Shown in pieces: positions 1 to 64,000 of a stretch of DNA of 64,000 bases. Numbering within the stretch: position 1 is the stretch's first letter; each line of letters opens with the position of its first letter. The stretch is taken from the NCBI GenBank assembly GCA_016927595.1, contig JAFGMI010000041.1, forward strand, positions 1-64,000, in the 5' to 3' direction. The DNA comes from Melioribacteraceae bacterium. Lineage in GTDB: Bacteria > Bacteroidota > Ignavibacteria > Ignavibacteriales > Melioribacteraceae. Both the position numbers and the translations under genes were made by a program. The notes under the pieces were generated by a model. It was not told where the DNA came from and did no database searches. It worked only from the letters and a program-made list of their open reading frames with translations.

Positions 1-420
1 ACCGAATCTGCTTCCAAGATCTTCGATCTGATCATTTGATCTTAAGAAACCGAATCTGCTTCCAAGATCTTCGATCTGATCATTTGACCTTAAAAAACCG
101 AATCTGCTTCCTAAGTTTTCGATTTGTTCATTTGATCTTAAAAATCCGTATCTGCTGCCCAAATCTTCAATCTGGTCATTAGATCTCAGGAAACCATACC
201 TGCTTCCGAGATCTTCAATTTGGTCATTAGACCTCAGGAAACCAAACCTGCTTCCGAGATCTTCAATTTGGTCATTAGATCTGAGAAAACCGAATCTGCT
301 GCCAAGCTCTTCGATTTGTTCATTTGATCTAAGGAAACCATACCTACTACCCAGATCCTCAATCTGAGAGCTGGATTTAAGGTAACCATATCTGCTCCCC
401 AGCTCCCCGAAATGATTGAC
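1..420 (-). repeat. 48-bp coding tandem repeat array (16 amino acids per unit)
   Basis: Eight direct 48-bp units lie head to tail at 1-48, 49-96, 97-144, 145-192, 193-240, 241-288, 289-336 and 337-384, with a degenerate copy at 385-420. There are no spacers and the unit length is a multiple of three, so the reading frame is preserved. The two units nearest the left edge differ at only about three bases, while units nearer the gene start are more diverged. This suggests recent expansion at the C-terminal side. The array continues beyond the window. Confidence 0.95.
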
Positions 421-597
421 AGCAACCAATACGGCTGAATTAGAATTTTCGGAAGAAGCTGCCGGTACAGCAATAACAACATCATTGTTTTCAACTATCT
501 GAAAACGTGATGCTTTTTCAACATTACTTGCTGACTGGGCAACTATTGCGTTAGTCAATATTCCGAATGCCAGTAGAATAAAGAGTTGCTTTTTCAT
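1..597 (-). CDS. Secreted protein made of 16-residue tandem repeats, partial (runs off left edge)
   Basis: An open frame begins with ATG at 595-597 and stays open for all 199 codons to the window edge, so its C-terminus lies outside. A GAGG Shine-Dalgarno precedes the start. Residues 1-21 form a typical signal peptide (MKKQLFILLAFGILTNAIVAQ minus the last residue gives the core), so the protein should be exported. After a spacer of about 40 residues the rest is a perfectly in-register tandem array with consensus SNDQIEDLGSRFGFLR. Eight full copies and one degenerate first copy are visible; F/Y alternates at one position and D/E/S at another. No family is recognised. The regular acidic-hydrophobic-LGSR pattern suggests a repetitive solenoid or surface fibre, but that is inference. 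It is divergent from the ECF sigma gene and could be one of its targets. Confidence 0.85.
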   Translation of the reverse strand, partial: MKKQLFILLAFGILTNAIVAQSASNVEKASRFQIVENNDVVIAVPAASSENSNSAVLVAVNHFGELGSRYGYLKSSSQIEDLGSRYGFLRSNEQIEELGSRFGFLRSNDQIEDLGSRFGFLRSNDQIEDLGSRYGFLRSNDQIEDLGSRYGFLRSNEQIENLGSRFGFLRSNDQIEDLGSRFGFLRSNDQIEDLGSRFG

Positions 598-940
598 TTC
601 TGTCCTCGTTGTTTGTTTATTGTTAGTATTTATTATTTATCAGAGCTTTTCGTACTGAGATCAGCTCCTTATGGATTTTATTAAGCAGGGTGAATTTTGT
701 TATTAACTCGTTGTATTTAATTCTTTCCCAGCTTTTCATAAAAATCAAAATTATTAGCAATCCGAAAAAAGTGTGATTTTAGTAAAAATCCATAATCTGT
801 ACTATACTTAGCAGTTGGGACTAAAATCTGGAATTTTTTTTTCGATGATATTCAGTTACTATCCTTTTATATTAAAATGTCAGTTTTTAATTATATTTCT
901 AATCATTATAAATATTCTGATTTTATTTCACTGAGGCTAA
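598..940. other. Divergent intergenic region between repeat-protein gene and ECF sigma gene
   Basis: This 343-bp AT-rich stretch has no convincing gene. It must hold promoters for both flanking genes. The 11-mer AAAATCCATAA occurs twice, once on the plus strand (785-795, toward the sigma gene) and once on the minus strand (669-679, toward the repeat-protein gene), so each copy faces its own gene. No classical -35/-10 pair could be assigned with confidence. Confidence 0.5.
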
Positions 941-1570
941 ATGAATACTCTTTCGGAAAAAACATTAGTTCAGAAAATTCGAAATAAAGATTCAGCGGCG
1001 GAAAGTGAAATCTACCATTATTATTATCCGAAGGTTAAAATGATAATCGGGACACGGATCAGCGACGGGGATGATCAAAAAGATATTATTAATGATATTA
1101 TGGTTGCTATTATAGTGAATTTAAGGGATGGCAAATTTAATCCGGGAAATGAAAGTACACTAGGGAAATATGTAAACGGTATTATACGGAATCGTTTAAC
1201 CCAATATTTTAAGGATATTTACCAGAAGAGAAATAAAATATCAAACAATCCCGACGGTAATATTGAGAATTTGCCGGATAATGAAAAGTTTGTTCACAAC
1301 ATGGAGAGCAATGAAGAAGAAGAGATTAAAACCGATATTTTGAGAAAAATAATTGAAAACCTGAAACCCAAGTATAGAAAAGTAATTATCCTGCGGTATT
1401 TCGAAAATAAATCAGTTTCAGAAATCAGTAATGAAATGGAGCTGACCGATCAAAAAGTAAGCGATTATCTCAAATATTCGAAACAATTAATATCCAAGGA
1501 ATTAAAAAAAATTAAACATTACAGAATAAGAAAAATTTTTTTCCAGATTTTGTTCCTTTGCTCTAAGTAG
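941..1570 (+). CDS. ECF-type RNA polymerase sigma factor
   Basis: The 209-residue protein has the two-domain layout of extracytoplasmic-function sigma factors. A sigma-70 region 2 (about residues 15-95) includes a DQKDIINDIM-like core helix. After an acidic linker (about 95-130) comes a region 4 helix-turn-helix (about 140-195, LKPKYRKVIILRYFENKSVS followed by EISNEMELTDQKVSDYL). A GAGG Shine-Dalgarno lies five bases before the ATG. The C-terminal tail is unusually basic and hydrophobic. It is followed after 26 bp by a zinc-finger anti-sigma gene, so the two are almost certainly co-transcribed and form a sigma/anti-sigma pair. The ECF subgroup and target promoters cannot be told from the sequence alone. 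Identity as a sigma factor is secure. Confidence 0.92.
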   Translation: MNTLSEKTLVQKIRNKDSAAESEIYHYYYPKVKMIIGTRISDGDDQKDIINDIMVAIIVNLRDGKFNPGNESTLGKYVNGIIRNRLTQYFKDIYQKRNKISNNPDGNIENLPDNEKFVHNMESNEEEEIKTDILRKIIENLKPKYRKVIILRYFENKSVSEISNEMELTDQKVSDYLKYSKQLISKELKKIKHYRIRKIFFQILFLCSK

Positions 1571-1596
1571 AGGGTAGAAAATAAATCGGAATACAT

Positions 1597-2319
1597 ATGA
1601 GCTGCAACATTAAAAACAGAAATGAAATTATTGAAAAATATTTGGGCAGAGAGCTTGATGAAGATGAAATGAATGAGTTTGAAAACCATTTTCTCCAGTG
1701 CGATGAGTGTTTCGAGGAACTCCAGACAACAAAATCTCTGATGGTTTATATGGAAAATGAAGACCCGGCAATTATTGACCGGATGAAAAATGCTTCAAAC
1801 CCTGGGTATTATTCCATACGTGACTCGTTCAATAATCTGTTCGATAAACTGATTTTACCCAGACCTGTTCTGAGTTTTGCAACCGCGGCTGTACTTGCCG
1901 GAGTAATTATTGTAAGTATATTCATAAACGATAATGATATTCGACATGAGGTTATTTCAAGTGATCAAATAGTCCGCGAGTACGGATTACAGAAATATGC
2001 TGACAATTTTGTCGCTGCCCCCGATATGGAAAAATTCATGAATCAAAAATTCAGATCCGGGGATGTTATAGAAATTATAAGCCCTGAAAACGATCTGCTT
2101 GCAGATGGTAAGATTATTTTCGAATGGAAGAAGACTACGGATAAATTGTTAACATTAAAAATTCTGGACAACCGTGAACACACGCTTATAAGCATTTCTC
2201 CGGAATCAGACAAATTTGTACTGAACCCTGTAGAAAAAAATTTGGAACCGGGATTATATTACTGGAAACTTGAAACCGCCGATGAACTGCTTCATCTCGG
2301 CAGATTTTTTATCAAATAA
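1597..2319 (+). CDS. Membrane-anchored zf-HC2-type anti-sigma factor with extracytoplasmic beta domain
   Basis: The 240-residue protein starts with a zinc-binding anti-sigma domain carrying the HxxxCxxC motif (His31, Cys35, Cys38 in HFLQCDEC). This is the fold that clamps ECF sigma factors. One transmembrane helix follows at about 91-110 (VLSFATAAVLAGVIIVSIFI). The remaining 130 residues should lie outside the cytoplasm and include a beta-rich segment (about 155-240) with FEW and GLYYWKLE motifs like those of Ig-like/fibronectin-type sandwiches. It lies 26 bp downstream of the sigma gene and converges with the CHAT protease gene, stop codons only a few bases apart. Release of sigma would require a signal that alters or cleaves this membrane protein. 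The outer domain is the likely sensor (inference). Confidence 0.87.
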   Translation: MSCNIKNRNEIIEKYLGRELDEDEMNEFENHFLQCDECFEELQTTKSLMVYMENEDPAIIDRMKNASNPGYYSIRDSFNNLFDKLILPRPVLSFATAAVLAGVIIVSIFINDNDIRHEVISSDQIVREYGLQKYADNFVAAPDMEKFMNQKFRSGDVIEIISPENDLLADGKIIFEWKKTTDKLLTLKILDNREHTLISISPESDKFVLNPVEKNLEPGLYYWKLETADELLHLGRFFIK

Positions 2320-2324
2320 TAAAT

Positions 2325-5300
2325 TTACTCCCCTATCAAAACAAAACCGCTCCAGTTAAGGGGAAACGAAGTAGCAGGATCGTTTATCATTTTCAGTTTA
2401 GCATCCCTTAAAGATTCTTTGTAAGTTTTTCCGGACAGAATAGCATCATAAAAATTTATCATTAAATTACTGGTACTCTCGTCAAAAACTTTCCACAGCG
2501 ATGTAACAATATTTTTTGCTCCCGAGTATAAAAATCCTCTCGTTAAAGCAATCATGCCCTCGCCTTTAATCAATTTTCCGATTCCGCTCTCACAGCTGCT
2601 CAATACAACAAGATCTGCATTAAGGTCTAAATTGTATATTTCGCCTGAATAGAGAATACCATCTTCTTTACTATCTGAATCATCATCAGGATATAATATA
2701 ATGCCCGAGAGACTCGGTTTTATCGGGTTAACAAAACTGTGAGTTGCAATATGAAGATATTTTGCGTCTGAGATTTGAGTTTTCATCGTTCGTTCATCGG
2801 CATCTTCATGGAAATATCCCGCGGCATATAAATTCTTATCGTCAAAGAGATCAACCAGGATTTCAACTTCCCTTTCTGAGTAAGGCAAAGAACCAAATTC
2901 ATTATTGTTTCTAAAAACACTCCGCAGATTATCGGACGAACCACCGAACTGGAGCACAGCAGCGGAACTCGTTTTTATTCCGGATAGTTTTTCAGCATCA
3001 TCAAAAACCGGGGCAAAACCAACAAATTTTTCCTTTAATTCTTTATGTGAATTGTCATCCATTCCAGATAAGTACAACTCTGCGGAGTAGTGATATGAAA
3101 CTGCATGCTTCTTGATTAAATAATCGAGTGAAGCAAATGTGTAATTATCATTATTGTCCCTGCCTTTGATGAGCGCTTCGAACGGCAGATAATACAAAAT
3201 GCCGTCAGGAATAAATACCAGATTGCGTTTCAAATATTGTTCTATCGGTTTTATCAGGATATCATATAATTTTTGAGACGATTCCACATATTCGGTTTTA
3301 TCAAGTTTTTTTATCGAAGCATAAAACGTCTCGCAAATATTATTGAAAGAAGAATCTATTTCCTGACGCAGCACATGAAATTCCGATCCTGATATTATAT
3401 AGGTAACAAGCGATTTTTGTCCGGCAAAAAACTCTACAACAACCGAATTATCATCCAGAGCCTCTTGAAGTTCATTAATACTGGCTGATTTCCTTCGGTA
3501 TTTAAGCGAATAATATTCCGGGTATTGTGTTTCGAACCTGTTTATCAAATTTATATAATCATCTTTAAGACTGAACAGTCTTTCCCTGAAATTTTCAACC
3601 CTTGCGCTGTCTGTCTCCTCAGTCTCATACAATTCTCTCTGCAGTTCGGTATCATAGAATGCAAGGTCTATTTTAAGATTCTTTTCAAGCTGTATTAATG
3701 AATCGGGTATGCCTGAAAAATATTTTGCGTTTGCCTCCACCAGAGCATCTGAAAGTATTTCCGATTTATTCTGCTCGGCAAATAAAAATGCTTTCTCTTT
3801 ATAACTTTCATCACCCGAAATACCGTACATTTTAAGACTGGCTTGTATTGCTTTTTCGAAAATCCTCGAAGTTCTTTCGGCCAGAAGCAGTTTTGAACCT
3901 TCGGCCTTATAACCTTTCCTTATCTGATCAATCAGTTCCGTTAATACACTATAGTTATTCAATGACGCTTCGAGATCTTTTCTGCTGCCCGAAGAAAATT
4001 GAAATTTCGCAAAAAATATCTCTGCTTGCCGGGCAAGAGTATTAAGCAACTCAAGTTCCGATAATGCTTTATCTATTGGAGGAATGGTATATGGATTTGA
4101 ACTTCTGAAGCCGGGAATATTGGAAGTTACCGCACTTTGCGCACTCTCCACCGCTTTATCAAAACTATTTATTTCAAGGTATGTCGCAGCCAAATTGTTA
4201 TAAGTCTCGGCAATCGCAGGATGCTCGGTTCCATATGTGTTTTTAAGTATGGCAAGCGCATCATTATGATATTTAATTGCTTCTTTATATTTGTGCATAC
4301 TGCGGTTTATATTACCCAGACTGTTATAGGATTGTGCCACATCTGCGTGTTGTTTCCCGAATATTTTTAGTCGTATCGACAATGCCTGCTCATAGTATGA
4401 AACCGCTTTGGGATAATCTGTAAGTGCTTCATAAACACGTCCCATTTCATGATACGACATCGAAACATCGGTGTGAAGTTCTTTTGCGAGTACGTCATAA
4501 TAAATTGAAAGAGCTTTATCGTGGAATGCAAGCGCATTCTGCAACTGCCCCATGTGATAATATGATAATCCCATGTTGTAATAAACTCTGGCAACATCCA
4601 TGTTGTTTTCACCCAAAGTCTTTAAGAGTATATTAAGCGATCTTTGATAAATTGACAAAGCCCTTTCGTGATCGCCGATAACATCTCCGAGCAGTACGGC
4701 CATATTCTGATAATTAAGCGCTACAAAGGGATGGTTTTCACCGTATTTGTTAATTAGTCTTTCCACGTTCCCGCTGTAAATTTCCAGTGCCTTTTCATAA
4801 TCACCTTTCACATGATAAACGATGGCAATGTTGGTAAACAGATCGGTTAGACCGGGTATTGCATCGCTCTCGGCAATTGATCTCAGGTGTGCCGCTTTTT
4901 TAAATTTTGACAGAGCATCCTCGTAATACCCCTCTTCAAAATCAAACATTGCAAGAAGGTTATACGCCTGAACCAGTTCATCACCGAGTTTTATGTTATC
5001 GGAAATGGTAGTCGAATCGATGCCTATTAAAGTTTTGTTTAATAGTTCTCTTCCTTTATTAAAATTTCCCAGGTAATGATACGACGCTCCCATCTCGTTA
5101 TATATACGATATCGTGTAGGACTTTCATTGTTTAATATCTCTGATGCCAGACTATCGGCACGTTTCAACACAATTATTGCGGTGTTGAACTCGCCTTTTT
5201 TACGATAACTGTTCCCTTGTCCGGCAAGACAATAAATATAATCGGACATCTTATTTTGAGTTTGAAAACGCTTTGCAGCGTTTTCGTAAACGACGATGGC

Positions 5301-5462
5301 AGAATCATACTTTGCAGATTTAAAGAGGCTGTCTGCCTGTGAAACCATGTATTCCGCCGATGATGGATTAATTTCTTTCTTATTAACGTTGCATGATTGA
5401 TATAAAATACCGGCAAGTGCAAAAATGGATAATGTAATAAAAACATTTTTCATTTTAATCAT
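2325..5462 (-). CDS. Exported TPR-CHAT domain protease
   Basis: I chose ATG at 5460-5462 because GGGGA lies just upstream; a GTG four codons earlier is possible but less likely. The 1045-residue product has an N-terminal hydrophobic export segment ending in LYQSC (Cys24), an imperfect lipobox, so it is probably a lipoprotein. About residues 35-480 are kinesin-light-chain-like TPR repeats of roughly 42 residues with recurrent YxxAL/H and GxxYxxMGQ patterns. A helical linker leads to a C-terminal CHAT domain (caspase-like clan CD cysteine protease, about 690-1045). The catalytic dyad is visible: His908 in IATHS and Cys957 in VVLSSCESG. The substrate is unknown. The converging neighbour is an anti-sigma factor whose outer domain would be in the same compartment. 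Confidence 0.9.
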   Translation of the reverse strand: MIKMKNVFITLSIFALAGILYQSCNVNKKEINPSSAEYMVSQADSLFKSAKYDSAIVVYENAAKRFQTQNKMSDYIYCLAGQGNSYRKKGEFNTAIIVLKRADSLASEILNNESPTRYRIYNEMGASYHYLGNFNKGRELLNKTLIGIDSTTISDNIKLGDELVQAYNLLAMFDFEEGYYEDALSKFKKAAHLRSIAESDAIPGLTDLFTNIAIVYHVKGDYEKALEIYSGNVERLINKYGENHPFVALNYQNMAVLLGDVIGDHERALSIYQRSLNILLKTLGENNMDVARVYYNMGLSYYHMGQLQNALAFHDKALSIYYDVLAKELHTDVSMSYHEMGRVYEALTDYPKAVSYYEQALSIRLKIFGKQHADVAQSYNSLGNINRSMHKYKEAIKYHNDALAILKNTYGTEHPAIAETYNNLAATYLEINSFDKAVESAQSAVTSNIPGFRSSNPYTIPPIDKALSELELLNTLARQAEIFFAKFQFSSGSRKDLEASLNNYSVLTELIDQIRKGYKAEGSKLLLAERTSRIFEKAIQASLKMYGISGDESYKEKAFLFAEQNKSEILSDALVEANAKYFSGIPDSLIQLEKNLKIDLAFYDTELQRELYETEETDSARVENFRERLFSLKDDYINLINRFETQYPEYYSLKYRRKSASINELQEALDDNSVVVEFFAGQKSLVTYIISGSEFHVLRQEIDSSFNNICETFYASIKKLDKTEYVESSQKLYDILIKPIEQYLKRNLVFIPDGILYYLPFEALIKGRDNNDNYTFASLDYLIKKHAVSYHYSAELYLSGMDDNSHKELKEKFVGFAPVFDDAEKLSGIKTSSAAVLQFGGSSDNLRSVFRNNNEFGSLPYSEREVEILVDLFDDKNLYAAGYFHEDADERTMKTQISDAKYLHIATHSFVNPIKPSLSGIILYPDDDSDSKEDGILYSGEIYNLDLNADLVVLSSCESGIGKLIKGEGMIALTRGFLYSGAKNIVTSLWKVFDESTSNLMINFYDAILSGKTYKESLRDAKLKMINDPATSFPLNWSGFVLIGE

Positions 5463-5601
5463 GCTGTTCCCCACAGATTAAAAATCAACAACGATGGCAG
5501 GTTATTTCTGAAATTTTAATATGCTGTACCTGAACATAATAATATGATTACAGTAATTCCACCTCTTAAAATACTGAACCAATAATAATTTCTAAATTAA
5601 G

Positions 5602-5633
5602 AACCCCTTCCCGCTTTAAGCAGAAAGGGGTTT
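5602..5633 (-). terminator. Rho-independent terminator of the OPT transporter gene
   Basis: An inverted repeat with AACCCCTT/AAGGGGTT outer arms and a short GCTT/AGC inner pairing lies 24 bp past the OPT stop codon. On the minus strand it is followed by a moderately T-rich stretch. It also separates the OPT gene from the upstream region of the CHAT gene. Confidence 0.7.
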
Positions 5634-5656
5634 AAAGGATTTCTTACAGTAGCCGG

Positions 5657-7645
5657 CTATTCTTCTTTTCTCGCCCGCAAGGTATCCCAGATCATGTATA
5701 ATGAAATAAGCAAAAACATTACCAATGCCAAAACCTCGGCACCATTACTTTCAGCCCAATCCTCCATTTTCCAATCAAATTCCGCATACTTAAGTATGGC
5801 ACTAAGCACGCCCATAAGTGCACCGCCTGCAATAAATCCGGATGCAATAAGAGTACCTCTTTCCCGTCTTGCTTTGTTAAGCGATTCGTCCTGGGAACGT
5901 GACTGAACGAACCATGCGATTATACCTCCTGCCAGCAGCGGCGTATTTAATTCAAGCGGCAGATACATACCAAGTGCAAAAGCAAGCGCAGGAACTTTGA
6001 TCATTGTTAATAGCAGTGCCATGAATGCACCTGCAAGATACATCATCCAGGGCGCCGGCTGATTGGACATCAAAGGTTTAATAACAGCTGCCATAGCGTT
6101 TGCCTGTGGCGCAACAAGCGCCTGGTCGCCAACAAATCCGTAAGTTTCGTTAAGAACCATTATAATCCAGGCTACCGTTGCGGATGCAAAGATAGTCCCC
6201 AGAAATTTCCATTTTTCCTGCTTGAACGGTGAAGATCCAAGCCAGTAACCGATTTTAAGATCAGTTATAAAAGCTCCCGCCTGCGAGAGTGCGGTGCAAA
6301 CAACACCGCCTATTATTAGTGCGCCCACCATCCCGGCAGGCCCGGTTAATCCTACACTAACAAGAATAACTGATGAAAGTATTAAAGTCATTAACGTCAT
6401 TCCCGAAACAGGATTGGTACCGACAATTGCAATTGCTGTGGCGGCAACAGTAGTAAAAAGAAATGATATTATCAAAGCGATTACTAATCCTACTACTGCA
6501 TGAACGACGCTTGTAACGACACCAAATAAAAAGAATACAAATATAATTATTGATGTTAGCGTTATACCGGCAACAATTGCACTCATGGGTAAATCCCTTT
6601 GAGTACGGATATCAAGCTTTTCTTCTTTTCCAGTCTTCTTAAAAATTTCCTGATATCCCAGCACAAATGATTTCTTGATAATACCTGAAGATTTAATTAT
6701 TCCTATAAGACCCGCCATAGCTATTCCGCCGATACCGATATGTCTTACGTAATTAAAGAAAATATCTTCTGCAGACATATCCTTTATCAAATCTGTCACA
6801 TTTGCACCGATCGGAACACCTATATAATCGCCGAGGTATGCAAATACCGGTATTATAACATACCATGAAACAAATGATCCTGCAGCGATTATAGCTGTAT
6901 ATTTCAAACCGACTATATAACCAAGTCCAAGTATTGCTGAGCTTATGTTTAACCTGAACTCCAGTTTTAATTTATCGTGCAGATACTCACCGAATCCTGC
7001 GACTTTTGAGGTAAATACCTCTGCCCATGTACCGAACGTAGCTACAACAAAATCGTATACTCCCCCTATTATTCCGCTTATAACAAGCACAAGAGCCTGA
7101 TTGCCTCCTTTTTCACCTGCTACCAGCACTTCGGTAGTAGCAGTTGCTTCCGGAAATGGAAATTTACCGTGCATTTCGGAAACAAAGTATTTTCTGAACG
7201 GGATAAGAAACAATATGCCCAGAAAACCTCCCAGAAGGGAAGCAAAAAAGACCTGCCAGAAACTGACCTCCAGTTCAAGAATATAGAGAGCGGGTATTGT
7301 AAAGATAGCACCAGCTACTATTGTACCGGAGGTGGCTCCGATGGACTGGATAATCACATTCTGCCCAAGTGAATCTTTCCTCTTCAATGCCGAGGACAAA
7401 CCAACAGCGATAATTGCGATCGGTATTGCCGCCTCGAATACCTGCCCGATTTTCAATCCCAGGTAAGCCGCTGCTGCAGTAAAAAAAACTGCCATTATCA
7501 ATCCAAGTATTACAGAATACAGATTAACCTCGGGATAGTTTTTTTCGGGGACCATTATCGGTACATAAACCTCACCTTCATTTAACTCCCTGTAAGCATT
7601 CTCAGGTAATCCGATAGGTTTGGAATCAATTTGATGTTCGCTCAT
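5657..7645 (-). CDS. OPT family oligopeptide transporter
   Basis: The 662-residue integral membrane protein belongs to the oligopeptide transporter (OPT) superfamily of secondary importers for small peptides or metal chelates. Many transmembrane helices rich in Gly/Ala span the whole length. It carries the conserved early segment around FTAAAAYLGLKIGQVFEA and the NPVSGMTLMTLI region near residue 415. Length matches prokaryotic OPT proteins. AAGGAGAG precedes the ATG. It starts only 11 bp after the end of a secreted tripeptidyl-peptidase-like gene, so the two are probably one transcript for extracellular peptide degradation and uptake. The exact substrate, peptide or metal-chelate, is not determined by sequence. 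Confidence 0.9.
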   Translation of the reverse strand: MSEHQIDSKPIGLPENAYRELNEGEVYVPIMVPEKNYPEVNLYSVILGLIMAVFFTAAAAYLGLKIGQVFEAAIPIAIIAVGLSSALKRKDSLGQNVIIQSIGATSGTIVAGAIFTIPALYILELEVSFWQVFFASLLGGFLGILFLIPFRKYFVSEMHGKFPFPEATATTEVLVAGEKGGNQALVLVISGIIGGVYDFVVATFGTWAEVFTSKVAGFGEYLHDKLKLEFRLNISSAILGLGYIVGLKYTAIIAAGSFVSWYVIIPVFAYLGDYIGVPIGANVTDLIKDMSAEDIFFNYVRHIGIGGIAMAGLIGIIKSSGIIKKSFVLGYQEIFKKTGKEEKLDIRTQRDLPMSAIVAGITLTSIIIFVFFLFGVVTSVVHAVVGLVIALIISFLFTTVAATAIAIVGTNPVSGMTLMTLILSSVILVSVGLTGPAGMVGALIIGGVVCTALSQAGAFITDLKIGYWLGSSPFKQEKWKFLGTIFASATVAWIIMVLNETYGFVGDQALVAPQANAMAAVIKPLMSNQPAPWMMYLAGAFMALLLTMIKVPALAFALGMYLPLELNTPLLAGGIIAWFVQSRSQDESLNKARRERGTLIASGFIAGGALMGVLSAILKYAEFDWKMEDWAESNGAEVLALVMFLLISLYMIWDTLRARKEE

Positions 7646-7656
7646 TAATTCTCTCC

Positions 7657-10461
7657 TTAAAATTTAACAGTGATAGGTAATGCGACTTCTACTTTATTAT
7701 TAGCCTGATTCTTAAATTCAATTTCTCCCCAGTATGAAGCTCCATCAGGCAAATCAAATGCGGGTTCCGGCGCTTCAAATTCAATCGTTTCCAAACATGA
7801 GGGATAAAAAACTCTTCTGCTTTCAATTATTTTTATATCCTCAGTTTCTTTCATAGCAGTATATTCACATATCTCTACATTCATCTCGCTTTCCGCATGA
7901 ACAAAACCGGGAATAAGTTTTAACTCCAGTTTTTTGATGTCGTCCTTAAAATTGTTTGCAATTTCCAGTTCAGCATCCTTGTAACTAAGAGATGTACTTG
8001 CCAGAGCTGATCCTTTATCATCATAAATCACGATTGAAAAATCTGTGAGTTTATTGAAATCTTTTGTTGCAAGATTAATTCTGAATTTCTTACCGGACTC
8101 ATTTTTATTTAAGTTGAAGGGCAATGTAAAAGATTCTTTGCCGTTAACGCTCACATTTTTACTTTTTCTATAACCTTTAATCGAACCTGAAATTGAATAT
8201 TCTTCTACCTTATCAAATACGTTCATAACCTTAATATGCTGTTCTTCGCCGACAGCAGTTAAATCACCTGCGACCTGCAGACCATTCATTTCAACACTCA
8301 AATCGTATTGAGAGCTGACTTTATCTGCAAAATAACCGATAATTACCAGTTCATAAACTCCCGCAACCGGATTCTGATAATATTTCTCTATCGTTTCTTC
8401 ATTCATTTCTGCATTTAATATTCCCGCTGATACCTGCCGACCTTTGTTATCATGCAGAAAATAAGTGAGGTGTGTAAACTCGTTTGCATCGGAATTAATT
8501 TTAATTCTCATATCAGAAGTGCCTGCAGGAACGCGCAGAAAATATCTTTGATGCATTGCCGGATCTATTGTAATATCGTTCCATGATGTTATATAATTAT
8601 TATCCCTGTTGAATTCGTATGGAACCACCACCGTTGCCATAAGTTCAAACTCTGGATTTTTCGTTTTATCATCCCTGTGTGCATAAATTTTTCCGTTATA
8701 CAATCCAGGCTTTGTCATTTTTGATTTATCGAATGATACATTTACCGTTGCTCGTTGATTGTTGCGGATATGCAGTTTGTTTTGCGATGTCAGGAGCCAA
8801 TCACTGTCACTCGCAAGCACAAAAGATCTGTAAAACTTTTTCGAATTTATGAAATTATTTCTTGTCACCGAAAAAGAATAAGACTCTGTACCAGATAAAT
8901 ACAATCCGTTTCTTAAATAAAGGCTTTCTGATTTATGTCCCGGCATATGCGGAGCAAATCCTGCAATTGAATATGTTTCAAACTTATTCAGTTCGCCTGC
9001 ATCAATTCTGTTTCTCAGAAGCTGCCAGGCATTATTAACGTTTATATAGCCACTGCCCTGATCAACATGATCGTAACCAGGAAGTTTAAGAGCAGATTCA
9101 CGTATAACTTTATACAAAAATTGAGAAGGTATTTTTATGTCAGGATATTCAACTGCAGCAGCACTCAGAAGCAGTGATACAACACCAGCTGTATAAGGTG
9201 AAGCCATGCTCGTTCCCCACATCCTGTCACCCCGCGAAAAATTAGGAACGGTTGAGGCAGCTGCACCAGGTGATACTACATCAGGCTTCATATATTCGGC
9301 ACCTCTTGAGCTGAAATGAAGAATTACATCCCTGTCCAGCGATGTGCCGTATAAATCGTTGCCCACTTCCTTTGCCAGCACTGCACCGGAAGTAAATACA
9401 GAGGGTGTGGAAGACGGGAGTCCTGTACTTGAAATTCCCGGTCCTTCGTTATCGTTGGACTTGCAGATGTAAAGGTAGGGATTTTCTTCCACGAGTTTAT
9501 TGAGGAACAGTTCCATTTCAGCATGACCTTCCACTTCGGAGCCGATACCGTAACTCATATTTATTACACATGGTTCTTTTCGTTCTTTCGATATCCTGTC
9601 TGCATAAAGGTAAGCTTTTTTCATACTTTCAGTTACCGTAGCACCACCCGAATAATTATTGTTTCCTATTTTAAGACCGATTATCTTTGCACCCGGAGCT
9701 ACACCGCTGAAATTCTGATCGCCGATCCTGTTACCTGCGGCAATACCGGCACAGTGAGTCCCATGACTCCCGTCATCAAAGAAGAAACTTACCATTTTAT
9801 CATCCGGAAAAATATTAAGTGCAATAGTAATCAATGGAAGATTATCGCCCGTTTTAATCTGAATAAATTCTAAATTATCCTTATAATTTGTAAGTGGTTT
9901 TTCGTCCGAAAGGTCGTTGTCCGAATCCGTATCAAAATACAGAACCCATTTTTCATTCCCGCCTTCAGCTGTTTTAAAAGTAACAAAATGGAACAATTCA
10001 TTCTCGATGCCATTCTCATTTACATCATTTATTCTTGAACCGGAATTCAGCCAGATATTTTCAGGGAAAGCTCCGATATAGTATTCATCATCGACAGGTT
10101 TTAAACTAAGTTTTTCGATACCAGATACCTTGTACATTTTTTCCTCGTTAATTGCAAAGCTTCTGCCGTCTTCCTCTTCAATCTCCGCATCGAAGAAATC
10201 AATCTCACCTTGTCCCGTAAAATCCTGTACATCAATAACTTTTATCTCACCGGTTGATGTTGATGTTAAACCTTCAACTCCCATATCAACACCCGTGTCG
10301 AGGACCAGAATAATTGTGCCTCGTCCGTCATATTCAGGAAATTGCTGGCGAAATTGTTCAACACCGGTATTGCTGAGTGAAATAAATGTCTGACTGTAAT
10401 TTTGCGGGTAAATGGCTGCAGTTATAAATATGTAAACGACTATTAACAATTTGAATTTCAT
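7657..10461 (-). CDS. Secreted subtilisin-family (S8) peptidase, tripeptidyl-peptidase II-like
   Basis: The 934-residue protein has a signal peptide (about 1-19) and a subtilase domain with a complete triad: Asp55 (LDTGVD), His233 (GSHGTHCAG) and Ser418 (GTSMASP), with an oxyanion Asn near 338. The roughly 180-residue insertion between the Asp and His, and the residues following Asp55, are the hallmark of tripeptidyl-peptidase II rather than classical subtilisins. The C-terminal half (about 490-934) is beta-rich and resembles TPP II accessory regions. GGAG precedes the ATG. It lies directly upstream of the OPT transporter gene. The likely role is cleaving extracellular or periplasmic peptides into small pieces for uptake. 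The export signal is notable because eukaryotic TPP II is cytosolic. Confidence 0.88.
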   Translation of the reverse strand: MKFKLLIVVYIFITAAIYPQNYSQTFISLSNTGVEQFRQQFPEYDGRGTIILVLDTGVDMGVEGLTSTSTGEIKVIDVQDFTGQGEIDFFDAEIEEEDGRSFAINEEKMYKVSGIEKLSLKPVDDEYYIGAFPENIWLNSGSRINDVNENGIENELFHFVTFKTAEGGNEKWVLYFDTDSDNDLSDEKPLTNYKDNLEFIQIKTGDNLPLITIALNIFPDDKMVSFFFDDGSHGTHCAGIAAGNRIGDQNFSGVAPGAKIIGLKIGNNNYSGGATVTESMKKAYLYADRISKERKEPCVINMSYGIGSEVEGHAEMELFLNKLVEENPYLYICKSNDNEGPGISSTGLPSSTPSVFTSGAVLAKEVGNDLYGTSLDRDVILHFSSRGAEYMKPDVVSPGAAASTVPNFSRGDRMWGTSMASPYTAGVVSLLLSAAAVEYPDIKIPSQFLYKVIRESALKLPGYDHVDQGSGYINVNNAWQLLRNRIDAGELNKFETYSIAGFAPHMPGHKSESLYLRNGLYLSGTESYSFSVTRNNFINSKKFYRSFVLASDSDWLLTSQNKLHIRNNQRATVNVSFDKSKMTKPGLYNGKIYAHRDDKTKNPEFELMATVVVPYEFNRDNNYITSWNDITIDPAMHQRYFLRVPAGTSDMRIKINSDANEFTHLTYFLHDNKGRQVSAGILNAEMNEETIEKYYQNPVAGVYELVIIGYFADKVSSQYDLSVEMNGLQVAGDLTAVGEEQHIKVMNVFDKVEEYSISGSIKGYRKSKNVSVNGKESFTLPFNLNKNESGKKFRINLATKDFNKLTDFSIVIYDDKGSALASTSLSYKDAELEIANNFKDDIKKLELKLIPGFVHAESEMNVEICEYTAMKETEDIKIIESRRVFYPSCLETIEFEAPEPAFDLPDGASYWGEIEFKNQANNKVEVALPITVKF

Positions 10462-10489
10462 AAATTCTCCAAGATATGTTTTCTAAGTT

Positions 10490-11329
10490 TTAGTAATTAT
10501 CATTTTCTACCTTTTCAATCTTATTCTGCTCATCCAACTCAGTATAATCTATTTCCGAACCCAAAACACTATGAGGAATAAGATATACCACAAAGAGAAG
10601 AATTGCGGCGAATAATGCCCACCGTTTAGGATTTGCTGATTTTTTATACATTAAGAGCGCTACTAACCAACCGATTAAGGCAACAGCGGTTTTATTATCC
10701 GTTAAATCATGACCGAAGGGCCAACCTGTCCAGTAGGCGTCAAAAGCATACTTCTGAACAACAGGTCCTAATATTAAACCGCCGATAAACAGAAATATTA
10801 TAGTAATCCAAGTAAGATTTTTTAACTTAGGCTGCCTTTTGAAAAATTCAAGACCGGTTCTTGTTGACAAAAGCATAGCGCCGAACATTGCAATAACATG
10901 CAGAATCAAAATTAGAGTCGGAACTTCTCCTTTATAACGTGCTATAACAGGTTCTTCCTCTGGAATACGCATTACTTTTTCATCGCAAATTAATTGAACA
11001 TAGTATTCCAGTTTACCCGCAGCAGGTTGCGATGGCAAATATGTTTTAAGTTCGTTTGCCGTGCGGTTCATTTGATACTCTGCCCAATCGTCATTAGACT
11101 TGAACCGCTTCCAGACAACTGAGGCTTTCATCGCACTGTCTGCAGTTATAATTTTTACCTCCAGATCAGTACCCACATTCTCGCTTCTTAAAAACTTATA
11201 ATGCACCTCATTTGAATTTACTACTACTGAACCAGAAGTCGGATGGGTGGGACCAGAGATTCGCTGATAAATAGCTACTGCTGAGGTGATTATAAATGCC
11301 AGCAGCCAGATTAATATTTTCTTTACCAT
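10490..11329 (-). CDS. Unknown multi-pass membrane protein in copper/peptidase gene run
   Basis: I do not recognise this 279-residue protein. It has an N-terminal transmembrane helix (about 4-22), an extracytoplasmic domain of about 110 residues with beta character, then four more hydrophobic helices (about 133-158, 172-190, 212-228 and 237-255) and a charged tail. Histidines at helix ends (ILHVIAM, FGHDLTDNKT, IPHSVLG) could bind metal or haem, but this is speculation. It sits 124 bp after the PCu(A)C gene and 28 bp before the peptidase gene, so it may belong to either functional set. No strong Shine-Dalgarno is visible. Confidence 0.7.
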   Translation of the reverse strand: MVKKILIWLLAFIITSAVAIYQRISGPTHPTSGSVVVNSNEVHYKFLRSENVGTDLEVKIITADSAMKASVVWKRFKSNDDWAEYQMNRTANELKTYLPSQPAAGKLEYYVQLICDEKVMRIPEEEPVIARYKGEVPTLILILHVIAMFGAMLLSTRTGLEFFKRQPKLKNLTWITIIFLFIGGLILGPVVQKYAFDAYWTGWPFGHDLTDNKTAVALIGWLVALLMYKKSANPKRWALFAAILLFVVYLIPHSVLGSEIDYTELDEQNKIEKVENDNY

Positions 11330-11453
11330 TTAATACCGGAAATATTTTGAGAACAAGTTTTAAAGTGAACAGATTTTTAATATAAAGTAATTACGCCTTA
11401 TTATTTGGAGAGTCTGATTAAATAAACATCCGGAATCATGCACTCTGAAAGAT

Positions 11454-11951
11454 TTAATGATTCATCCGTTTTACATTCATTTCTTTGGCAAAGGCTGTAA
11501 TTGAAACCTGTCCGGATTCTTTGAAATTTAGTTTAACATTTACCGTGTCGTTTATTTTTATATCCTCAACCAGTTTAATCAGCATAACATGAAGATCTCT
11601 TGGTTTGAATGATACCTTGCTACCTGCAGGTATTTTTACAAATTCAACCTGGCGCATGCCCATCATGTCATTTCCGGACATGTAAGTTTCATGCACTTCA
11701 ACCAGTTCGGCAACATCTGATTCGGCTGATAAAAGCGTATCGTTGAATTCAGTTCCGTTCAGAACATCAAAAAACAGTGCTGTATTCATTCCTCTACCGC
11801 CGACCCGAACCCATGGATCAGTTATGGCAAGTTTTCCTGATATTTCAACTTTCGCTTCATCAGGCTTTAATTCATCACTTGCCGGCTCCTGTTTACTGGT
11901 GCACGCAGCAAGCAAAAGAATTATTAAACTTATCGCAAATAGTTTTTTCAT
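11454..11951 (-). CDS. PCu(A)C family copper chaperone lipoprotein
   Basis: The 165-residue protein has a lipoprotein signal (LLLAACTS, Cys17) and the periplasmic copper chaperone fold of the PCu(A)C/DUF461 family. The Cu(I)-binding pattern is visible: His87, a Met-rich stretch ending at Met99, then His121-x-Met123 with the family spacing of 21 residues between Met and His. The domain starts with the usual ITDPWVR segment. These proteins hand copper to the CuA site of cytochrome c oxidase, working with SCO proteins. The SCO gene lies 15 bp upstream, which supports that role. No cytochrome oxidase subunit genes are in the window. Confidence 0.9.
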   Translation of the reverse strand: MKKLFAISLIILLLAACTSKQEPASDELKPDEAKVEISGKLAITDPWVRVGGRGMNTALFFDVLNGTEFNDTLLSAESDVAELVEVHETYMSGNDMMGMRQVEFVKIPAGSKVSFKPRDLHVMLIKLVEDIKINDTVNVKLNFKESGQVSITAFAKEMNVKRMNH

Positions 11952-11966
11952 AATAAATTATTCCCG

Positions 11967-12566
11967 TTAAAATTTTATAATATCATCTACTATTTCATCA
12001 ATATTGATTTTACTTCCGTAATAGTTTTTTCGAACCCTGCCTTCTCCATCCATAAGAGAAATTCTGTCCGTATGAACAAAATATATTATTTCTTCTCCGG
12101 CGGGAGTTCTGGAAGTATCGTTTGGAATTGCAAATACACCTGCTTTTTTAATAAGATTTTTTATTACATCTTTATCGCCGGTTAGGAATATCCAGTTTGA
12201 AAGATCAAGGTTTCGCAGCTCCGCAAATTTTTTGAGCACCGACGGCTTATCCACGTCGGGATCAAAACTTATCGTGACAAAATTAATATCCTGAACATCC
12301 TGCTTTTTTAATCTTTCCTGCACCAGTCTCATATTATTTGTTGTTAACGGACATATATCAGGACAGTTAGTAAAAATATATCCGAGCACCGTCAATTTAC
12401 CCTTAAAATTACCGGGGAAACTTACTTCGTTACTGTCCTGATCAATCAGTGCAAAACTATCGCCAGAAAAATCAGTTTCAACCGGGAGATCAGGTCTGCA
12501 TTGGTTAATAAGAACTAAAATCAGTAAGATAAACAGGCTTATAAGAAAGAGTTGTTTTTTTCTCAT
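11967..12566 (-). CDS. SCO1/SenC family copper-binding lipoprotein
   Basis: I chose the ATG at 12564-12566; a GTG three codons upstream is the alternative. The 199-residue product has a hydrophobic N-terminus ending in INQC (lipobox-like, Cys23) and a thioredoxin-fold SCO domain. The Cu ligands Cys68 and Cys72 (NCPDICP) and His165 (FVHTDRIS) are all present. SCO proteins act in the periplasm in assembly of the CuA centre of cytochrome c oxidase, or in copper and thiol homeostasis. It is followed 15 bp later by a PCu(A)C chaperone, the usual partner. The divergent upstream region is shared with a response-regulator gene. Confidence 0.92.
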   Translation of the reverse strand: MRKKQLFLISLFILLILVLINQCRPDLPVETDFSGDSFALIDQDSNEVSFPGNFKGKLTVLGYIFTNCPDICPLTTNNMRLVQERLKKQDVQDINFVTISFDPDVDKPSVLKKFAELRNLDLSNWIFLTGDKDVIKNLIKKAGVFAIPNDTSRTPAGEEIIYFVHTDRISLMDGEGRVRKNYYGSKINIDEIVDDIIKF

Positions 12567-12663
12567 ATCAATCACGTAGTTAAATAGATACTACAAAAAT
12601 CCTAAAATGTTAAGAGAAAAAAAAATTTTAAAGAAATAGTGAATTTTTAATTAAAAAAGGCTT

Positions 12664-12681
12664 AAAAAGCTTTCGCTTTTT
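12664..12681. other. Short AT-rich hairpin in the divergent region before the response regulator
   Basis: AAAAAGC, a TTTC loop and GCTTTTT form a perfect 7-bp stem with the A-run/T-run of a bidirectional terminator. It sits 50 bp upstream of a plus-strand start codon and 98 bp upstream of a minus-strand start codon, inside a leader, so it would act as an attenuator or be incidental. The stem is short. Confidence 0.35.
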
Positions 12682-12730
12682 CCGATAATGAATTGTATAA
12701 TCCCGGAAAAAAAGACTACAGGAGCCAAAA

Positions 12731-13111
12731 TTGAAAAAAGCTTTAGTTGCAGAAGATCAACTTTACAACCAGGTTTTGCTGGAGCGGATTCTGAAAAATG
12801 AATTTAATATGCAGGTAATTAAAGCCGAGAACGGTCTTGAAGCACTCACAAAATATGACAGAGACAAACCTGATCTTATATTTTTAGATGTTTCCATGCC
12901 GGAAATGAACGGAATGGAATTCATAAAGGAATTACGTGAGAACAAAAATGACAAGGATACTCCTGTAATCGTACTGACTGCCAACAGCAATCGTGAACTT
13001 GTTTCCTATTTTATTGAGAAGGGTATTTCAGGATATCTGCTTAAACCAATGAAATACGACCAGATGAAGGAACGTATTTCAGATATACTTGAGAAAAAGA
13101 TTGCCATGTAA
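12731..13111 (+). CDS. Stand-alone response regulator receiver domain (CheY-like)
   Basis: Translation starts at TTG (12731) with AGGAG six bases upstream, which fixes the start. The 126-residue product is a single receiver domain: acidic pocket Glu8/Asp9, phospho-acceptor Asp53 (FLDVSMP), Thr83 (VLTANS) and Lys105 (LLKPMK) are in the expected places. There is no output domain, so it must act by binding a partner or in a phosphorelay. No histidine kinase is adjacent, so its partner is unknown. It converges with the ABC exporter operon. Confidence 0.92.
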   Translation: MKKALVAEDQLYNQVLLERILKNEFNMQVIKAENGLEALTKYDRDKPDLIFLDVSMPEMNGMEFIKELRENKNDKDTPVIVLTANSNRELVSYFIEKGISGYLLKPMKYDQMKERISDILEKKIAM

Positions 13112-13151
13112 GTTTGCTATTTTGCAGTTATTTAACAGACTATCAGTCCGG

Positions 13152-14942
13152 CTATTTTACAAGATTACCAAGCTCCTGGTCTTTATATTGTAACTGGTAA
13201 AGTCTGTGGTATATGCCTTTCTTTGCAAGCAGCTGCTGATGCGTACCAATTTCCCGAAGTTCTCCCTTATGCATAACAAGAATTTTATCAGCATTCTGAA
13301 TGGTTGATAAACGATGTGCAATAACAATTGATGTTCTGCCTACCAGAAGCTTTTCAATTGCCTGTTGGATTAATGTCTCCGTCTCGGTGTCTACACTCGA
13401 TGTTGCCTCGTCCAGAATAAGAATCTGAGGGTTATATGCCAGTGCCCGTGCGAATGAAATAAGCTGCTTCTGCCCGACCGATAAAGTAGCGCCTTTCTCT
13501 TTAACTTCTTCCTCATAGCCGTGGGGAAGTTTCGATATAAACTCGTGGGCACCAACAGTCTTTGCAGCGCGGATAACCTCTTCATCGGATATCTCAGACG
13601 AACGAAGATTTATATTTGATTTAATCGTTCCTGAAAATAAGAATACATCCTGCAGAACAATCGAAATATGCTGTCTTAATTCGCGTTTATCAATTTCACG
13701 AATGTCCATACCGTCTACGCAGATACTTCCTTTCTGTATATCATAAAATCTTGTAAGTATATTTATGAGACTTGTTTTGCCCGCACCAGTGGCACCTACT
13801 ATTGCAGCTGTTTCGCCGGGATTTATTTCAAACGAAACATCTTTCAAAACGTACTCTTCGGGATTGTAGGCGAACCAAACATTTTTAAAATCGATTTTAC
13901 CTTTCACTGAATTGAACTTTTTAGGGTTGTCAGGATTATGAACAAGTGTTTTGTCGTCAAGCAGTTTAAATATCCTTTCCGATGATGCCATTGCCGTCTG
14001 CATGATATTATATTTTTCGGAAAGGTCTCTTATCGGTCTGAAAAACATTTCGGTAAACATAAGGAATGCAATAAGATCGCCGACAGATGTTGTTCCGCTC
14101 AAGATATTATATCCGCCGTACCAGATTATTAAAGCTATCGAAATTGAGCTCAGCAATTCCACAACCGGATAAAAAATCGCATAATAAAAAACAGCATTTA
14201 TCTTAGCTTTTCTGTAATCACCGCTTATACCTGAGAATTGATTAATCTCATCCTTCTCTTTATTAAACAATTGCACAATGCTCATACCGCTTACATGTTC
14301 CTGCATATACGAATTCAGACGAGCAAGATGTTTTCGTTCGTCTCTGTATGCTTCGCGGACCTTTCTTCGGAAAAGAAAGGTTGCATAAATTAGTACCGGG
14401 AAAACGGAAAGCGTTACAAGCGATAAATCCCAGGCCATAAAAAACATGAATCCGAATATCCAGAATATTATAAACACATCACTGAAAACCATTATTATCC
14501 CTGAAGAAAAAAGCTCGTTAAGGGATTCGATATCATTTGTAACCCGTGTAACAGTCCTGCCTATTGGTGTCCTGTCGAAAAAGCGAAGAGCCAGTTTTTG
14601 AACATGCGAGAATATTTTTACACGCAGATCATAAATTATTTTCTGACCCATCAATTGAGTGTAATAGGTTAGAGCATATTGTATTATAGCCTGCAGAAGC
14701 AGTGATGCGACAAGCAGAGCTGAAATGAGCAGCAGTCCGTTGTAATCCCCGTTAAGTATATAATCATCCACTGCAATTTTGGTGAGGTAAGGTCTTACCG
14801 GTCCTAAACCGGCAACAATAATATTAAGAAGAATAGCAGAAACGATATACTTCTTGTAAGGTTTGGCATAGCCGAGCAGACGTTTCATTAACTTCGAATC
14901 GTAAGCTTTACCAAGTATTTCATCATCTTTATTCAGGGACAT
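13152..14942 (-). CDS. ABC exporter half-transporter, catalytic subunit of a heterodimer
   Basis: The 596-residue protein has a six-helix ABC exporter membrane domain (about 25-330) and a nucleotide-binding domain (about 355-590). Walker A is GATGAGKTS and Walker B is LILILDEATSSVD with the catalytic Glu intact. The signature motif is LSVGQ instead of LSGGQ. It begins 5 bp after the stop of a second, related half-transporter whose Walker B Glu is replaced while its signature is canonical. Together they look like a TM287/288- or BmrCD-type heterodimer with one consensus and one degenerate ATP site. The substrate is probably a lipid or drug-like compound but cannot be read from sequence. Confidence 0.9.
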   Translation of the reverse strand: MSLNKDDEILGKAYDSKLMKRLLGYAKPYKKYIVSAILLNIIVAGLGPVRPYLTKIAVDDYILNGDYNGLLLISALLVASLLLQAIIQYALTYYTQLMGQKIIYDLRVKIFSHVQKLALRFFDRTPIGRTVTRVTNDIESLNELFSSGIIMVFSDVFIIFWIFGFMFFMAWDLSLVTLSVFPVLIYATFLFRRKVREAYRDERKHLARLNSYMQEHVSGMSIVQLFNKEKDEINQFSGISGDYRKAKINAVFYYAIFYPVVELLSSISIALIIWYGGYNILSGTTSVGDLIAFLMFTEMFFRPIRDLSEKYNIMQTAMASSERIFKLLDDKTLVHNPDNPKKFNSVKGKIDFKNVWFAYNPEEYVLKDVSFEINPGETAAIVGATGAGKTSLINILTRFYDIQKGSICVDGMDIREIDKRELRQHISIVLQDVFLFSGTIKSNINLRSSEISDEEVIRAAKTVGAHEFISKLPHGYEEEVKEKGATLSVGQKQLISFARALAYNPQILILDEATSSVDTETETLIQQAIEKLLVGRTSIVIAHRLSTIQNADKILVMHKGELREIGTHQQLLAKKGIYHRLYQLQYKDQELGNLVK

Positions 14943-14947
14943 GTTAC

Positions 14948-16696
14948 TCAGCTCATCTCTCTTAATTCTTCTTCGAGCAATTGTTTGTAATGAAGGTCGG
15001 CATATATGCCGCCAAAGGCTACAAGTTCCTCGTGCTTTCCTTGTTCTACAATATTTCCGTTTTTCAATACTACTATATTATCGGCATTTTTAACTGTAGA
15101 TATCCGATGGCTAATAATAATTGTCGTACGGTCCTTCATAAATTCTTTCAGTTTGACAAGTATCTCCTCTTCGGTATGAGTATCGACAGCAGAGAAGGAA
15201 TCATCGAGAATTAAAATTTTCGGATCGATCGCTATTGCCCGTGCCAGACACGTACGCTGTTTTTGCCCACCCGATAACGTAATACCCCTTTCTCCGAGAA
15301 TCGTCTCATAAGCTTGAGGGAAATTTTCAACATCCTTATGGAGCCCGGCAATATTTGCGCTTTTAAGAACAATATCACGATTCCGCTTTTCAACACCGTA
15401 TAAAATATTATTTGTCAGTGTTTCAGAAAATAAAAATGTTTCTTGCGAAACAAATCCAATATTACGCCGCAGCACACTTAAAGGAATTGTTTTTATGTCA
15501 TGCCCGTCAATCTTAATAATTCCCATAGTAATATCGTAAAGCCTCGGTATCAGGTTTACCAACGAAGATTTTCCCTCGCCGGTATGACCAATTACTGCAA
15601 TCGAACTCCCTCTCGGAATTTTCAGATTAATATTCGTAAGAACGGGTTGCAGATTTTCCTTATAGCTGAAACTGACATTTTTAAATTCAATATCACCGCG
15701 CAAAGTATCGATAGAGTGATCTGTTAATGCTGTATCTTCAATATCATAATTCTCTCTCATAATATTAAGCAGACGTTTCATGCTCGCAGAAGCCTGCTGA
15801 ATTATATTGGCTACCCAGCCGAAAGCAATTGTCGGCCAGATAAGAAGGCTCAGATAACTTACAAAAGCTGTTATACCTCCAAGGGTAAGTTTACCGTCTA
15901 TAACCATCCCGCCGCCGACAAGAATAACAATAATTACGGAGGTCCCGGTTATTAAAAATAATAAGGGCATGAACAAAGCCTGGACTTTCACTTTGTCCAT
16001 ATTTCTTTCAAGATATTCTTTACTAAGTTTCGTAAAGGATTCAATCTCACTTTGTTCTCTTACATACGATTTAATAACCCGTATCCCGGAAAAACTTTCC
16101 TGAGCTTTAGCTGTCAGATCGGAAAATTTCTCCTGTATAAGTGTAAACTTCTTATGAATTTTTTTACTTAGCTTATAAACAAAATACGAAAGTATAGGAA
16201 GCGGTATCAACGCATAAATGGTAAGCCAGGTGCTAAGCGAAAGCATTATAAATATCACGATTATAAATTTTGTGACCGTATCTATCGAATACATAACAGC
16301 AGGTCCAATATACATTCTGACTGCACTTATATCATTAGTGGCATGCGCCATAATGTTTCCGGTAGAATTATTCTGAAAGAATCTTAAAGGAAGCCGTTGA
16401 ATATGCGACCAGAAATCGTATCGAAGGTCGTATTCTATTCTCCATGAAACCACTATAATTGTCTGCCTGATAAGAAACCGGAAAACACCGCTTATTAAAG
16501 CAGCACCAACTATCAGAAACGAATATTTTATCAGTACTTCCTTACTAAAACCGGAAGTAAGTGCATCAATGCTCTCTTTTAAAAGCAATGGTATGTATAC
16601 CTGTGCTCCGTTCGATATAAGAATGAAAAGGATACCGAATAAAATTTTTACTTTGTACCTGGCAAAGTATTTATTTAAATGTTTTAAGCTATCCAT
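14948..16696 (-). CDS. ABC exporter half-transporter, degenerate-site subunit of a heterodimer
   Basis: The 582-residue protein has the same exporter layout: membrane domain about 15-310 and nucleotide-binding domain about 335-575. Walker A is GHTGEGKSS and the signature is canonical LSGGQKQR. Walker B reads LILDDSFSAVD, with Asp in place of the catalytic Glu. This is the pattern of the non-hydrolysing partner in heterodimeric exporters. Its intact signature would complete the consensus ATP site of the downstream subunit. It is the first gene of a two-gene operon, 5 bp before the next start. Confidence 0.9.
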   Translation of the reverse strand: MDSLKHLNKYFARYKVKILFGILFILISNGAQVYIPLLLKESIDALTSGFSKEVLIKYSFLIVGAALISGVFRFLIRQTIIVVSWRIEYDLRYDFWSHIQRLPLRFFQNNSTGNIMAHATNDISAVRMYIGPAVMYSIDTVTKFIIVIFIMLSLSTWLTIYALIPLPILSYFVYKLSKKIHKKFTLIQEKFSDLTAKAQESFSGIRVIKSYVREQSEIESFTKLSKEYLERNMDKVKVQALFMPLLFLITGTSVIIVILVGGGMVIDGKLTLGGITAFVSYLSLLIWPTIAFGWVANIIQQASASMKRLLNIMRENYDIEDTALTDHSIDTLRGDIEFKNVSFSYKENLQPVLTNINLKIPRGSSIAVIGHTGEGKSSLVNLIPRLYDITMGIIKIDGHDIKTIPLSVLRRNIGFVSQETFLFSETLTNNILYGVEKRNRDIVLKSANIAGLHKDVENFPQAYETILGERGITLSGGQKQRTCLARAIAIDPKILILDDSFSAVDTHTEEEILVKLKEFMKDRTTIIISHRISTVKNADNIVVLKNGNIVEQGKHEELVAFGGIYADLHYKQLLEEELREMS

Positions 16697-16756
16697 GGGA
16701 ATTAAATTATAAGATATAACAACGAATACTTCTAAAAAAGTTCAGTTTTAAAATAA

Positions 16757-16778
16757 AGGCTTAGATTCATCTAAGCCT
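16757..16778 (-). terminator. Rho-independent terminator of serS
   Basis: A perfect 10-bp stem, AGGCTTAGAT with ATCTAAGCCT around a two-base centre (so the loop must open by a pair or two), lies 27 bp past the serS stop. On the minus strand it is followed by a TTTATTTTA tract. It separates serS from the downstream ABC operon. Confidence 0.82.
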
Positions 16779-16804
16779 ATGTAAAAATATACTTTTTATC
16801 TTAA

Positions 16805-18082
16805 TTAACCAATAATATCAAAATTCGTATACTTCCGCAGGACTTCAGGTACGATAATCTTACCGTCTTCAGTTTGATTATTTTCCAGGAGTGAAACCAT
16901 TAATCGGCTAGTAGCAAGACCTGATCCGTTCAGTGTGTGAACAAATTCGGGTTTCTTATCATTGGCTTTCCTGTAACGGATGTTGGCGCGCCTTGCCTGA
17001 AAGTTTTCGAAGTTGCTGCATGAAGACGCCTCGAGCCATTTGTTTTCCGCCGGCGACCATGTTTCGATATCGTAGCATTTAGCCGCCGAAAAGCTTAAGT
17101 CGCCAGTGCAGAGTGTTATTATTCTATAAGGAATGTTCAGTGCTTTAAGAATATCCTCAGCATCGGTAACAAGATTTTCCAGTTCCCGGTAAGATGTTTC
17201 GGGTTTTACAAATTTTACCATTTCTACTTTATTGAATTGATGAACCCGAAGAAAACCTTTTGAGTCCTTACCGTATGAACCGGCTTCGCGCCTGAAGCAT
17301 GCTGAGTATCCCACATAATTTATCGGAAGCTCTTCTTCGTTCAGCATTTCATTCCTGTGAAGATTGGTAATGGGTACTTCTGCAGTAGGTATCGGAAACA
17401 AATCGTCCTTTTCACAGTTGTACATATCCTCTTCAAGTTTGGGTATCTGTCCTGTTCCCTTCATCGAATCCCTGTTAACCAGAAACGGAGGCATAATTTC
17501 GGTGTAGTTGTGTTGACTTATATGAAGATCCAGCATGAAATTTATCAAAGCTCTCTCAAGTGTTGCACCTTTCCCGACATAAACCGGAAACCCGGAACCG
17601 CTTATTTTTGCACCGCGTTCAAAATCCAGAATATTATGTTTCCTGCCTAACTCAACATGATCGAGTTTTTTAAATTTATTTTCGAACGAGAACCCTTCGG
17701 GCAGCCATTTTCTGTATTCAACATTATCATCGGCAGATCTTCCAACCGGAACTGAATCGTGCGGAAGATTGCATGTCCAGGCAAGCAATTCGTTCATCTT
17801 CTCTTCAATTTCTCTTACCTCGTCATCAAGAGCTTTGATTCCGTCACCTACACTTTTCATTTCGGCAATTATCTCATCAGCATTCTCCCCGGCTTTTTTC
17901 AGTCTGCCAACTTCCTGCGATACTTTATTCCGTTTAGCCTTCAACTCTTCAACTTTCTGTAGATTTGTGCGCCGCTTCTGATCGAGAGATAAAATTTCAT
18001 CAACGTTATCTTTTTCATTTTTGTTTTTAATTCCTTCCTTAACTTTATCAGGATTTTCGCGAATAAATTTTAAGTCTAACAT
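16805..18082 (-). CDS. serS: Seryl-tRNA synthetase
   Basis: The 425-residue enzyme charges tRNA-Ser with serine. The N-terminal long coiled-coil arm (about 25-105, rich in Lys/Glu and Leu) that grips the tRNA is clear. The class II catalytic core follows, with motif 2 around [20 protein letters not shown] and motif 3 at [16 protein letters not shown] containing the ATP-binding Arg. Length is normal for bacterial SerRS. GGAG precedes the ATG. It lies upstream of its own terminator and downstream of a GxxExxY gene remnant. Confidence 0.97.
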
Positions 18083-18161
18083 TCTTTCTCCGTTACTTTA
18101 ATTGAACACAGATTTTCATGATTTTCAAGATTAATCAAGACTATCCGGATTCGATTTATAT

Positions 18162-18370
18162 TCATTTATAAAAACTTTTCTTTTTATCTGAGGTGTTTTT
18201 CCGGAATTCAATAATTACGTTATCATCCACTATTTTATCAGCGAAGTATTTGCCAACTCTATTTTCGTAATAGAATACGTCGAGTAGCCTGACTTATTTA
18301 TGACTTTATAAAACGCTTGTATAATTTTATCAGTTAATTCGGAGTATTTAAAACTTGGCTTGATTTTAAT
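18162..18370 (-). pseudogene. Degraded GxxExxY family gene
   Basis: On the minus strand an AAAGGAGG Shine-Dalgarno (18371-18378) is followed by IKIKPSFKYSELTDKIIQAF and VINKSGY, which matches the N-terminus of GxxExxY proteins. A frameshift follows, then in a second frame VFYYENRVGKYFADKIVDDN and VIIEFR, which matches the family C-terminal core, ending at a stop at 18162-18164. The central GxxExxY segment itself is missing. No start codon remains. The gene was therefore reduced by an internal deletion plus frameshift. Intact members are about 125-130 residues and of unknown function; they often sit singly between unrelated genes. The flanks contain short phrases such as AAAATCATGAAAATC. Confidence 0.8.
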
Positions 18371-18381
18371 CCTCCTTTAAT

Positions 18382-18400
18382 ATCATGAATGATTCATGAT
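18382..18400. other. Perfect 19-bp palindrome between leuS and the GxxExxY remnant
   Basis: ATCATGAAT, one G, ATTCATGAT. It lies 23 bp beyond the leuS stop and next to the Shine-Dalgarno of the remnant gene. It could be a weak leuS terminator (no U-tract), a protein-binding site, or a trace of the element that brought the GxxExxY gene. Confidence 0.6.
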
Positions 18401-18422
18401 AATTATGACGATCCGCGTTCCA

Positions 18423-20879
18423 TTACTTAGCTACAATATTATAAATCCTGTTTTCAACATATATTTCTTTAACGATTGTCTTTCCGTCCGTATGCTGCCT
18501 TACATTCTCGTTTTCATATGCTGCTTTCCTAACATCTTCCTCAGCCGAATCAACGGGCATCTCAAGCCTGGCACGGACTTTACCGCTAACCTGCACTACA
18601 ATTGTGACCGTATCGGCAACAAGTGCATTCTGATCAACCTTAAACCATACAGGATTATGGAACAAAGATTTGTCATGACCCAGTATGTTCCAGCATTCCT
18701 CCCCTAAATGCGGCGCAAGAGGTGCAATCATAACAACCATTCTTTCAAGCGCAAATAGCTTAACTTCCTGCTTTGCTTCTTTGATATCTTTATTGAGCTC
18801 ATTAACAAGCTCCATCAAAGCTGCTACGGCAGTGTTGAAACGGAAATTATCAATCTCAACTTCAAACTTGGAAAGCGTCTGATTTACTTTCCGATAAATG
18901 TTTTTCTCTGCATCATTCAGTTCATTAATATTAAATGATTCCGGAGCTTTAACAGCTGAAGCCAAATCCTTATGGCTTTCGACCAATGAATATAACCTCT
19001 GCACAAAGCGGTCAACACCGACAATGCCTTTGTCGCTCCAGTCACCGCCCAGTTCATAAGGACCCATGAACATCAGATACATTCTGAAGACGTCCGAGCC
19101 GTAATCCTTTATAAATTCATCGGGATTAACGACATTGCCTTTTGATTTGGACATTTTAGCACCGTTGTTCGTGATGGTACCCTGGTGGATCAGTTTCCGG
19201 AAAGGTTCATCGCTTTTTACCAGACCAATGTCACGAATAAATTTATGTACGAAGCGCGCATACAATAGGTGCATGGTTGCATGCTCGGCACCACCGACAT
19301 ACATATCGACTGGCGTCCAGTCATTTCCCAATTTTGCATCGAAAACACCATCCGAGTAATTCGGATTAAGATAACGCAGGTAATACCAGGATGAATCAAC
19401 AAATGTATCCATAGTATCGACATCGCGCTTCGCAGGTCCGCCGCAAGTGGGACATGTTGTATTAACAAAGCTTTCATTACGTGCAAGCGGTGATGCGCCG
19501 TCGGGTTTGAAGTCCACATCATAAGGCAATTCAACAGGCAGTTGGTCCTCCGGGACGGGCACTTCGCCGCACTTATCACAATAAACGACAGGTATTGGAG
19601 TTCCCCAGTACCTCTGACGCGAGATCAACCAGTCGCGAAGCCTGTAATTAATTTTTGCTTTACCAATACCCTTTTCTTCCAGCCACTTGATTATTTTAGT
19701 CTTGGCATCTGCGACATAAAGTCCGTCGAGGAAAGAGCTGTTGATTGCAGGTCCGTCGCCGGTAAATGCTTTTCCATAGAACCCATCCGGAACTTGTACA
19801 GTTCTTATGATGGGCAGATCAAATTTTTCCGCAAACTCCCAGTCACGTTCATCCTGTCCGGGAACAGCCATTATCGCACCAGTACCATAAGTCATTAAAA
19901 CATAGTCAGCAATCCATATTGGAATTTTTTCATCATTAACAGGATTAATAGCATATGAGCCTGTAAACACACCCGTTTTTTCTTTTACAGTAGAAGTCCT
20001 GTCGATTTCGGTCATCGACTGAACAGATTGTTTATACTTTTCAATTTCCGGTCTCTTGCTTTCCGTGGTAATAATATCAACAAGCGGATGCTCCGGGGCA
20101 AGTACCATATAGGTTGCCCCAAAAAGAGTATCGGGACGTGTGGTGAAAATTAAGATATCTTCATCGTAGCTATCAACTTTGAATGTTACTTCGGCACCCG
20201 TACTTTTACCTATCCAGTTTTCCTGCATCAGTTTAGTCTTCTCGGGCCAGTCGATAGTTTTTAATCCGTCGAGAAGTTCCTCGGCGTATTCTGTTATTTT
20301 GAAAAACCATTGAGTAAGATTTTTCTGAATCACCATTGTTCCGCAGCGTTCGCATGAGCCATCGCCCTGAACCTGCTCATTGGCAAGTACAGTCTGACAC
20401 GAAGGACACCAGTTTACCGGTGCGTTCTTCCTGTAAGCCAGTCCTTTTTTATACAATTGCAGAAAAAGCCATTGATTCCATTTATAGTATTCAGGCACGC
20501 AAGTCATCAGCTCGGCATCCCAATCGTACATACAACCCATTCGTTTAAGCTGAATACGTATATCTTCAATGTTCTTTAAGGTACTGTCCTGCGGGTGAAT
20601 ACCGGTTTTAACCGCATAGTTCTCAGCCGGAAGTCCGAATGCATCGTACCCCATCGGTTCGAAGACGTTAAAGCCCTGCAGTTTTTTGAAGCGGGCCCAG
20701 GAATCAGTGGGTCCGTAATTGTACCAGTGACCGCAGTGCAGTTTTGCGCCGGAAGGGTAAATAAACATAACCAAACAGTACAACGCTTTTTCCAGATCGG
20801 TAAGATCTGTCTTATAAACCTTATTGTCTTCCCAGTACTTCTGCCATTTAGATTCTGCAATTTCGAAAGGGTATCTCAT
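18423..20879 (-). CDS. leuS: Leucyl-tRNA synthetase
   Basis: The 818-residue class I synthetase shows the LeuRS layout. An ATP-binding HIGH-type motif reads HCGH near residue 46 and the KMSKS motif is intact (GAKMSKSKGN). A CP1 editing domain (about 220-410) contains the conserved TRPDT (FTTRPDTLFGAT). Zinc-finger cysteines are visible (CPSC...CERC; CDKC), followed by the C-terminal anticodon-binding helices. The HCGH variant keeps both histidines. Length fits bacterial LeuRS. No strong Shine-Dalgarno precedes the ATG. It lies in the same orientation as serS but 340 bp apart, with a gene remnant between, so joint transcription is doubtful. Confidence 0.97.
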   Translation of the reverse strand: MRYPFEIAESKWQKYWEDNKVYKTDLTDLEKALYCLVMFIYPSGAKLHCGHWYNYGPTDSWARFKKLQGFNVFEPMGYDAFGLPAENYAVKTGIHPQDSTLKNIEDIRIQLKRMGCMYDWDAELMTCVPEYYKWNQWLFLQLYKKGLAYRKNAPVNWCPSCQTVLANEQVQGDGSCERCGTMVIQKNLTQWFFKITEYAEELLDGLKTIDWPEKTKLMQENWIGKSTGAEVTFKVDSYDEDILIFTTRPDTLFGATYMVLAPEHPLVDIITTESKRPEIEKYKQSVQSMTEIDRTSTVKEKTGVFTGSYAINPVNDEKIPIWIADYVLMTYGTGAIMAVPGQDERDWEFAEKFDLPIIRTVQVPDGFYGKAFTGDGPAINSSFLDGLYVADAKTKIIKWLEEKGIGKAKINYRLRDWLISRQRYWGTPIPVVYCDKCGEVPVPEDQLPVELPYDVDFKPDGASPLARNESFVNTTCPTCGGPAKRDVDTMDTFVDSSWYYLRYLNPNYSDGVFDAKLGNDWTPVDMYVGGAEHATMHLLYARFVHKFIRDIGLVKSDEPFRKLIHQGTITNNGAKMSKSKGNVVNPDEFIKDYGSDVFRMYLMFMGPYELGGDWSDKGIVGVDRFVQRLYSLVESHKDLASAVKAPESFNINELNDAEKNIYRKVNQTLSKFEVEIDNFRFNTAVAALMELVNELNKDIKEAKQEVKLFALERMVVMIAPLAPHLGEECWNILGHDKSLFHNPVWFKVDQNALVADTVTIVVQVSGKVRARLEMPVDSAEEDVRKAAYENENVRQHTDGKTIVKEIYVENRIYNIVAK

Positions 20880-21133
20880 ATTTTCACTACATTTTTAATA
20901 AATAAAAGAATTGTAAAATTATCAATAAAAGCCCCGTTTAGCAAGGGAGTGTTTTAAGTGTGAATTGTCTGAAAGCTTTATAAATGCAATTAAATTCTGA
21001 ATAAACCGTGAATATTTGGCATCTTCAAAAATAAATTTGAATATTGTTTATTAAATATCAGTTAACTTTCACCAGTGTCACATATCAACATATTTTTTGG
21101 AACAACAAATTTTTTAATTTCAATTCATACATA

Positions 21134-22057
21134 GTGATAAAAAAGTTAATAATTATACTCCTGTTTTTTTTCAACGCGTTTGCTCAGGTCCCGGAGCATT
21201 ACACGTATGATGCCAGCCTGTCGGAAAAAATTCTTTCAATTGTTAAAGAACTTGAATTGGACAAAGACTTTGAAGTTGGCGAAGACGGTATTGAACAGAT
21301 TTCGCTGGCAGTGATTGATCTTTCAAAAGAAAAACCAGTATTAGCCGGGGTAAATTTCGATAATTATATCTACCCTGCCTCAGTTTATAAAATTTACATC
21401 GCAGCTGAAATACTGCGTCAGGTTTCGGATAAAAAGTTGAATCTGTATGACCGCATTGAGGTAAAATCTCCGAATGATGTTGACAGATCGAAAGAGATTA
21501 AATCCGATCCCCGACCGCTTTTAACAGCCGGGGATACCGTAACTATAAATTATCTTATCGATCTTATGATCACCCGAAGTGATAACTCTGCTGCTAACTG
21601 TTTGATTGATATTGCAGACCGAAAAAATATTAATGAACTTATCGAAAACTATAACTGGCACGGAAGCGAGGTAACCCGTAAATTTCTGAGTCGCAGATCT
21701 GAAGATCCCGGTTACGAGAAAATCCGGGGGACTGAAACCTGTGCGCTTCATGCAGCTGATTTTATGTACCTGGTTTATACAAATCAACTTGTTAATCACT
21801 GGGTTTCGATGCAGATTAAAACATTTCTCGGAAGACAACTCGATAATTCAAAACTTGCGCAGGGCTTACCCCGGACTGCTGTTTTTTACCATAAAACCGG
21901 ATGGTTTTCATACTGGACAAACGACGTCGGCATAGTCGATGATGGAAAAACAAAGTATATAATTTCGTGTTTTATACCTGTGAAAGAAAAAGATTTGTTT
22001 CCAAAAATGAAAATAATCTCAGAACGTATCTATGATTTAATGAGGTTTAGAGATTAG
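21134..22057 (+). CDS. Exported beta-lactamase-like serine hydrolase
   Basis: I chose GTG at 21134 because it begins a clean signal peptide (VIKKLIIILLFFFNAFAQ); a longer upstream frame adds an improbable 30 residues. The 307-residue product has the serine beta-lactamase/DD-peptidase catalytic motifs: SxxK as PASVYK, SDN as TRSDNSAAN, and KTG as YHKTGWFSYW. A clear class A omega-loop Glu motif (ExxLN) is not visible, so real beta-lactamase activity is uncertain. The protein may be a cell-wall or ester hydrolase. It stands alone, convergent with the RND efflux operon. Confidence 0.82.
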   Translation: MIKKLIIILLFFFNAFAQVPEHYTYDASLSEKILSIVKELELDKDFEVGEDGIEQISLAVIDLSKEKPVLAGVNFDNYIYPASVYKIYIAAEILRQVSDKKLNLYDRIEVKSPNDVDRSKEIKSDPRPLLTAGDTVTINYLIDLMITRSDNSAANCLIDIADRKNINELIENYNWHGSEVTRKFLSRRSEDPGYEKIRGTETCALHAADFMYLVYTNQLVNHWVSMQIKTFLGRQLDNSKLAQGLPRTAVFYHKTGWFSYWTNDVGIVDDGKTKYIISCFIPVKEKDLFPKMKIISERIYDLMRFRD

Positions 22058-22392
22058 TATAAAGTACTTCATTTATCAGGCTTTTCAAGATTGACAATTT
22101 CATTACAATTTTACATTTAATATTATGTACAGGGTTAACGTTCTTTAAAATAATTATTTATTAAAGAATAAATAGCGCAAAACATTTTTGTATCATGAAA
22201 TTATTTGTAATAACAGAATTATCCATATTCACAAAATAGTTCTGTGTTATAACCGTTTGTCGGAAGGTTCGCTAATCTTAATGATCATTGAATTGAACCG
22301 GCTGCAACAAGAAACTATTACAATAAAGATTCTATATATTATAAATTCCCGGAGTATCAAATACTCCGGAGGTTTATTTCAATCATACTTTG
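22058..22392. other. Convergent intergenic region
   Basis: This 335-bp AT-rich stretch between the serine hydrolase and the RND pump gene holds no convincing gene. The only structure I see is a strong hairpin at its right end (22349-22369). An open frame here overlaps that hairpin and the 3' end of the RND gene and has no family features. Confidence 0.6.
22349..22369 (-). terminator. Hairpin terminator at the end of the RND efflux operon
   Basis: A perfect 9-bp stem, CCGGAGTAT and ATACTCCGG with a CAA loop, lies 24 bp past the stop of the RND gene. The U-tract is weak on the minus strand (GAATTTAT) and partial on the plus strand (TTTATTTC), so it may serve both converging units. Confidence 0.6.
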
Positions 22393-25300
22393 CTAACTTC
22401 GCTTAAACCAACCTTTAACCTTTGTACCCATATTCTCGAACACAACGTAAAGTACGGGGATTACAACCAGTGTCAGAACGGTTGTTGCCGTTAATCCACC
22501 GATAACTGCCCTGGCAAGCGGTGACCATGTCTCGGAACCGGACCCCATTTCGATGGCGAGCGGGATCATTCCCAGTATAGTTGTAGTGGCGGTCATCAGT
22601 ACAGGTCTCATTCTCGCAGCGCTGGCTTCCTTAACTGCATCCATCAGATCAAGTCCGCGTTTTTTTAACTGGTTCATATAATCAACAAGCACTATTCCGT
22701 TATTAACCGCTATGCCGACGAGCATAACAAGTCCGACCAAAGCCATGACACTAATGCTGGTTGCAGTGATAAAAAGAAATACAAACACACCTATAACCGA
22801 TAAGGGAACAGTAAACATTATGATAAGCGGATCAACAAAGGATTCAAACTGGGCAGCCATTATCATATAAACCAGTAGTATGGCGGCAATAAATGCAAGC
22901 CCGAGGTAGAAAAACGCTTCTTCCTGATCTTCGGCAGTACCGCCTATTATTACCTGATAGTCAGAAGGAATAGGCGTGTCCGAAACAATACGGTTTACTT
23001 CATCAATAGCAGCTGATAGATCTATACCCGATAAACCAAAACCCACTGAAACAAATCTGTTCTGATTTTCGCGGAATATCGTGGGCGATGAGAGAGCTTC
23101 TTCTATTGTTGCAACGTCCTTTAACTTAATTAAAGATCCATCATACAACGGGATTATTAAATTCTCGAGTGCATTCTTCTGCTGACGGTATTTTTTGTCA
23201 AGTTGAATCCGTATGTCATATTCGTCCCCCTCGTCTCTGAACTGCGAGACCACCTTGCCCTGAATTGCCGTCGATACATTACTGGCAACCTGAAGCGGAG
23301 ACAATTTGAGATCATTAATTATATTTCTGTTAAAATGAACCTGAAGCTCGGGCGTTGCTTCCTTTACATTTAATGTCATATCAACAAAGCCACTGACTTT
23401 TTCCAGTTTCGACTTGAGCTGATTTGCGATCCCTTTTGCTTCATCTATGTCAAAACCCATCACTTTTACTTCAATATCTTTCTCCGTTGTAAATCCACCT
23501 CCTTCCTGGAAGAAATACGTTACACCAGGAATATTATCGAGACGGGTTCGCAGCGAATCCTGAATCTGGGCTTGTGTTATTTTTCTTTCCTCTTTCGGCT
23601 TAAGTTTTATTAAAGTTTCAATTGTGCTTGAAGTAGTTCCGAAAGCTCCGATCCCCTCGCGCTCGCCGTAAAAAATGGACACGGTTTCCAGGGCTTCTTC
23701 CGGTACTACTTCTTTAATTATATCTTCTATCTGGTAAACATATTTACGGGTCTGTTCAATGGGCGTCCCTGATGGTGATTCCATAAAAAAGTCGATGAAT
23801 GCCTGGTCGGTTTTTGGTAAAAATTCACCTCCCAGGAAAGAGGATAATCCTAAAGAAATTATAAAAAGAATCGTTACCGAAATCAGAACGGTTTTGCGGT
23901 GACCCAGAGACCAGTTCAGCATTACGGAATACTTTTCCGCAAGTGATTCAAGCCAATTCCCGATTTTATTCTTAACATTGTCGAAAAAACCCTCATCTTT
24001 TCTTTTTCCCATTTTTAAAATGTTTGACGACATCATCGGTACGAGTGTAAGCGCCACTATCAGCGAAACAATCAAACTGAAAGTTATAGTAAGAACGAGA
24101 TCCTTAAATAACTGTCCGGTAATATTTGGCACAAACAATACCGGCACAAACACACTAATAGTTGTTAGCGTCGATGCAGTTATAGCCATACCAACTTCCG
24201 AGGCGCCTATATCAGCAGCGTCATTTCTGCTGGCACCCATTTCCCTGTGTCTGAAAATATTTTCAAGAACCACTATCGAGTTATCGACCAGCATACCTAT
24301 TGCTAATGCCAGACCCGCCATTGAAATAATATTCAATGTAAGGTCCGTGGCAAAAAGAACAGCAAAGGTCACAACAACCGATACGGGAATTGATATTCCC
24401 ATAATTATACTTCCGCGCAGGTTTCGGAGGAAAAAATAAATTACAACAAAGGCTAGTATAAACGCTAAAATTGCTGTGTCGCTCAACCTTGTTATTGAAC
24501 GCATTATAAATTCAGACATATCCCATATACTGGTTAACTTTGTTCCCTGAGGCAGTCTTTCCAGAATTTCAGGTAAAGCTTCATTTACCATGCGGGCGGT
24601 GATCACAGTGTTTGCATCCGATTGCTTCTGCAGAAAAACCATTACACCTTCACCGTAATCAGCTCTAACTTCGGATGCATTCTCCCTGAATCCGTCTTCA
24701 ACAACTGCCAGGTCACTTACGCGTATCGATTCGGTACCACGAATTGTGACCACTGTATTCTCAATCTGCTCAATAGACCGGTATTCGCTGAAGATTCTGA
24801 GATTATAATTTTTCTGCATTGTTTCTATAGTGCCTCCGGGAAGTAATGCACTGCTTAACTGAATTGCCTGTGCCACCTCATCGGCGGAAATATTGTATGA
24901 TGCCAACACAACAGGATTCAGTTTTACGTTTATTTGTCTCTGAAGTCCTCCCTGTGTCTGCACCGATGCAACACCCTCAACCCTTTCCAGAAGAGGTTCT
25001 ATCGTTTCTTCGGCTAATCTTCTAAGTTCAGCGGAACCAAGGTAATCTGAACTTAAGTTAAGAAACATGATTGGAGTCATTGATGGATCAAATACAAAGA
25101 CAATGGGTTCCGCTGCATCCTGCGGCAGAAAATCTCTGATATAATCCAGATTCTTTCTGATATCTATTTCCGCCTGATTCATGTCCGTGCCGTATTTGAA
25201 TTCCAGTGTGATTATACTGGCGCCTTTAAATGACTGAGAACTTACTTTCTCAATATTCTTTACCGATGATACTGCCTCTTCAATAGGTCGTGTTACCAGA

Positions 25301-25482
25301 TTCTCGATATCTTCGGGACCGACACCTGCATAGTTAATTACAACACCAGCTATAGGAAACTGAATATCCGGGAAGAAATCGACTTTCAACTGTGAAAATG
25401 AAAATATACTGAACCCGATCACTACCGCGTAAAACATCAGCAGTGTAATCTGTCTTTTTAACGAAAACTTTGTAATTAGCAT
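22393..25482 (-). CDS. RND efflux pump inner-membrane permease (AcrB/HAE1 type)
   Basis: The 1029-residue protein is a full-length RND transporter: 12 transmembrane helices in two halves with two large periplasmic loops. It begins with the usual first helix and the VDFFPDIQFP segment. TM4 carries the proton-relay region GMLVDNSIVVLENI, and the second half repeats the architecture (VGIAVNNGIVLVDY). It exports hydrophobic or amphiphilic compounds by proton antiport through a MFP adaptor and TolC channel. It is the last gene of a tetR-tolC-MFP-RND operon, 12 bp after the adaptor gene, and ends before a hairpin. Confidence 0.95.
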   Translation of the reverse strand: MLITKFSLKRQITLLMFYAVVIGFSIFSFSQLKVDFFPDIQFPIAGVVINYAGVGPEDIENLVTRPIEEAVSSVKNIEKVSSQSFKGASIITLEFKYGTDMNQAEIDIRKNLDYIRDFLPQDAAEPIVFVFDPSMTPIMFLNLSSDYLGSAELRRLAEETIEPLLERVEGVASVQTQGGLQRQINVKLNPVVLASYNISADEVAQAIQLSSALLPGGTIETMQKNYNLRIFSEYRSIEQIENTVVTIRGTESIRVSDLAVVEDGFRENASEVRADYGEGVMVFLQKQSDANTVITARMVNEALPEILERLPQGTKLTSIWDMSEFIMRSITRLSDTAILAFILAFVVIYFFLRNLRGSIIMGISIPVSVVVTFAVLFATDLTLNIISMAGLALAIGMLVDNSIVVLENIFRHREMGASRNDAADIGASEVGMAITASTLTTISVFVPVLFVPNITGQLFKDLVLTITFSLIVSLIVALTLVPMMSSNILKMGKRKDEGFFDNVKNKIGNWLESLAEKYSVMLNWSLGHRKTVLISVTILFIISLGLSSFLGGEFLPKTDQAFIDFFMESPSGTPIEQTRKYVYQIEDIIKEVVPEEALETVSIFYGEREGIGAFGTTSSTIETLIKLKPKEERKITQAQIQDSLRTRLDNIPGVTYFFQEGGGFTTEKDIEVKVMGFDIDEAKGIANQLKSKLEKVSGFVDMTLNVKEATPELQVHFNRNIINDLKLSPLQVASNVSTAIQGKVVSQFRDEGDEYDIRIQLDKKYRQQKNALENLIIPLYDGSLIKLKDVATIEEALSSPTIFRENQNRFVSVGFGLSGIDLSAAIDEVNRIVSDTPIPSDYQVIIGGTAEDQEEAFFYLGLAFIAAILLVYMIMAAQFESFVDPLIIMFTVPLSVIGVFVFLFITATSISVMALVGLVMLVGIAVNNGIVLVDYMNQLKKRGLDLMDAVKEASAARMRPVLMTATTTILGMIPLAIEMGSGSETWSPLARAVIGGLTATTVLTLVVIPVLYVVFENMGTKVKGWFKRS

Positions 25483-25494
25483 AGTAAACTCTCT

Positions 25495-26598
25495 TTAATC
25501 GATTACATTAACTGTTTGACCTGCTTTAACAATATTCTGACCGACGACAATTATGCTGTCCCCGATCTCAATTCCTGATGTAATTTCAATCCTGCCGTTA
25601 TCGCTTATACCCGTACTTACCTGCCTCAGCTCCGCTTTATTACTATCGACCAGGAACACGAAAAATTTCCTGACGGCATTCTGCAAACCGGTTGATCTAT
25701 CTACATTAACTTCTGTTCTGCTCTGAATGGCATTCTCCGGAATTATGACCGTATTTATTTTTTTAGTCATCTCAACAAAAAATTCACCGAACATTCCCGA
25801 CTTTAATTTTGAATCGTGCTCTTCAATTGCAACTTCTACTTCAAGTGTTTTTGACAGCGGATCGACAGCCTGGTCAATCTTAGTGATCCTGCCTGCATGC
25901 TCTTTCCCGGGCAATGAAGGGAACTTTGCCACTACTTCCTGTCCTTTTTGAATCATGGATATTTCCTCACCGGCAACTTTTAATTTGGCTTTCATGCCTG
26001 CGGGGTTTATTAGTTTTACTACCGGTTGACCCATAGGTACCATCTGATTCAGTTCCACGTAAACCGACGCTACTAAACCAGAAAACGGAGCCCTGCTTTT
26101 GCTGTTGTCATACTGTTCCTTTGCCAGCTTAAGCTGAACCTGAGCTTGTTCATATCCAAGTTCTGCGGATTTGAGCTGTGTGCTTATCTGATCGAACTGC
26201 TGTGTACTTATGGCTTTCTGAGAATAAAGCATTTTCATTCTCCCGAAATCCTGTTTGATTTGTTCCAGCTGTGTTTCAGCATTTTCGACAGCTGTTTGTG
26301 CCGCATTCACGTTCTGCATTAATACTTGGTTATACTGAATTAGAAGGGTTTGCCCTTCTTTAACACGGTCACCCGGCTTAACAAAAATATTATCCACCCT
26401 TTCACTTACTTTAGAGTAAATAACAACATCTTCAGAAGCGCTGATGCTTCCGGTTACGGAAAAATATTTAGTAATAGAATCGGCTTGTGCTTTAAAGATT
26501 TTTACAGGCACGCGCTTTTCGACTACCTGCTCGGTTTCCTGTTCACATGCAGTATTCATCAACAACAGAATCAGAAAGATTAATATTGGATATCTCAT
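25495..26598 (-). CDS. RND efflux periplasmic adaptor (membrane fusion protein)
   Basis: I chose the ATG at 26596-26598 because AGAGGAC lies just upstream and it begins a lipoprotein signal (MRYPILIFLILLLMNTAC, lipobox Cys18). The 367-residue product has the MFP order: barrel-sandwich half (GDRVKEGQTL), alpha-helical hairpin (about 90-165, heptad-rich with many Gln/Ala), second lipoyl half (SRAPFSGLVASVYVELNQMV), then beta-barrel and membrane-proximal domains. It joins the inner-membrane pump to the outer-membrane channel. It is placed between the tolC-type and RND genes with 14- and 12-bp gaps. Confidence 0.94.
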   Translation of the reverse strand: MRYPILIFLILLLMNTACEQETEQVVEKRVPVKIFKAQADSITKYFSVTGSISASEDVVIYSKVSERVDNIFVKPGDRVKEGQTLLIQYNQVLMQNVNAAQTAVENAETQLEQIKQDFGRMKMLYSQKAISTQQFDQISTQLKSAELGYEQAQVQLKLAKEQYDNSKSRAPFSGLVASVYVELNQMVPMGQPVVKLINPAGMKAKLKVAGEEISMIQKGQEVVAKFPSLPGKEHAGRITKIDQAVDPLSKTLEVEVAIEEHDSKLKSGMFGEFFVEMTKKINTVIIPENAIQSRTEVNVDRSTGLQNAVRKFFVFLVDSNKAELRQVSTGISDNGRIEITSGIEIGDSIIVVGQNIVKAGQTVNVID

Positions 26599-26612
26599 TT
26601 TGTCCTCTATAT

Positions 26613-27953
26613 TTAATTCCAAATTTTATCCAAAAGACCGATAGAGTACAGCAGGTTAAGCTGACTCACGTTGTAATTAAAAATTCCCTGGAAATATTCC
26701 GTTTTGCTGCTCGTATGAAACAGCTGCGCATTTAAAACATCCAGCTGAGTACTCATACCCTGCGAATAAAGTAAATTTGAAAGTCTCAGGCTTTCTTCTG
26801 CCTGCAGTTTTGCTTCTTTTAGGCTTTCCAGGTTTTTTACAGCCTCGAGTAAAGCGGCATAGCTTTCTTCAACATCCAGAATTCTTTTATCGTCAGCCTG
26901 TTCAAATAATATTTTCATCTGTTCGGAACGGATTTTTGCCTGTTGATAATCAATAATTTTCCTGCCGCCCTCGAATATCGGCCATGACATTGAGAGCGTT
27001 AATGACTTAGAACGGATATAGTCATTCCACCTGACGCTGGCAGTTTCTAACGGTGCCTGATGCATAACGCTGGCTGACAAAGCTATCGTAGGCAGGAATT
27101 TACCTAATGCAATTTTCTCGCCTTCTTCAACGGCATCAAGTCTGTGAATTAAAGATTTGATATCGGAACGATGATTAAGTGACAGTTCCTTTAGCTGTTC
27201 CAGAGATACGTTGTACAATTCGTCAAGAAATTCTTTAACTGAAAGTGAATCCGTAACAACCAGTGAGTCTTCAAATGAAAGGTTCAATAGAAATTTGAGT
27301 CGTTGAGCGCTTAATTTTTTTTCTGATTTTGCCCTTTCAAGTTTTGGAAGCGTTGATGCATATTGTGCCTTAGCCCTTTGAAGATCCAGTTCTGTAGCTG
27401 TTCCGGCATCATAAAATTTTCGCACCTGCTCAAGATTTGCCTCCGCTGCTTTAGCCGCCTCCGAAGCAGTTTTATAGAACGAGTTCGCAAGTATAATTCC
27501 GTAGTAAGCCTGAAGCGACTGCAATACTGTTTCTTCTTCTTTCCCCTCAAGCTCTTCTTTCAACGATTTCTTGAGACTCTTTTGAACGTTTATGTTAAAC
27601 CATCTCATACCACCTGTAAACAGAGGCAGAGTAAGATCAAGTCCGTGCTGAAATGTATACTTTGTACCTACAACGAATCTTTGTCCCATGAAAACGAATA
27701 CCGGAAGCTCGAAGTTATTGGTAGCTATTCCCTGATAACTGAAGTTTGGAAGGAAGTTCGAAACCGACCGCCATACCTCGAGGTTTTGTGCATCGTAATC
27801 AAGTATTTTCGATTTCAGCGAAAGGTTTTCCGATTTAGCAATACCAACCACTTCATCAAGGGAGAGAAAAATTATGGTTTTATTATCTTCCTGCGCGTTA
27901 ATACCGGAGCCGGATAATATCAGAAAGATAAATAACAACAGATATTGTTTCAT
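26613..27953 (-). CDS. TolC family outer-membrane efflux channel
   Basis: The 446-residue protein has a signal peptide (to about residue 20, GINAQ) and the repeated long alpha-helical segments of outer membrane efflux proteins. Typical elements are LRLSNLLYSQGMSTQLDVLN and the internal copy around VRKFYDAGTATELDLQRAKA. It forms the trimeric exit duct for the adaptor and RND pump encoded next. It is the second gene of the operon, 17 bp after tetR. Confidence 0.94.
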   Translation of the reverse strand: MKQYLLLFIFLILSGSGINAQEDNKTIIFLSLDEVVGIAKSENLSLKSKILDYDAQNLEVWRSVSNFLPNFSYQGIATNNFELPVFVFMGQRFVVGTKYTFQHGLDLTLPLFTGGMRWFNINVQKSLKKSLKEELEGKEEETVLQSLQAYYGIILANSFYKTASEAAKAAEANLEQVRKFYDAGTATELDLQRAKAQYASTLPKLERAKSEKKLSAQRLKFLLNLSFEDSLVVTDSLSVKEFLDELYNVSLEQLKELSLNHRSDIKSLIHRLDAVEEGEKIALGKFLPTIALSASVMHQAPLETASVRWNDYIRSKSLTLSMSWPIFEGGRKIIDYQQAKIRSEQMKILFEQADDKRILDVEESYAALLEAVKNLESLKEAKLQAEESLRLSNLLYSQGMSTQLDVLNAQLFHTSSKTEYFQGIFNYNVSQLNLLYSIGLLDKIWN

Positions 27954-27970
27954 TTAGTCTTTTCCCGTAT

Positions 27971-28576
27971 TTATTTTTTTAAAAAATTTCTGATCCAGAA
28001 CTCAACAAAATTGTTCAATTGATCCCGCAGCTCGCATTGCTGGTCTTCGAGCATTACACATTCAAGAATTATTATCATTATTGAACCGAGAAAATTCCGC
28101 GCCAGTAACTTTGCATCGTGTGACTGATCAATAACTCCCTTTGCCTGAAACCGTTCGAGCAGCTTAACAAAATTACCCAGTTCAACTTTGTACCGTTCAA
28201 GTTTCATCTGACGAATTCTCGGCGGCACATTTGTCGATTGAATAAGTGCCGAAAATTTTACGAGATGCGGATAGTTCTCTATAAAGTCGACGTAAAGATT
28301 AATTATATTTCTGAGAATCTCCTCAAGAGTCTGGTCAGGATGTATATACTTATTTTTAAGCTCATTGGCATGATAAGCCGTTTCATTCATCAATTCTTTG
28401 AGCAGCGCCTCTTTATCCGTAAAATAATAATAAAGAACCGGTTTGGTTACCCCTGCAGCATCGCAGATTTCCCTGACCGAAACTTTATGGTATCCGTCAC
28501 GTGCTATTAATTCTGCAGCTGCCTGCATTATCTTATATTTTGTATCGGTATGTACATGATGTTCTTCTATATTCAT
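27971..28576 (-). CDS. TetR/AcrR family repressor of the efflux operon
   Basis: The 201-residue protein has an N-terminal TetR helix-turn-helix (about 12-60) with the hallmark sequence GYHKVSVREICDAAGVTKPV followed by LYYYFTDKEALL. The all-alpha ligand-binding domain follows. It is the first gene of the tripartite efflux operon and is therefore the likely local repressor. A near-perfect palindrome of TetR-operator form lies 57 bp upstream, implying autoregulation of the whole operon, with relief by a pump substrate. Confidence 0.94.
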   Translation of the reverse strand: MNIEEHHVHTDTKYKIMQAAAELIARDGYHKVSVREICDAAGVTKPVLYYYFTDKEALLKELMNETAYHANELKNKYIHPDQTLEEILRNIINLYVDFIENYPHLVKFSALIQSTNVPPRIRQMKLERYKVELGNFVKLLERFQAKGVIDQSHDAKLLARNFLGSIMIIILECVMLEDQQCELRDQLNNFVEFWIRNFLKK

Positions 28577-28632
28577 TATTCACAGCCAAATTTTAAAAAA
28601 CAATTTTGTTAATTTAAATATTAACCGGTTAT

Positions 28633-28650
28633 TTACCTACCGGTAAGTAA
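28633..28650. promoter_or_regulatory. Probable TetR operator
   Basis: TTACCTACCGGTAAGTAA is an 18-bp palindrome with eight of nine base pairs symmetric, centred on ACCGGT, the usual core of AcrR/TetR-type operators. It is in the promoter region of the tetR-tolC-MFP-RND operon. A second, smaller AACCGGTT core lies at 28623-28630, which could be an additional half-strength site. Confidence 0.75.
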
Positions 28651-28787
28651 AAGATTTTGACGCAATAGATCCCGATAGGTTCCCTAAGAATTTATATTAA
28701 AACGCAGCTTTTTAAATTCATTGACCACACATTAAAGTTTTTCTACTTTAATCTATAATTATTCAGTTTGATTAGAATAATGAATTA

Positions 28788-30392
28788 ATGAGAATAATTG
28801 CTCAAATACTCCCGTTGGTTTTTCTGTTGATTGTTCCAGCAGCTTTTCAGGTTAATTAAAAACGCTTCCCATATTTTTTTAATAGTAAAGTACCTGATAT
28901 CAATTACATCCATATAGTTAATAATTACAGCTCGTTAGTTAAAAATAATTATCTCGATTCTCATGCCCTTTGGTACCGAAATGGTGATGAATCGTTGGTT
29001 TTTAATCAGGTATTATTTTATACAGGTAAGATTAATGGAAAAGTATTTGTTTCGGAATCAGTCTGAAGAAGTGTTTATTCACCAGGTCTTATTATTGAAG
29101 CTAAACCTGCAATGACCTCTCACCCTGAGGATTCATCAAAGTACAGGGTATACAAGGTTTCTAAAAATGACACCCCGGATTCTAACATTCATCTTAGGGA
29201 ATATCCTGTTCAATGGGGCGTACCTGTTACAAATAATTCAAATGTAATAGTATTTGACGATCAAATGATATGGACTGTTTATAATGCACTTGATTCAAGT
29301 TCTGTAATGCCGACAGGCAATAATAGAAGGATGCACAAACATTTCCCGCCTGAGGTGCATCAGGTTATGTACGGCTTCAGGGATGCAATCAAAGATATTT
29401 CTTTTCCGGATGACGTAATATTTATGGAATATACAGTAATAAACAAAGGTGATTATTCAATCGATTCTTCCTTCATTGGTTTATGGGCAGATATTGATTT
29501 TGACAACCTGAATGACTATCCGGCAATAGATACAATAAATCAACTAAGATATTGCTGGAATGAAAACAATTTTCTGCAAGATTCCTTCAGCCCCCGGCAG
29601 AGGTTATGTACAGCTGTTCGGACCTTCATTTCCTGTTACAGGCGAAAAGCAACATAGAGAAGGAAGATAAAAAGTGATTCTGAAAATTTAAACATAACTG
29701 CATTTTGGGGTTTCATTGATGATTGATGTGGAGATAATGATGGAACTCCTGTCTATTCAGTTGAATCAGCCTGGAACATTGCAAGGAGACTGGATAAATC
29801 AGTGAATTATATAATCGATACAACTACTGGAAAGAAAACAACATTCAGATATGCCGGTGAGCCGGTAACTAACAATGAATGGTTTTCAAATATGCGGGGG
29901 AAAACAGGAGGCGGTGCCGGATTTTATATTTTCTCAGGTCCGTTCGATTTGGCACCAAGGGATACCCAGCGGGTAATGAACGTTTTGATTGCAGCCCGGG
30001 GAAATTCTAAATTAAACAGTATTACGGAACTGAAAAACAGAGCAGCGGAATTAAATAACCTGGATTATTCCGAACTTGTTAAGTTAACTGAAGTTGCAAT
30101 TGCCAATACTGATAAAGAAATTTTTCCGGCGCAATTTGAATTAATGCAAAATTATCCGAATCCATTTAACAGTTATACGATAATCCGCTTTTACATACAA
30201 TACGATTCAAGAGTAAAAATTGAGCTGTTTAATACACTCGGGGAGAAGGTGTCCGATTTATTTAATGCAGTCAGAAAGAAAGGACTGTATCAAATTCGGA
30301 TAAATTCAGATGATTTACCAAGCGGTACATATTTCTACAGAATAACAGCGGGAGTCTATATGCGAACAAGAAAAATGATAGTTCTCAAGTAA
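28788..30392 (+). pseudogene. Decayed secreted protein with type IX secretion sorting domain
   Basis: ATG at 28788 begins a signal peptide (MRIIAQILPLVFLLIVPAAF). The frame meets TAA at 28857-28859, continues as sensible protein to TGA at 29064-29066, then continues in the same frame to about 29590. There a frameshift occurs, a second one falls near 29650, and a further in-frame TGA precedes CGDNDGTPVYSVESAWN. From about 29740 the frame is clean to 30392. The C-terminus (about 30130-30392) is a type A T9SS sorting domain with QNYPNPFNSYTIIRF and GTYFYRITAG. The protein was therefore a large T9SS cargo. At least five disruptions exclude a functional product. Homologous sequence on both sides of each break shows it is one gene, not several. 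Confidence 0.85.
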
Positions 30393-30453
30393 TACTATTC
30401 TTATTGTTCATTCCATTTTTTTAACTGTCAATTTTTACCGCACTATTAACCCT

Positions 30454-30476
30454 CATGCTGAGCCTGTCGAAGCATG
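30454..30476. repeat. Short dispersed inverted repeat of the TGAGCCTGTCGAAGC type
   Basis: CATGCT, GAGCCTGTCGA, AGCATG: an imperfect palindrome whose core is, from general experience, scattered in intergenic DNA of many Bacteroidota/Ignavibacteriota genomes. It creates spurious protein N-termini reading MLSLSKH, as it does here upstream of lysA. It is non-coding. Confidence 0.6.
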
Positions 30477-30541
30477 TTTCCTTGTTCACTTATTTTCCTA
30501 TATTTGTTTTTCAATTTTCCAATTACTATATACGGAACGAA

Positions 30542-31813
30542 ATGGACTATATTGAATCCGAATATTTTTCATACAAAGACAATCAACTTTATTGCGAATC
30601 AATTCCCGTAAAAACTCTTGCACGGGAATTCGGCACACCGTTGTATGTATACTCAAAAAAATTTTTCAGGGATAAGTTTACTGAATTCACAAATGCCTTC
30701 AGCACGGTTAATCATACAATTTTCTTTGCGGCAAAATCCAACTTCAACCTGAACGTGATAAAACTGTTTTATGATTTGGGAAGCGGAATAGATGTTAACT
30801 CTATGGGTGAATTGTACCGTGCGTTAAAGATCGGTGCTGATCCCAAAAGAATCCTCCTGACAGGTGTAGGTAAAACAAAAGAAGAAATAAAAAGAGGTCT
30901 TGAACTCGATATACTCCTGATAAAAGCCGAATCAATTGAGGAAGTATATTTAATCGATAAAATTGCGGGCGAAATCGGGAAAAAAGCGCATGTGGCTATA
31001 CGTGTAAATCCTGACGTCGATCCGCAAACTCACCCGTACATCTCGACGGGACTTGCGGAGAACAAATTCGGTATACCAGCTTCGCAGGCAATTGATATAT
31101 TTGCAGAGTGCAGCAAACTAACCAACATCGAGGTGACTGGCATTGATATGCATATAGGTTCGCAGATAACCATGATAGATCCGTTCGTTGAAGCGGTTGT
31201 AAAGATGACTGAACTGACTAAAAAAATAATCGCGAAAGGAGTGAAAATAAAACATTTCGATGTGGGCGGAGGTTTCGGTATCAGATACAAAGACGAAAAG
31301 CCGTTTACAGCCGATGAACTTGCTTCGGCATTGATACCCATATTTATGCAGCTCGATTGCGAGATATTCTTCGAACCGGGCAGATTTATTACAGCTAACG
31401 GCGGTATATTACTGACCGAGGTATTATATACTAAATCTAACAATGAAAAGAATTTTGTCGTTGTAGACGGTGCAATGACCGACTTGCTTCGTCCCAGTAT
31501 TTACGGAGCTTATCATCATATTCAGCCGGCTGTAAAATCTGACATGAATGATATTACCGCCGATATTGTAGGACCGGTCTGCGAGAGCGGCGACTTTCTG
31601 GGCAAAGAGCGGTTAATTACCGATACGAAATCAGGTGACCTGATGGCTGTACTTTCCTGCGGTGCTTATGGAATGGTGATGTCATCTAATTATAACTCCC
31701 GACGCAGAGCACCTGAGATTATTGTTGACATTGAAAACTATTTTACAACAAGAAGCAGAGAAACGTACGAACATTTATTATACGACGAAAAAATTGTTGA
31801 CGGGTTACATTAG
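30542..31813 (+). CDS. lysA: Diaminopimelate decarboxylase
   Basis: I start at ATG 30542 because the residues before it (MLSLSKH...) come from a dispersed repeat. The 423-residue product is a fold-III PLP decarboxylase: FAAKSN holds the PLP lysine, HIGSQI and GGGFGIRY form the phosphate site, EPGRFI follows, and CESGDFLG supplies the active-site Cys from the partner subunit. It converts meso-diaminopimelate to lysine, the last step of lysine synthesis. The length and the CESGDFLG motif favour LysA over ornithine/arginine decarboxylases. The 3' end overlaps the convergent small gene by 4 bp. Confidence 0.93.
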   Translation: MDYIESEYFSYKDNQLYCESIPVKTLAREFGTPLYVYSKKFFRDKFTEFTNAFSTVNHTIFFAAKSNFNLNVIKLFYDLGSGIDVNSMGELYRALKIGADPKRILLTGVGKTKEEIKRGLELDILLIKAESIEEVYLIDKIAGEIGKKAHVAIRVNPDVDPQTHPYISTGLAENKFGIPASQAIDIFAECSKLTNIEVTGIDMHIGSQITMIDPFVEAVVKMTELTKKIIAKGVKIKHFDVGGGFGIRYKDEKPFTADELASALIPIFMQLDCEIFFEPGRFITANGGILLTEVLYTKSNNEKNFVVVDGAMTDLLRPSIYGAYHHIQPAVKSDMNDITADIVGPVCESGDFLGKERLITDTKSGDLMAVLSCGAYGMVMSSNYNSRRRAPEIIVDIENYFTTRSRETYEHLLYDEKIVDGLH

Positions 31814-32016
31814 TTTTTTTTAGTCCTCTTCCGTTTGCTCAGGTACTCTTTAGATTTTTCGGTTAATCGTCTCGCCCACACGTACTCGGAACCAAGAACA
31901 ATAATTCCCAGGGCAATCAGAATTAGTCCGGGTCCGGGGAGAACAAGCAGCAGTGTCCCGACTGTTATTAACAATATCCCTATTACTGTTATTAAAATTT
32001 TTCTGATCTTCTTCAT
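31810..32016 (-). CDS. Small PGPGW-family transmembrane protein
   Basis: The 68-residue protein has two hydrophobic helices (about 7-26 and 30-46) flanking the conserved LPGPGL motif, then a strongly basic cytoplasmic tail (ARRLTEKSKEYLSKRKRTKK). This matches the PGPGW family of small inner-membrane proteins of unknown function. It is convergent with lysA, overlapping by 4 bp, and has its own upstream region facing the S9 peptidase gene. Confidence 0.8.
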   Translation of the reverse strand: MKKIRKILITVIGILLITVGTLLLVLPGPGLILIALGIIVLGSEYVWARRLTEKSKEYLSKRKRTKKN

Positions 32017-32108
32017 CGAATGTAAAATATAAAATTCTTAATTAAGTTTATTATTCCTTTGCTAATTACTAATTTGGACGTACTAATATTCAAAAGGTGG
32101 AGTTTTTA

Positions 32109-34127
32109 ATGAAGAATATAATCTGGGCACTTATTCTTACGGCAGTTTCAATTACAGCACAGGATAAAAGACCAATTACTGTCGAAGATATGTGGGCGAT
32201 GAAACGCGTCGAATCAATTTCACTGTCACCCGATGGTAAAACTATTGCGTTCACGTTAAGAGTCTACGATATGGAAAACAACAGCGGGCAGAGCGATATC
32301 TGGTTAGTTGATTCGGATGGTTCTGACCTTCGACCATTTAAAAACACAAATGACAACGAATCCCAGCCCCGGTTTCATCCCGATAGCAAAAGAATTTCTT
32401 TTATCAAAAAGGGACAACTGTGGATTAGTAATCTTGACGGTTCCGATGAAAAACAGCTAACGGATTTCTATACCGGTGTTGCAGGAGTAAGATGGGCACT
32501 TTCCGGTGATCAGGTTTTATTCAGCTCAAGTGTTTATCCCGACTGCAAAACTCAGGTCTGCAATAAAATTAAGGATGAGGAAAAAGCAAACAGCAAAGTA
32601 AATGTTAAAGTTTATGATGAACTCCTTTTCAGACACTGGGACGAATGGCGTAGTGAAAAACGCAGTCATTTGTTTGTGTATGATATTAAAAACAACTCAT
32701 ATACAGATCTTAATCTGAACTGTAAATTCGATGTACCCACAATTGCTTTGGGTAGTTCAAACGACTATAACATCTCCCCCGACGGTAAAGAAGTTGCATT
32801 CACCATGAATAATTCAGAGATGCTCGCAACTTCTACTAATAACGATATTTTTCTGGTTTCGGTTACAAATCCTGAAACCGGTTATAAAAAAATATCGGTC
32901 AGTGAAGGAAGCGATAACCAGCCGGTTTATTCTCCCGATGGGAAGTTTATCGCTTATACTTCCATGGCGCGTGCGGGGTTTGAAGCAGACAAGAGAACAT
33001 TAATGATATACGACAGATCAAACGGAAAATTAATAAACCTCTCCGGCGGGTATGATATCTCTGTGGGAGAATTTATATGGTCGCCTGATTCAAAAACAAT
33101 TTATTATACGGCTGCAAATGAAATTAATAATTCGATATTTCTGATTAATGTAAGTAACGGTGAAAATAAACTGCTGTTGAAAGAAAGGTACAATGCATCA
33201 CTTAATATTTCTCCTGACGGTAAAACATTGTATTTCAGGCAGCAAAAAACCACACAGCCTTATGAAATATTCTCTTTTAATAATGAGGCAGACAAACTGA
33301 AACAACTGACATATTTAAATAAGGAATTGTTATCTCAGCTGGAGATGAATGAAACAGAAACATTCTGGAGTCCGGGTGCTGAAGGAGCGAAAGTACAGTC
33401 GATATTAGTAAAGCCTCCTTTGTTCAATCCCGCGCAAAAATACCCGATGATTTTTATTATCCATGGCGGTCCGCAGGGACATACAAGCGACCAGTTTCAT
33501 TACAGGTGGAACCTGCAGCTTTTTGCTTCTAAAGGTTACGTTGTGGTTGCCCCCAATCCGAGAGGAAGCACGGGATACGGACAAAAGTTTACAGATGAAA
33601 TATCCAAAGACTGGGGCGGTAAAGTCTATACCGATTTAATGAATGCATACGATTATGCAGTTCAGAATTACGGTTTTATCGATGCTGAAAATACATTTGC
33701 AGCGGGTGCTTCCTACGGCGGTTATATGATTGCTTGGATCGAAGGACACACGGATAGATTTAACGCACTCCTTTGCCACGACGGTGTTTACAACCTCGAA
33801 AGCATGTACGGAAGCACTGAAGAATTATGGTTCCCTGAATGGGAGAATGGCGGTGCGCCCTGGGAAAGCAAAGAATTATACAGGAAATGGTCTCCAAGTG
33901 AATTTGTTGAGAACTTCAAAACTCCCATGCTTGTAGTTCAGGGAGGAAAAGATTTCCGAGTACCTGAAACGCAGGCTTTTGAGTTATTTACTGCCTTGCA
34001 GAAGATGGGCGTAGAGAGTAAATTCGTATATTTCCCTGAAGAAAACCATTTTGTTCTAAAACCGCAGAACTCGGGGTTCTGGTGGGACTCAATGTTCGAT
34101 TGGTTTGCTAAATTTTATAAGGAATAA
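32109..34127 (+). CDS. Exported S9 family prolyl-oligopeptidase-like peptidase
   Basis: I chose ATG 32109, preceded by AAAGGTGGAG at proper spacing; a GTG four codons upstream overlaps that site. The 672-residue product has a signal peptide (MKNIIWALILTAVSITAQ) and an N-terminal beta-propeller of WD40-like PD40 repeats (recurrent LSPDGKxIAF; ISPDGKEVAF; YSPDGKFIAY). The C-terminal alpha/beta hydrolase domain has nucleophile Ser in GASYGGY, Asp in GGKDFRVP and His in EENHFVL. It is of the acylaminoacyl-peptidase/DPP type and probably trims peptides in the periplasm. It heads a run of four plus-strand genes. Confidence 0.93.
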   Translation: MKNIIWALILTAVSITAQDKRPITVEDMWAMKRVESISLSPDGKTIAFTLRVYDMENNSGQSDIWLVDSDGSDLRPFKNTNDNESQPRFHPDSKRISFIKKGQLWISNLDGSDEKQLTDFYTGVAGVRWALSGDQVLFSSSVYPDCKTQVCNKIKDEEKANSKVNVKVYDELLFRHWDEWRSEKRSHLFVYDIKNNSYTDLNLNCKFDVPTIALGSSNDYNISPDGKEVAFTMNNSEMLATSTNNDIFLVSVTNPETGYKKISVSEGSDNQPVYSPDGKFIAYTSMARAGFEADKRTLMIYDRSNGKLINLSGGYDISVGEFIWSPDSKTIYYTAANEINNSIFLINVSNGENKLLLKERYNASLNISPDGKTLYFRQQKTTQPYEIFSFNNEADKLKQLTYLNKELLSQLEMNETETFWSPGAEGAKVQSILVKPPLFNPAQKYPMIFIIHGGPQGHTSDQFHYRWNLQLFASKGYVVVAPNPRGSTGYGQKFTDEISKDWGGKVYTDLMNAYDYAVQNYGFIDAENTFAAGASYGGYMIAWIEGHTDRFNALLCHDGVYNLESMYGSTEELWFPEWENGGAPWESKELYRKWSPSEFVENFKTPMLVVQGGKDFRVPETQAFELFTALQKMGVESKFVYFPEENHFVLKPQNSGFWWDSMFDWFAKFYKE

Positions 34128-34131
34128 AATT

Positions 34132-34488
34132 ATGGAAGAACGAAACCCTGTTGAACTGGATGAATTTGAAAGTGAATTCGATTCAGCATCAAGAGTTAAG
34201 GAAGGATCGGAAATAGTTGAAGAAAGACTCTGGTTTAAGCTTGAGAAGTTCGGAAAGAAAATATCATTTGCAAGAGATGTTGTTGCATTGTACCAATACC
34301 TTATTGATCGCAGAGTAAGCTGGCATCGCAAAACGATAGTGGTCGGGGCACTCATCTATTTTATTGCCCCGATAGATACTATACCCGATATAGCACCGCT
34401 GGTTGGATACTTAGATGATCTGGGCGTTATTACTGCTGTTCTTAAGTTCCTCGGCAGTGAACTTATTCCATACTATGAAAAAGATTAA
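34132..34488 (+). CDS. YkvA family (DUF1232) membrane-associated protein
   Basis: I start at ATG 34132 (AAGGA upstream), 4 bp after the peptidase stop. The 118-residue protein has an acidic N-terminus and the DUF1232 core (about 60-105) with ALIYFIAPIDTIPDIAPLVG and YLDDLG, the diagnostic motif. Members are small, partly hydrophobic proteins of unknown function. Tight spacing suggests co-transcription with the upstream peptidase and the downstream lipocalin, but no functional link is evident. Confidence 0.85.
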   Translation: MEERNPVELDEFESEFDSASRVKEGSEIVEERLWFKLEKFGKKISFARDVVALYQYLIDRRVSWHRKTIVVGALIYFIAPIDTIPDIAPLVGYLDDLGVITAVLKFLGSELIPYYEKD

Positions 34489-34491
34489 AGT

Positions 34492-35043
34492 ATGAATTCT
34501 ACCGTAATGAATAGATTAGTAATCACAATCGCTGTTTTTTCAGTTTACGCATGCAGCTCTGCAAATTACCCTCCCCTTGATGTTGTCAAGTCGGTGAACA
34601 TATCCCGGTATTTGGGCAAGTGGTACGAAATTGCTCGTCTGCCTAATTCATTCCAGGAGGACTGCTATTGCGCTACTGCAGAATATAAATTAATAGACAG
34701 TTTAACATTATCCGTGCGTAACGAATGCCGTGAAGACAGTATTTCGGGTGAGACCGATTACGCTGAGGGAGAAGCATTCGTTGTGGAAGGAAGCAATAAT
34801 GCGAAATTAAAAGTACAGTTTTTCTGGCCTTTTAAAGGAGACTACTGGATAATTGAACTGGATGAAACAAATTACAGTTACGCGGTTGTAGGAACACCGA
34901 GCAGAAAGTATTTGTGGATATTGGCACGCGAACCGAAGATGCAAAAGGAAATGTACGATGCGCTGATTGATAGAATTGCAAAAAAAGGTTTCGATGTTGA
35001 TAATCTCATAATTTCCGATCAATTATGTTTTGAAGGAGATTAA
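34492..35043 (+). CDS. Blc-like bacterial lipocalin (outer-membrane lipoprotein)
   Basis: The 183-residue protein has a lipoprotein signal (lipobox SVYAC, Cys21) and the lipocalin barrel signature GKWYEIARLPNSFQ. Further conserved strands follow: LSVRNECRE, KLKVQFFWPFKGDYWIIELD and YAVVGTPSRKYLWILAREP. It likely binds lysophospholipids or fatty acids and helps maintain the envelope, as Blc does. ATG 34492 is used; ATG 34507 is also possible. Its stop codon overlaps the next gene's ATG by one base (TAATG), so the two are translationally coupled. Confidence 0.92.
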   Translation: MNSTVMNRLVITIAVFSVYACSSANYPPLDVVKSVNISRYLGKWYEIARLPNSFQEDCYCATAEYKLIDSLTLSVRNECREDSISGETDYAEGEAFVVEGSNNAKLKVQFFWPFKGDYWIIELDETNYSYAVVGTPSRKYLWILAREPKMQKEMYDALIDRIAKKGFDVDNLIISDQLCFEGD

Positions 35044-35576
35044 TGAACTATAAAGTAAAAGAGTCGAATAAAATATTCAGCGGCAGAGTTTTCGATATAC
35101 AAGTTGATAAATTAATCTATAACAGCGGCAACGATGGTATAAGAGAAATTGTAATCCATTACGGCGGTGCTGTTGTTGTTCCGGTTAATGATGATGGAAG
35201 CATTATACTCGTCAGGCAGTTCAGATACCCTCTTCAGAAATTTTTATACGAATTACCGGCGGGAAAACTTGATAAAGACGAAGACCCTCTCGAATGTGCG
35301 CGGCGGGAACTGAAAGAGGAAACCGGCTTTAGTTGCGGGGATATTGTAAAACTGGGAAGCATATTTACAACTCCCGGTTTCTGCACTGAAGAGTTACATA
35401 TATTTCTTGCCGAAAAACTTGTCGATGGTGATCATGAACGTGAGGAAGGAGAATACGGTATGGAAATACACTCCTTCACTCCGGATCAACTCGATAAAAT
35501 GATTATTACCGGAGAAATTAAGGATGCTAAAACGATTTCAGGAATTTATATGTATAAAAAGTATTCAGGCAGATAA
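35043..35576 (+). CDS. NUDIX hydrolase, ADP-ribose pyrophosphatase type
   Basis: The 177-residue protein contains a complete Nudix box (GKLDKDEDPLECARRELKEE followed by TG) fitting GX5EX7REUXEEXGU. The upstream RQFRYPLQKFLYELPAGK segment is typical of ADP-ribose/ADP-sugar pyrophosphatases. It would hydrolyse ADP-ribose to AMP and ribose-5-phosphate, a housecleaning role. It overlaps the lipocalin stop codon and converges with murI (8 bp apart). Confidence 0.92.
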   Translation: MNYKVKESNKIFSGRVFDIQVDKLIYNSGNDGIREIVIHYGGAVVVPVNDDGSIILVRQFRYPLQKFLYELPAGKLDKDEDPLECARRELKEETGFSCGDIVKLGSIFTTPGFCTEELHIFLAEKLVDGDHEREEGEYGMEIHSFTPDQLDKMIITGEIKDAKTISGIYMYKKYSGR

Positions 35577-35584
35577 TCCCTGAT

Positions 35585-36418
35585 CTAACGTCCCGATGCA
35601 ATAAGTGTTTCAAGATCAATTTTATCAACATGATCGATCTGATTACCCAGAAACCTTTCGGCAATTTCCTTGAATTTTCGGGGCAGGTCACTTACATAGT
35701 ACTGATAAGATCCCTGCTGATGCGACTCATTCCGTAAACCGCGTGCATTAAGATATTCCTCAACAACCAGCGATGCCGCCGTGCCGGAATCAATAAGTTT
35801 AACCTTATCACCCATCACATTCTGAATGATATCGGACAATATCGGATAATGAGTACAACCGAGAATTAATGTGTCTATGTCAAGTTCCTTCAGTCCGCTT
35901 AAGTATTCCTCCGCAATCAATTCTGTTGCCCTGTGTTTTGTCAATCCTTCTTCGGCAAGAGGCACAAAAAGCGGGCAGGGTTTTTCAAATACTTCAACGT
36001 TTTCGTCATTCTTTTTTAATGCGGTTGTGTATGCTTTATTGCCGACGGTCGCATATGTGCCAATTACACCTATCCTGTTATTCATAGTTTTTTCCAAAGC
36101 AAGTTTAACCCCGGGTTCTATCATGCCGATGACCGGTATATCCAACTTTTCTTTCAGTATATCGATTGCAACAGATGACACGGTGTTGCATGCGACAACC
36201 AACAGCTTAATATTCTTTTTCATCAGAAATGCAGCATCCTGTATTGCATACTCGATTACAGTACTGTTGGATTTGTTGCCGTAAGGTACTCTTGCTGTAT
36301 CACCGAAATAAACAATGTTTTCATTGGGGAGGAATGAAGCTATTTTTTTTACTACCGTTAATCCGCCTATACCCGAGTCAAATATTCCGATCGGATTAAT
36401 TTTATTGAAAAACTGCAT
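35585..36418 (-). CDS. murI: Glutamate racemase
   Basis: I chose ATG 36418 with AGGAG just upstream; the longer frame adds residues from the glnD end. The 277-residue enzyme makes D-glutamate for peptidoglycan. The family motifs are present: GIFDSGIGGLTVV at the N-terminus, the two catalytic cysteines in VACNTVS and LGCTHYP, and YFGDTARVPYG. It follows glnD by 7 bp, so the two are probably co-transcribed although functionally distinct. Confidence 0.95.
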   Translation of the reverse strand: MQFFNKINPIGIFDSGIGGLTVVKKIASFLPNENIVYFGDTARVPYGNKSNSTVIEYAIQDAAFLMKKNIKLLVVACNTVSSVAIDILKEKLDIPVIGMIEPGVKLALEKTMNNRIGVIGTYATVGNKAYTTALKKNDENVEVFEKPCPLFVPLAEEGLTKHRATELIAEEYLSGLKELDIDTLILGCTHYPILSDIIQNVMGDKVKLIDSGTAASLVVEEYLNARGLRNESHQQGSYQYYVSDLPRKFKEIAERFLGNQIDHVDKIDLETLIASGR

Positions 36419-36425
36419 ATAACTC

Positions 36426-38990
36426 CTACAACATCTCTTCAATAGTCTGGGTTAATTCATGACTTACAAGGGCGAATTCATTTTCAGAAATTTTCTTCCC
36501 TTTTCTGTCGAGCACATAAAATGCATCAACAACATCATCGGATTTCGTGGCAATTTTTGCAAAAAATATCGACAAGCCCAGTTCGTACATTTTCTTGGTT
36601 ATCTGATATAACAACCCTACTCTGTCCGGTGAATACACATCTATTATGGTGTATTTATCGTGATCCTCAAACTCAATTTTCAGTTTTTCTTTTCTTTTGA
36701 ATATCTTGTTTTCCAGCCTTCTCCACTTACTCTGTACCCTTTTAAATTCCCTACCTATTGCAAGTTGATTCTCCGCAGCCAGTATTAAATCTGTTTCAAT
36801 TTTTTGATATCTTTCTTCATCGATGGTCTCATGAGTTCTGTAATCAGTTACATTAAAACTATCGATGACGATTCCGTCCTTACGAGTGAATATTTTTGCA
36901 TCGTGTATATTCAGATCATTAATTGAAAGCGCGCCGCACAGCCTTGAAAGCAGTGAGGGCGAGTCCTTTGTGATTATAGAAATGTTCGTAAATCCCATTT
37001 CTTCTTTAAAGAATACGGAAACCGAAGCATCGCTTTCAATTTCCTTAACATGTTCACTTATTTCTTCGTGAGAAAAATGATGCAGGTAACTCAGATCACT
37101 TATTGATTCCACATGCGATTTAACCGCTGAGTTTTTGGGGAATGCATCGCCGTTAATCGCTTTCATAACATCTGAGTAGAGAAGTTCTTCACCGCTTACT
37201 TTATCTTCGAGCATCGATTTCGTTTTGAAATAGAGCTGGTATAATAAATCACTCTTCCAGTTTGTCCATATTACCGGACTTACAGCCGACAGATCGGCAT
37301 AGGTAACAAGATAAAGAAGGTCGAGTGCTTCAATTGAATGGAATATTGAACTGAAATTATTGAGTGTGGACGGATCATTAATATTCCTTCTGAATGCAAC
37401 CTGTTCCATAGTTAAATGGTGATGAACCAGAAATTTCACAAGTTCAATTTCGTGTTCGGTGTAACCAAGCCTGTCCATTACAGTACTTGCAATCTCGCCG
37501 CCGATAATTTCATGCCCTGAAACACTGATCGGTTTGGCTATATCATGAAACAGCAGCGCAAGATATAAAATATCCTTATCCGGAATTGATCTGAATATTT
37601 GTCCCATTTGCGATTCGTCATTTTCAAGTTCCTCAACATTCTGAATCGCTATAAGTGTGTGTTCATCTGCTGTATAACAGTGATAAACACCCGGCTGAAA
37701 AAATCCCACCATATCTTTAAATTCCGGAAGATAAGCTCCGAGTACTCCCAGTTCATTCATTACCGATAATGTTTTACCGACATTTTTAGGAAGTTTCAGT
37801 AACTCCCGGAAGAAAACGGATGACGACGTTTCGTAAAATTCTTCTTCTTCGAAATCAAACACACTGTCGGTTATCTGTGCCCGCAGCTGCTGGTCGAACC
37901 TGGCATCACTTTTCGCACGGTAATAAAATGCCCTCAGTATATCCGCCAGTGAAAGCTCCCGCTCGCTGCTTGCAGAAATAACGTTGCCCTTTTGTATGAA
38001 TACTTCATCGAGTTCAATATTCAGAAACTCCGAAATAGGATTTGAAATCTCCTCGTCAAAAAGTTTTGTCATTGTTGTGAAGAATCTGTGTATAATGTTG
38101 GTTGCATCGAAATACAATTTCATATAATCTATTAAAGCATCTTCCCTGCCCAGTAATCTTATCGCAAGCTTCTCCTGGTCCGAAAACTCGAACCTGTCGA
38201 CTTTCCTGTTGTTCAGTATGTGAAGCATATTTCTGACATTTAAAATAAACTTGTAACTCTGGAGAAGCCTTGCAGATGCAACGGCATTCAACACACCTTC
38301 TTTACGAAGCCTGCGAAGAAAACTTTCTGTCTGAGTGATTTCCCTTTGATCCGTCAGAAGTATATTATTCTTAAGTGAGTACATCCATTCAACACCGTGC
38401 AGATCCCTAAGTCCTCCTGCAGAAAACTTTACATTCGGTTCAAGTACCTTGGGCGATTTTCCGTATTTCTGGAGTCGCTGAGAATTATCCTCAAAAAATT
38501 CATAAATAAGTTTGCGCTTGTTCTCCTCGTTAAGCGAACTGAAAACTTTTTCATTCCAGGTCATATAAACTTTTTCATCACCCAGAATAAACCGTGTCTC
38601 GAAGAATTGTGTATAAGAGTGAAGGTCTTCGGTTAAAAACCGCCGGATATCGCTGAATTCTCTAACGGTATGAGACACTTCAATACCGGAGTTCCATAAT
38701 GTAGTTACGCTTTCCTTAATAATATCTTCATGCCCCTCAACTTTTTCAAATATGAACATCACATCGATATCCGAAAAGGGCGACAGTTCTCTTCTGCTGA
38801 AACTTCCCGTAGAAGCAATTACAAAATTTTTCCTAATACCAGCCAGCGCACGATGTATATATTCCTCAACCAGCAGACTATATTGTATGCTTAGTTTAAA
38901 TGCGTCACGGATTAAATCTGTATCTGACAACAGTCTTTCTTTCGCCGTGGCGAATTGTTTTTTTATTTCTTCATTATCCTGCATAGGCAT
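36426..38990 (-). CDS. glnD: [Protein-PII] uridylyltransferase / uridylyl-removing enzyme
   Basis: The 854-residue protein has the full GlnD domain order. A nucleotidyltransferase domain carries GSFSRREL and SPFSDIDVMF (DxD). Next come a GlnE/GlnD helical linker and an HD domain with LALLFHDIAKP and the YCYTADEHT upstream region. Two C-terminal ACT domains (about 690-760 and 790-850) start at ITKDSPSLLSRLCGAL and VYSPDRVGLLYQITK. It senses glutamine and uridylylates or deuridylylates PII. No PII or glutamine synthetase gene is in the window. A long hairpin ends six bases before the ATG and no Shine-Dalgarno is visible. Confidence 0.93.
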   Translation of the reverse strand: MPMQDNEEIKKQFATAKERLLSDTDLIRDAFKLSIQYSLLVEEYIHRALAGIRKNFVIASTGSFSRRELSPFSDIDVMFIFEKVEGHEDIIKESVTTLWNSGIEVSHTVREFSDIRRFLTEDLHSYTQFFETRFILGDEKVYMTWNEKVFSSLNEENKRKLIYEFFEDNSQRLQKYGKSPKVLEPNVKFSAGGLRDLHGVEWMYSLKNNILLTDQREITQTESFLRRLRKEGVLNAVASARLLQSYKFILNVRNMLHILNNRKVDRFEFSDQEKLAIRLLGREDALIDYMKLYFDATNIIHRFFTTMTKLFDEEISNPISEFLNIELDEVFIQKGNVISASSERELSLADILRAFYYRAKSDARFDQQLRAQITDSVFDFEEEEFYETSSSVFFRELLKLPKNVGKTLSVMNELGVLGAYLPEFKDMVGFFQPGVYHCYTADEHTLIAIQNVEELENDESQMGQIFRSIPDKDILYLALLFHDIAKPISVSGHEIIGGEIASTVMDRLGYTEHEIELVKFLVHHHLTMEQVAFRRNINDPSTLNNFSSIFHSIEALDLLYLVTYADLSAVSPVIWTNWKSDLLYQLYFKTKSMLEDKVSGEELLYSDVMKAINGDAFPKNSAVKSHVESISDLSYLHHFSHEEISEHVKEIESDASVSVFFKEEMGFTNISIITKDSPSLLSRLCGALSINDLNIHDAKIFTRKDGIVIDSFNVTDYRTHETIDEERYQKIETDLILAAENQLAIGREFKRVQSKWRRLENKIFKRKEKLKIEFEDHDKYTIIDVYSPDRVGLLYQITKKMYELGLSIFFAKIATKSDDVVDAFYVLDRKGKKISENEFALVSHELTQTIEEML

Positions 38991-38995
38991 AAAAA

Positions 38996-39080
38996 TGAGG
39001 CTATCCTTTATACTCTCAATGCAATTCCTGTTCTTCGCTTATAAGTGAATAACAGGAATAACATTAAAGGATAGCCTTCA
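38996..39080 (-). terminator. Long (~85 nt) near-perfect hairpin between tyrosine phenol-lyase and glnD
   Basis: Outer arms GGCTATCCTTTA (38999-39010) and TAAAGGATAGCC (39065-39076) enclose ATTCCTGTT (39024-39032) and AACAGGAAT (39051-39059). These in turn enclose TTCgCTT-AT-AAGtGAA. On the minus strand the structure is followed by a TTTTT tract, so it can terminate the upstream transcript. Because it abuts the glnD start, it may also regulate glnD translation or be a mobile palindromic element. Confidence 0.75.
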
Positions 39081-39105
39081 ATAGTTCCTGCAAATATATA
39101 AAAAA

Positions 39106-40497
39106 TTATAACCTTTCGAACCTGCCCTGGAAAAATCTCAGGTATTTCGGTTCATAAACCATTTTCAGTCCCTTGATCTTTTTACGGTACTCATAAACAG
39201 AAGCTATCGACTCAACCATTACGTCGATATGAGCCTGCGTATAAACACGTCTTGGGAAAGTTAATCTAACCAGTTCCAGTTTAGGGTAACGGTGATCTCC
39301 TGTTTCAGGATCTCTTCCCGCTGATACTATACCACGTTCCATTCCTCTTACACCCGAATCAATATATATTTCCGCTGCCAGAGTCTGAGCCGGAAACTGA
39401 TTTTGCTGAAGATGAGAGAGAATTTTTTTTGCGTCCAGGAAAATTGCGTGACCGCCGATAGGTCTCACAAAAGGTATACCGTATTTTTCAAGTTCATTAC
39501 CGCAGTATTCAACCTGTTTAACTCTCATGCGTACGTTGTCGTATTCAACCATTTCCTCAATACCTCTCGCCATAGCCTCCATATCCCGTCCGGCTAATCC
39601 GCCGTATGTATGAAGACCCTCATAAACTACCACCATATTACGAGCTTCTTCAAATACTTTTTTATTCCGGGTAGCCAGAAAACCTCCGATATTAACCATC
39701 AGGTCTTTCTTGGCACTGACCCAGAGACCGTCGAAATAAGAGCACATTTCTTTAAGTATTGCGGCTATCGATTTCTCTTTATATCCCTTCTCCCTTTCCT
39801 TAATGAAAAATGCGTTTTCACAAGCCCGTGTAGCATCGAACCATAATTTAATTTTATTCTCTTTACAGTAGTCATGAACTTCTATTAAGTTTTTCATCGA
39901 GAAAGGCTGCCCGCCCGCCATGTTTACAGGTCCAGCCATCGAAACATAAGCAATCTTTTTCGAGCCTACTTTCTTAACAAGCTTATCAAGTTTTTTCAGA
40001 TCTATATTGCCTTTGAACGGGTGCTCATTGGCGGGGTCGTGCGCCTGGTCGATTATAACATCGACGAATGTCGCTCCGGCAAGTTCCTGATGAAGCCGTG
40101 TAGTTGTAAAGTACATATTCCCCGGTACGTAATCTCCTTTCCTGATAAGTATTTGGGATATCATATGCTCGGCTGCCCGTCCCTGGTGAGTGGGTACAAA
40201 ATAAGGCATACCATAATACTTTTTTACATTGTCCCAGAGATAGTAGAAATTTTTGCTGCCCGCGTAAGCCTCGTCACCGAGCATCATGCCCGCCCATTGG
40301 TAGTCGCTCATAGCATTCGTACCACTGTCTGTAAGCAGATCGATATAAACATCTTCAGATTTTAACAGGAAGGTATTGTAACCGGCTTCTTCTGCAGCTT
40401 TTTCCCTGTGCGCGCGGGATGTCATTTTTATAGGCTCGACAACCTTTATTTTAAACGGTTCAGCCCAACTTTTTTTTATTACTTTTTTCTTAGCCAT
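39106..40497 (-). CDS. tpl: Tyrosine phenol-lyase (beta-eliminating lyase family)
   Basis: I chose the internal ATG at 40497 because GGAG lies just upstream. The 463-residue PLP enzyme belongs to the tyrosine phenol-lyase/tryptophanase family. The PLP lysine is in SAKKDLMVNIGGF. Several residues favour tyrosine phenol-lyase: YFTTTR (Thr where tryptophanase has Asp), MERGIVSAGR (Met and Arg equivalent to TPL Met379/Arg381) and LRFF near the end (equivalent to Phe448). The product would split L-tyrosine to phenol, pyruvate and ammonia. Databases often call this group tryptophanase, so naming may differ. It stands alone with 218 bp upstream and a strong terminator downstream. Confidence 0.82.
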   Translation of the reverse strand: MAKKKVIKKSWAEPFKIKVVEPIKMTSRAHREKAAEEAGYNTFLLKSEDVYIDLLTDSGTNAMSDYQWAGMMLGDEAYAGSKNFYYLWDNVKKYYGMPYFVPTHQGRAAEHMISQILIRKGDYVPGNMYFTTTRLHQELAGATFVDVIIDQAHDPANEHPFKGNIDLKKLDKLVKKVGSKKIAYVSMAGPVNMAGGQPFSMKNLIEVHDYCKENKIKLWFDATRACENAFFIKEREKGYKEKSIAAILKEMCSYFDGLWVSAKKDLMVNIGGFLATRNKKVFEEARNMVVVYEGLHTYGGLAGRDMEAMARGIEEMVEYDNVRMRVKQVEYCGNELEKYGIPFVRPIGGHAIFLDAKKILSHLQQNQFPAQTLAAEIYIDSGVRGMERGIVSAGRDPETGDHRYPKLELVRLTFPRRVYTQAHIDVMVESIASVYEYRKKIKGLKMVYEPKYLRFFQGRFERL

Positions 40498-40623
40498 TTT
40501 CAACTCCATAAACTTATTTGATAATTTAATTAGTAATCACGCCGGGTTTATGAAGAGAAATTTCAGCAAGGTAGAGGTAGAGCAGTATTTTCCTGGTAAT
40601 TACAACCGAGAGATAAAGATATT

Positions 40624-40691
40624 GATGCGAAAGCATTGAGCAGTTCCATGCGTCAGTGAAATTCTTATTCGAATAATTAATGTTTCGCATC
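40624..40691. other. Inverted repeat between queF and tyrosine phenol-lyase
   Basis: GATGCGAAA (40624-40632) pairs with TTTCGCATC (40683-40691); the pairing extends to CATT/AATG past a single bulged G. The loop is about 40 nt. It lies 24 bp past the queF stop and could be a terminator of queCF or a site controlling the neighbouring tpl gene. Confidence 0.4.
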
Positions 40692-40714
40692 ATTCTTAGA
40701 ATTATTACTAATTA

Positions 40715-41074
40715 TTACTTTTCTTCCTTCACGTATTCAACTTCAATTACAGATGATATACCGCCGCGCACGCCGAACTCTGCCGTAATTTTCATGTAAC
40801 GAGGCTGGGTAACGGAAACAAGATCATCTAAAATTCTATTTGTAACGCTCTCGTAAAATATCCCATCGTTTCTGTAGGATTGCAGATACAACTTGTAAGA
40901 CTTCAACTCCACGCATAGTCTGTCGGGAATGTATTCCAGAATTATTGTAGCAAAATCAGGCTGACCGGTTTTAGGACAAAGTGAAGTAAATTCAGGTGCC
41001 GTATGCTCAATTAAATAATCCCTGTCAGGGTACTGATTTTCAAATGTTTCGAGTATTCCAGTTTTGTTTTTCAT
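40715..41074 (-). CDS. queF: NADPH-dependent 7-cyano-7-deazaguanine reductase (preQ1 synthase)
   Basis: The 119-residue protein is a short (unimodular) QueF. It has the active-site Cys in [13 protein letters not shown] and the QueF motif [20 protein letters not shown], which binds NADPH. It reduces preQ0 to preQ1 in queuosine synthesis. It follows queC by 13 bp; the two steps (preQ0 formation, then reduction) are consecutive. queD and queE are not in the window. Confidence 0.96.
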
Positions 41075-41087
41075 TACAACCTCATTC

Positions 41088-41780
41088 TCAAATATAACTT
41101 GGTCTAATTTTGTAAGGTATCGGGTCTTCGAGCCCGGCTTTTTGAAAACCGCGAAGCCTCAATGCGCAGCTGTCGCAAACACCGCAGGCTTCATCCTCAT
41201 TCGAGTAACACGACCAGGTCAGGTGGAGCGGTGCTTTCAATTCAATTCCCATCTTAATAATTTCCGGCTTGCTCCTATTTATTATTGGAGTCTTGATTTT
41301 AATTAGTGTAGATGGTTTAGTACCAAGTGCTATAACTTTTTCGAATGCCTCAAAAAACTGAGGACGGCAATCCGGGTAGCCGGAAGAATCCTCAAAGACG
41401 GCTCCGATAAATACAGCTTCGGCACCTATCACCTCCGCCCAGCTTACGCATGAAGTCAGAATGTTTGCATTCCTGAAAGGGACGTATGAACTTGGAATTT
41501 CACTGCTTTCAAGATCTGCTTTAGCAACCTCTATTGATGCATCGGTTAACGATGATCCTCCGATACGCGAAAGGTGATTAAAATCAATTACTATTCTTTT
41601 TTCCGCTTCATAATGATCAGCTATCTCATTAAAAGCCTGCAGCTCCCTTTTTTCCGTACGCTGCCCGTAGTTTATATGCGCCAGCGCCAGTCTGTAATCT
41701 TTATTTGCAATTGCAGTTGTTACACAACTATCCATACCTCCGCTCACTGCAACAACAGCCAGTCTGTTCTTATTATCCAA
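41088..41780 (-). CDS. queC: 7-cyano-7-deazaguanine synthase
   Basis: Translation starts at TTG (41778-41780) with AAGGA upstream. The 230-residue enzyme has the PP-loop ATP pyrophosphatase motif [10 protein letters not shown] and four zinc-binding cysteines near the C-terminus ([18 protein letters not shown]). It converts 7-carboxy-7-deazaguanine to preQ0 using ATP and ammonia. It forms a two-gene operon with queF. I saw no preQ1 riboswitch in the 248-bp leader shared with yciO. Confidence 0.95.
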
Positions 41781-42028
41781 ACCAGTCCTTCATTTGTGAT
41801 AATTGTTCATGTAAAGATAAGAATTATTAACGACTTTAATTTGCAACAAAACTCAAAAGTTCTGATGAGTTTTTCAAAACAAAAAGAATTATCCGGTTTT
41901 TCTAAGTGTAGTAAATAATTCCTATTTTCATTGACTTCTCAACTAATTTCTTAATAAATTCGTGATACAAGTTTGCAGATTTCCTTCCGGCTTTTATCCT
42001 TGTGAAATCTTTTGAAGGGGAGCTATCA

Positions 42029-42640
42029 ATGGAATTTTATGAATTACATCCTGTTAATCCTCAGCTGCGTTATATAAACAAGGCGATAGATGTTTTACGT
42101 GGCGGAGGGGTTATAATTTATCCGACGGACACCGTATACGGTTTCGGCTGCGATATATATAATAGAGATGCACTGCAAAGAATTTATGATATTAAAAACG
42201 AATCCGGAACGAAGCTGTTCAGCTTCATCTGTCCCGATCTGAAAGACATTGCAACTTATGCCAAAGTTTCGGATTACGCATATAAGTTGATGAAAAAATT
42301 ACTCCCCGGACCTTACACATTTGTTCTTCCTGCTGCCAGGGAAGTACCCAAAACATTATGGACTAAACGAAAAACCGTTGGTATACGAATACCTGATCAC
42401 CAGATCGCTTTAACACTTGCTAAAGAGCTGGGTCATCCGATTATCAGTACAAGTGTCACAACCCGCAAAGGTGAGCTGCTGTATGATCCGTTTGAAATCA
42501 GAACTATCTTTAATGCACACGTGGATTTAATGCTTTCGGCAGGAGCACTTAACGGCACTCCTTCAAGCATAGTCGATTTAAGCGGTGAAATTCCGGAGAT
42601 TATCAGAGAGGGGGGCGGTGATATAAGCATGTTTTTATGA
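42029..42640 (+). CDS. yciO: YciO-type protein of the YrdC/Sua5 superfamily
   Basis: I start at ATG 42029 with AAGGGGAG upstream. The 203-residue protein is a single YrdC domain: N-terminal KAIDVLRGGGVIIYPTDTVY binding segment, KRKTVGIRIPDH, ISTSV and the SSIVDLSG ending. The leading HPVNPQLRYINKA and overall layout match E. coli YciO rather than TsaC or two-domain Sua5. The family makes threonylcarbamoyl-AMP for tRNA t6A. YciO's own role is less clear, so either t6A synthesis or a paralogous function is possible. Confidence 0.88.
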   Translation: MEFYELHPVNPQLRYINKAIDVLRGGGVIIYPTDTVYGFGCDIYNRDALQRIYDIKNESGTKLFSFICPDLKDIATYAKVSDYAYKLMKKLLPGPYTFVLPAAREVPKTLWTKRKTVGIRIPDHQIALTLAKELGHPIISTSVTTRKGELLYDPFEIRTIFNAHVDLMLSAGALNGTPSSIVDLSGEIPEIIREGGGDISMFL

Positions 42641-42666
42641 TGATCCAGTTTTTTACAAATATATCA

Positions 42667-43233
42667 TCATTTTAATCCAAGTTTCTTTCCTTCTTTCAGT
42701 AATTTAACAGCTTCTACAATTCTTCGCTTTCTGGTTTCATCCTTTTTTGCGGATGAAATCCACATAATAAAATTTTTCTTATAAGTGGGTGCGAGCTTGT
42801 CGTAAAATATTTTAGCCTTTCGATTTTTATCAATAACTGCACTAAATTCCGGATGCAGTTCCAGGTTGATATCAGCACGTGCCGGTTCTTCCCACATCCC
42901 ATTAAGTTTTGCAGCTTCGATTAATCTGAGTCCGACCGGCGTCATTTTTTTATTCTTTATTAATTTTTCAACTCTGGTTTTATTCAGATCGGACCATTTG
43001 CTTTTTTCCTTCCGCGGAGTAAACTTTCTGAGGTAAGTATAATCATTCACTTTCCTGATTATGCTGTCAATCCATCCGTAACACAATGCTTCTTCAACTG
43101 CAGCCTCATATCCCATACCCGTTTCCCCCGATTTTTTATTATAGAATATAAGCCAGACTTCAGTTTCTTTATCGTAATTTTCCTTCAGCCATTTACGCCA
43201 CCCGGCGGAATCATTAAAAAAAAGTCGAAGCAT
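42667..43233 (-). CDS. YdeI/OmpD-associated family protein
   Basis: The 188-residue protein carries the YdeI/OmpD-associated motif set: GWRKWLKENYDKETEVWLIF, the central EALCYGWIDSIIRKVNDYTY, and a C-terminal helical part with AKKDETRKRRIVEAVKLLKE. Relatives have been tied to resistance to cationic peptides or bacteriocins, but the biochemical function is unknown. It is the last gene of a tight operon after the SDR (2-bp gap). Confidence 0.85.
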   Translation of the reverse strand: MLRLFFNDSAGWRKWLKENYDKETEVWLIFYNKKSGETGMGYEAAVEEALCYGWIDSIIRKVNDYTYLRKFTPRKEKSKWSDLNKTRVEKLIKNKKMTPVGLRLIEAAKLNGMWEEPARADINLELHPEFSAVIDKNRKAKIFYDKLAPTYKKNFIMWISSAKKDETRKRRIVEAVKLLKEGKKLGLK

Positions 43234-43235
43234 CG

Positions 43236-44012
43236 CTATTCCTTTTCTCTATGAATCACTAATGAATTAGCCTGAACACTCGGTGTTATTATCAATTCGT
43301 TAATATTCACATGTGAGGGACGGCTTGCACAGAATATGATTGTTTCGGCAATATCCTCTGCGGTTAATGGCTTCATACCCTCGTAAATTTTCTTTGCCTT
43401 CTCTGTATCGCCGTCAAATCTGACATTGCTGAAATCGGTTTCAACTGCACCGGGATCGACTGAGGTTATTCTTATATTCTTGTCCAGGAGTTCCAGACGC
43501 ATGGAATCGGAGATAGCACGAACACCGAACTTGGTTGCGCAGTATACGCTTGCACCCTTATATGACATATGCCCCGCAGTGGAACCCAAATTAATAACAT
43601 GACCTCCGCCCCGCTCAATCATTCCGGGTATAATTGCATGCGAAACATAAAGCAAACCTTTAACATTTGTGTCTATCATCGTGTCCCAGTTATCCAGGTC
43701 GGCTTCGTATACTGTTTCCATCCCTTTTGCCAAACCTGCATTATTAATAAGGATATCGACTGCCGACCACTCCGCCGGTAAACGGGATAATTTTCTGTTA
43801 ACCTCTATTTTGTCCCTAACATCAAGCTGCAAGGGTAAAACTTCAACAGAATATTTTTCCTTTATTTCTCCCGCAATATTCTCGAGGAGAGCCAGCCTTC
43901 GCGCTGTCAGAATTAATCTTGCACCTTCTTTTGCAAATGAGTAAGCGCATGCTTCCCCAATTCCCGATGAAGCCCCTGTAATTAAAACTGTTTTATTTTT
44001 GATGCCTGTCAT
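43236..44012 (-). CDS. Short-chain dehydrogenase/reductase, YdfG-like
   Basis: The 258-residue protein is a classical SDR: cofactor motif TGASSGIG, an Arg (LTARR) that favours NADP(H), the NNAG motif (INNAGLAKG), and catalytic YxxxK as YCATKFG with an upstream Ser (GSTAGHMS). The sequence resembles YdfG/3-hydroxy acid dehydrogenases, which act on serine, threonine or 3-hydroxyisobutyrate. The substrate here is unproven. AGGAAAC precedes its ATG, which lies inside the end of the upstream gene (20-bp overlap). Confidence 0.93.
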   Translation of the reverse strand: MTGIKNKTVLITGASSGIGEACAYSFAKEGARLILTARRLALLENIAGEIKEKYSVEVLPLQLDVRDKIEVNRKLSRLPAEWSAVDILINNAGLAKGMETVYEADLDNWDTMIDTNVKGLLYVSHAIIPGMIERGGGHVINLGSTAGHMSYKGASVYCATKFGVRAISDSMRLELLDKNIRITSVDPGAVETDFSNVRFDGDTEKAKKIYEGMKPLTAEDIAETIIFCASRPSHVNINELIITPSVQANSLVIHREKE

Positions 44013-44556
44013 TTGTGTTTCCTATATTGAGTTGTGTGTAGTAGGATATACGTTTGACCACTATGTTTATATAAAATCCCAGAATTAAAACCGTAAAAAA
44101 AACCGCCAGAATATTCTGCGGAAAATCAATCGAAAAATAATTTATGAATTTTGCAAGATCGGAACCGGAATCGGTACTTAGCAACGAGCTGATTCCGCCA
44201 TATATAAGATAGGCAAATAAATATCCTGTAAGCAGCAGAGTACATGTGATAATTGTATGCTTCAAACCGCCTAAAATAAACTTCATTAAATAAAGGAGGG
44301 CTTCAAGAAAAATCATGCAAATTAAAACCGGCATCAGAAGAATTATAACTGCTTCAATCCCAGAAATTAGTTTAACATTAAAAACGGCGGTTAAATATAT
44401 ATAATTGAAATCAATTGAAACAGGATCCGCTCCAAGCAACCTAGCTGCGCCTGACTGAATTAATTCAGTAACGAAAGCAGCAATAAAATATCCTGATATC
44501 AAGCCGTAAAATATTGCAGACTTATTCTTTATTGCCGAATGGGTTTTATCGTTCAA
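43993..44556 (-). CDS. Unknown integral membrane protein in GH20 operon
   Basis: I do not recognise this 187-residue protein. It has four or more hydrophobic helices (about 13-34, 60-92, 96-120 and 142-166), short charged loops and a positively charged C-terminal tail. It overlaps the GH20 gene upstream (11 bp) and the SDR downstream (20 bp), so it is translated from the same transcript. The first part resembles a conserved tiny membrane module, but no family could be named. A transport or tether role alongside the hexosaminidase is speculation. Confidence 0.72.
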   Translation of the reverse strand: MNDKTHSAIKNKSAIFYGLISGYFIAAFVTELIQSGAARLLGADPVSIDFNYIYLTAVFNVKLISGIEAVIILLMPVLICMIFLEALLYLMKFILGGLKHTIITCTLLLTGYLFAYLIYGGISSLLSTDSGSDLAKFINYFSIDFPQNILAVFFTVLILGFYINIVVKRISYYTQLNIGNTNDRHQK

Positions 44557-46981
44557 TCCAGCTTGTCCTGTCAGTTTTAAAATTCGGTGCTATAACTGTA
44601 TAATTATATATTCGTGAAACAGCTTTTTCCCATTCTGAATTACCGGAACCGGATTTTGCATCCCAGGTTTCATCGGATATCAACTTTATACTATCATCAT
44701 TTGTTTCTATCAGCGCAATTAAATTAAAGCCTGCAGCAGGATTTCTGTTATAGTTTTTTACTTCGACTCTAATTTCATTCATTCCCTCTTTAAGAAACTC
44801 TGTAATATCTTTATACATTATTCTTTTATACTCACCCCAAAGAGATAACGATCTTCTTACATAAACTTCATCAATAAACTCATTATTAATGTAAAGTTTC
44901 GCAAAAGTGTCGCCCAGCAGTTGAAGTTTAGCGCTTTTAATTTCTCCGTCGATTTCTATCGATTTTTGAAATACTGCATCAGTATAAAATTCATTACTGT
45001 CTTTCGCACAGTAAATCCATTTACTTTCGATTTCCGGACTGATGACATTTCCCTCTGTTAACATTTTTTTTGTTTCATCAAAATATGTTATAAGCCTGCT
45101 GAATTTATCCTCAATCATATTGAGATTCGCGGATTTATAATACTTTTTCCAGATGGCAGCGTATCTTTGCTTAAGCTGTGTCAGATTACTAATGTTATTA
45201 TCGATAAGAATCCCAAGGTTTCCGACCGCTTCGCTGCTGTCCTGCATTGCATGAAGCTTGGTTTGAGTCAAAAGTTTAAGTGAATACCATTGATTAAAAT
45301 CAACGAGGTACGATAATATTTCTATGTACTCTTTGTTTTGCAAGGCTGAATTTTCCAGTTCATTTATCAGATTTTTCAATAGTGCATTTGAATAATTTAT
45401 TTCTTCAACCCGGGCTGCAGGTGATAAATTCGATTCCCACCAGACAGGCTGGCGATAAGGCAGAAGCGGATGCCGCCAGACCGAATGCCAATACTGCTGA
45501 TTAAAAGAGTTACTCAAAAGTTTGTGAATTATCAGTGAGGATTTCGAATCAGTTTTAAAGAATTGTCTAAAAAAAACCTCATAAAATTCCGGAAGATTGC
45601 TTCCTTCGAAGTTCCAGCCACATTGAGCAGACCAGGCATAACCCGGAAGTATCAGTTCCTTTATGGTTTCCGCACCGTAATCACCCCAGTTTGAATTTAT
45701 AATGCCTATTGAGCTGTTCTCAATTCCGCTTCCGGTAATATATTTTATGTTCGGCTGAGAATTAATATAGACAGGATAAGTGCTTGTAAAATTCCAGACC
45801 GACGGCGAGACTATGTAGTCGAAGCCTGCTTCTTTAAAAGTTTTAGTAGATTCATAGTCGAAATTTATACCGTAATGCCAGTCGACTATAACTATATCTT
45901 CAGGAATTTTTTCAAGTATTTCAGGATGACTGAGAATTATGTCGCCGTACATCATTACTTTTTTATTGTACTTCTTACAAATTTCGTAAACTCTTTTATA
46001 GTGCCCGGCATGAAGATCGGCTAAGGTTGAGTTTTCAAGTTCGTCCTTACTTCGTCCCAGACCAACATCGTAACTCTCGTCGGCGCCCATATGAAAATAT
46101 TCGGATGGGAACAATCCGAAAACTTCCTTAAGCATATTTTCAAGAAATACATAAACCGATTCGTCAGTAACACACAGTGAAGCTGCTCCCGGAAATTCAG
46201 CGTACTTCACAAATTCTTTCATTGATAAAATATTCTCGTAGTGCCCTAGTGTCTGAAAAATGGGAATAACCTCCACGAAATATTTACCGGCATATTCAAT
46301 AATTTCTTTAACCTCATTTTTTGTAAGCGCACCTCTTCCTTCGCCAATTTGCGGATAAGATTCAAACCTTAGCATATCTTCCATATAAGGCATATAGGTA
46401 TTCATTTTATATTTTGCAATGAAGCGTATTATTCGTTTAAAGTTTTCGATCGTCGATACCTGTCCCCTGCTTATATCATCCGAAATGCCCCGTATGCCGA
46501 GATCGGGGAAGTCAGCAATTTTCTGGGCAGTCAATGTTCCATCGTACGATGCTTCAATAAGCTGGCAAAGACTCATTATGCCATAAAAAACTGCTTTTTC
46601 GGTTAAACCATGTATAGTGATTTTACCGGGAGTGATATTTAGCTCATACGATTCGGAGGCATCTTGATTACCTGCTAAAAAATCTTCCGGGGATCGTCTG
46701 ATTATTTCTATGAAAGCATCTTCGTGTCGACCGACTGTTTTTAACTCTCTGTTTTGCAGAGCAAGCGATATAGTCAGTTCATCCAAACCGGCACCCGTAT
46801 TCATATTTTCCGGAATCGTTATTGTAACTCTGGAAGGAAGATCCGTTATCTTATCCGATAGCACCTGAATTTTCGGCGCCGGGATGATTGCATTTGTTTT
46901 ATTATTGATCATATCTTCTGCCATTGAATTGTTTAAGGTTGCTGCAATAAAAATAAAAAAGATAAATTGTTTGGGTTTCAT
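44546..46981 (-). CDS. Exported glycoside hydrolase family 20-like beta-N-acetylhexosaminidase
   Basis: The 811-residue protein has a signal peptide (to about residue 21), a GH20b-like N-terminal domain (about 35-155), then a TIM barrel with RGISDDISRGQ and TLGHYEN. The catalytic Asp-Glu pair is in HMGADESYD (Asp301-Glu302). The C-terminal part (about 560-811) is helical, then beta-sandwich. This fits an exo-hexosaminidase removing terminal N-acetylglucosamine or N-acetylgalactosamine, perhaps from peptidoglycan, chitin or glycans. The 811-residue size and the C-terminal extension are larger than minimal GH20 enzymes. It heads a four-gene overlapping operon. Confidence 0.85.
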   Translation of the reverse strand: MKPKQFIFFIFIAATLNNSMAEDMINNKTNAIIPAPKIQVLSDKITDLPSRVTITIPENMNTGAGLDELTISLALQNRELKTVGRHEDAFIEIIRRSPEDFLAGNQDASESYELNITPGKITIHGLTEKAVFYGIMSLCQLIEASYDGTLTAQKIADFPDLGIRGISDDISRGQVSTIENFKRIIRFIAKYKMNTYMPYMEDMLRFESYPQIGEGRGALTKNEVKEIIEYAGKYFVEVIPIFQTLGHYENILSMKEFVKYAEFPGAASLCVTDESVYVFLENMLKEVFGLFPSEYFHMGADESYDVGLGRSKDELENSTLADLHAGHYKRVYEICKKYNKKVMMYGDIILSHPEILEKIPEDIVIVDWHYGINFDYESTKTFKEAGFDYIVSPSVWNFTSTYPVYINSQPNIKYITGSGIENSSIGIINSNWGDYGAETIKELILPGYAWSAQCGWNFEGSNLPEFYEVFFRQFFKTDSKSSLIIHKLLSNSFNQQYWHSVWRHPLLPYRQPVWWESNLSPAARVEEINYSNALLKNLINELENSALQNKEYIEILSYLVDFNQWYSLKLLTQTKLHAMQDSSEAVGNLGILIDNNISNLTQLKQRYAAIWKKYYKSANLNMIEDKFSRLITYFDETKKMLTEGNVISPEIESKWIYCAKDSNEFYTDAVFQKSIEIDGEIKSAKLQLLGDTFAKLYINNEFIDEVYVRRSLSLWGEYKRIMYKDITEFLKEGMNEIRVEVKNYNRNPAAGFNLIALIETNDDSIKLISDETWDAKSGSGNSEWEKAVSRIYNYTVIAPNFKTDRTSWIER

Positions 46982-47017
46982 ATCCCATCCGTTTTAATTA
47001 AAAATATATTTTTTATT

Positions 47018-47701
47018 CTATTCATTGTCCGGCATTTTCTTCGGTTTATACCCGATCCTGTGGAAAGGATTTACCACGCTAGTAGTGATATTTCGCATAT
47101 GCGAATATATTCTTTTTAAGGATCTCAGATATAATGTAATCGCTGCAGCTGTCGGGGCGTCAAATCCCTCTGCTTCACCTCTCACGATCGCCCTTATCAT
47201 TTTATCCGCTTCCTTGCTTATCCACTTCTGTTCGGCGAGAAGCTGCCGTCCTTTTTCTTCATCCGCCTCACGAAATACTTCGAGCGTCATGTCAAAGTTT
47301 TGTTCGACTGCGTTTTCAATTCTTTCAATACCGTCTTCAAACGGACCCCCGGAGAGTTTCGGTTTATAGTCTTTCGCAATTTCCACTATATTTTTGGTAT
47401 AATCCCCAATCCTTTCAAGGTCGATTACAATACTGACCAGAACCAGCCCCGAGGGAAGTTCTTCAACTCCTTCAAGTGCAAGATGTTTAAGCACATCTTT
47501 TCTCACTTCGCGCTGGTATTTATTTATTTCAATATCTTCATCCTCGATGTCAATGTTTATTTCGTTATGTTCCGTATTCCGGAGTACCTGTTTGGCTTCG
47601 ACGAACATAGATTTTGTTCTAGCAAGCATTTCAAAAGACCGTTTGTACGCACGATCCATTAAGGAATCGTTTTTAAAAATCGATAGTAGCTCCTTTAACA
47701 T
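47018..47701 (-). CDS. PhoU-like phosphate regulatory protein
   Basis: I chose ATG 47701, with GAGGGAAG upstream; earlier starts fall in the end of the symporter gene. The 227-residue all-helical protein carries PhoU-type repeats, with the acidic metal-binding pattern DLERIGDYTKNIVEIAKD in one and KEADKMIRAI near the other. It probably modulates the Na/Pi symporter encoded just upstream (7-bp gap), in line with other NptA-PhoU pairs. It is longer at its N-terminus than a single PhoU domain. Confidence 0.87.
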   Translation of the reverse strand: MLKELLSIFKNDSLMDRAYKRSFEMLARTKSMFVEAKQVLRNTEHNEINIDIEDEDIEINKYQREVRKDVLKHLALEGVEELPSGLVLVSIVIDLERIGDYTKNIVEIAKDYKPKLSGGPFEDGIERIENAVEQNFDMTLEVFREADEEKGRQLLAEQKWISKEADKMIRAIVRGEAEGFDAPTAAAITLYLRSLKRIYSHMRNITTSVVNPFHRIGYKPKKMPDNE

Positions 47702-47708
47702 ACTTCCC

Positions 47709-48845
47709 TCAATTAAAAATATATATAAATAATACCGGTAACACGAAGAAAACAACTACGACATAAACCACCGGTACAGCTTTATTTTTAACAGAAAATT
47801 CGGAAAATTTTTCAGCAATTTTTATCGGCACAAATTTCATCGGCCACCAGATTATTATGCCGCATATATTAAAAAGTAAATGTGCAAATGCAACAGTTAC
47901 TGCAGCCACCTCACCGGTTATCAGCGCCGCAAGAATTGCCGTGACGGTGGTTCCGATGTTCGAGCCAAGAGTATACGGAAAAATCTGGACTAAAGACAAC
48001 AAACCTGCACCTGCCATAGGTACCATTAGTGAAGTGGTAATAGAACTGCTTTGAACAAGCATTGTCAAAATAATTCCAACGACGAATGCTCTTATCGCAG
48101 TAGCAAACAAATATTTGTCGAACCACTCTTTTGCTCTTGAAACAACAATGGTTTTCAGGGCAGAAACCATATTTTTAAGCGAAAGAAATAATAAAATCAG
48201 AGCTATTCCCAGACCAAACCATGCAAATAAACTGCCCTCCCCGAAATAAGAATTCAAATTTTCCAGGATAAATTTAGAGACCGGTTTAGTAATAGCTTTT
48301 ACGGGACTAAGCATCTCCAGTCCTCCTACATCCGACAACATATCAGCCATATATCCCGATAAGTGGCTTAAAAATCCGGTGGCAATCTGGAGAGGGAATA
48401 AAATCGAAGTAGAAAGAAAGTTGAAAAAATCATGAACGGTTGCTGCGGCAAAAGCTCTGCGGAATTCATTACTCCTGCTTATCTGCGGTAACGAAGCCAG
48501 CATACACGTAATCGATGTACCTATATTTGCGCCCATGATAATCGGGATTGCTGCTTCAATCGAAAGGGCTCCTCCGGCAACCATACCTACAACAATTGAA
48601 GTGGTTGAAGACGAACTTTGGATAATTGAAGTTGCAAGAATTCCGATAAAAAGGGCAATAACCGGATTGGTGGTTGTTTCGATAAGTGTTCTCGAAAATT
48701 CCGAACCAAATAATCTCAAAGAGTCTCCCATGAGCTGAAGACTGAGAATAAATAAATACAGAAAAATCAACAGTTTTAATAAAGCCAGTAATGATTTTTG
48801 ATTTTTAATAAAGTCATTGAGATCTGAGAAATAGTAGATTTTCAT
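47709..48845 (-). CDS. Na+/phosphate symporter (PNaS/NptA family)
   Basis: I prefer ATG 48845; a TTG 20 codons upstream (48905) is possible. The 378-residue membrane protein shows the two inverted repeats of the PNaS family, each with a QSSS motif (QSSSSTTSIV and QSSSITTSLM) and a G-x-NIGT motif (MGANIGTSIT and LGSNIGTTVT). It imports inorganic phosphate with sodium, or exports it under some conditions. It is transcribed ahead of a PhoU-like gene and divergently from a PiT-family transporter, 111-170 bp away. Confidence 0.92.
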   Translation of the reverse strand: MKIYYFSDLNDFIKNQKSLLALLKLLIFLYLFILSLQLMGDSLRLFGSEFSRTLIETTTNPVIALFIGILATSIIQSSSSTTSIVVGMVAGGALSIEAAIPIIMGANIGTSITCMLASLPQISRSNEFRRAFAAATVHDFFNFLSTSILFPLQIATGFLSHLSGYMADMLSDVGGLEMLSPVKAITKPVSKFILENLNSYFGEGSLFAWFGLGIALILLFLSLKNMVSALKTIVVSRAKEWFDKYLFATAIRAFVVGIILTMLVQSSSITTSLMVPMAGAGLLSLVQIFPYTLGSNIGTTVTAILAALITGEVAAVTVAFAHLLFNICGIIIWWPMKFVPIKIAEKFSEFSVKNKAVPVVYVVVVFFVLPVLFIYIFN

Positions 48846-49016
48846 TAAAAATGAACTATTGATTGGAACATTATTTAAGTGTACTCCTGAAGACAGGATA
48901 TTCAAAAAAAACTTAACCGTAATTTAATTTTACCTCTTCCTAAAATCCACTTATTATAATATTAATAATTTTTTTTATTTTCCATTTTCTACAAAACTGA
49001 GGGAGAGAACTGTATA

Positions 49017-51275
49017 ATGGATTTATTTTTAGTCGTTGTAATAGTTTTATTTGTATTGGCGATATCCGATCTGGTTGTAGGTGTTAGTAACGATGCAGTA
49101 AATTTCCTTAATTCCGCTGTGGGGTCGAAGGTTGCTCCGCGATATGTAATTATGATTGTTGCAAGCCTTGGTATTCTGGCGGGAACCGTGTTCTCAAGCG
49201 GCTTGATGGAAGTTGCACGTAAAGGCATTTTCAATCCCGAAATGTTTTACTTCCAGGATATTATGATGGTGTTCCTTGCTGTGATGCTGACGGATGTAAT
49301 CCTGCTGGACTTGTTCAACACGTTCGGTCTGCCCACTTCTACAACCGTATCAATTGTTTTTGAATTACTGGGTGCAGCTGTAGCCGTATCAATTATTAAA
49401 GTTGCAGGTGCCGGTGAAAATTTTACCGAGATTATAAAATATATAAATACCAGTAAAGCCCTTGCTATAATTTCGGGCATATTGCTCTCGGTTGTTATAT
49501 CGTTCACTGTCGGTGCAATAATACAATTTTTCACAAGACTTGTATTCACATTCGATTTTGCTCCCCGCGTAAAACGATACGGATCGGTTTTTGCCTCACT
49601 TACCTTAACTGCAATAACCTTTTTCATTCTGTTCAAGGGTGCTAAAGGTGCAACATTCATAAGTCCGGAAGCCTCTGACTGGATAAAAAACAATATTTCC
49701 ACAATCCTTTTATACAGCTTCATTTTGTGGGCTGCAGTTTTCCAAATGCTTTTATGGTTTACTAAATTCAATATACTTAAACCATTAGTCCTTATTGGCA
49801 CTTTCGCACTCGCTTTAGCATTTGCTGCAAATGATCTTGTGAATTTTATCGGTGTGCCGTTAGCCGGTTTGAGTTCGTACACTATTGCCGAAGGCTTGTC
49901 CGATCCATTTACTCACCTGATGGTTGAACTGAAAGGTAAAGTATCAACCCCGACCACACTTTTACTTCTGGCCGGTGTAGTAATGGTTCTTACTCTGTGG
50001 TTCAATAAAAAAGCACGAACGGTAACAAAGACTGAAGTAAACCTGGGTCGCCAGCATGAAGGTTTCGAACGATTCGAATCGTCGCTTATTGCAAGGGTAA
50101 TTGTTCGTATGAGTATGTCGCTGGCAAACATAATAAGTATAATTGTTCCAAACAGAATACAGAATTTTATCAACAACCGATTTAATATTTCAAAAGAGCA
50201 GCTTAAGGCTATGAATAAAAAGGACGCTCCTGCATTCGATATGTTAAGAGCATCTGTAAACCTGATGGTAGCAAGCATTCTGATATCGATAGCGACCTCA
50301 TTTAAGTTGCCTCTGTCAACAACATACGTAACATTTATGGTTGCAATGGGTACTTCATTATCCGACAGAGCCTGGGGAAGGGAAAGTGCGGTTTATCGTG
50401 TGAATGGTGTTCTGACTGTAATTGGCGGATGGTTTTTTACTGCTTTTATGGCATTTACGGTATCGGCTATATTCGCAACCATTATCTACTATGGTGAACT
50501 GGCGGCAATTATCCTGCTGGGATTGGTTGCAGTTTATATTTTATTCAGAACACATGTACTCCACAGGACCCGGGAAAAGGAAGAGGAAGAAGCAGAAAAA
50601 ACTACGCTGGCACTTGCTACCAACGGCAGTGAGGCAATAACAGCATTATTTAATGATATAGCTGTATTCCTTAACTCGATACCGGAAAACTTAAGGATAA
50701 ATCTTGAAGCATTGGCTGAAGAGGACCGTAATAAATTCGGTGATGCCAGGAAATTACTGAAAGGCGTTAAGAAACATTCGAACATGATTATATCGGAAAT
50801 AGTAAGATCGGTTAAACTGCTTAAGGAAAATGAAGTGAAGCAGGGAAGAAGATACGGAAAAATTATCGGATCGCTGCAGGAGATTCATGCATATATGAGA
50901 GAACTACATAATATCAGTTTCTCGCATATCGATAATAATCACGGCAGACCCGGCGATGATGAGATTGCAGATTTAAAAGCTCTCATCTCCCATTTTAATG
51001 CCTATATCCAATCTGCATCGGAAGTACTTAAAAGCAAGAAATTTGAGGACGTACAACCTTTTACCGCAAAGCACGATGAATTAGTAAACTATATGCAGCA
51101 GTACGATGAAAATGAGCTTATCAGAATAAGAGAAGGAAAATCCAACAGCCGGAACTCCATGCTTTTACTCAATCTGCTTACCGTAATTGAGAACATTTCA
51201 AATCACGTGCGCGATCTTGTTGGTGTCTGCAGAAAGAACTATCAGAAAATTGCTTCTCCCAACACATCGGAATAA
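49017..51275 (+). CDS. PiT family phosphate transporter fused to a C-terminal PhoU-like domain
   Basis: The 752-residue protein has a PiT transporter (about 1-510) with the signature SNDAVNFLNSAVGSKVAPR in the first repeat and AANDLVNFIGVPLAG in the second, plus the intervening membrane helices. A helical, hydrophilic extension follows (about 530-745), with PhoU-like heptads (KKHSNMIISEIVRSVKLLKE). This fusion could sense or gate phosphate flow in cis. GGGAGAG precedes the ATG. A strong terminator follows. It pairs divergently with a Na/Pi symporter and a PhoU-like protein, forming a three-gene phosphate locus. Confidence 0.9.
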   Translation: MDLFLVVVIVLFVLAISDLVVGVSNDAVNFLNSAVGSKVAPRYVIMIVASLGILAGTVFSSGLMEVARKGIFNPEMFYFQDIMMVFLAVMLTDVILLDLFNTFGLPTSTTVSIVFELLGAAVAVSIIKVAGAGENFTEIIKYINTSKALAIISGILLSVVISFTVGAIIQFFTRLVFTFDFAPRVKRYGSVFASLTLTAITFFILFKGAKGATFISPEASDWIKNNISTILLYSFILWAAVFQMLLWFTKFNILKPLVLIGTFALALAFAANDLVNFIGVPLAGLSSYTIAEGLSDPFTHLMVELKGKVSTPTTLLLLAGVVMVLTLWFNKKARTVTKTEVNLGRQHEGFERFESSLIARVIVRMSMSLANIISIIVPNRIQNFINNRFNISKEQLKAMNKKDAPAFDMLRASVNLMVASILISIATSFKLPLSTTYVTFMVAMGTSLSDRAWGRESAVYRVNGVLTVIGGWFFTAFMAFTVSAIFATIIYYGELAAIILLGLVAVYILFRTHVLHRTREKEEEEAEKTTLALATNGSEAITALFNDIAVFLNSIPENLRINLEALAEEDRNKFGDARKLLKGVKKHSNMIISEIVRSVKLLKENEVKQGRRYGKIIGSLQEIHAYMRELHNISFSHIDNNHGRPGDDEIADLKALISHFNAYIQSASEVLKSKKFEDVQPFTAKHDELVNYMQQYDENELIRIREGKSNSRNSMLLLNLLTVIENISNHVRDLVGVCRKNYQKIASPNTSE

Positions 51276-51282
51276 ATTAATA

Positions 51283-51308
51283 AAGCAGGCACCTCGCCTG
51301 CTTTTTTT
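51283..51308 (+). terminator. Rho-independent terminator of the PiT gene
   Basis: AAGCAGGC, a five-base loop (ACCTC), GCCTGCTT, then a T-tract through 51308. The stem starts 7 bp past the stop codon. This is the strongest textbook terminator in the window. Confidence 0.92.
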
Positions 51309-51443
51309 AACCTTACACAATCTGTTAAAACAGCTGCCTTCTAAAAAATTTAGTGAGAATCACTTGATGCTGTTGAAATACGATTATTCTTTCCAAGTAC
51401 GATTATAATTTGCATTTTTACTCTAATAAAATTCGGATTACTG

Positions 51444-52040
51444 ATGAGCACCAATAATATTCTTGAAATAACGGAATTGTTTGTGCGCAAAATTTTTGAG
51501 AAAAATTCTAACCCTGATCATGTCTATCATAATCTTACGCACACCTGTGAAGTAGTAGAAGCTGCCGCAAAAATTGCATCGGGGGTCGGGCTAAAAGATG
51601 ATGAGTTGGAAATGCTGCTCATCGCGGCGTGGTTCCATGATATCGGTTATACACAGTCCTCGGAGGAACACGAAGAGTTGAGTGCCGAAGCTGCAGAAAA
51701 ATTTCTGCAGGAGCAAAATTACGATCCGGGCAGGATGAAAATCATATTATCCGCGATTAAAGCCACTAAACTGCCGCAAATTCCATCCGATATAGTTGGT
51801 GAAATTTTGTGTGATGCAGATCTCAGTCATTTAAGCGGCAATGATTTTTTTGAAAAAGGTGAACTTTTACGGAATGAATTTGAAAAACGCTATCACAGGA
51901 AATACTCAGATGAGGAATGGCTAAAAAACTCTTATGACTTTATGATGGGACACGAATACTTTACCAGATATGCACTAAAGATCTTCGTACCCGGAAAGGA
52001 AAAGAACCTTTTGGAGCTCAGGAAAATTTTGAAAGGATAA
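51444..52040 (+). CDS. HD domain phosphohydrolase
   Basis: The 198-residue protein has the HD superfamily metal-binding pattern: H in NLTHTCEV, the HD pair in AAWFHDIGY, further His/Asp in HEELSAEAA, and Asp in CDADLSHLSG. Such proteins cleave phosphate esters of nucleotides or cyclic messengers. The target is unknown. It is followed by a SixA-like phosphatase 10 bp later. Upstream, the 9-mer TACGATTAT repeats at a 19-bp pitch and could be a regulator site. Confidence 0.87.
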   Translation: MSTNNILEITELFVRKIFEKNSNPDHVYHNLTHTCEVVEAAAKIASGVGLKDDELEMLLIAAWFHDIGYTQSSEEHEELSAEAAEKFLQEQNYDPGRMKIILSAIKATKLPQIPSDIVGEILCDADLSHLSGNDFFEKGELLRNEFEKRYHRKYSDEEWLKNSYDFMMGHEYFTRYALKIFVPGKEKNLLELRKILKG

Positions 52041-52050
52041 TACCGGAAAA

Positions 52051-52554
52051 ATGAAAATAGTATTTCTTGTCCGACATGCAAAATCAAGCTGGAAAGAAAA
52101 TAACCTTAGCGACTTCGAAAGACCCTTAAACAACAGAGGCCGCAGAGATGCTCCCTTTATGGCAGACTTGTTCAAATCCAAAAATACTTTACCCGATTTG
52201 ATGCTTTCAAGTCCGGCAAACAGGGCTATTACCACCGCCAGAATATTCGCGGAGTTATTTGCTATCGATAAAAATAAAATTATAACTGATCCGAGTATTT
52301 ACGAGGCTGGTGCTGGTGAGTTACTCGATATCATTAATGGATTGGAAAATAAATATGAAAATGTAATGTTGTTCGGACATAATCCCAGCATTACAATGAT
52401 AAGTAATTACCTCTCGGACAAACGTATAGAAAACATTCCGACATGCGGGATCGTTAAAATAATCTTTAAAGCAGATAGCTGGCGTTCAGTTGAAATAGGA
52501 ACGGGCATACTTGCCTCTTTCGAATACCCGAAAAAATACTTCAGGAATAACTAG
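52051..52554 (+). CDS. SixA-like histidine phosphatase
   Basis: The 167-residue protein begins MKIVFLVRHAKSSWKE with the RHxxS-type RHG motif (His9 as the phospho-acceptor) and has the second catalytic His in FGHNPSI. SixA dephosphorylates histidine-phosphorylated signalling proteins in some bacteria. It is probably co-transcribed with the HD gene 10 bp upstream and converges with yceH, 2 bp apart. Confidence 0.9.
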   Translation: MKIVFLVRHAKSSWKENNLSDFERPLNNRGRRDAPFMADLFKSKNTLPDLMLSSPANRAITTARIFAELFAIDKNKIITDPSIYEAGAGELLDIINGLENKYENVMLFGHNPSITMISNYLSDKRIENIPTCGIVKIIFKADSWRSVEIGTGILASFEYPKKYFRNN

Positions 52555-52556
52555 TT

Positions 52557-53192
52557 CTATTCAAACTGTTTTTTAAACTCAGCAAATTCCTTTTTTATTC
52601 TCTCAATCTCGTCTCTCAGTTCTTCTATCTGCAATTCCAGAATTTTAATTTTGTCTTCCTTTTCTTCCTCAATCTGTTTAATCTCAATTGCCTGCGGTTC
52701 TCCGCTTAGTACACTGGCATATCTGGACTCCCTGCCGCTGTTACGCGGCAGTTTTGCAGCAAATTTAAGTTCGCCGCCGCGGTTTATCAGACTATTAAGC
52801 GTTGTTTCAACTTCCTGCAGATTTTTAAACTCATATATTCTGCCCGACCTGCTTTTTATTTCACCGGGTGTCTGATGACCGCGTAGCATTAACACACACA
52901 TTACTGCTGTTTCCGGTTTTGTAAGATTAAAAAACTCTGTAAAGTTTTCATTATACTTCGGTACGCGATGATCAGCACCGGAAACCCTGAATACCATTTT
53001 TTTCTCGAACAATGATTCAAGCTCCTGCTCTATATCAGCTTCGGTATAGTTTGTTACCGGCTCCCTGCTTGATTTCTGATTGCATGCATTTTTCAGTGCG
53101 TTTAAAGTAAGCGGATAATACTCCGGTGTTGAAAATTTTTTCTCTATTAATGATCCTATTATTCTTTCCTCTGTTTTTGATAAGAACTCCAT
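52557..53192 (-). CDS. yceH: YceH family (DUF480) protein
   Basis: The 211-residue protein starts at ATG 53192 and carries the DUF480/YceH hallmark: EKKFSTPEYYPLTLNALKNA, CNQKSSREPV and LMLRGHQTPGEIKSRSGR, forming two winged-helix domains. The C-terminal 35 residues are a long coiled coil (EEEKEDKIKILELQIEELRD). The DNA-binding-like fold suggests a regulatory role. Function is unknown. Confidence 0.92.
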   Translation of the reverse strand: MEFLSKTEERIIGSLIEKKFSTPEYYPLTLNALKNACNQKSSREPVTNYTEADIEQELESLFEKKMVFRVSGADHRVPKYNENFTEFFNLTKPETAVMCVLMLRGHQTPGEIKSRSGRIYEFKNLQEVETTLNSLINRGGELKFAAKLPRNSGRESRYASVLSGEPQAIEIKQIEEEKEDKIKILELQIEELRDEIERIKKEFAEFKKQFE

Positions 53193-53241
53193 AGCGACTG
53201 ATCTCCGAAAAAATTCTGTACATTTTACCCGTTACAATTTT

Positions 53242-54090
53242 CTACTCTGATTCCTGTAACTTATATATCGAGAGCAGGGGCTTTTTTCCCGCGGCTTCAT
53301 CTGCAATTATAATACTGCCATCGGGAGTTATTGCAATTCCCTCCGGTTGTCTGTGAAAATTTTTGTCAAGTTTCACAGCCTTTACAATTCTTCCTTCGGC
53401 AGAATACTTGATCATACAAGGTTTACGCTTTGAAGAAAGGATCATATATAAATTTTCACCCGGAATCTTCGCAATTGCGGATGGATAAAAATCTGTTATA
53501 TTAAATTCATTTTTCAGTTGTACAAGTGATATAAAATATACTGGGACAGCTTTGCATTCATCCTGATCGGGTTTATACGAGAATATTACTCTTTGATTAT
53601 CATATTTTTTACCGGGATAATTTTTGCATGCTATCATCAGCTCGCCGGAAATCTCATTAAAACAGAGTCCTTCTATATCTATTTTATCGGGCATGTGCAA
53701 ATCAATTATATCGTAATCAACATTCACTTTATCATTTCCTTCGGGAAAAACATATAACAATCCATCACTTGTAATCATATAGAAAAGACCCTTGCCAAAT
53801 GCGATTCCTTCGAAATCGCCTGCAGGAATTTTATCGGTTCCAAGTGAAAACCATTTAATTACTTTTCCGGTATTAATATCCAATTGAAATATGACTGCAA
53901 GTTCATCGTCGTGAGCAAACAATTCACTTTTATCGTTCAAGCATAGTCCTGAAATTTCGCTGAGTTTTGAGTGTAGCTCATACTGCTGCATTAATTTATA
54001 ATCGGATAAGAACAAATGAATATTTGTATCCTGGCTTTTATTACATGAAACCAGCAGAACGAATAAAATAAAGAAAGAGATTTTTCGCAT
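53242..54090 (-). CDS. SdiA-regulated-like beta-propeller lipoprotein
   Basis: The 282-residue protein has a lipoprotein signal ending in FVLLVSC (Cys16) and repeats of a beta-propeller type with motifs such as SEISGLCLNDKSELFAHDDE and PEGIAITPDGSIIIADEA. These match SdiA-regulated/phytase-like six-bladed propellers. The role is unknown, possibly phosphoester or calcium binding on the cell surface. It is 45 bp downstream of an MBL-fold gene in the same orientation. Confidence 0.78.
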   Translation of the reverse strand: MRKISFFILFVLLVSCNKSQDTNIHLFLSDYKLMQQYELHSKLSEISGLCLNDKSELFAHDDELAVIFQLDINTGKVIKWFSLGTDKIPAGDFEGIAFGKGLFYMITSDGLLYVFPEGNDKVNVDYDIIDLHMPDKIDIEGLCFNEISGELMIACKNYPGKKYDNQRVIFSYKPDQDECKAVPVYFISLVQLKNEFNITDFYPSAIAKIPGENLYMILSSKRKPCMIKYSAEGRIVKAVKLDKNFHRQPEGIAITPDGSIIIADEAAGKKPLLSIYKLQESE

Positions 54091-54135
54091 GAATTAATCA
54101 AAGAATAAAAAGGAGTTAATGGTTTTTGCAATACA

Positions 54136-54954
54136 TTATATTTCCCACTCCAATCCGTCACGGGCAAATGAGACGTCATCAAACAAATATTTGCATTTCA
54201 ATTCTTCTTCGCTGAGAAAACTATCGTTGTGATCGGGATCGTGATGAGTAATAAATAACTTTTTCACATTAGCCAGTCTGGCAACTTCAATTGCCTGTTC
54301 GTAACTGCTGTGACCCCATCCTTTTTTATATTTTAACTCTTCGCTTGTATATTGAGCTTCATGAATAAGTACATCAGCGTTCTCTGCAATCTCAACTACT
54401 CTTTCGTCAATACCATCCGGGTGCTCCACATCCGTACAATATACAACCGACTTCCCTTCGGAATCGATGCGATAGGTATAAGCTCCTCCAGGGTGAATAT
54501 GCTCGGAAGCCCTGACATTAAACTTCGATGATTTATACTCATCTGAATTGATATGGGAGAATCTCATCTTAGCACCCATTTGCTCCATAGGCACCGGAAA
54601 ATATTCCTGTTTCATCTGTCCGCCGAGTATTTCCTGAATGTTTAAATGCTCGTTCGATTTCCCGATAACACTTATAATTATTTTCCTGTCTTTGTCGTAT
54701 GCCGGAAGGAAAAAGGGGAATCCCTGTATATGATCCCAATGGAAGTGTGAGAATGCCATATAAATCTGTTTGCAGTCATAATCTTTACATGAAACCAAAT
54801 CTTTACCTAATTGTCTTATTCCCGTTCCTGCATCGAGTATACCGATATTGTTTTGGGTTTGGACCAGAACACATGTTGTGTCTCCTCCGAAAGCCTGATA
54901 GTCCCTGTTACAAACCGGTATTGAACCTCTTGTCCCGTAAAACTTAATCTTCAT
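54136..54954 (-). CDS. MBL-fold metallo-hydrolase (RNase Z/phosphodiesterase-like)
   Basis: The 272-residue protein has the metallo-beta-lactamase signature SHFHWDHIQG (HxHxDH), an upstream DAGTG and a downstream HEAQYTSEE and THHDPDHND. It begins MKIKFYGTRGSIPV with GGDTTCVLVQT, typical of the group that includes RNase Z-like and 3',5'-cyclic nucleotide phosphodiesterase-like enzymes. The substrate is not known. It probably forms a two-gene unit with the SdiA-regulated-like lipoprotein gene. Confidence 0.88.
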   Translation of the reverse strand: MKIKFYGTRGSIPVCNRDYQAFGGDTTCVLVQTQNNIGILDAGTGIRQLGKDLVSCKDYDCKQIYMAFSHFHWDHIQGFPFFLPAYDKDRKIIISVIGKSNEHLNIQEILGGQMKQEYFPVPMEQMGAKMRFSHINSDEYKSSKFNVRASEHIHPGGAYTYRIDSEGKSVVYCTDVEHPDGIDERVVEIAENADVLIHEAQYTSEELKYKKGWGHSSYEQAIEVARLANVKKLFITHHDPDHNDSFLSEEELKCKYLFDDVSFARDGLEWEI

Positions 54955-55046
54955 TACGACAATTGATATGATGTTAAAAATTGTTACAAAATAATAAAAT
55001 TTTATTTAAGAAGAAGCTGCGGGTTCATTAAATTGACAGCAAATAA

Positions 55047-56039
55047 TTACCCCTGTTTTTCCATCAGATCCAGCAGTGTTTTATAGTTCGATTCATACAA
55101 ATTCTGAATTTTCAAAAAGTCATCATCGCTTAAAACTGTTAAATCACTCGTGTTTGATTCCGCTTGTTCAGGAGTTCTGATTCCGGGAATAACAGTTGAA
55201 ATATTTTTATAAGTTAAAATAAAGCTTAATGCGAATGATGTTTTTGATATTCCGTATTTTTCAATAAAAGGATTAAGCAGTTCAAGTTCATCCAGTGATT
55301 TCGACAATATTTCGGGAGGTAATCTGAAGAATCTGTGATCATTACGGTTGAAACGTGTTGACTTATCGAACTTGCCTGTAAGGAGTCCAAACTGAATAGG
55401 CATGCGTGCAATTACTCCATAACCGTTATCGCTGCAAGCATCAACAAGTTCGTTAGAACGTTGATTTATAATATTAAGAACAAGTTGAAATCCGTTTCCT
55501 AATTTATGATTCATCATATATTCTGCTTCAGGATAAGGATTGAATGTATTAAGCGACAAACCCCAGTATTTAATTTTTCCCTGCTCTCTCAGCTGCTCCA
55601 TTGCTTCAATGCATTCACCGTTTTCGAGATGCTGCAGCTTTGCAGAATGCAGCTGGTAATAATCTATTGCATCTCTGTTGAACCGCCTTAGACTTTGTTC
55701 GCATGCCGATATGATATAATCCTTTGAATAATCCAGCAATATGCTTTCGTCTTCAGCTAATCTGTGACCAACTTTTGTGGCTACAATAACTTTATCGGAG
55801 TTGCCGAATACTTTCCCTATAAGTTCCTCCGAATGACCCAGACCGTAGAAATCTGCAGTATCAAAAAAGTTTATCCCCAGATCAAATGATTTGTTCAGTG
55901 CTTTAACCGAAGTTTCATCATCCACATCACCCCAACCGATGGGAATATCACCAGCCATAGCCGGACCCCCAATTGCCCAGGCACCGAAACCGATTTCACT
56001 GACTGTTAATTCCGTACTGCCGAATTTCCGATAGTTCAT
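55047..56039 (-). CDS. Aldo/keto reductase
   Basis: I chose ATG 56039 (AGGG upstream); a TTG two codons earlier is possible. The 330-residue (alpha/beta)8 enzyme has the catalytic tetrad: Asp in FFDTADFYG, Tyr in the same motif, Lys in VATKVG and His in YYQLHSAK. The NADP-binding end (VIPGIRTPEQAESN) is present. It reduces aldehydes or ketones of unknown identity, in the group that includes YajO/PdxI-like reductases. It follows an isochorismatase-family gene by 9 bp. Confidence 0.93.
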   Translation of the reverse strand: MNYRKFGSTELTVSEIGFGAWAIGGPAMAGDIPIGWGDVDDETSVKALNKSFDLGINFFDTADFYGLGHSEELIGKVFGNSDKVIVATKVGHRLAEDESILLDYSKDYIISACEQSLRRFNRDAIDYYQLHSAKLQHLENGECIEAMEQLREQGKIKYWGLSLNTFNPYPEAEYMMNHKLGNGFQLVLNIINQRSNELVDACSDNGYGVIARMPIQFGLLTGKFDKSTRFNRNDHRFFRLPPEILSKSLDELELLNPFIEKYGISKTSFALSFILTYKNISTVIPGIRTPEQAESNTSDLTVLSDDDFLKIQNLYESNYKTLLDLMEKQG

Positions 56040-56048
56040 ATTCAAACC

Positions 56049-56609
56049 CTATTTAACTATTTTTGAAACCGACCTGAACTCATCTGTACCGCAAACATCA
56101 AGAAGCTCGAACAGAGCGGATTCTGTTGTTGTTACCTCGGCGCCGTGCTTATTCATCCGAGTCAGAGCAGTTATATGATCGAGATTTCTGCGGGAAGAAA
56201 CTGCATCAGCCGCCACATTTACCTGAAATCCGTTTGCAATCAGATCAAGAACGGTTTGCTGAACACAGACGTGCGACTCAATTCCGCATACGACCAGCTG
56301 CTTTATATCTTTATTTATAAGCTCCTGAAATAAATTGCCTGCACCGTAACAGCTGAATGTCATTTTATGAACGGCATTACCATTAAGTTCCCCGGATATT
56401 ATCTCAACGGTTGGTCCAAGTCCCTTCGGATATTGTTCAGTATAGAATATAGGGAGATTCATCACTTTAAAACCCTTTATAAGTTTTAACGTGTTTTCAA
56501 CAACTCTTTCATTTTCGTGGATAACATTCAGAATTTTTTGTTGAATATCTATAATCAGTAACGCAGTGCTTTCTTTTTTCAATATTTTAGCGTGTCTTGA
56601 TATTTCCAT
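56049..56609 (-). CDS. Isochorismatase family cysteine hydrolase
   Basis: The 186-residue protein starts at ATG 56609. The catalytic triad of the family is in place: Asp in LLIIDIQQK, Lys in HKMTFSCY and Cys in CGIESHVCVQQT. Such enzymes cleave amides or ethers, including nicotinamide, isochorismate and ureas. The substrate is undetermined. It lies between a C39-like gene and an aldo/keto reductase gene in the same orientation, with 15- and 9-bp gaps. Confidence 0.92.
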   Translation of the reverse strand: MEISRHAKILKKESTALLIIDIQQKILNVIHENERVVENTLKLIKGFKVMNLPIFYTEQYPKGLGPTVEIISGELNGNAVHKMTFSCYGAGNLFQELINKDIKQLVVCGIESHVCVQQTVLDLIANGFQVNVAADAVSSRRNLDHITALTRMNKHGAEVTTTESALFELLDVCGTDEFRSVSKIVK

Positions 56610-56624
56610 GATCAACCCGATGAA

Positions 56625-57464
56625 TTAAAGTGTTAATTTATCCATTCCGTATTTACCGCATGAATACATCATCAGAACAGAAGTAAGATCTATAAGTGCT
56701 TTCTTTTCATCCTCGGTTGGAATTATAATATCGTATACATCAGCAACAAATTTCATGTTCTGCAGAATTCTTTTTAGCTCCGAGTACTGAGGCATTCCAT
56801 GCCAGTTGGCAACTTTATGTGTCAGGCTCAGTTCGTTGCGTCTTAAAAATTCGCTGAATGTAATATAATTTACAGTAAGCTTTGTTCTCGGCTTGCCTAT
56901 TGATGTTACATCGGTAAAATATTCGTCCCAGTTGGTTGCCAGAGTTTTGTTTTTTTCATACATCAGCTCAATAGCTTTTTCGATGGTGAACTTGGCTCTT
57001 GTATAAACCTTAAACTTTGGAATTAATGCGTAACCATCGTAACTGGTTATTCCTTCGTGCTTATCTTTATAGCGCCATTTTTTAACAAGCTGACTCGGCG
57101 ACAATATCGCAACTACATGATCCAGTTCACTGTCGATTACCACATACTTACCTCTGCTGTAATAAACAACCGTCAGCCAATGTCCCCAGTTATTTACGCT
57201 AAGAATACACGGTATTCTTTTCTTTAACATTTCATTAAGAGCTCTTCGTGCATCATCCGGATTGCTCGACTGAATATATTTCATTTTGCAGTTGTATTTG
57301 CGGGCTGCACGGGCAAGACCAATTTCATCGGTACCACCCCACCATGTACTGCCTGCAGCAATACCTATATTATCCTCATCTTTGAATATTCCAAGCATTA
57401 CAAGAGCGTGTTTTAAAGCGAAAGGACCGCATTGATATGAATTTGGTTGGGGATAAAAACTCAT
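56625..57464 (-). CDS. C39-like papain-fold peptidase (no signal peptide)
   Basis: I start at ATG 57464 (TAGGA upstream), because it begins directly before the conserved core. The 279-residue protein contains NSYQCGPFALKHAL, where Gln and Cys form the oxyanion and nucleophile of C39-type peptidases; His in NNWGHWLTVV; and Asp in YVVIDSELDH. C39 domains usually cleave leader peptides at a double-glycine site, but this one lacks membrane segments and an ABC partner. The C-terminal half (about 150-279) is unrecognised. It is divergent (99 bp) from a Ddl-like ATP-grasp ligase, suggesting a joint peptide-bond chemistry. Confidence 0.78.
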   Translation of the reverse strand: MSFYPQPNSYQCGPFALKHALVMLGIFKDEDNIGIAAGSTWWGGTDEIGLARAARKYNCKMKYIQSSNPDDARRALNEMLKKRIPCILSVNNWGHWLTVVYYSRGKYVVIDSELDHVVAILSPSQLVKKWRYKDKHEGITSYDGYALIPKFKVYTRAKFTIEKAIELMYEKNKTLATNWDEYFTDVTSIGKPRTKLTVNYITFSEFLRRNELSLTHKVANWHGMPQYSELKRILQNMKFVADVYDIIIPTEDEKKALIDLTSVLMMYSCGKYGMDKLTL

Positions 57465-57563
57465 TAAATTTCCTAAAATTATTAGCTTATAAAATAACAA
57501 ATATTTTTGTTAACGTATTCAAATTTATTTAGTTTTGCCAATCAAACATTAAGAAAGGCGATA

Positions 57564-58649
57564 ATGAAAGTTGCAGTTGTATTTAATGAAGCATACCCGG
57601 GTATTGATGACGAATATTCCACCGAATATCCCAGGGACCTGGGATTCAAGCCATACTTTGATATTGAAGAACATGATCCCATCGCCGAGTACGAATCTAT
57701 TGCCGATCGCTTAAGAAGAGCCGGTTACGATGCATATATACTTAATATTTTAGACGATATAAATATTTTTTTACAGGATTTTGATAAAAACAAACCGGAT
57801 GTGATATTTAATTTCGTGGAGATATATAAGGATATTGCAGAACTCGAAATGGGTTTTGCTTCAATTCTGGAACTGCTGAGGATACCATACACCGGTGCTC
57901 CGCCATTGGCACTGGCAACGTGTCAAAGCAAATATTTAACAAAGGGCATTATAAGCGCGATGGGAATTAATATTCCGAGATTTAAATATTTCCCCAGACA
58001 AAGAAAAATATACAGGCATAATCTTCGTTACCCTATTATCGTAAAACCTTCCCTCGAAGATGCAAGCGTCGGTATAGACGTTGAAGCGGTTGTGAGCAAC
58101 TACAAAGAACTTAAATCAAGAATTAATTATATTTTTCAGGAGTATAAACAGCCCGTACTGATTGAAGAGTTTATTGAAGGACGTGAGTTAAACGTAGCAG
58201 TACTAGGCGATAAAAATCCTCGGGCATTACCGATAAGTGAAATTGATTTTTCGAAAATGCCCGATCATCTGCATAACTTCGTAAGTTATCAAGCCAAATG
58301 GGATCCACTTCATGAAGCTTACCACAAAACTATTCCTAAGTGTCCGGCAAAACTTCCTAAAAAAGTAGAGAACAAAGCAAAGGAAATTGCGGTTAAAGCA
58401 TTTAAAGCCATGGGATGCAGGGATTATTGCAGAGTTGATATGCGCCTTTCATCGGAGAATGAGTTATACATTCTGGAAGTTAATCCCAATCCCGATCTTA
58501 CCGAAGATGCCGGATTCATGCGCTCGATGCGGCATGCCGGTTATTCCTACGGCAGAGCTCTGAAGACAATACTTGAACTTGCCGTGAAGCGGGGTGTTAA
58601 ATCTGGTATTTTAACCGAAGACTTGTTGAAGCGAGGAACTACAAAATAA
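57564..58649 (+). CDS. ATP-grasp ligase of the D-Ala-D-Ala ligase type
   Basis: I start at ATG 57564 (GAAAGG upstream). The 361-residue protein has the Ddl-type fold: N-terminal pre-ATP domain, Lys in PIIVKPSLEDASVGID, the ATP-grasp EEFIEGRELNVAVLGD, and the metal/substrate end RVDMRL...EVNPNPDLTEDAGFM. The substitution of EVNPNPDL for the EVNTLPG of true Ddl suggests a different acceptor. It would join two amino-acid or peptide-like substrates with ATP. Its divergent neighbour is a C39-like peptidase. A housekeeping Ddl role is not excluded. Confidence 0.86.
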   Translation: MKVAVVFNEAYPGIDDEYSTEYPRDLGFKPYFDIEEHDPIAEYESIADRLRRAGYDAYILNILDDINIFLQDFDKNKPDVIFNFVEIYKDIAELEMGFASILELLRIPYTGAPPLALATCQSKYLTKGIISAMGINIPRFKYFPRQRKIYRHNLRYPIIVKPSLEDASVGIDVEAVVSNYKELKSRINYIFQEYKQPVLIEEFIEGRELNVAVLGDKNPRALPISEIDFSKMPDHLHNFVSYQAKWDPLHEAYHKTIPKCPAKLPKKVENKAKEIAVKAFKAMGCRDYCRVDMRLSSENELYILEVNPNPDLTEDAGFMRSMRHAGYSYGRALKTILELAVKRGVKSGILTEDLLKRGTTK

Positions 58650-58726
58650 CCCTGGTTTATATTATATTCAGGTATTGGATTCACTTCTCGGTTGTGTTTA
58701 ATTCTAAGAACAAGACTGAGGTTAAG

Positions 58727-59023
58727 ATGGCTACCTATATTTTACTTACCAAACTGTCTCCCGAAGTATCTAAACAAATGAAAGATAGGGCGCAAATCGG
58801 AAGAGCCTGGCTGGAGCAGGTAAAATCCAAATGCCCCGAGGTTAAATTTTTATCGCATTATGCGCTGCTGGGCGATTACGACTTCCTGGATATTTACGAA
58901 GCTCCTGGTGAAGAAACAGCGGCAAAAGTATCGATGATAGGTCTTCAGAACGGAGCATTCGAAGCAAAGAGTCTTACTGCAATTCCCTACCGACGATTCC
59001 TGGAATTATCGGAAGAGATTTAA
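58727..59023 (+). CDS. GYD domain protein
   Basis: I start at ATG 58727. The 98-residue protein is a single GYD domain, a dimeric alpha/beta barrel fold, with the diagnostic [13 protein letters not shown] segment and an N-terminal [10 protein letters not shown] strand. Its function is unknown; related domains bind small ligands. It follows the ATP-grasp gene by 77 bp and its last codons overlap the convergent cysK end by 4 bp. Confidence 0.86.
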
Positions 59024-59931
59024 AATAATTCGTCAACCGATAAGTATCGTTCTCCGGTATCATAGTTAAAGGTAAGTATTCTCTTACCTCGCGGAATTTC
59101 TTTAAGCTTCCTGGAAACCGCCGCAAGCGAAGCTCCAGTAGAAATACCGGCAAATAAACCCTCTTCAAGCGCAAGTCTTTTAGTAAATCTAAATGCATCT
59201 TCTTTCGATACCTTAATAACTCCGTCCAGCAAATTTATATCCAGATTTTCAGGAATAAATCCCGCTCCTATTCCCTGCAATGGGTGCGGACCCGGTTCAC
59301 CGCCCGAAATAACCGGCGATAGTTCGGGTTCAACCGCAAACACTTTTATTCCAGCAAATTTTTTCTTAAGCACCTGCGACACTCCGGTTATATGTCCGCC
59401 TGTTCCGACTCCGGTAATTAAATAATCTAATCCTTCGGGGAAATCATTTACTATTTCTTCCGCTGTTGTTCTGATATGTATTTCAACATTTGCCTTATTT
59501 ATAAACTGCTGCGGCATCCAGGCATCGGGATTACTATCGGCAATTTCTTTAGCTCTTTTTATTGCCCCTTTCATTCCTTCCCCACGCGGAGTAAGTTCAA
59601 GCTGCGCTCCGTAAGCCGCCATCAATCTCCTTCTTTCAACTGACATCGATTCAGGCATTACAAGAATTACTTTATACTTTTTAACCGCACCGATCATAGC
59701 AAGACCTACACCAGTATTCCCTGAAGTAGGTTCTACGATTATACTGCCTGATTTCAGTATTCCCTTCTTCTCCGCATCTTCAATCATGGACAGTGCTATT
59801 CTATCCTTTATACTTCCGCCCGGATTACTTTTTTCCAGTTTAATCCACACTTCATGCTCTTTGCCGAAAAGGTTGTTGATTCTTAAATGCGCGGTATTGC
59901 CGATTGTATCTATAATAGTGTTTGCTCTCAT
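59020..59931 (-). CDS. cysK: Cysteine synthase (O-acetylserine sulfhydrylase)
   Basis: The 303-residue PLP enzyme has the Lys-PLP motif [11 protein letters not shown], the substrate loop [11 protein letters not shown] and the phosphate-binding [10 protein letters not shown], all as in CysK. It makes cysteine from O-acetylserine and sulfide. It lies 12 bp downstream of the serine acetyltransferase gene, so the two consecutive steps are one operon. Confidence 0.95.
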
Positions 59932-59943
59932 AACTGCCCCGTT

Positions 59944-60807
59944 TTAAATTGAAAAATTTATTGGTTCTTCTAATTGCTCTGCTGCACGTACTCTGACCTG
60001 GCTATTATTGTTTACAACAGAGTTCGGCGGAATACTTTTAGTAATCCAGGAGTTGCCGCCTATAACACTGTTGCTGCCTATAATCGTCTCTCCACCCAGA
60101 ATAACAGCCTGTGCGTAAATAATTACGTTATCCTCAATTGTCGGATGTCGTTTCTTTTTTGATAATTTTTTATCAACACTCAAAGCGCCCAGCGTAACTC
60201 CCTGATAAATCTTTACGTTATTTCCTATTCTTGTAGTTTCTCCTATTACTACACCCGTTGCATGATCGATAAAGAAGGGTGTCCCGATTGCAGCACCGGG
60301 ATGTATATCAACGCCCGTAATCTGATGAGCATATTCAGCAAACACTCTGGGAATTACGGGTAACCCGAGTTCATAAAGCTCATGCGCGATACGGTAAATG
60401 GCAATTGCCATAAATCCGGGATATGCAAGTATAACCTCGTCGATATTTTCAGAGGCGGGATCCCCGCTGTTTATAAATTCCGCATCACTCCACATTTTAT
60501 TATGAATATCAGGTATTATTCCTATAAACTTTTCTGCAGTTTTATCCGCATTTTTTTTCTGATCCCCGTTGAGCATTGAAATAAGATTTATCAGGTTTCT
60601 CTTGAGCAGCTGCAGTTTGGCGATTACATCTTCTTCTGTATAGTAAATTCTTTCGGAAAAATGGGGAAATAAAAAGTCGAGAAGATCATTAACATATTCT
60701 ACGGACTTTCTTTTAAGTGCCGATGTGCAGTTGTGGGTCTGCCTTTTGCTCAAAAGACTTTCGGCGAAACTCAATATTTTACTATTTTCATAAAAATTAG
60801 TTTTCAT
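59944..60807 (-). CDS. cysE: Serine O-acetyltransferase
   Basis: The 287-residue protein has an N-terminal helical domain and a C-terminal left-handed beta-helix of hexapeptide repeats (GVDIHPGAAIGTPFFIDHAT; GNNVKIYQGVTLGALS), with the catalytic His in FIDHATG. It transfers acetyl from acetyl-CoA to serine, the committed step of cysteine synthesis. It is followed by cysK, whose product it feeds. The N-terminal region is of the longer EpsC-like kind. No CymR or T-box leader was recognised in the 252-bp upstream region. Confidence 0.93.
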   Translation of the reverse strand: MKTNFYENSKILSFAESLLSKRQTHNCTSALKRKSVEYVNDLLDFLFPHFSERIYYTEEDVIAKLQLLKRNLINLISMLNGDQKKNADKTAEKFIGIIPDIHNKMWSDAEFINSGDPASENIDEVILAYPGFMAIAIYRIAHELYELGLPVIPRVFAEYAHQITGVDIHPGAAIGTPFFIDHATGVVIGETTRIGNNVKIYQGVTLGALSVDKKLSKKKRHPTIEDNVIIYAQAVILGGETIIGSNSVIGGNSWITKSIPPNSVVNNNSQVRVRAAEQLEEPINFSI

Positions 60808-61059
60808 GTTAATTCAATTGTTATTATTTAAAGAATGATTTAATTAGCAGACTGTTTAGATTGAACTAACAGCAGGTATGGTTTATCTGACAACAACAGC
60901 AGTTGTTTAAGATTTCAGATGGTCGATATTTCTCGGAAATGATTTTCATTAAAGATCAAAAAACTTAATGTAACTATAACGTTTTTCCAATTTACTTGTA
61001 AGAGAAAAATAAAACTTCAATAACTTTAACGGAACATATAAAATAATATTTCAGATTTA

Positions 61060-62046
61060 TTAAATTTTATTCATTGAGTTAAAGTAAAATTCTTCCTTCG
61101 ACAAATCCAGGTAAGAATACTCAGCCTTCAGCCGTTCAATATAATTAAGATTGTTTTCAGCAAATTCCATGCTTTTTGCCGAAAGCGGATTTCTGATCCT
61201 GTGGTTAACGGCATTGTTCAATTTTTGAAGCTTGCCAACAATTTCTAAACATCTATCTGACAGAAATGATTCCATAAATTTTTGCCAGATATATTCTACG
61301 GCAATCGTATTTGGATGAAGCAAATCTTCCTTATAAAACCTGTAGTCACGCAGATCATCCATCATTATTTCATAAGATGAAAAATACTCGCAGTTTTTAT
61401 AATTTTTGACAATTTTATTCACTGCAACAATCAGCTGCGCTTTGCTTAACTGGTTTTCTACAGCGCCGTCTTTCCAGTGCCTTATCGGCGATACCGTAAA
61501 TACAATTTTTACATCGGGATTTATTCTTGAAAGCAGATCCACCGTATTTCCGGCAGCATAGTAAATTTCATCCGGACTCAGCAAAATCCTCTCGAAATGG
61601 CTTTGAGGAATTTTATGGCAATTCGATACTATTATGTTTTTTTCAATATGCTTATAAACGAATGACGTTCCGTAAGTAATAATTATATGATCGATACTTT
61701 TTAAGAACTGTATCGCCTCATACACTTTTTCATTAATTTTTTTCAGACATTCTTCCTTATCATGATGCGAATAATCCGAATGGTGATAAAAGCTGTGCCA
61801 TTCACCCTGATTTTGCACCAAATCACTCCCGCTAAATTTTTTCTCATCCGCCAGAATCTGAAGAGAGTTTAATATCGAGACGGGATTGTAAAGTACTCCG
61901 AATGGATTTTGAAGAATGGAAAATTTATACTGCCGGAAATATTCAGCAATATTATCCGCGAAACATGAACCTATTGTCAGTATCTTTTCATTATGCTCAA
62001 TAGGGAATTCAGATTTATGTGGATTTATTTCCGTTCGTAATTTCAA
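61060..62046 (-). CDS. GSCFA family protein
   Basis: The 328-residue protein begins with the GSCFA signature LTIGSCFADNIAEYFRQYKF and continues with NPFGVLYNPVSI, TYGTSFVYKH and LLHPNTIAVEYIWQKF. These are conserved features of an SGNH/GDSL-like esterase fold of unknown substrate. The family is common in Bacteroidota/Ignavibacteriota. It stands alone, with AT-rich intergenic DNA on both sides. Confidence 0.9.
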   Translation of the reverse strand: MKLRTEINPHKSEFPIEHNEKILTIGSCFADNIAEYFRQYKFSILQNPFGVLYNPVSILNSLQILADEKKFSGSDLVQNQGEWHSFYHHSDYSHHDKEECLKKINEKVYEAIQFLKSIDHIIITYGTSFVYKHIEKNIIVSNCHKIPQSHFERILLSPDEIYYAAGNTVDLLSRINPDVKIVFTVSPIRHWKDGAVENQLSKAQLIVAVNKIVKNYKNCEYFSSYEIMMDDLRDYRFYKEDLLHPNTIAVEYIWQKFMESFLSDRCLEIVGKLQKLNNAVNHRIRNPLSAKSMEFAENNLNYIERLKAEYSYLDLSKEEFYFNSMNKI

Positions 62047-62356
62047 AATATTTCTACTATTTTATTTGTGAATCACGATATTAAAAATAGTAATATTTGC
62101 TAATAATGGTAATTAAGATAATTAGCCTATAATACGCTAAGATATAAGAAATTGTATTAAATTTGAATCATAGTTTTTGTATAAAGATTCAAAATTGTAA
62201 ATATATTTCATGTGAACCAAAATAATTACGCTGGGAAAGTAATTTTTAGAGAAATCGAATATTATTTTATTTATTGTTGAAATTGCTCTCAGAAAATTTT
62301 TTTAAGTCCGCAATATTTTTTAATAAGAATATAAATTCATTTTAGGAGTTTATAAG
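62047..62356. other. Divergent intergenic region, AT-rich
   Basis: A 310-bp stretch between the GSCFA gene and the SPFH gene holds no gene that I can support. It should contain promoters for both. A TTTTAGGAG Shine-Dalgarno marks its right end. Confidence 0.5.
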
Positions 62357-63307
62357 ATGGAACTGGCTATCATTATAATACTTGCTGTAATTTTAGTGGT
62401 AATTCTGGCGGAATACAGAATAAGAAAACCGGGACAGATTGTGGTTTACGAATCAAACGGAAACGTCAGACTCAGGCAATCCAAAATTTATCCGCAGCAT
62501 TTCAGTCTGCCTATCGCTGTAACCACGCAATCTTTTACCACAAGTTTCGAAGCTGAAGTTAAAGGTAAAATTGCATTGAATGTAAAAATAACTTCTACCG
62601 TTTCTCCTTCGATTAAGAATATTTCACAATTAATTAAGGTAGGCGGCTGGGAAAAAAATGTTCTTTCTGTTGCCGCAAAGGAACTTGAGGTGATATTACA
62701 GAACCTTGTAAAGAATTTTACTGAGCAGCTTGATATTGATTCAATAAGTTCGGAAAAAGTATATAATCATATCCATGAAAATACAGATGCTATCACTCAG
62801 AAACTCGGAGTTGAAATTCTTTCTCTTGCGATACAAAATCTTGAACCAACAGATAAAAAGATTTCCGATGCAATAAGGCAGAAAGAAGAAGCCAGAATTA
62901 TGGAAGAAACCGAAAAAACGAATCAGAAAGCAAGAATAAATGCAGCGGGAACCAAGCTGAAAGCCGATGAAGAAATTATGAACATGGAACATGAACTCGA
63001 ACTCAAAAAATTTAATCTCAGGGATATTGAATTTGAGAAGGAAACTTCCATAGAAAACAAGCGTTTGCAGGAAGAATTAAAACGCAGCAAGATGAGACTT
63101 GAAGTAGAGAAAGAAGAAGTTGAAATGCTTAAGAATAATCCCGAGCTGCTTTTATTAACTCCTCAGATGGCGCGACTGGCGGAAGCGAGTCAGAACCTGA
63201 AAAATGCAAAAACTATTGTTTCACTAGGCGACCTGGATCAGGGTTCCGAATTGACGGATATGTTCAAAAATCTGGTAAAAAAAATCACCGGCAGCACCGA
63301 TAAATAA
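62357..63307 (+). CDS. Flotillin-like SPFH/band 7 membrane protein
   Basis: The 316-residue protein has a short N-terminal transmembrane helix (about 2-18), an SPFH/band 7-type domain (about 25-175) and a long, highly charged coiled coil (about 175-270) with an AEASQNLKNAKTIV end resembling flotillins. Such proteins form membrane rings that organise microdomains or guard proteases. It has no NfeD partner next to it. The following gene starts 24 bp later, so the two may be one operon. Confidence 0.82.
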   Translation: MELAIIIILAVILVVILAEYRIRKPGQIVVYESNGNVRLRQSKIYPQHFSLPIAVTTQSFTTSFEAEVKGKIALNVKITSTVSPSIKNISQLIKVGGWEKNVLSVAAKELEVILQNLVKNFTEQLDIDSISSEKVYNHIHENTDAITQKLGVEILSLAIQNLEPTDKKISDAIRQKEEARIMEETEKTNQKARINAAGTKLKADEEIMNMEHELELKKFNLRDIEFEKETSIENKRLQEELKRSKMRLEVEKEEVEMLKNNPELLLLTPQMARLAEASQNLKNAKTIVSLGDLDQGSELTDMFKNLVKKITGSTDK

Positions 63308-63331
63308 TCTGAAATAAGAATAATTCACAGC

Positions 63332-64000
63332 ATGAACAGTATCGGGGAAATACTCAGAACTTATTTCAGACTGCGTCCGCTAAAACAAGCCAAGGTCTCT
63401 GAAATAAGTGAAGCTACAGCAGCATCCTCATTACCGCCGAATGAGAGAGTAAATTTCCATATCGGTAATCCGGTAATGGATGAGGAACTTGTCCTTAAAT
63501 ATCTCAGCTACGTGCTCGATATCGGAAACAGTTATGACCTAAAGGAATACAATCCGGACGAAATAGCCGAGATTCTGGATCTTGATACAAACAAATTTAA
63601 TATGCTGGATTTATTCTATGAAAGCATCAAAAAAAGCTCGCCCTATCTTCCGAGAGGCGGATTTAACAGAACTAATCCGAACGAGCTGGTTAAAATTTTC
63701 CATAAATGGCTTTGTGAGGAACAGCAGGAGCCTTTAACATATGATCTCGGAGAGAAATCCGGGAAACGCGAATTAATTATCTGCAGCGGTGGTAAGTGGG
63801 AAGCATTGAGAGTTTTCATGCATTCACTTAATGATTATTTTTTACTGACTCCCGTGAATGTATTATTCTTTAATCTTTCGGTTCCCGATCATCTGAAAAA
63901 CTTTAAGCATCTTAAAATTCATAATATCGATGTTGATGAAGCAGCACTAATAAAATTTTTAAGGGATTTCACTTCCGGCGAAAAAACAGTTCCATTATTT
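63332..64000 (+). CDS. Unidentified protein, partial (runs off right edge); possible aminotransferase-like fold
   Basis: ATG 63332 opens a frame that continues for 223 codons to the window edge. The visible N-terminus has RVNFHIGNPVMDEEL, then YLPRGGFNRTNPNELVKIFH, and ICSGGKWEALRVFMHSL. These weakly recall class I/II aminotransferases (start motif, Gly-x-Arg-like region, and the SGxxxAL helix), but the key PLP-binding residues would lie beyond the window, so I do not assign a function. It is 24 bp downstream of the SPFH gene and could be transcribed with it. Confidence 0.7.
   Translation, partial: MNSIGEILRTYFRLRPLKQAKVSEISEATAASSLPPNERVNFHIGNPVMDEELVLKYLSYVLDIGNSYDLKEYNPDEIAEILDLDTNKFNMLDLFYESIKKSSPYLPRGGFNRTNPNELVKIFHKWLCEEQQEPLTYDLGEKSGKRELIICSGGKWEALRVFMHSLNDYFLLTPVNVLFFNLSVPDHLKNFKHLKIHNIDVDEAALIKFLRDFTSGEKTVPLF

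What the first reader, a model, noticed from the sequence alone, without database searches (positions are those of the whole stretch)
1..5462. ECF sigma, transmembrane anti-sigma and exported TPR-CHAT protease, beside a repeat-protein target candidate
The sigma factor and zf-HC2 anti-sigma factor form a pair, and a 1045-residue TPR-CHAT protease converges on them with stop codons a few bases apart. The CHAT catalytic dyad (His908, Cys957) is intact. An export signal places the protease in the same compartment as the outer domain of the anti-sigma factor. CHAT proteases are known to cut specific partner proteins, as in the CRISPR type III-E Craspase, where a TPR-CHAT cuts an inhibitor of an ECF sigma factor. 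Here the set is CRISPR-free. I infer that the CHAT protein acts as a site-1-like protease releasing sigma. A divergent gene encodes a secreted 16-residue-repeat protein that may be a sigma target.
Basis: partly seen in the sequence, partly recalled or inferred. Interest (0 to 1): 0.76.

Follow-up and report, generated by a model that had tools for sequence, protein, structure and literature searches.

The report
Exported caspase-like protease paired with anti-sigma
Next to a gene switch (a sigma factor and its membrane-bound inhibitor) lies the gene of an exported caspase-like protein, and the same trio recurs in several bacterial phyla, so the exported protein probably turns the switch on, perhaps by cutting the inhibitor outside the inner membrane.

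Summary
The genes described are real: a truncated 16-residue-repeat protein, an ECF sigma factor, a transmembrane zf-HC2 anti-sigma factor, and a convergent exported TPR-CHAT protein with intact His/Cys dyad, stop codons 5 bp apart. Of the 79 closest CHAT loci in a genome collection, 67 can be judged: in 24 the next, convergent gene is the anti-sigma factor, in 21 of these followed by a sigma-like gene; four more loci carry it close by. The 28 span six named phyla or candidate phyla. The better-conserved part of the anti-sigma factor is its periplasmic half: a stalk motif with Arg153 (28 of 29), then an Ig-like domain resembling T9SS C-terminal domains. In 395 genomes of the phylum all 6 strong matches to that half lie beside CHAT, though two exceptions turned up in other searches. 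Eleven relatives carry a second arrangement, an operon of sigma, membrane protein and CHAT. The repeat protein is not part of the module. Craspase and Myxococcus DdvA are precedents for linking CHAT with sigma control; a separate exported CHAT partner is the difference. That CHAT cuts the anti-sigma factor is likely but unproven.

The parts
1..597 (-). secreted 16-residue-repeat protein (LGSRxGFLRSNDQIED type), truncated by the contig end; neighbour, not judged part of the module
941..1570 (+). ECF sigma factor, 209 aa
   Evidence: TIGR02937 84.2 bits over cut-off, PF08281 over cut-off
1597..2319 (+). transmembrane anti-sigma factor, 240 aa
1687..1710 (+). zf-HC2 motif H31-x3-C35-x2-C38 of the anti-sigma factor (cytosolic side by topology)
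   Evidence: each of the three residues in 26 of 29 aligned relatives; PF13490
1864..1935 (+). transmembrane helix, residues 90-113
   Evidence: AF2 model; a hydrophobic segment at a like place in the homologues
2008..2058 (+). stalk motif residues 138-154 (F...LE.fin...RS) with nearly invariant Arg153 (2053-2055); candidate cleavage loop (inferred)
   Evidence: R in 28 of 29, E or D at 145 in 29 of 29 of alignment A3; pLDDT dips to about 80 between better-predicted parts
2068..2313 (+). periplasmic Ig-like beta-sandwich, residues 158-239, T9SS-CTD-like
   Evidence: pLDDT about 97; VIA-align Z 8.4 to mirolase CTD 8qb1 and to PorZ 5m11; weak profile matches to T9SS tail families
2325..5474 (-). 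exported TPR-CHAT protease, convergent with the anti-sigma gene
5391..5462 (-). signal sequence MIKMKNVFITLSIFALAGILYQSC, lipoprotein-like by eye
   Evidence: sequence; hydrophobic N-terminus in 23 of 28 linked homologues
4125..5312 (-). TPR array (approx. residues 55-450), kinesin-light-chain-like
   Evidence: PF13424 etc.; profile match to kinesin light chain 1
2328..3284 (-). CHAT domain with catalytic dyad H912 (2739-2741) and C961 (2592-2594)
   Evidence: PF12770; HC dyad in 28 of 28 linked rows

Best explanation
This is a self-contained envelope-signalling cassette. The ECF sigma factor is held by the cytosolic zinc-finger part of the transmembrane anti-sigma factor (established for the family, not shown here). 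On the other side of the membrane the exported TPR-CHAT protein pairs with the anti-sigma factor's periplasmic half. When the TPR part meets its signal (unknown), the CHAT domain most likely cuts the stalk between the short conserved helix and the beta-sandwich, around Arg153 (inferred). Loss of the bulky beta-domain would leave a stub of about 40 residues outside the membrane that an M50 site-2 protease could process, freeing sigma (inferred from RseA/RsiW). Shown: the genes, their conserved pairing, the N-terminal export-like sequence, the intact dyad, the predicted folds. Inferred: cleavage, its place, the order of steps.
For: Conserved convergent pairing in 24 of 67 assessable CHAT loci and four looser ones (21 of the 24 followed by a sigma-like gene). 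In a phylum-wide search all 6 strong matches to the periplasmic half, in 5 of 395 genomes, sit beside CHAT. The periplasmic half is the better-conserved half of the anti-sigma factor while the sigma slot varies. Dyad intact in 28 of 28 linked rows, but also in 49 of 50 unlinked ones. Hydrophobic N-terminus. Arg153 in 28 of 29. Best Foldseek hits of the whole CHAT model by E-value include Csx29, separase and DdvA; Csx29 cuts a sigma inhibitor (PMC10028731, passages read). Two M50 matches in the genome. One CHAT match and four zf-HC2 matches in the genome, so adjacency by chance is unlikely.
Against: No cleavage data. Human separase holds the P1 Arg with D2070, 41 after the catalytic Cys. Counting along, that position is not Asp in any of 78 CHAT rows (one Glu); an Asp 37 after the Cys is kept in 76 and an acid 42 after it in 45, but not in the window. 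No structural alignment was made, and the Csx29 counterpart is a Lys (PMC9729208, passage), so Arg153 as P1 is only a guess. Csx30 is cut in a loop without an essential residue. Arg153 could be structural. L139 has Asn there; G086 has the anti-sigma factor with its nearest CHAT about 10 kb away; L127 about 7 kb away. 50 of 78 CHAT rows are unlinked, some only because the contig ends. In L075 and L107 the membrane protein has another periplasmic part.
Confidence: 0.5

Rival explanations
1. CHAT regulates the anti-sigma factor by binding, not cutting: the TPR-CHAT protein is a sensor that grips the beta-domain and changes the anti-sigma factor's hold on sigma, as a split version of DdvA.
For: PDB entries 8rot/8rw5, titled transmembrane anti-sigma factor DdvA, hold a chain named CHAT domain-containing protein. 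The conserved residues of the periplasmic half could all be binding contacts.
Against: Catalytic His and Cys are kept in 28 of 28 linked rows, which a pure binding role does not need.
Confidence: 0.22
2. CHAT is the output, not the trigger: sigma controls CHAT expression, or the beta-domain acts as a securin-like inhibitor of an exported effector protease with other substrates.
For: Separase relatives are held by inhibitors (PMC9729208, passage); the convergent gene order allows separate control; effectors are often encoded beside their regulators (general knowledge).
Against: Comparing window and G002 by eye, short identical blocks upstream of sigma have no evident counterpart upstream of CHAT (a weak test). 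The strong matches to the periplasmic half occur with CHAT, which a mere target gene would not require, though inhibition would.
Confidence: 0.18
3. The repeat protein is the substrate or target of the module.
For: Divergent neighbour in window and G002; its repeats contain an RS pair as the stalk motif does; a repeat fragment lies about 13 kb from a CHAT gene in G022.
Against: Elsewhere the family is apart from CHAT in genomes that hold both: G004, G019, G028, G035, G037.
Confidence: 0.06
4. Chance neighbours.
For: None beyond the possibility.
Against: Recurrence in six named phyla or candidate phyla and in a second gene order.
Confidence: 0.02

Closest known systems
Craspase (type III-E CRISPR): Csx29 TPR-CHAT, Csx30, CASP-sigma
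   Same: TPR-CHAT architecture (Foldseek best hit 8eey, E 1.9e-13, TM 0.41 on the query) and a CHAT protease set against an inhibitor of an ECF sigma factor (PMC10028731, passages)
   Different: Here CHAT is exported, the inhibitor is a transmembrane zf-HC2 protein, and the immediate neighbours are not cas genes
DdvA/DdvS of Myxococcus xanthus
   Same: A transmembrane anti-sigma factor of an ECF sigma factor with a CHAT part (8rot/8rw5; DdvS/DdvA passages in PMC4374960). The CHAT-domain sequence match is weak (E 0.0064) and the whole-chain TM-score low (0.21)
   Different: One polypeptide there, as the PDB names suggest; two genes here, with a separate T9SS-CTD-like domain on the anti-sigma factor. 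The structure paper is not held
RseA/DegS/RseP and RsiW regulated proteolysis
   Same: Transmembrane anti-sigma factor of an ECF sigma factor; M50 matches present
   Different: The candidate site-1 protease would be a clan CD cysteine protease, not a PDZ serine protease
T9SS C-terminal domains and their sortase PorU
   Same: The periplasmic domain resembles T9SS CTDs in fold and weakly in sequence; PorU is a clan CD cysteine protease that cuts just before the CTD (recalled)
   Different: The anti-sigma factor is anchored in the inner membrane and CHAT is not PorU
CalpL/CalpT/CalpS (type III CRISPR)
   Same: A protease that frees a sigma factor by cutting its anti-sigma factor (recalled; only the listing of PMC11417357 seen)
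   Different: A SAVED/Lon-type protease in the cytosol (recalled)

Membership tests
ECF sigma factor | sigma70-ECF profile over curated cut-off | tested here: met
   TIGR02937 84.2 vs 42.9 bits; PF08281 over cut-off
zf-HC2 anti-sigma factor | HxxxCxxC zinc motif plus profile | tested here: met
   motif present; PF13490 21.0 bits, under 22.2; 23.8, over it: borderline
zf-HC2 anti-sigma factor | binds and inhibits the neighbouring sigma factor | not testable with these tools
   needs a bench assay
CHAT protease (PF12770) | CHAT profile and His/Cys dyad | tested here: met
   207 bits vs 24; H912, C961
CHAT protease (PF12770) | proteolytic activity | not testable with these tools
   no assay
Craspase (type III-E) | gene beside Cas7-11, Csx30, Csx31 | tested here: not met
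   immediate neighbours are sigma, zf-HC2 protein, OPT transporter, subtilase; the rest of the window and genome was not searched for cas genes
DdvA-type fused anti-sigma factor | anti-sigma domain, TM helix and CHAT in one chain | tested here: not met
   two separate genes on opposite strands
T9SS cargo with C-terminal sorting domain | TIGR04183 or PF18962 over cut-off in the window protein | tested here: not met
   no such match for the window protein at E 0.1; PF18962 at E<=0.01 in 2 of 29 relatives; TIGR04183 22.5 vs 23 bits in one relative
Regulated intramembrane proteolysis substrate | single TM helix with a periplasmic domain removed by a site-1 protease, then M50 cleavage | tested here: inconclusive
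   topology fits, M50 matches present; cleavage not testable

The most novel reading that the evidence does not exclude
A widespread, undescribed class of envelope signalling in which exported separase-like TPR-CHAT proteases act in trans as dedicated site-1 proteases of transmembrane anti-sigma factors, cutting a conserved loop before a T9SS-CTD-like domain, with sigma partners exchanged freely (canonical ECF, forms without a recognisable region 4, once an LRR protein). Fused DdvA, the operon form with mostly membrane-anchored CHAT, and RNA-guided Craspase would be variants of one CHAT/ECF-sigma theme.
Probability: 0.35. Interest if true: 0.8.

Novelty: new variant of a known kind. Interest (0 to 1): 0.62.

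Why it matters
Most CHAT proteins have no known substrate (general knowledge). A conserved partner with a conserved loop that could be the cut site gives a concrete substrate to test in dozens of loci, would add a cysteine protease to the list of site-1 proteases, and would suggest where Craspase's protease-sigma logic came from.

Tried and rejected
Repeat protein as part of the module: rejected, with the G022 fragment as the one result pointing the other way. OPT transporter and subtilase as part of it: genes of like length and N-terminus recur in the same order in G002; none was seen by eye in the other convergent loci, so taken as genus synteny. Shared sigma promoter: window against G002, upstream of sigma and of CHAT, by eye; no conclusion. 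P1-Arg specificity by analogy with separase: undecided. Sequence search of the CHAT domain against the PDB gave only 8rot. A screen of loci for tandem-repeat proteins stopped with an error part-way and was not repeated. Families absent from the VIA-align list are not excluded.

Selections: one search kept the best 80 of 300 related stretches; one search was given 32 of the 69 CHAT frames listed plus the window; L075 was left out of alignment A3 because its periplasmic part does not align, and L127, not adjacent to CHAT, was kept in. The sigma and anti-sigma labels come from comparisons with, or profiles built on, the window and a few of these very loci; searches are the independent checks. One search drew 395 genomes from a larger group and scored 12 candidates a genome.

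Papers: searches. For CHAT with sigma or anti-sigma terms the listings gave Craspase papers, a CalpL paper and two papers on other matters by title and abstract; one search listed none, one such paper. So the exported pairing was not found in the held library, which lacks most subscription papers. Passages read: PMC10028731, PMC9729208, PMC12609080, PMC4374960. Two papers, one sought for the DdvA structure and one for a fungal separase structure, are not held.
Full report
What is there. The window is the first 64 kb of contig C47. From its left end run a secreted protein of 16-residue repeats cut by the contig end, an ECF sigma factor, a transmembrane zf-HC2 anti-sigma factor, and on the other strand a TPR-CHAT protein whose stop lies 5 bp from that of the anti-sigma gene. 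The CHAT protein begins with what reads as a lipoprotein-like signal sequence and has an intact His/Cys dyad. The genome has one CHAT match, four zf-HC2 matches and 21 sigma region-4 matches, 19 of them over the cut-off.

Is the pairing conserved? In relatives (38 other genomes) the closest CHAT homologues, in G002, G019, G035 and G001, all have a convergent anti-sigma gene; the next, in G033, does not. A search with the anti-sigma protein over 164 genomes of the order, the own one included, matched 20. I fetched wider surroundings for 13 of the 19 others. Eight keep the convergent pair: G001, G002, G019, G035, G042, G079, G096, G107. G013 keeps a fragment of the anti-sigma gene beside a CHAT remnant with internal stops. 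G086 has the anti-sigma gene with a CHAT about 10 kb away on the same contig. G072 and G137 match only through the zinc-finger half and show no CHAT in the 7-10 kb fetched. The G106 match was weak and not resolved. The six not fetched wider (G040, G059, G073, G075, G097, G100) matched only through the zinc-finger half and neighbouring residues.

Wider, a genome-collection scan with an alignment of nine CHAT proteins found 300 related stretches and returned the best as 79 loci. One had no CHAT frame called and 11 have under 700 bases past the CHAT stop. Of the remaining 67, 24 have the anti-sigma gene as the next, convergent gene, and in 21 of these a sigma-like gene follows. L103, L117 and L124 have it convergent one or two frames on, and L095 has it upstream on the same strand, cut by the contig end. 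The 28 come from records named Ignavibacteriota or Ignavibacteria (7), Bacteroidota (9), KSB1 (3), Calditrichota (2), Aminicenantes (2), Neomarinimicrobiota (2) and unplaced (3). On a tree of 78 CHAT rows the linked label is clustered (12 changes against 23.2 in shuffles, 0 of 500 as low) but needs at least 7 changes on well-supported branches. Some of the 50 unlinked rows are only cut off by contig ends; 32 of them fall on one branch (support 88), mostly Bacteroidota.

What is conserved in the anti-sigma factor. The three zinc residues are each kept in 26 of 29 rows. The periplasmic half is kept better: Glu or Asp at 145 in 29, Arg153 in 28, Pro163 in 28, Asn192 in 28, Tyr221 and Tyr222 in 29 (alignment A3; another alignment, A5, gives 28 at position 145). 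The model (pLDDT 85) shows helix 142-148, a loop, then a beta-sandwich from 158. Fold comparison gives alpha-2-macroglobulin domains on top (Z 9.3) and, at Z 7.7-8.4, T9SS C-terminal domains (8qb1, 5m11, 8glk); such Z values are common for Ig-like folds. Weak sequence signals also point to T9SS tails, and in five other proteins the weak matches include a C-terminus that looks like a T9SS tail by eye. In 395 genomes of the phylum the profile of this half had 12 matches at E 1e-5: 6 strong ones in 5 genomes and 6 weak ones. All six strong ones lie in sigma / anti-sigma / CHAT clusters. Exceptions from other searches are G086 and L127, where CHAT lies about 10 and 7 kb away. So this domain goes, as a rule, with CHAT.

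The sigma slot. It holds a clear ECF sigma factor in the window and several loci and divergent ones in others (L056 and L063 match region 4 only weakly). In L055, L061, L092, L096, L111, L121 and L132 the protein matches only the N-terminal part of the sigma profile, to position 76-131 of 165. L124 had no match at E 0.01. In L057/L094, the same contig, the slot holds an LRR protein.

A second arrangement. In the order, 11 of 19 further CHAT loci have an operon of ECF sigma factor, a membrane protein with a TPR-like outer part, and a CHAT protein, mostly with a C-terminal membrane helix (the middle-gene profile was built on two of the eleven). The dyad is intact in 11 of 11; in L189 CHAT is split. 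Eight of the 19 have no such pair, one of them (L070) cut by the contig end; L073 has only a sigma-like gene near. That the middle protein is an anti-sigma factor is inferred from its place.

How it may work. CHAT of Csx29 cuts Csx30, an inhibitor of an ECF sigma factor (PMC10028731). DdvA, an anti-sigma factor according to its PDB title, comes with a chain named CHAT domain-containing protein. Here the CHAT partner is separate and exported and meets the anti-sigma factor outside the inner membrane. The simplest model is removal of the beta-domain by a cut in the loop at 149-156, followed by an M50 protease, of which the genome has two matches. The T9SS sortase PorU, a clan CD protease, cuts just before CTDs (recalled), a suggestive parallel. 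A P1-Arg rule is not supported: the separase pocket Asp (D2070, 41 after the Cys) has no Asp at the same count in 78 rows, though an Asp 37 after the Cys is kept in 76 and an acid 42 after it in 45, not the window; counting is not a structural alignment.

The repeat protein. Its family occurs in 11 of 39 genomes searched, the own one included. In G035 it lies about 615 kb from the convergent CHAT cluster, in G037 about 590 kb from CHAT; in G004, G019 and G028 it is on other contigs. In G022 a fragment sits at the end of the CHAT contig, about 13 kb off, and the full copy elsewhere. Only in the window and G002 is it the divergent neighbour. It is therefore not a member of the conserved set.

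Verdict. Observation confirmed; module shown by conservation; protease-on-anti-sigma mechanism likely but untested; repeat target not supported. New variant of a known kind.

Noticed in passing
L068, L069, L177-L183, L188, L189: Operon of ECF sigma, membrane protein with TPR-like outer part, and TPR-CHAT mostly with a C-terminal membrane helix: a second sigma/CHAT arrangement in the order.
   Followed up: partly
L055:5398-6153; sigma slots of L061, L092, L096, L111, L121, L132: Sigma-like proteins that match only the N-terminal part of the ECF profile, with an unknown C-terminal part where region 4 would be.
   Followed up: partly
L057:12849-14468: An LRR protein of 539 aa takes the place of the sigma factor upstream of the anti-sigma gene.
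   Followed up: no
window 1-597 and L193 (end of G000:C6): Both contigs end inside the same 16-residue repeat array, so C47 and C6 are probably neighbours; the G002 contig ends in the same kind of array.
   Followed up: partly
L060:5594-6234: Decayed pair: anti-sigma fragment beside a CHAT remnant with internal stops.
   Followed up: partly
L151, L106: Tandem runs of three (L151) and four (L106) TPR-CHAT genes in Bacteroidota loci, with no sigma pair in the frames shown.
   Followed up: no
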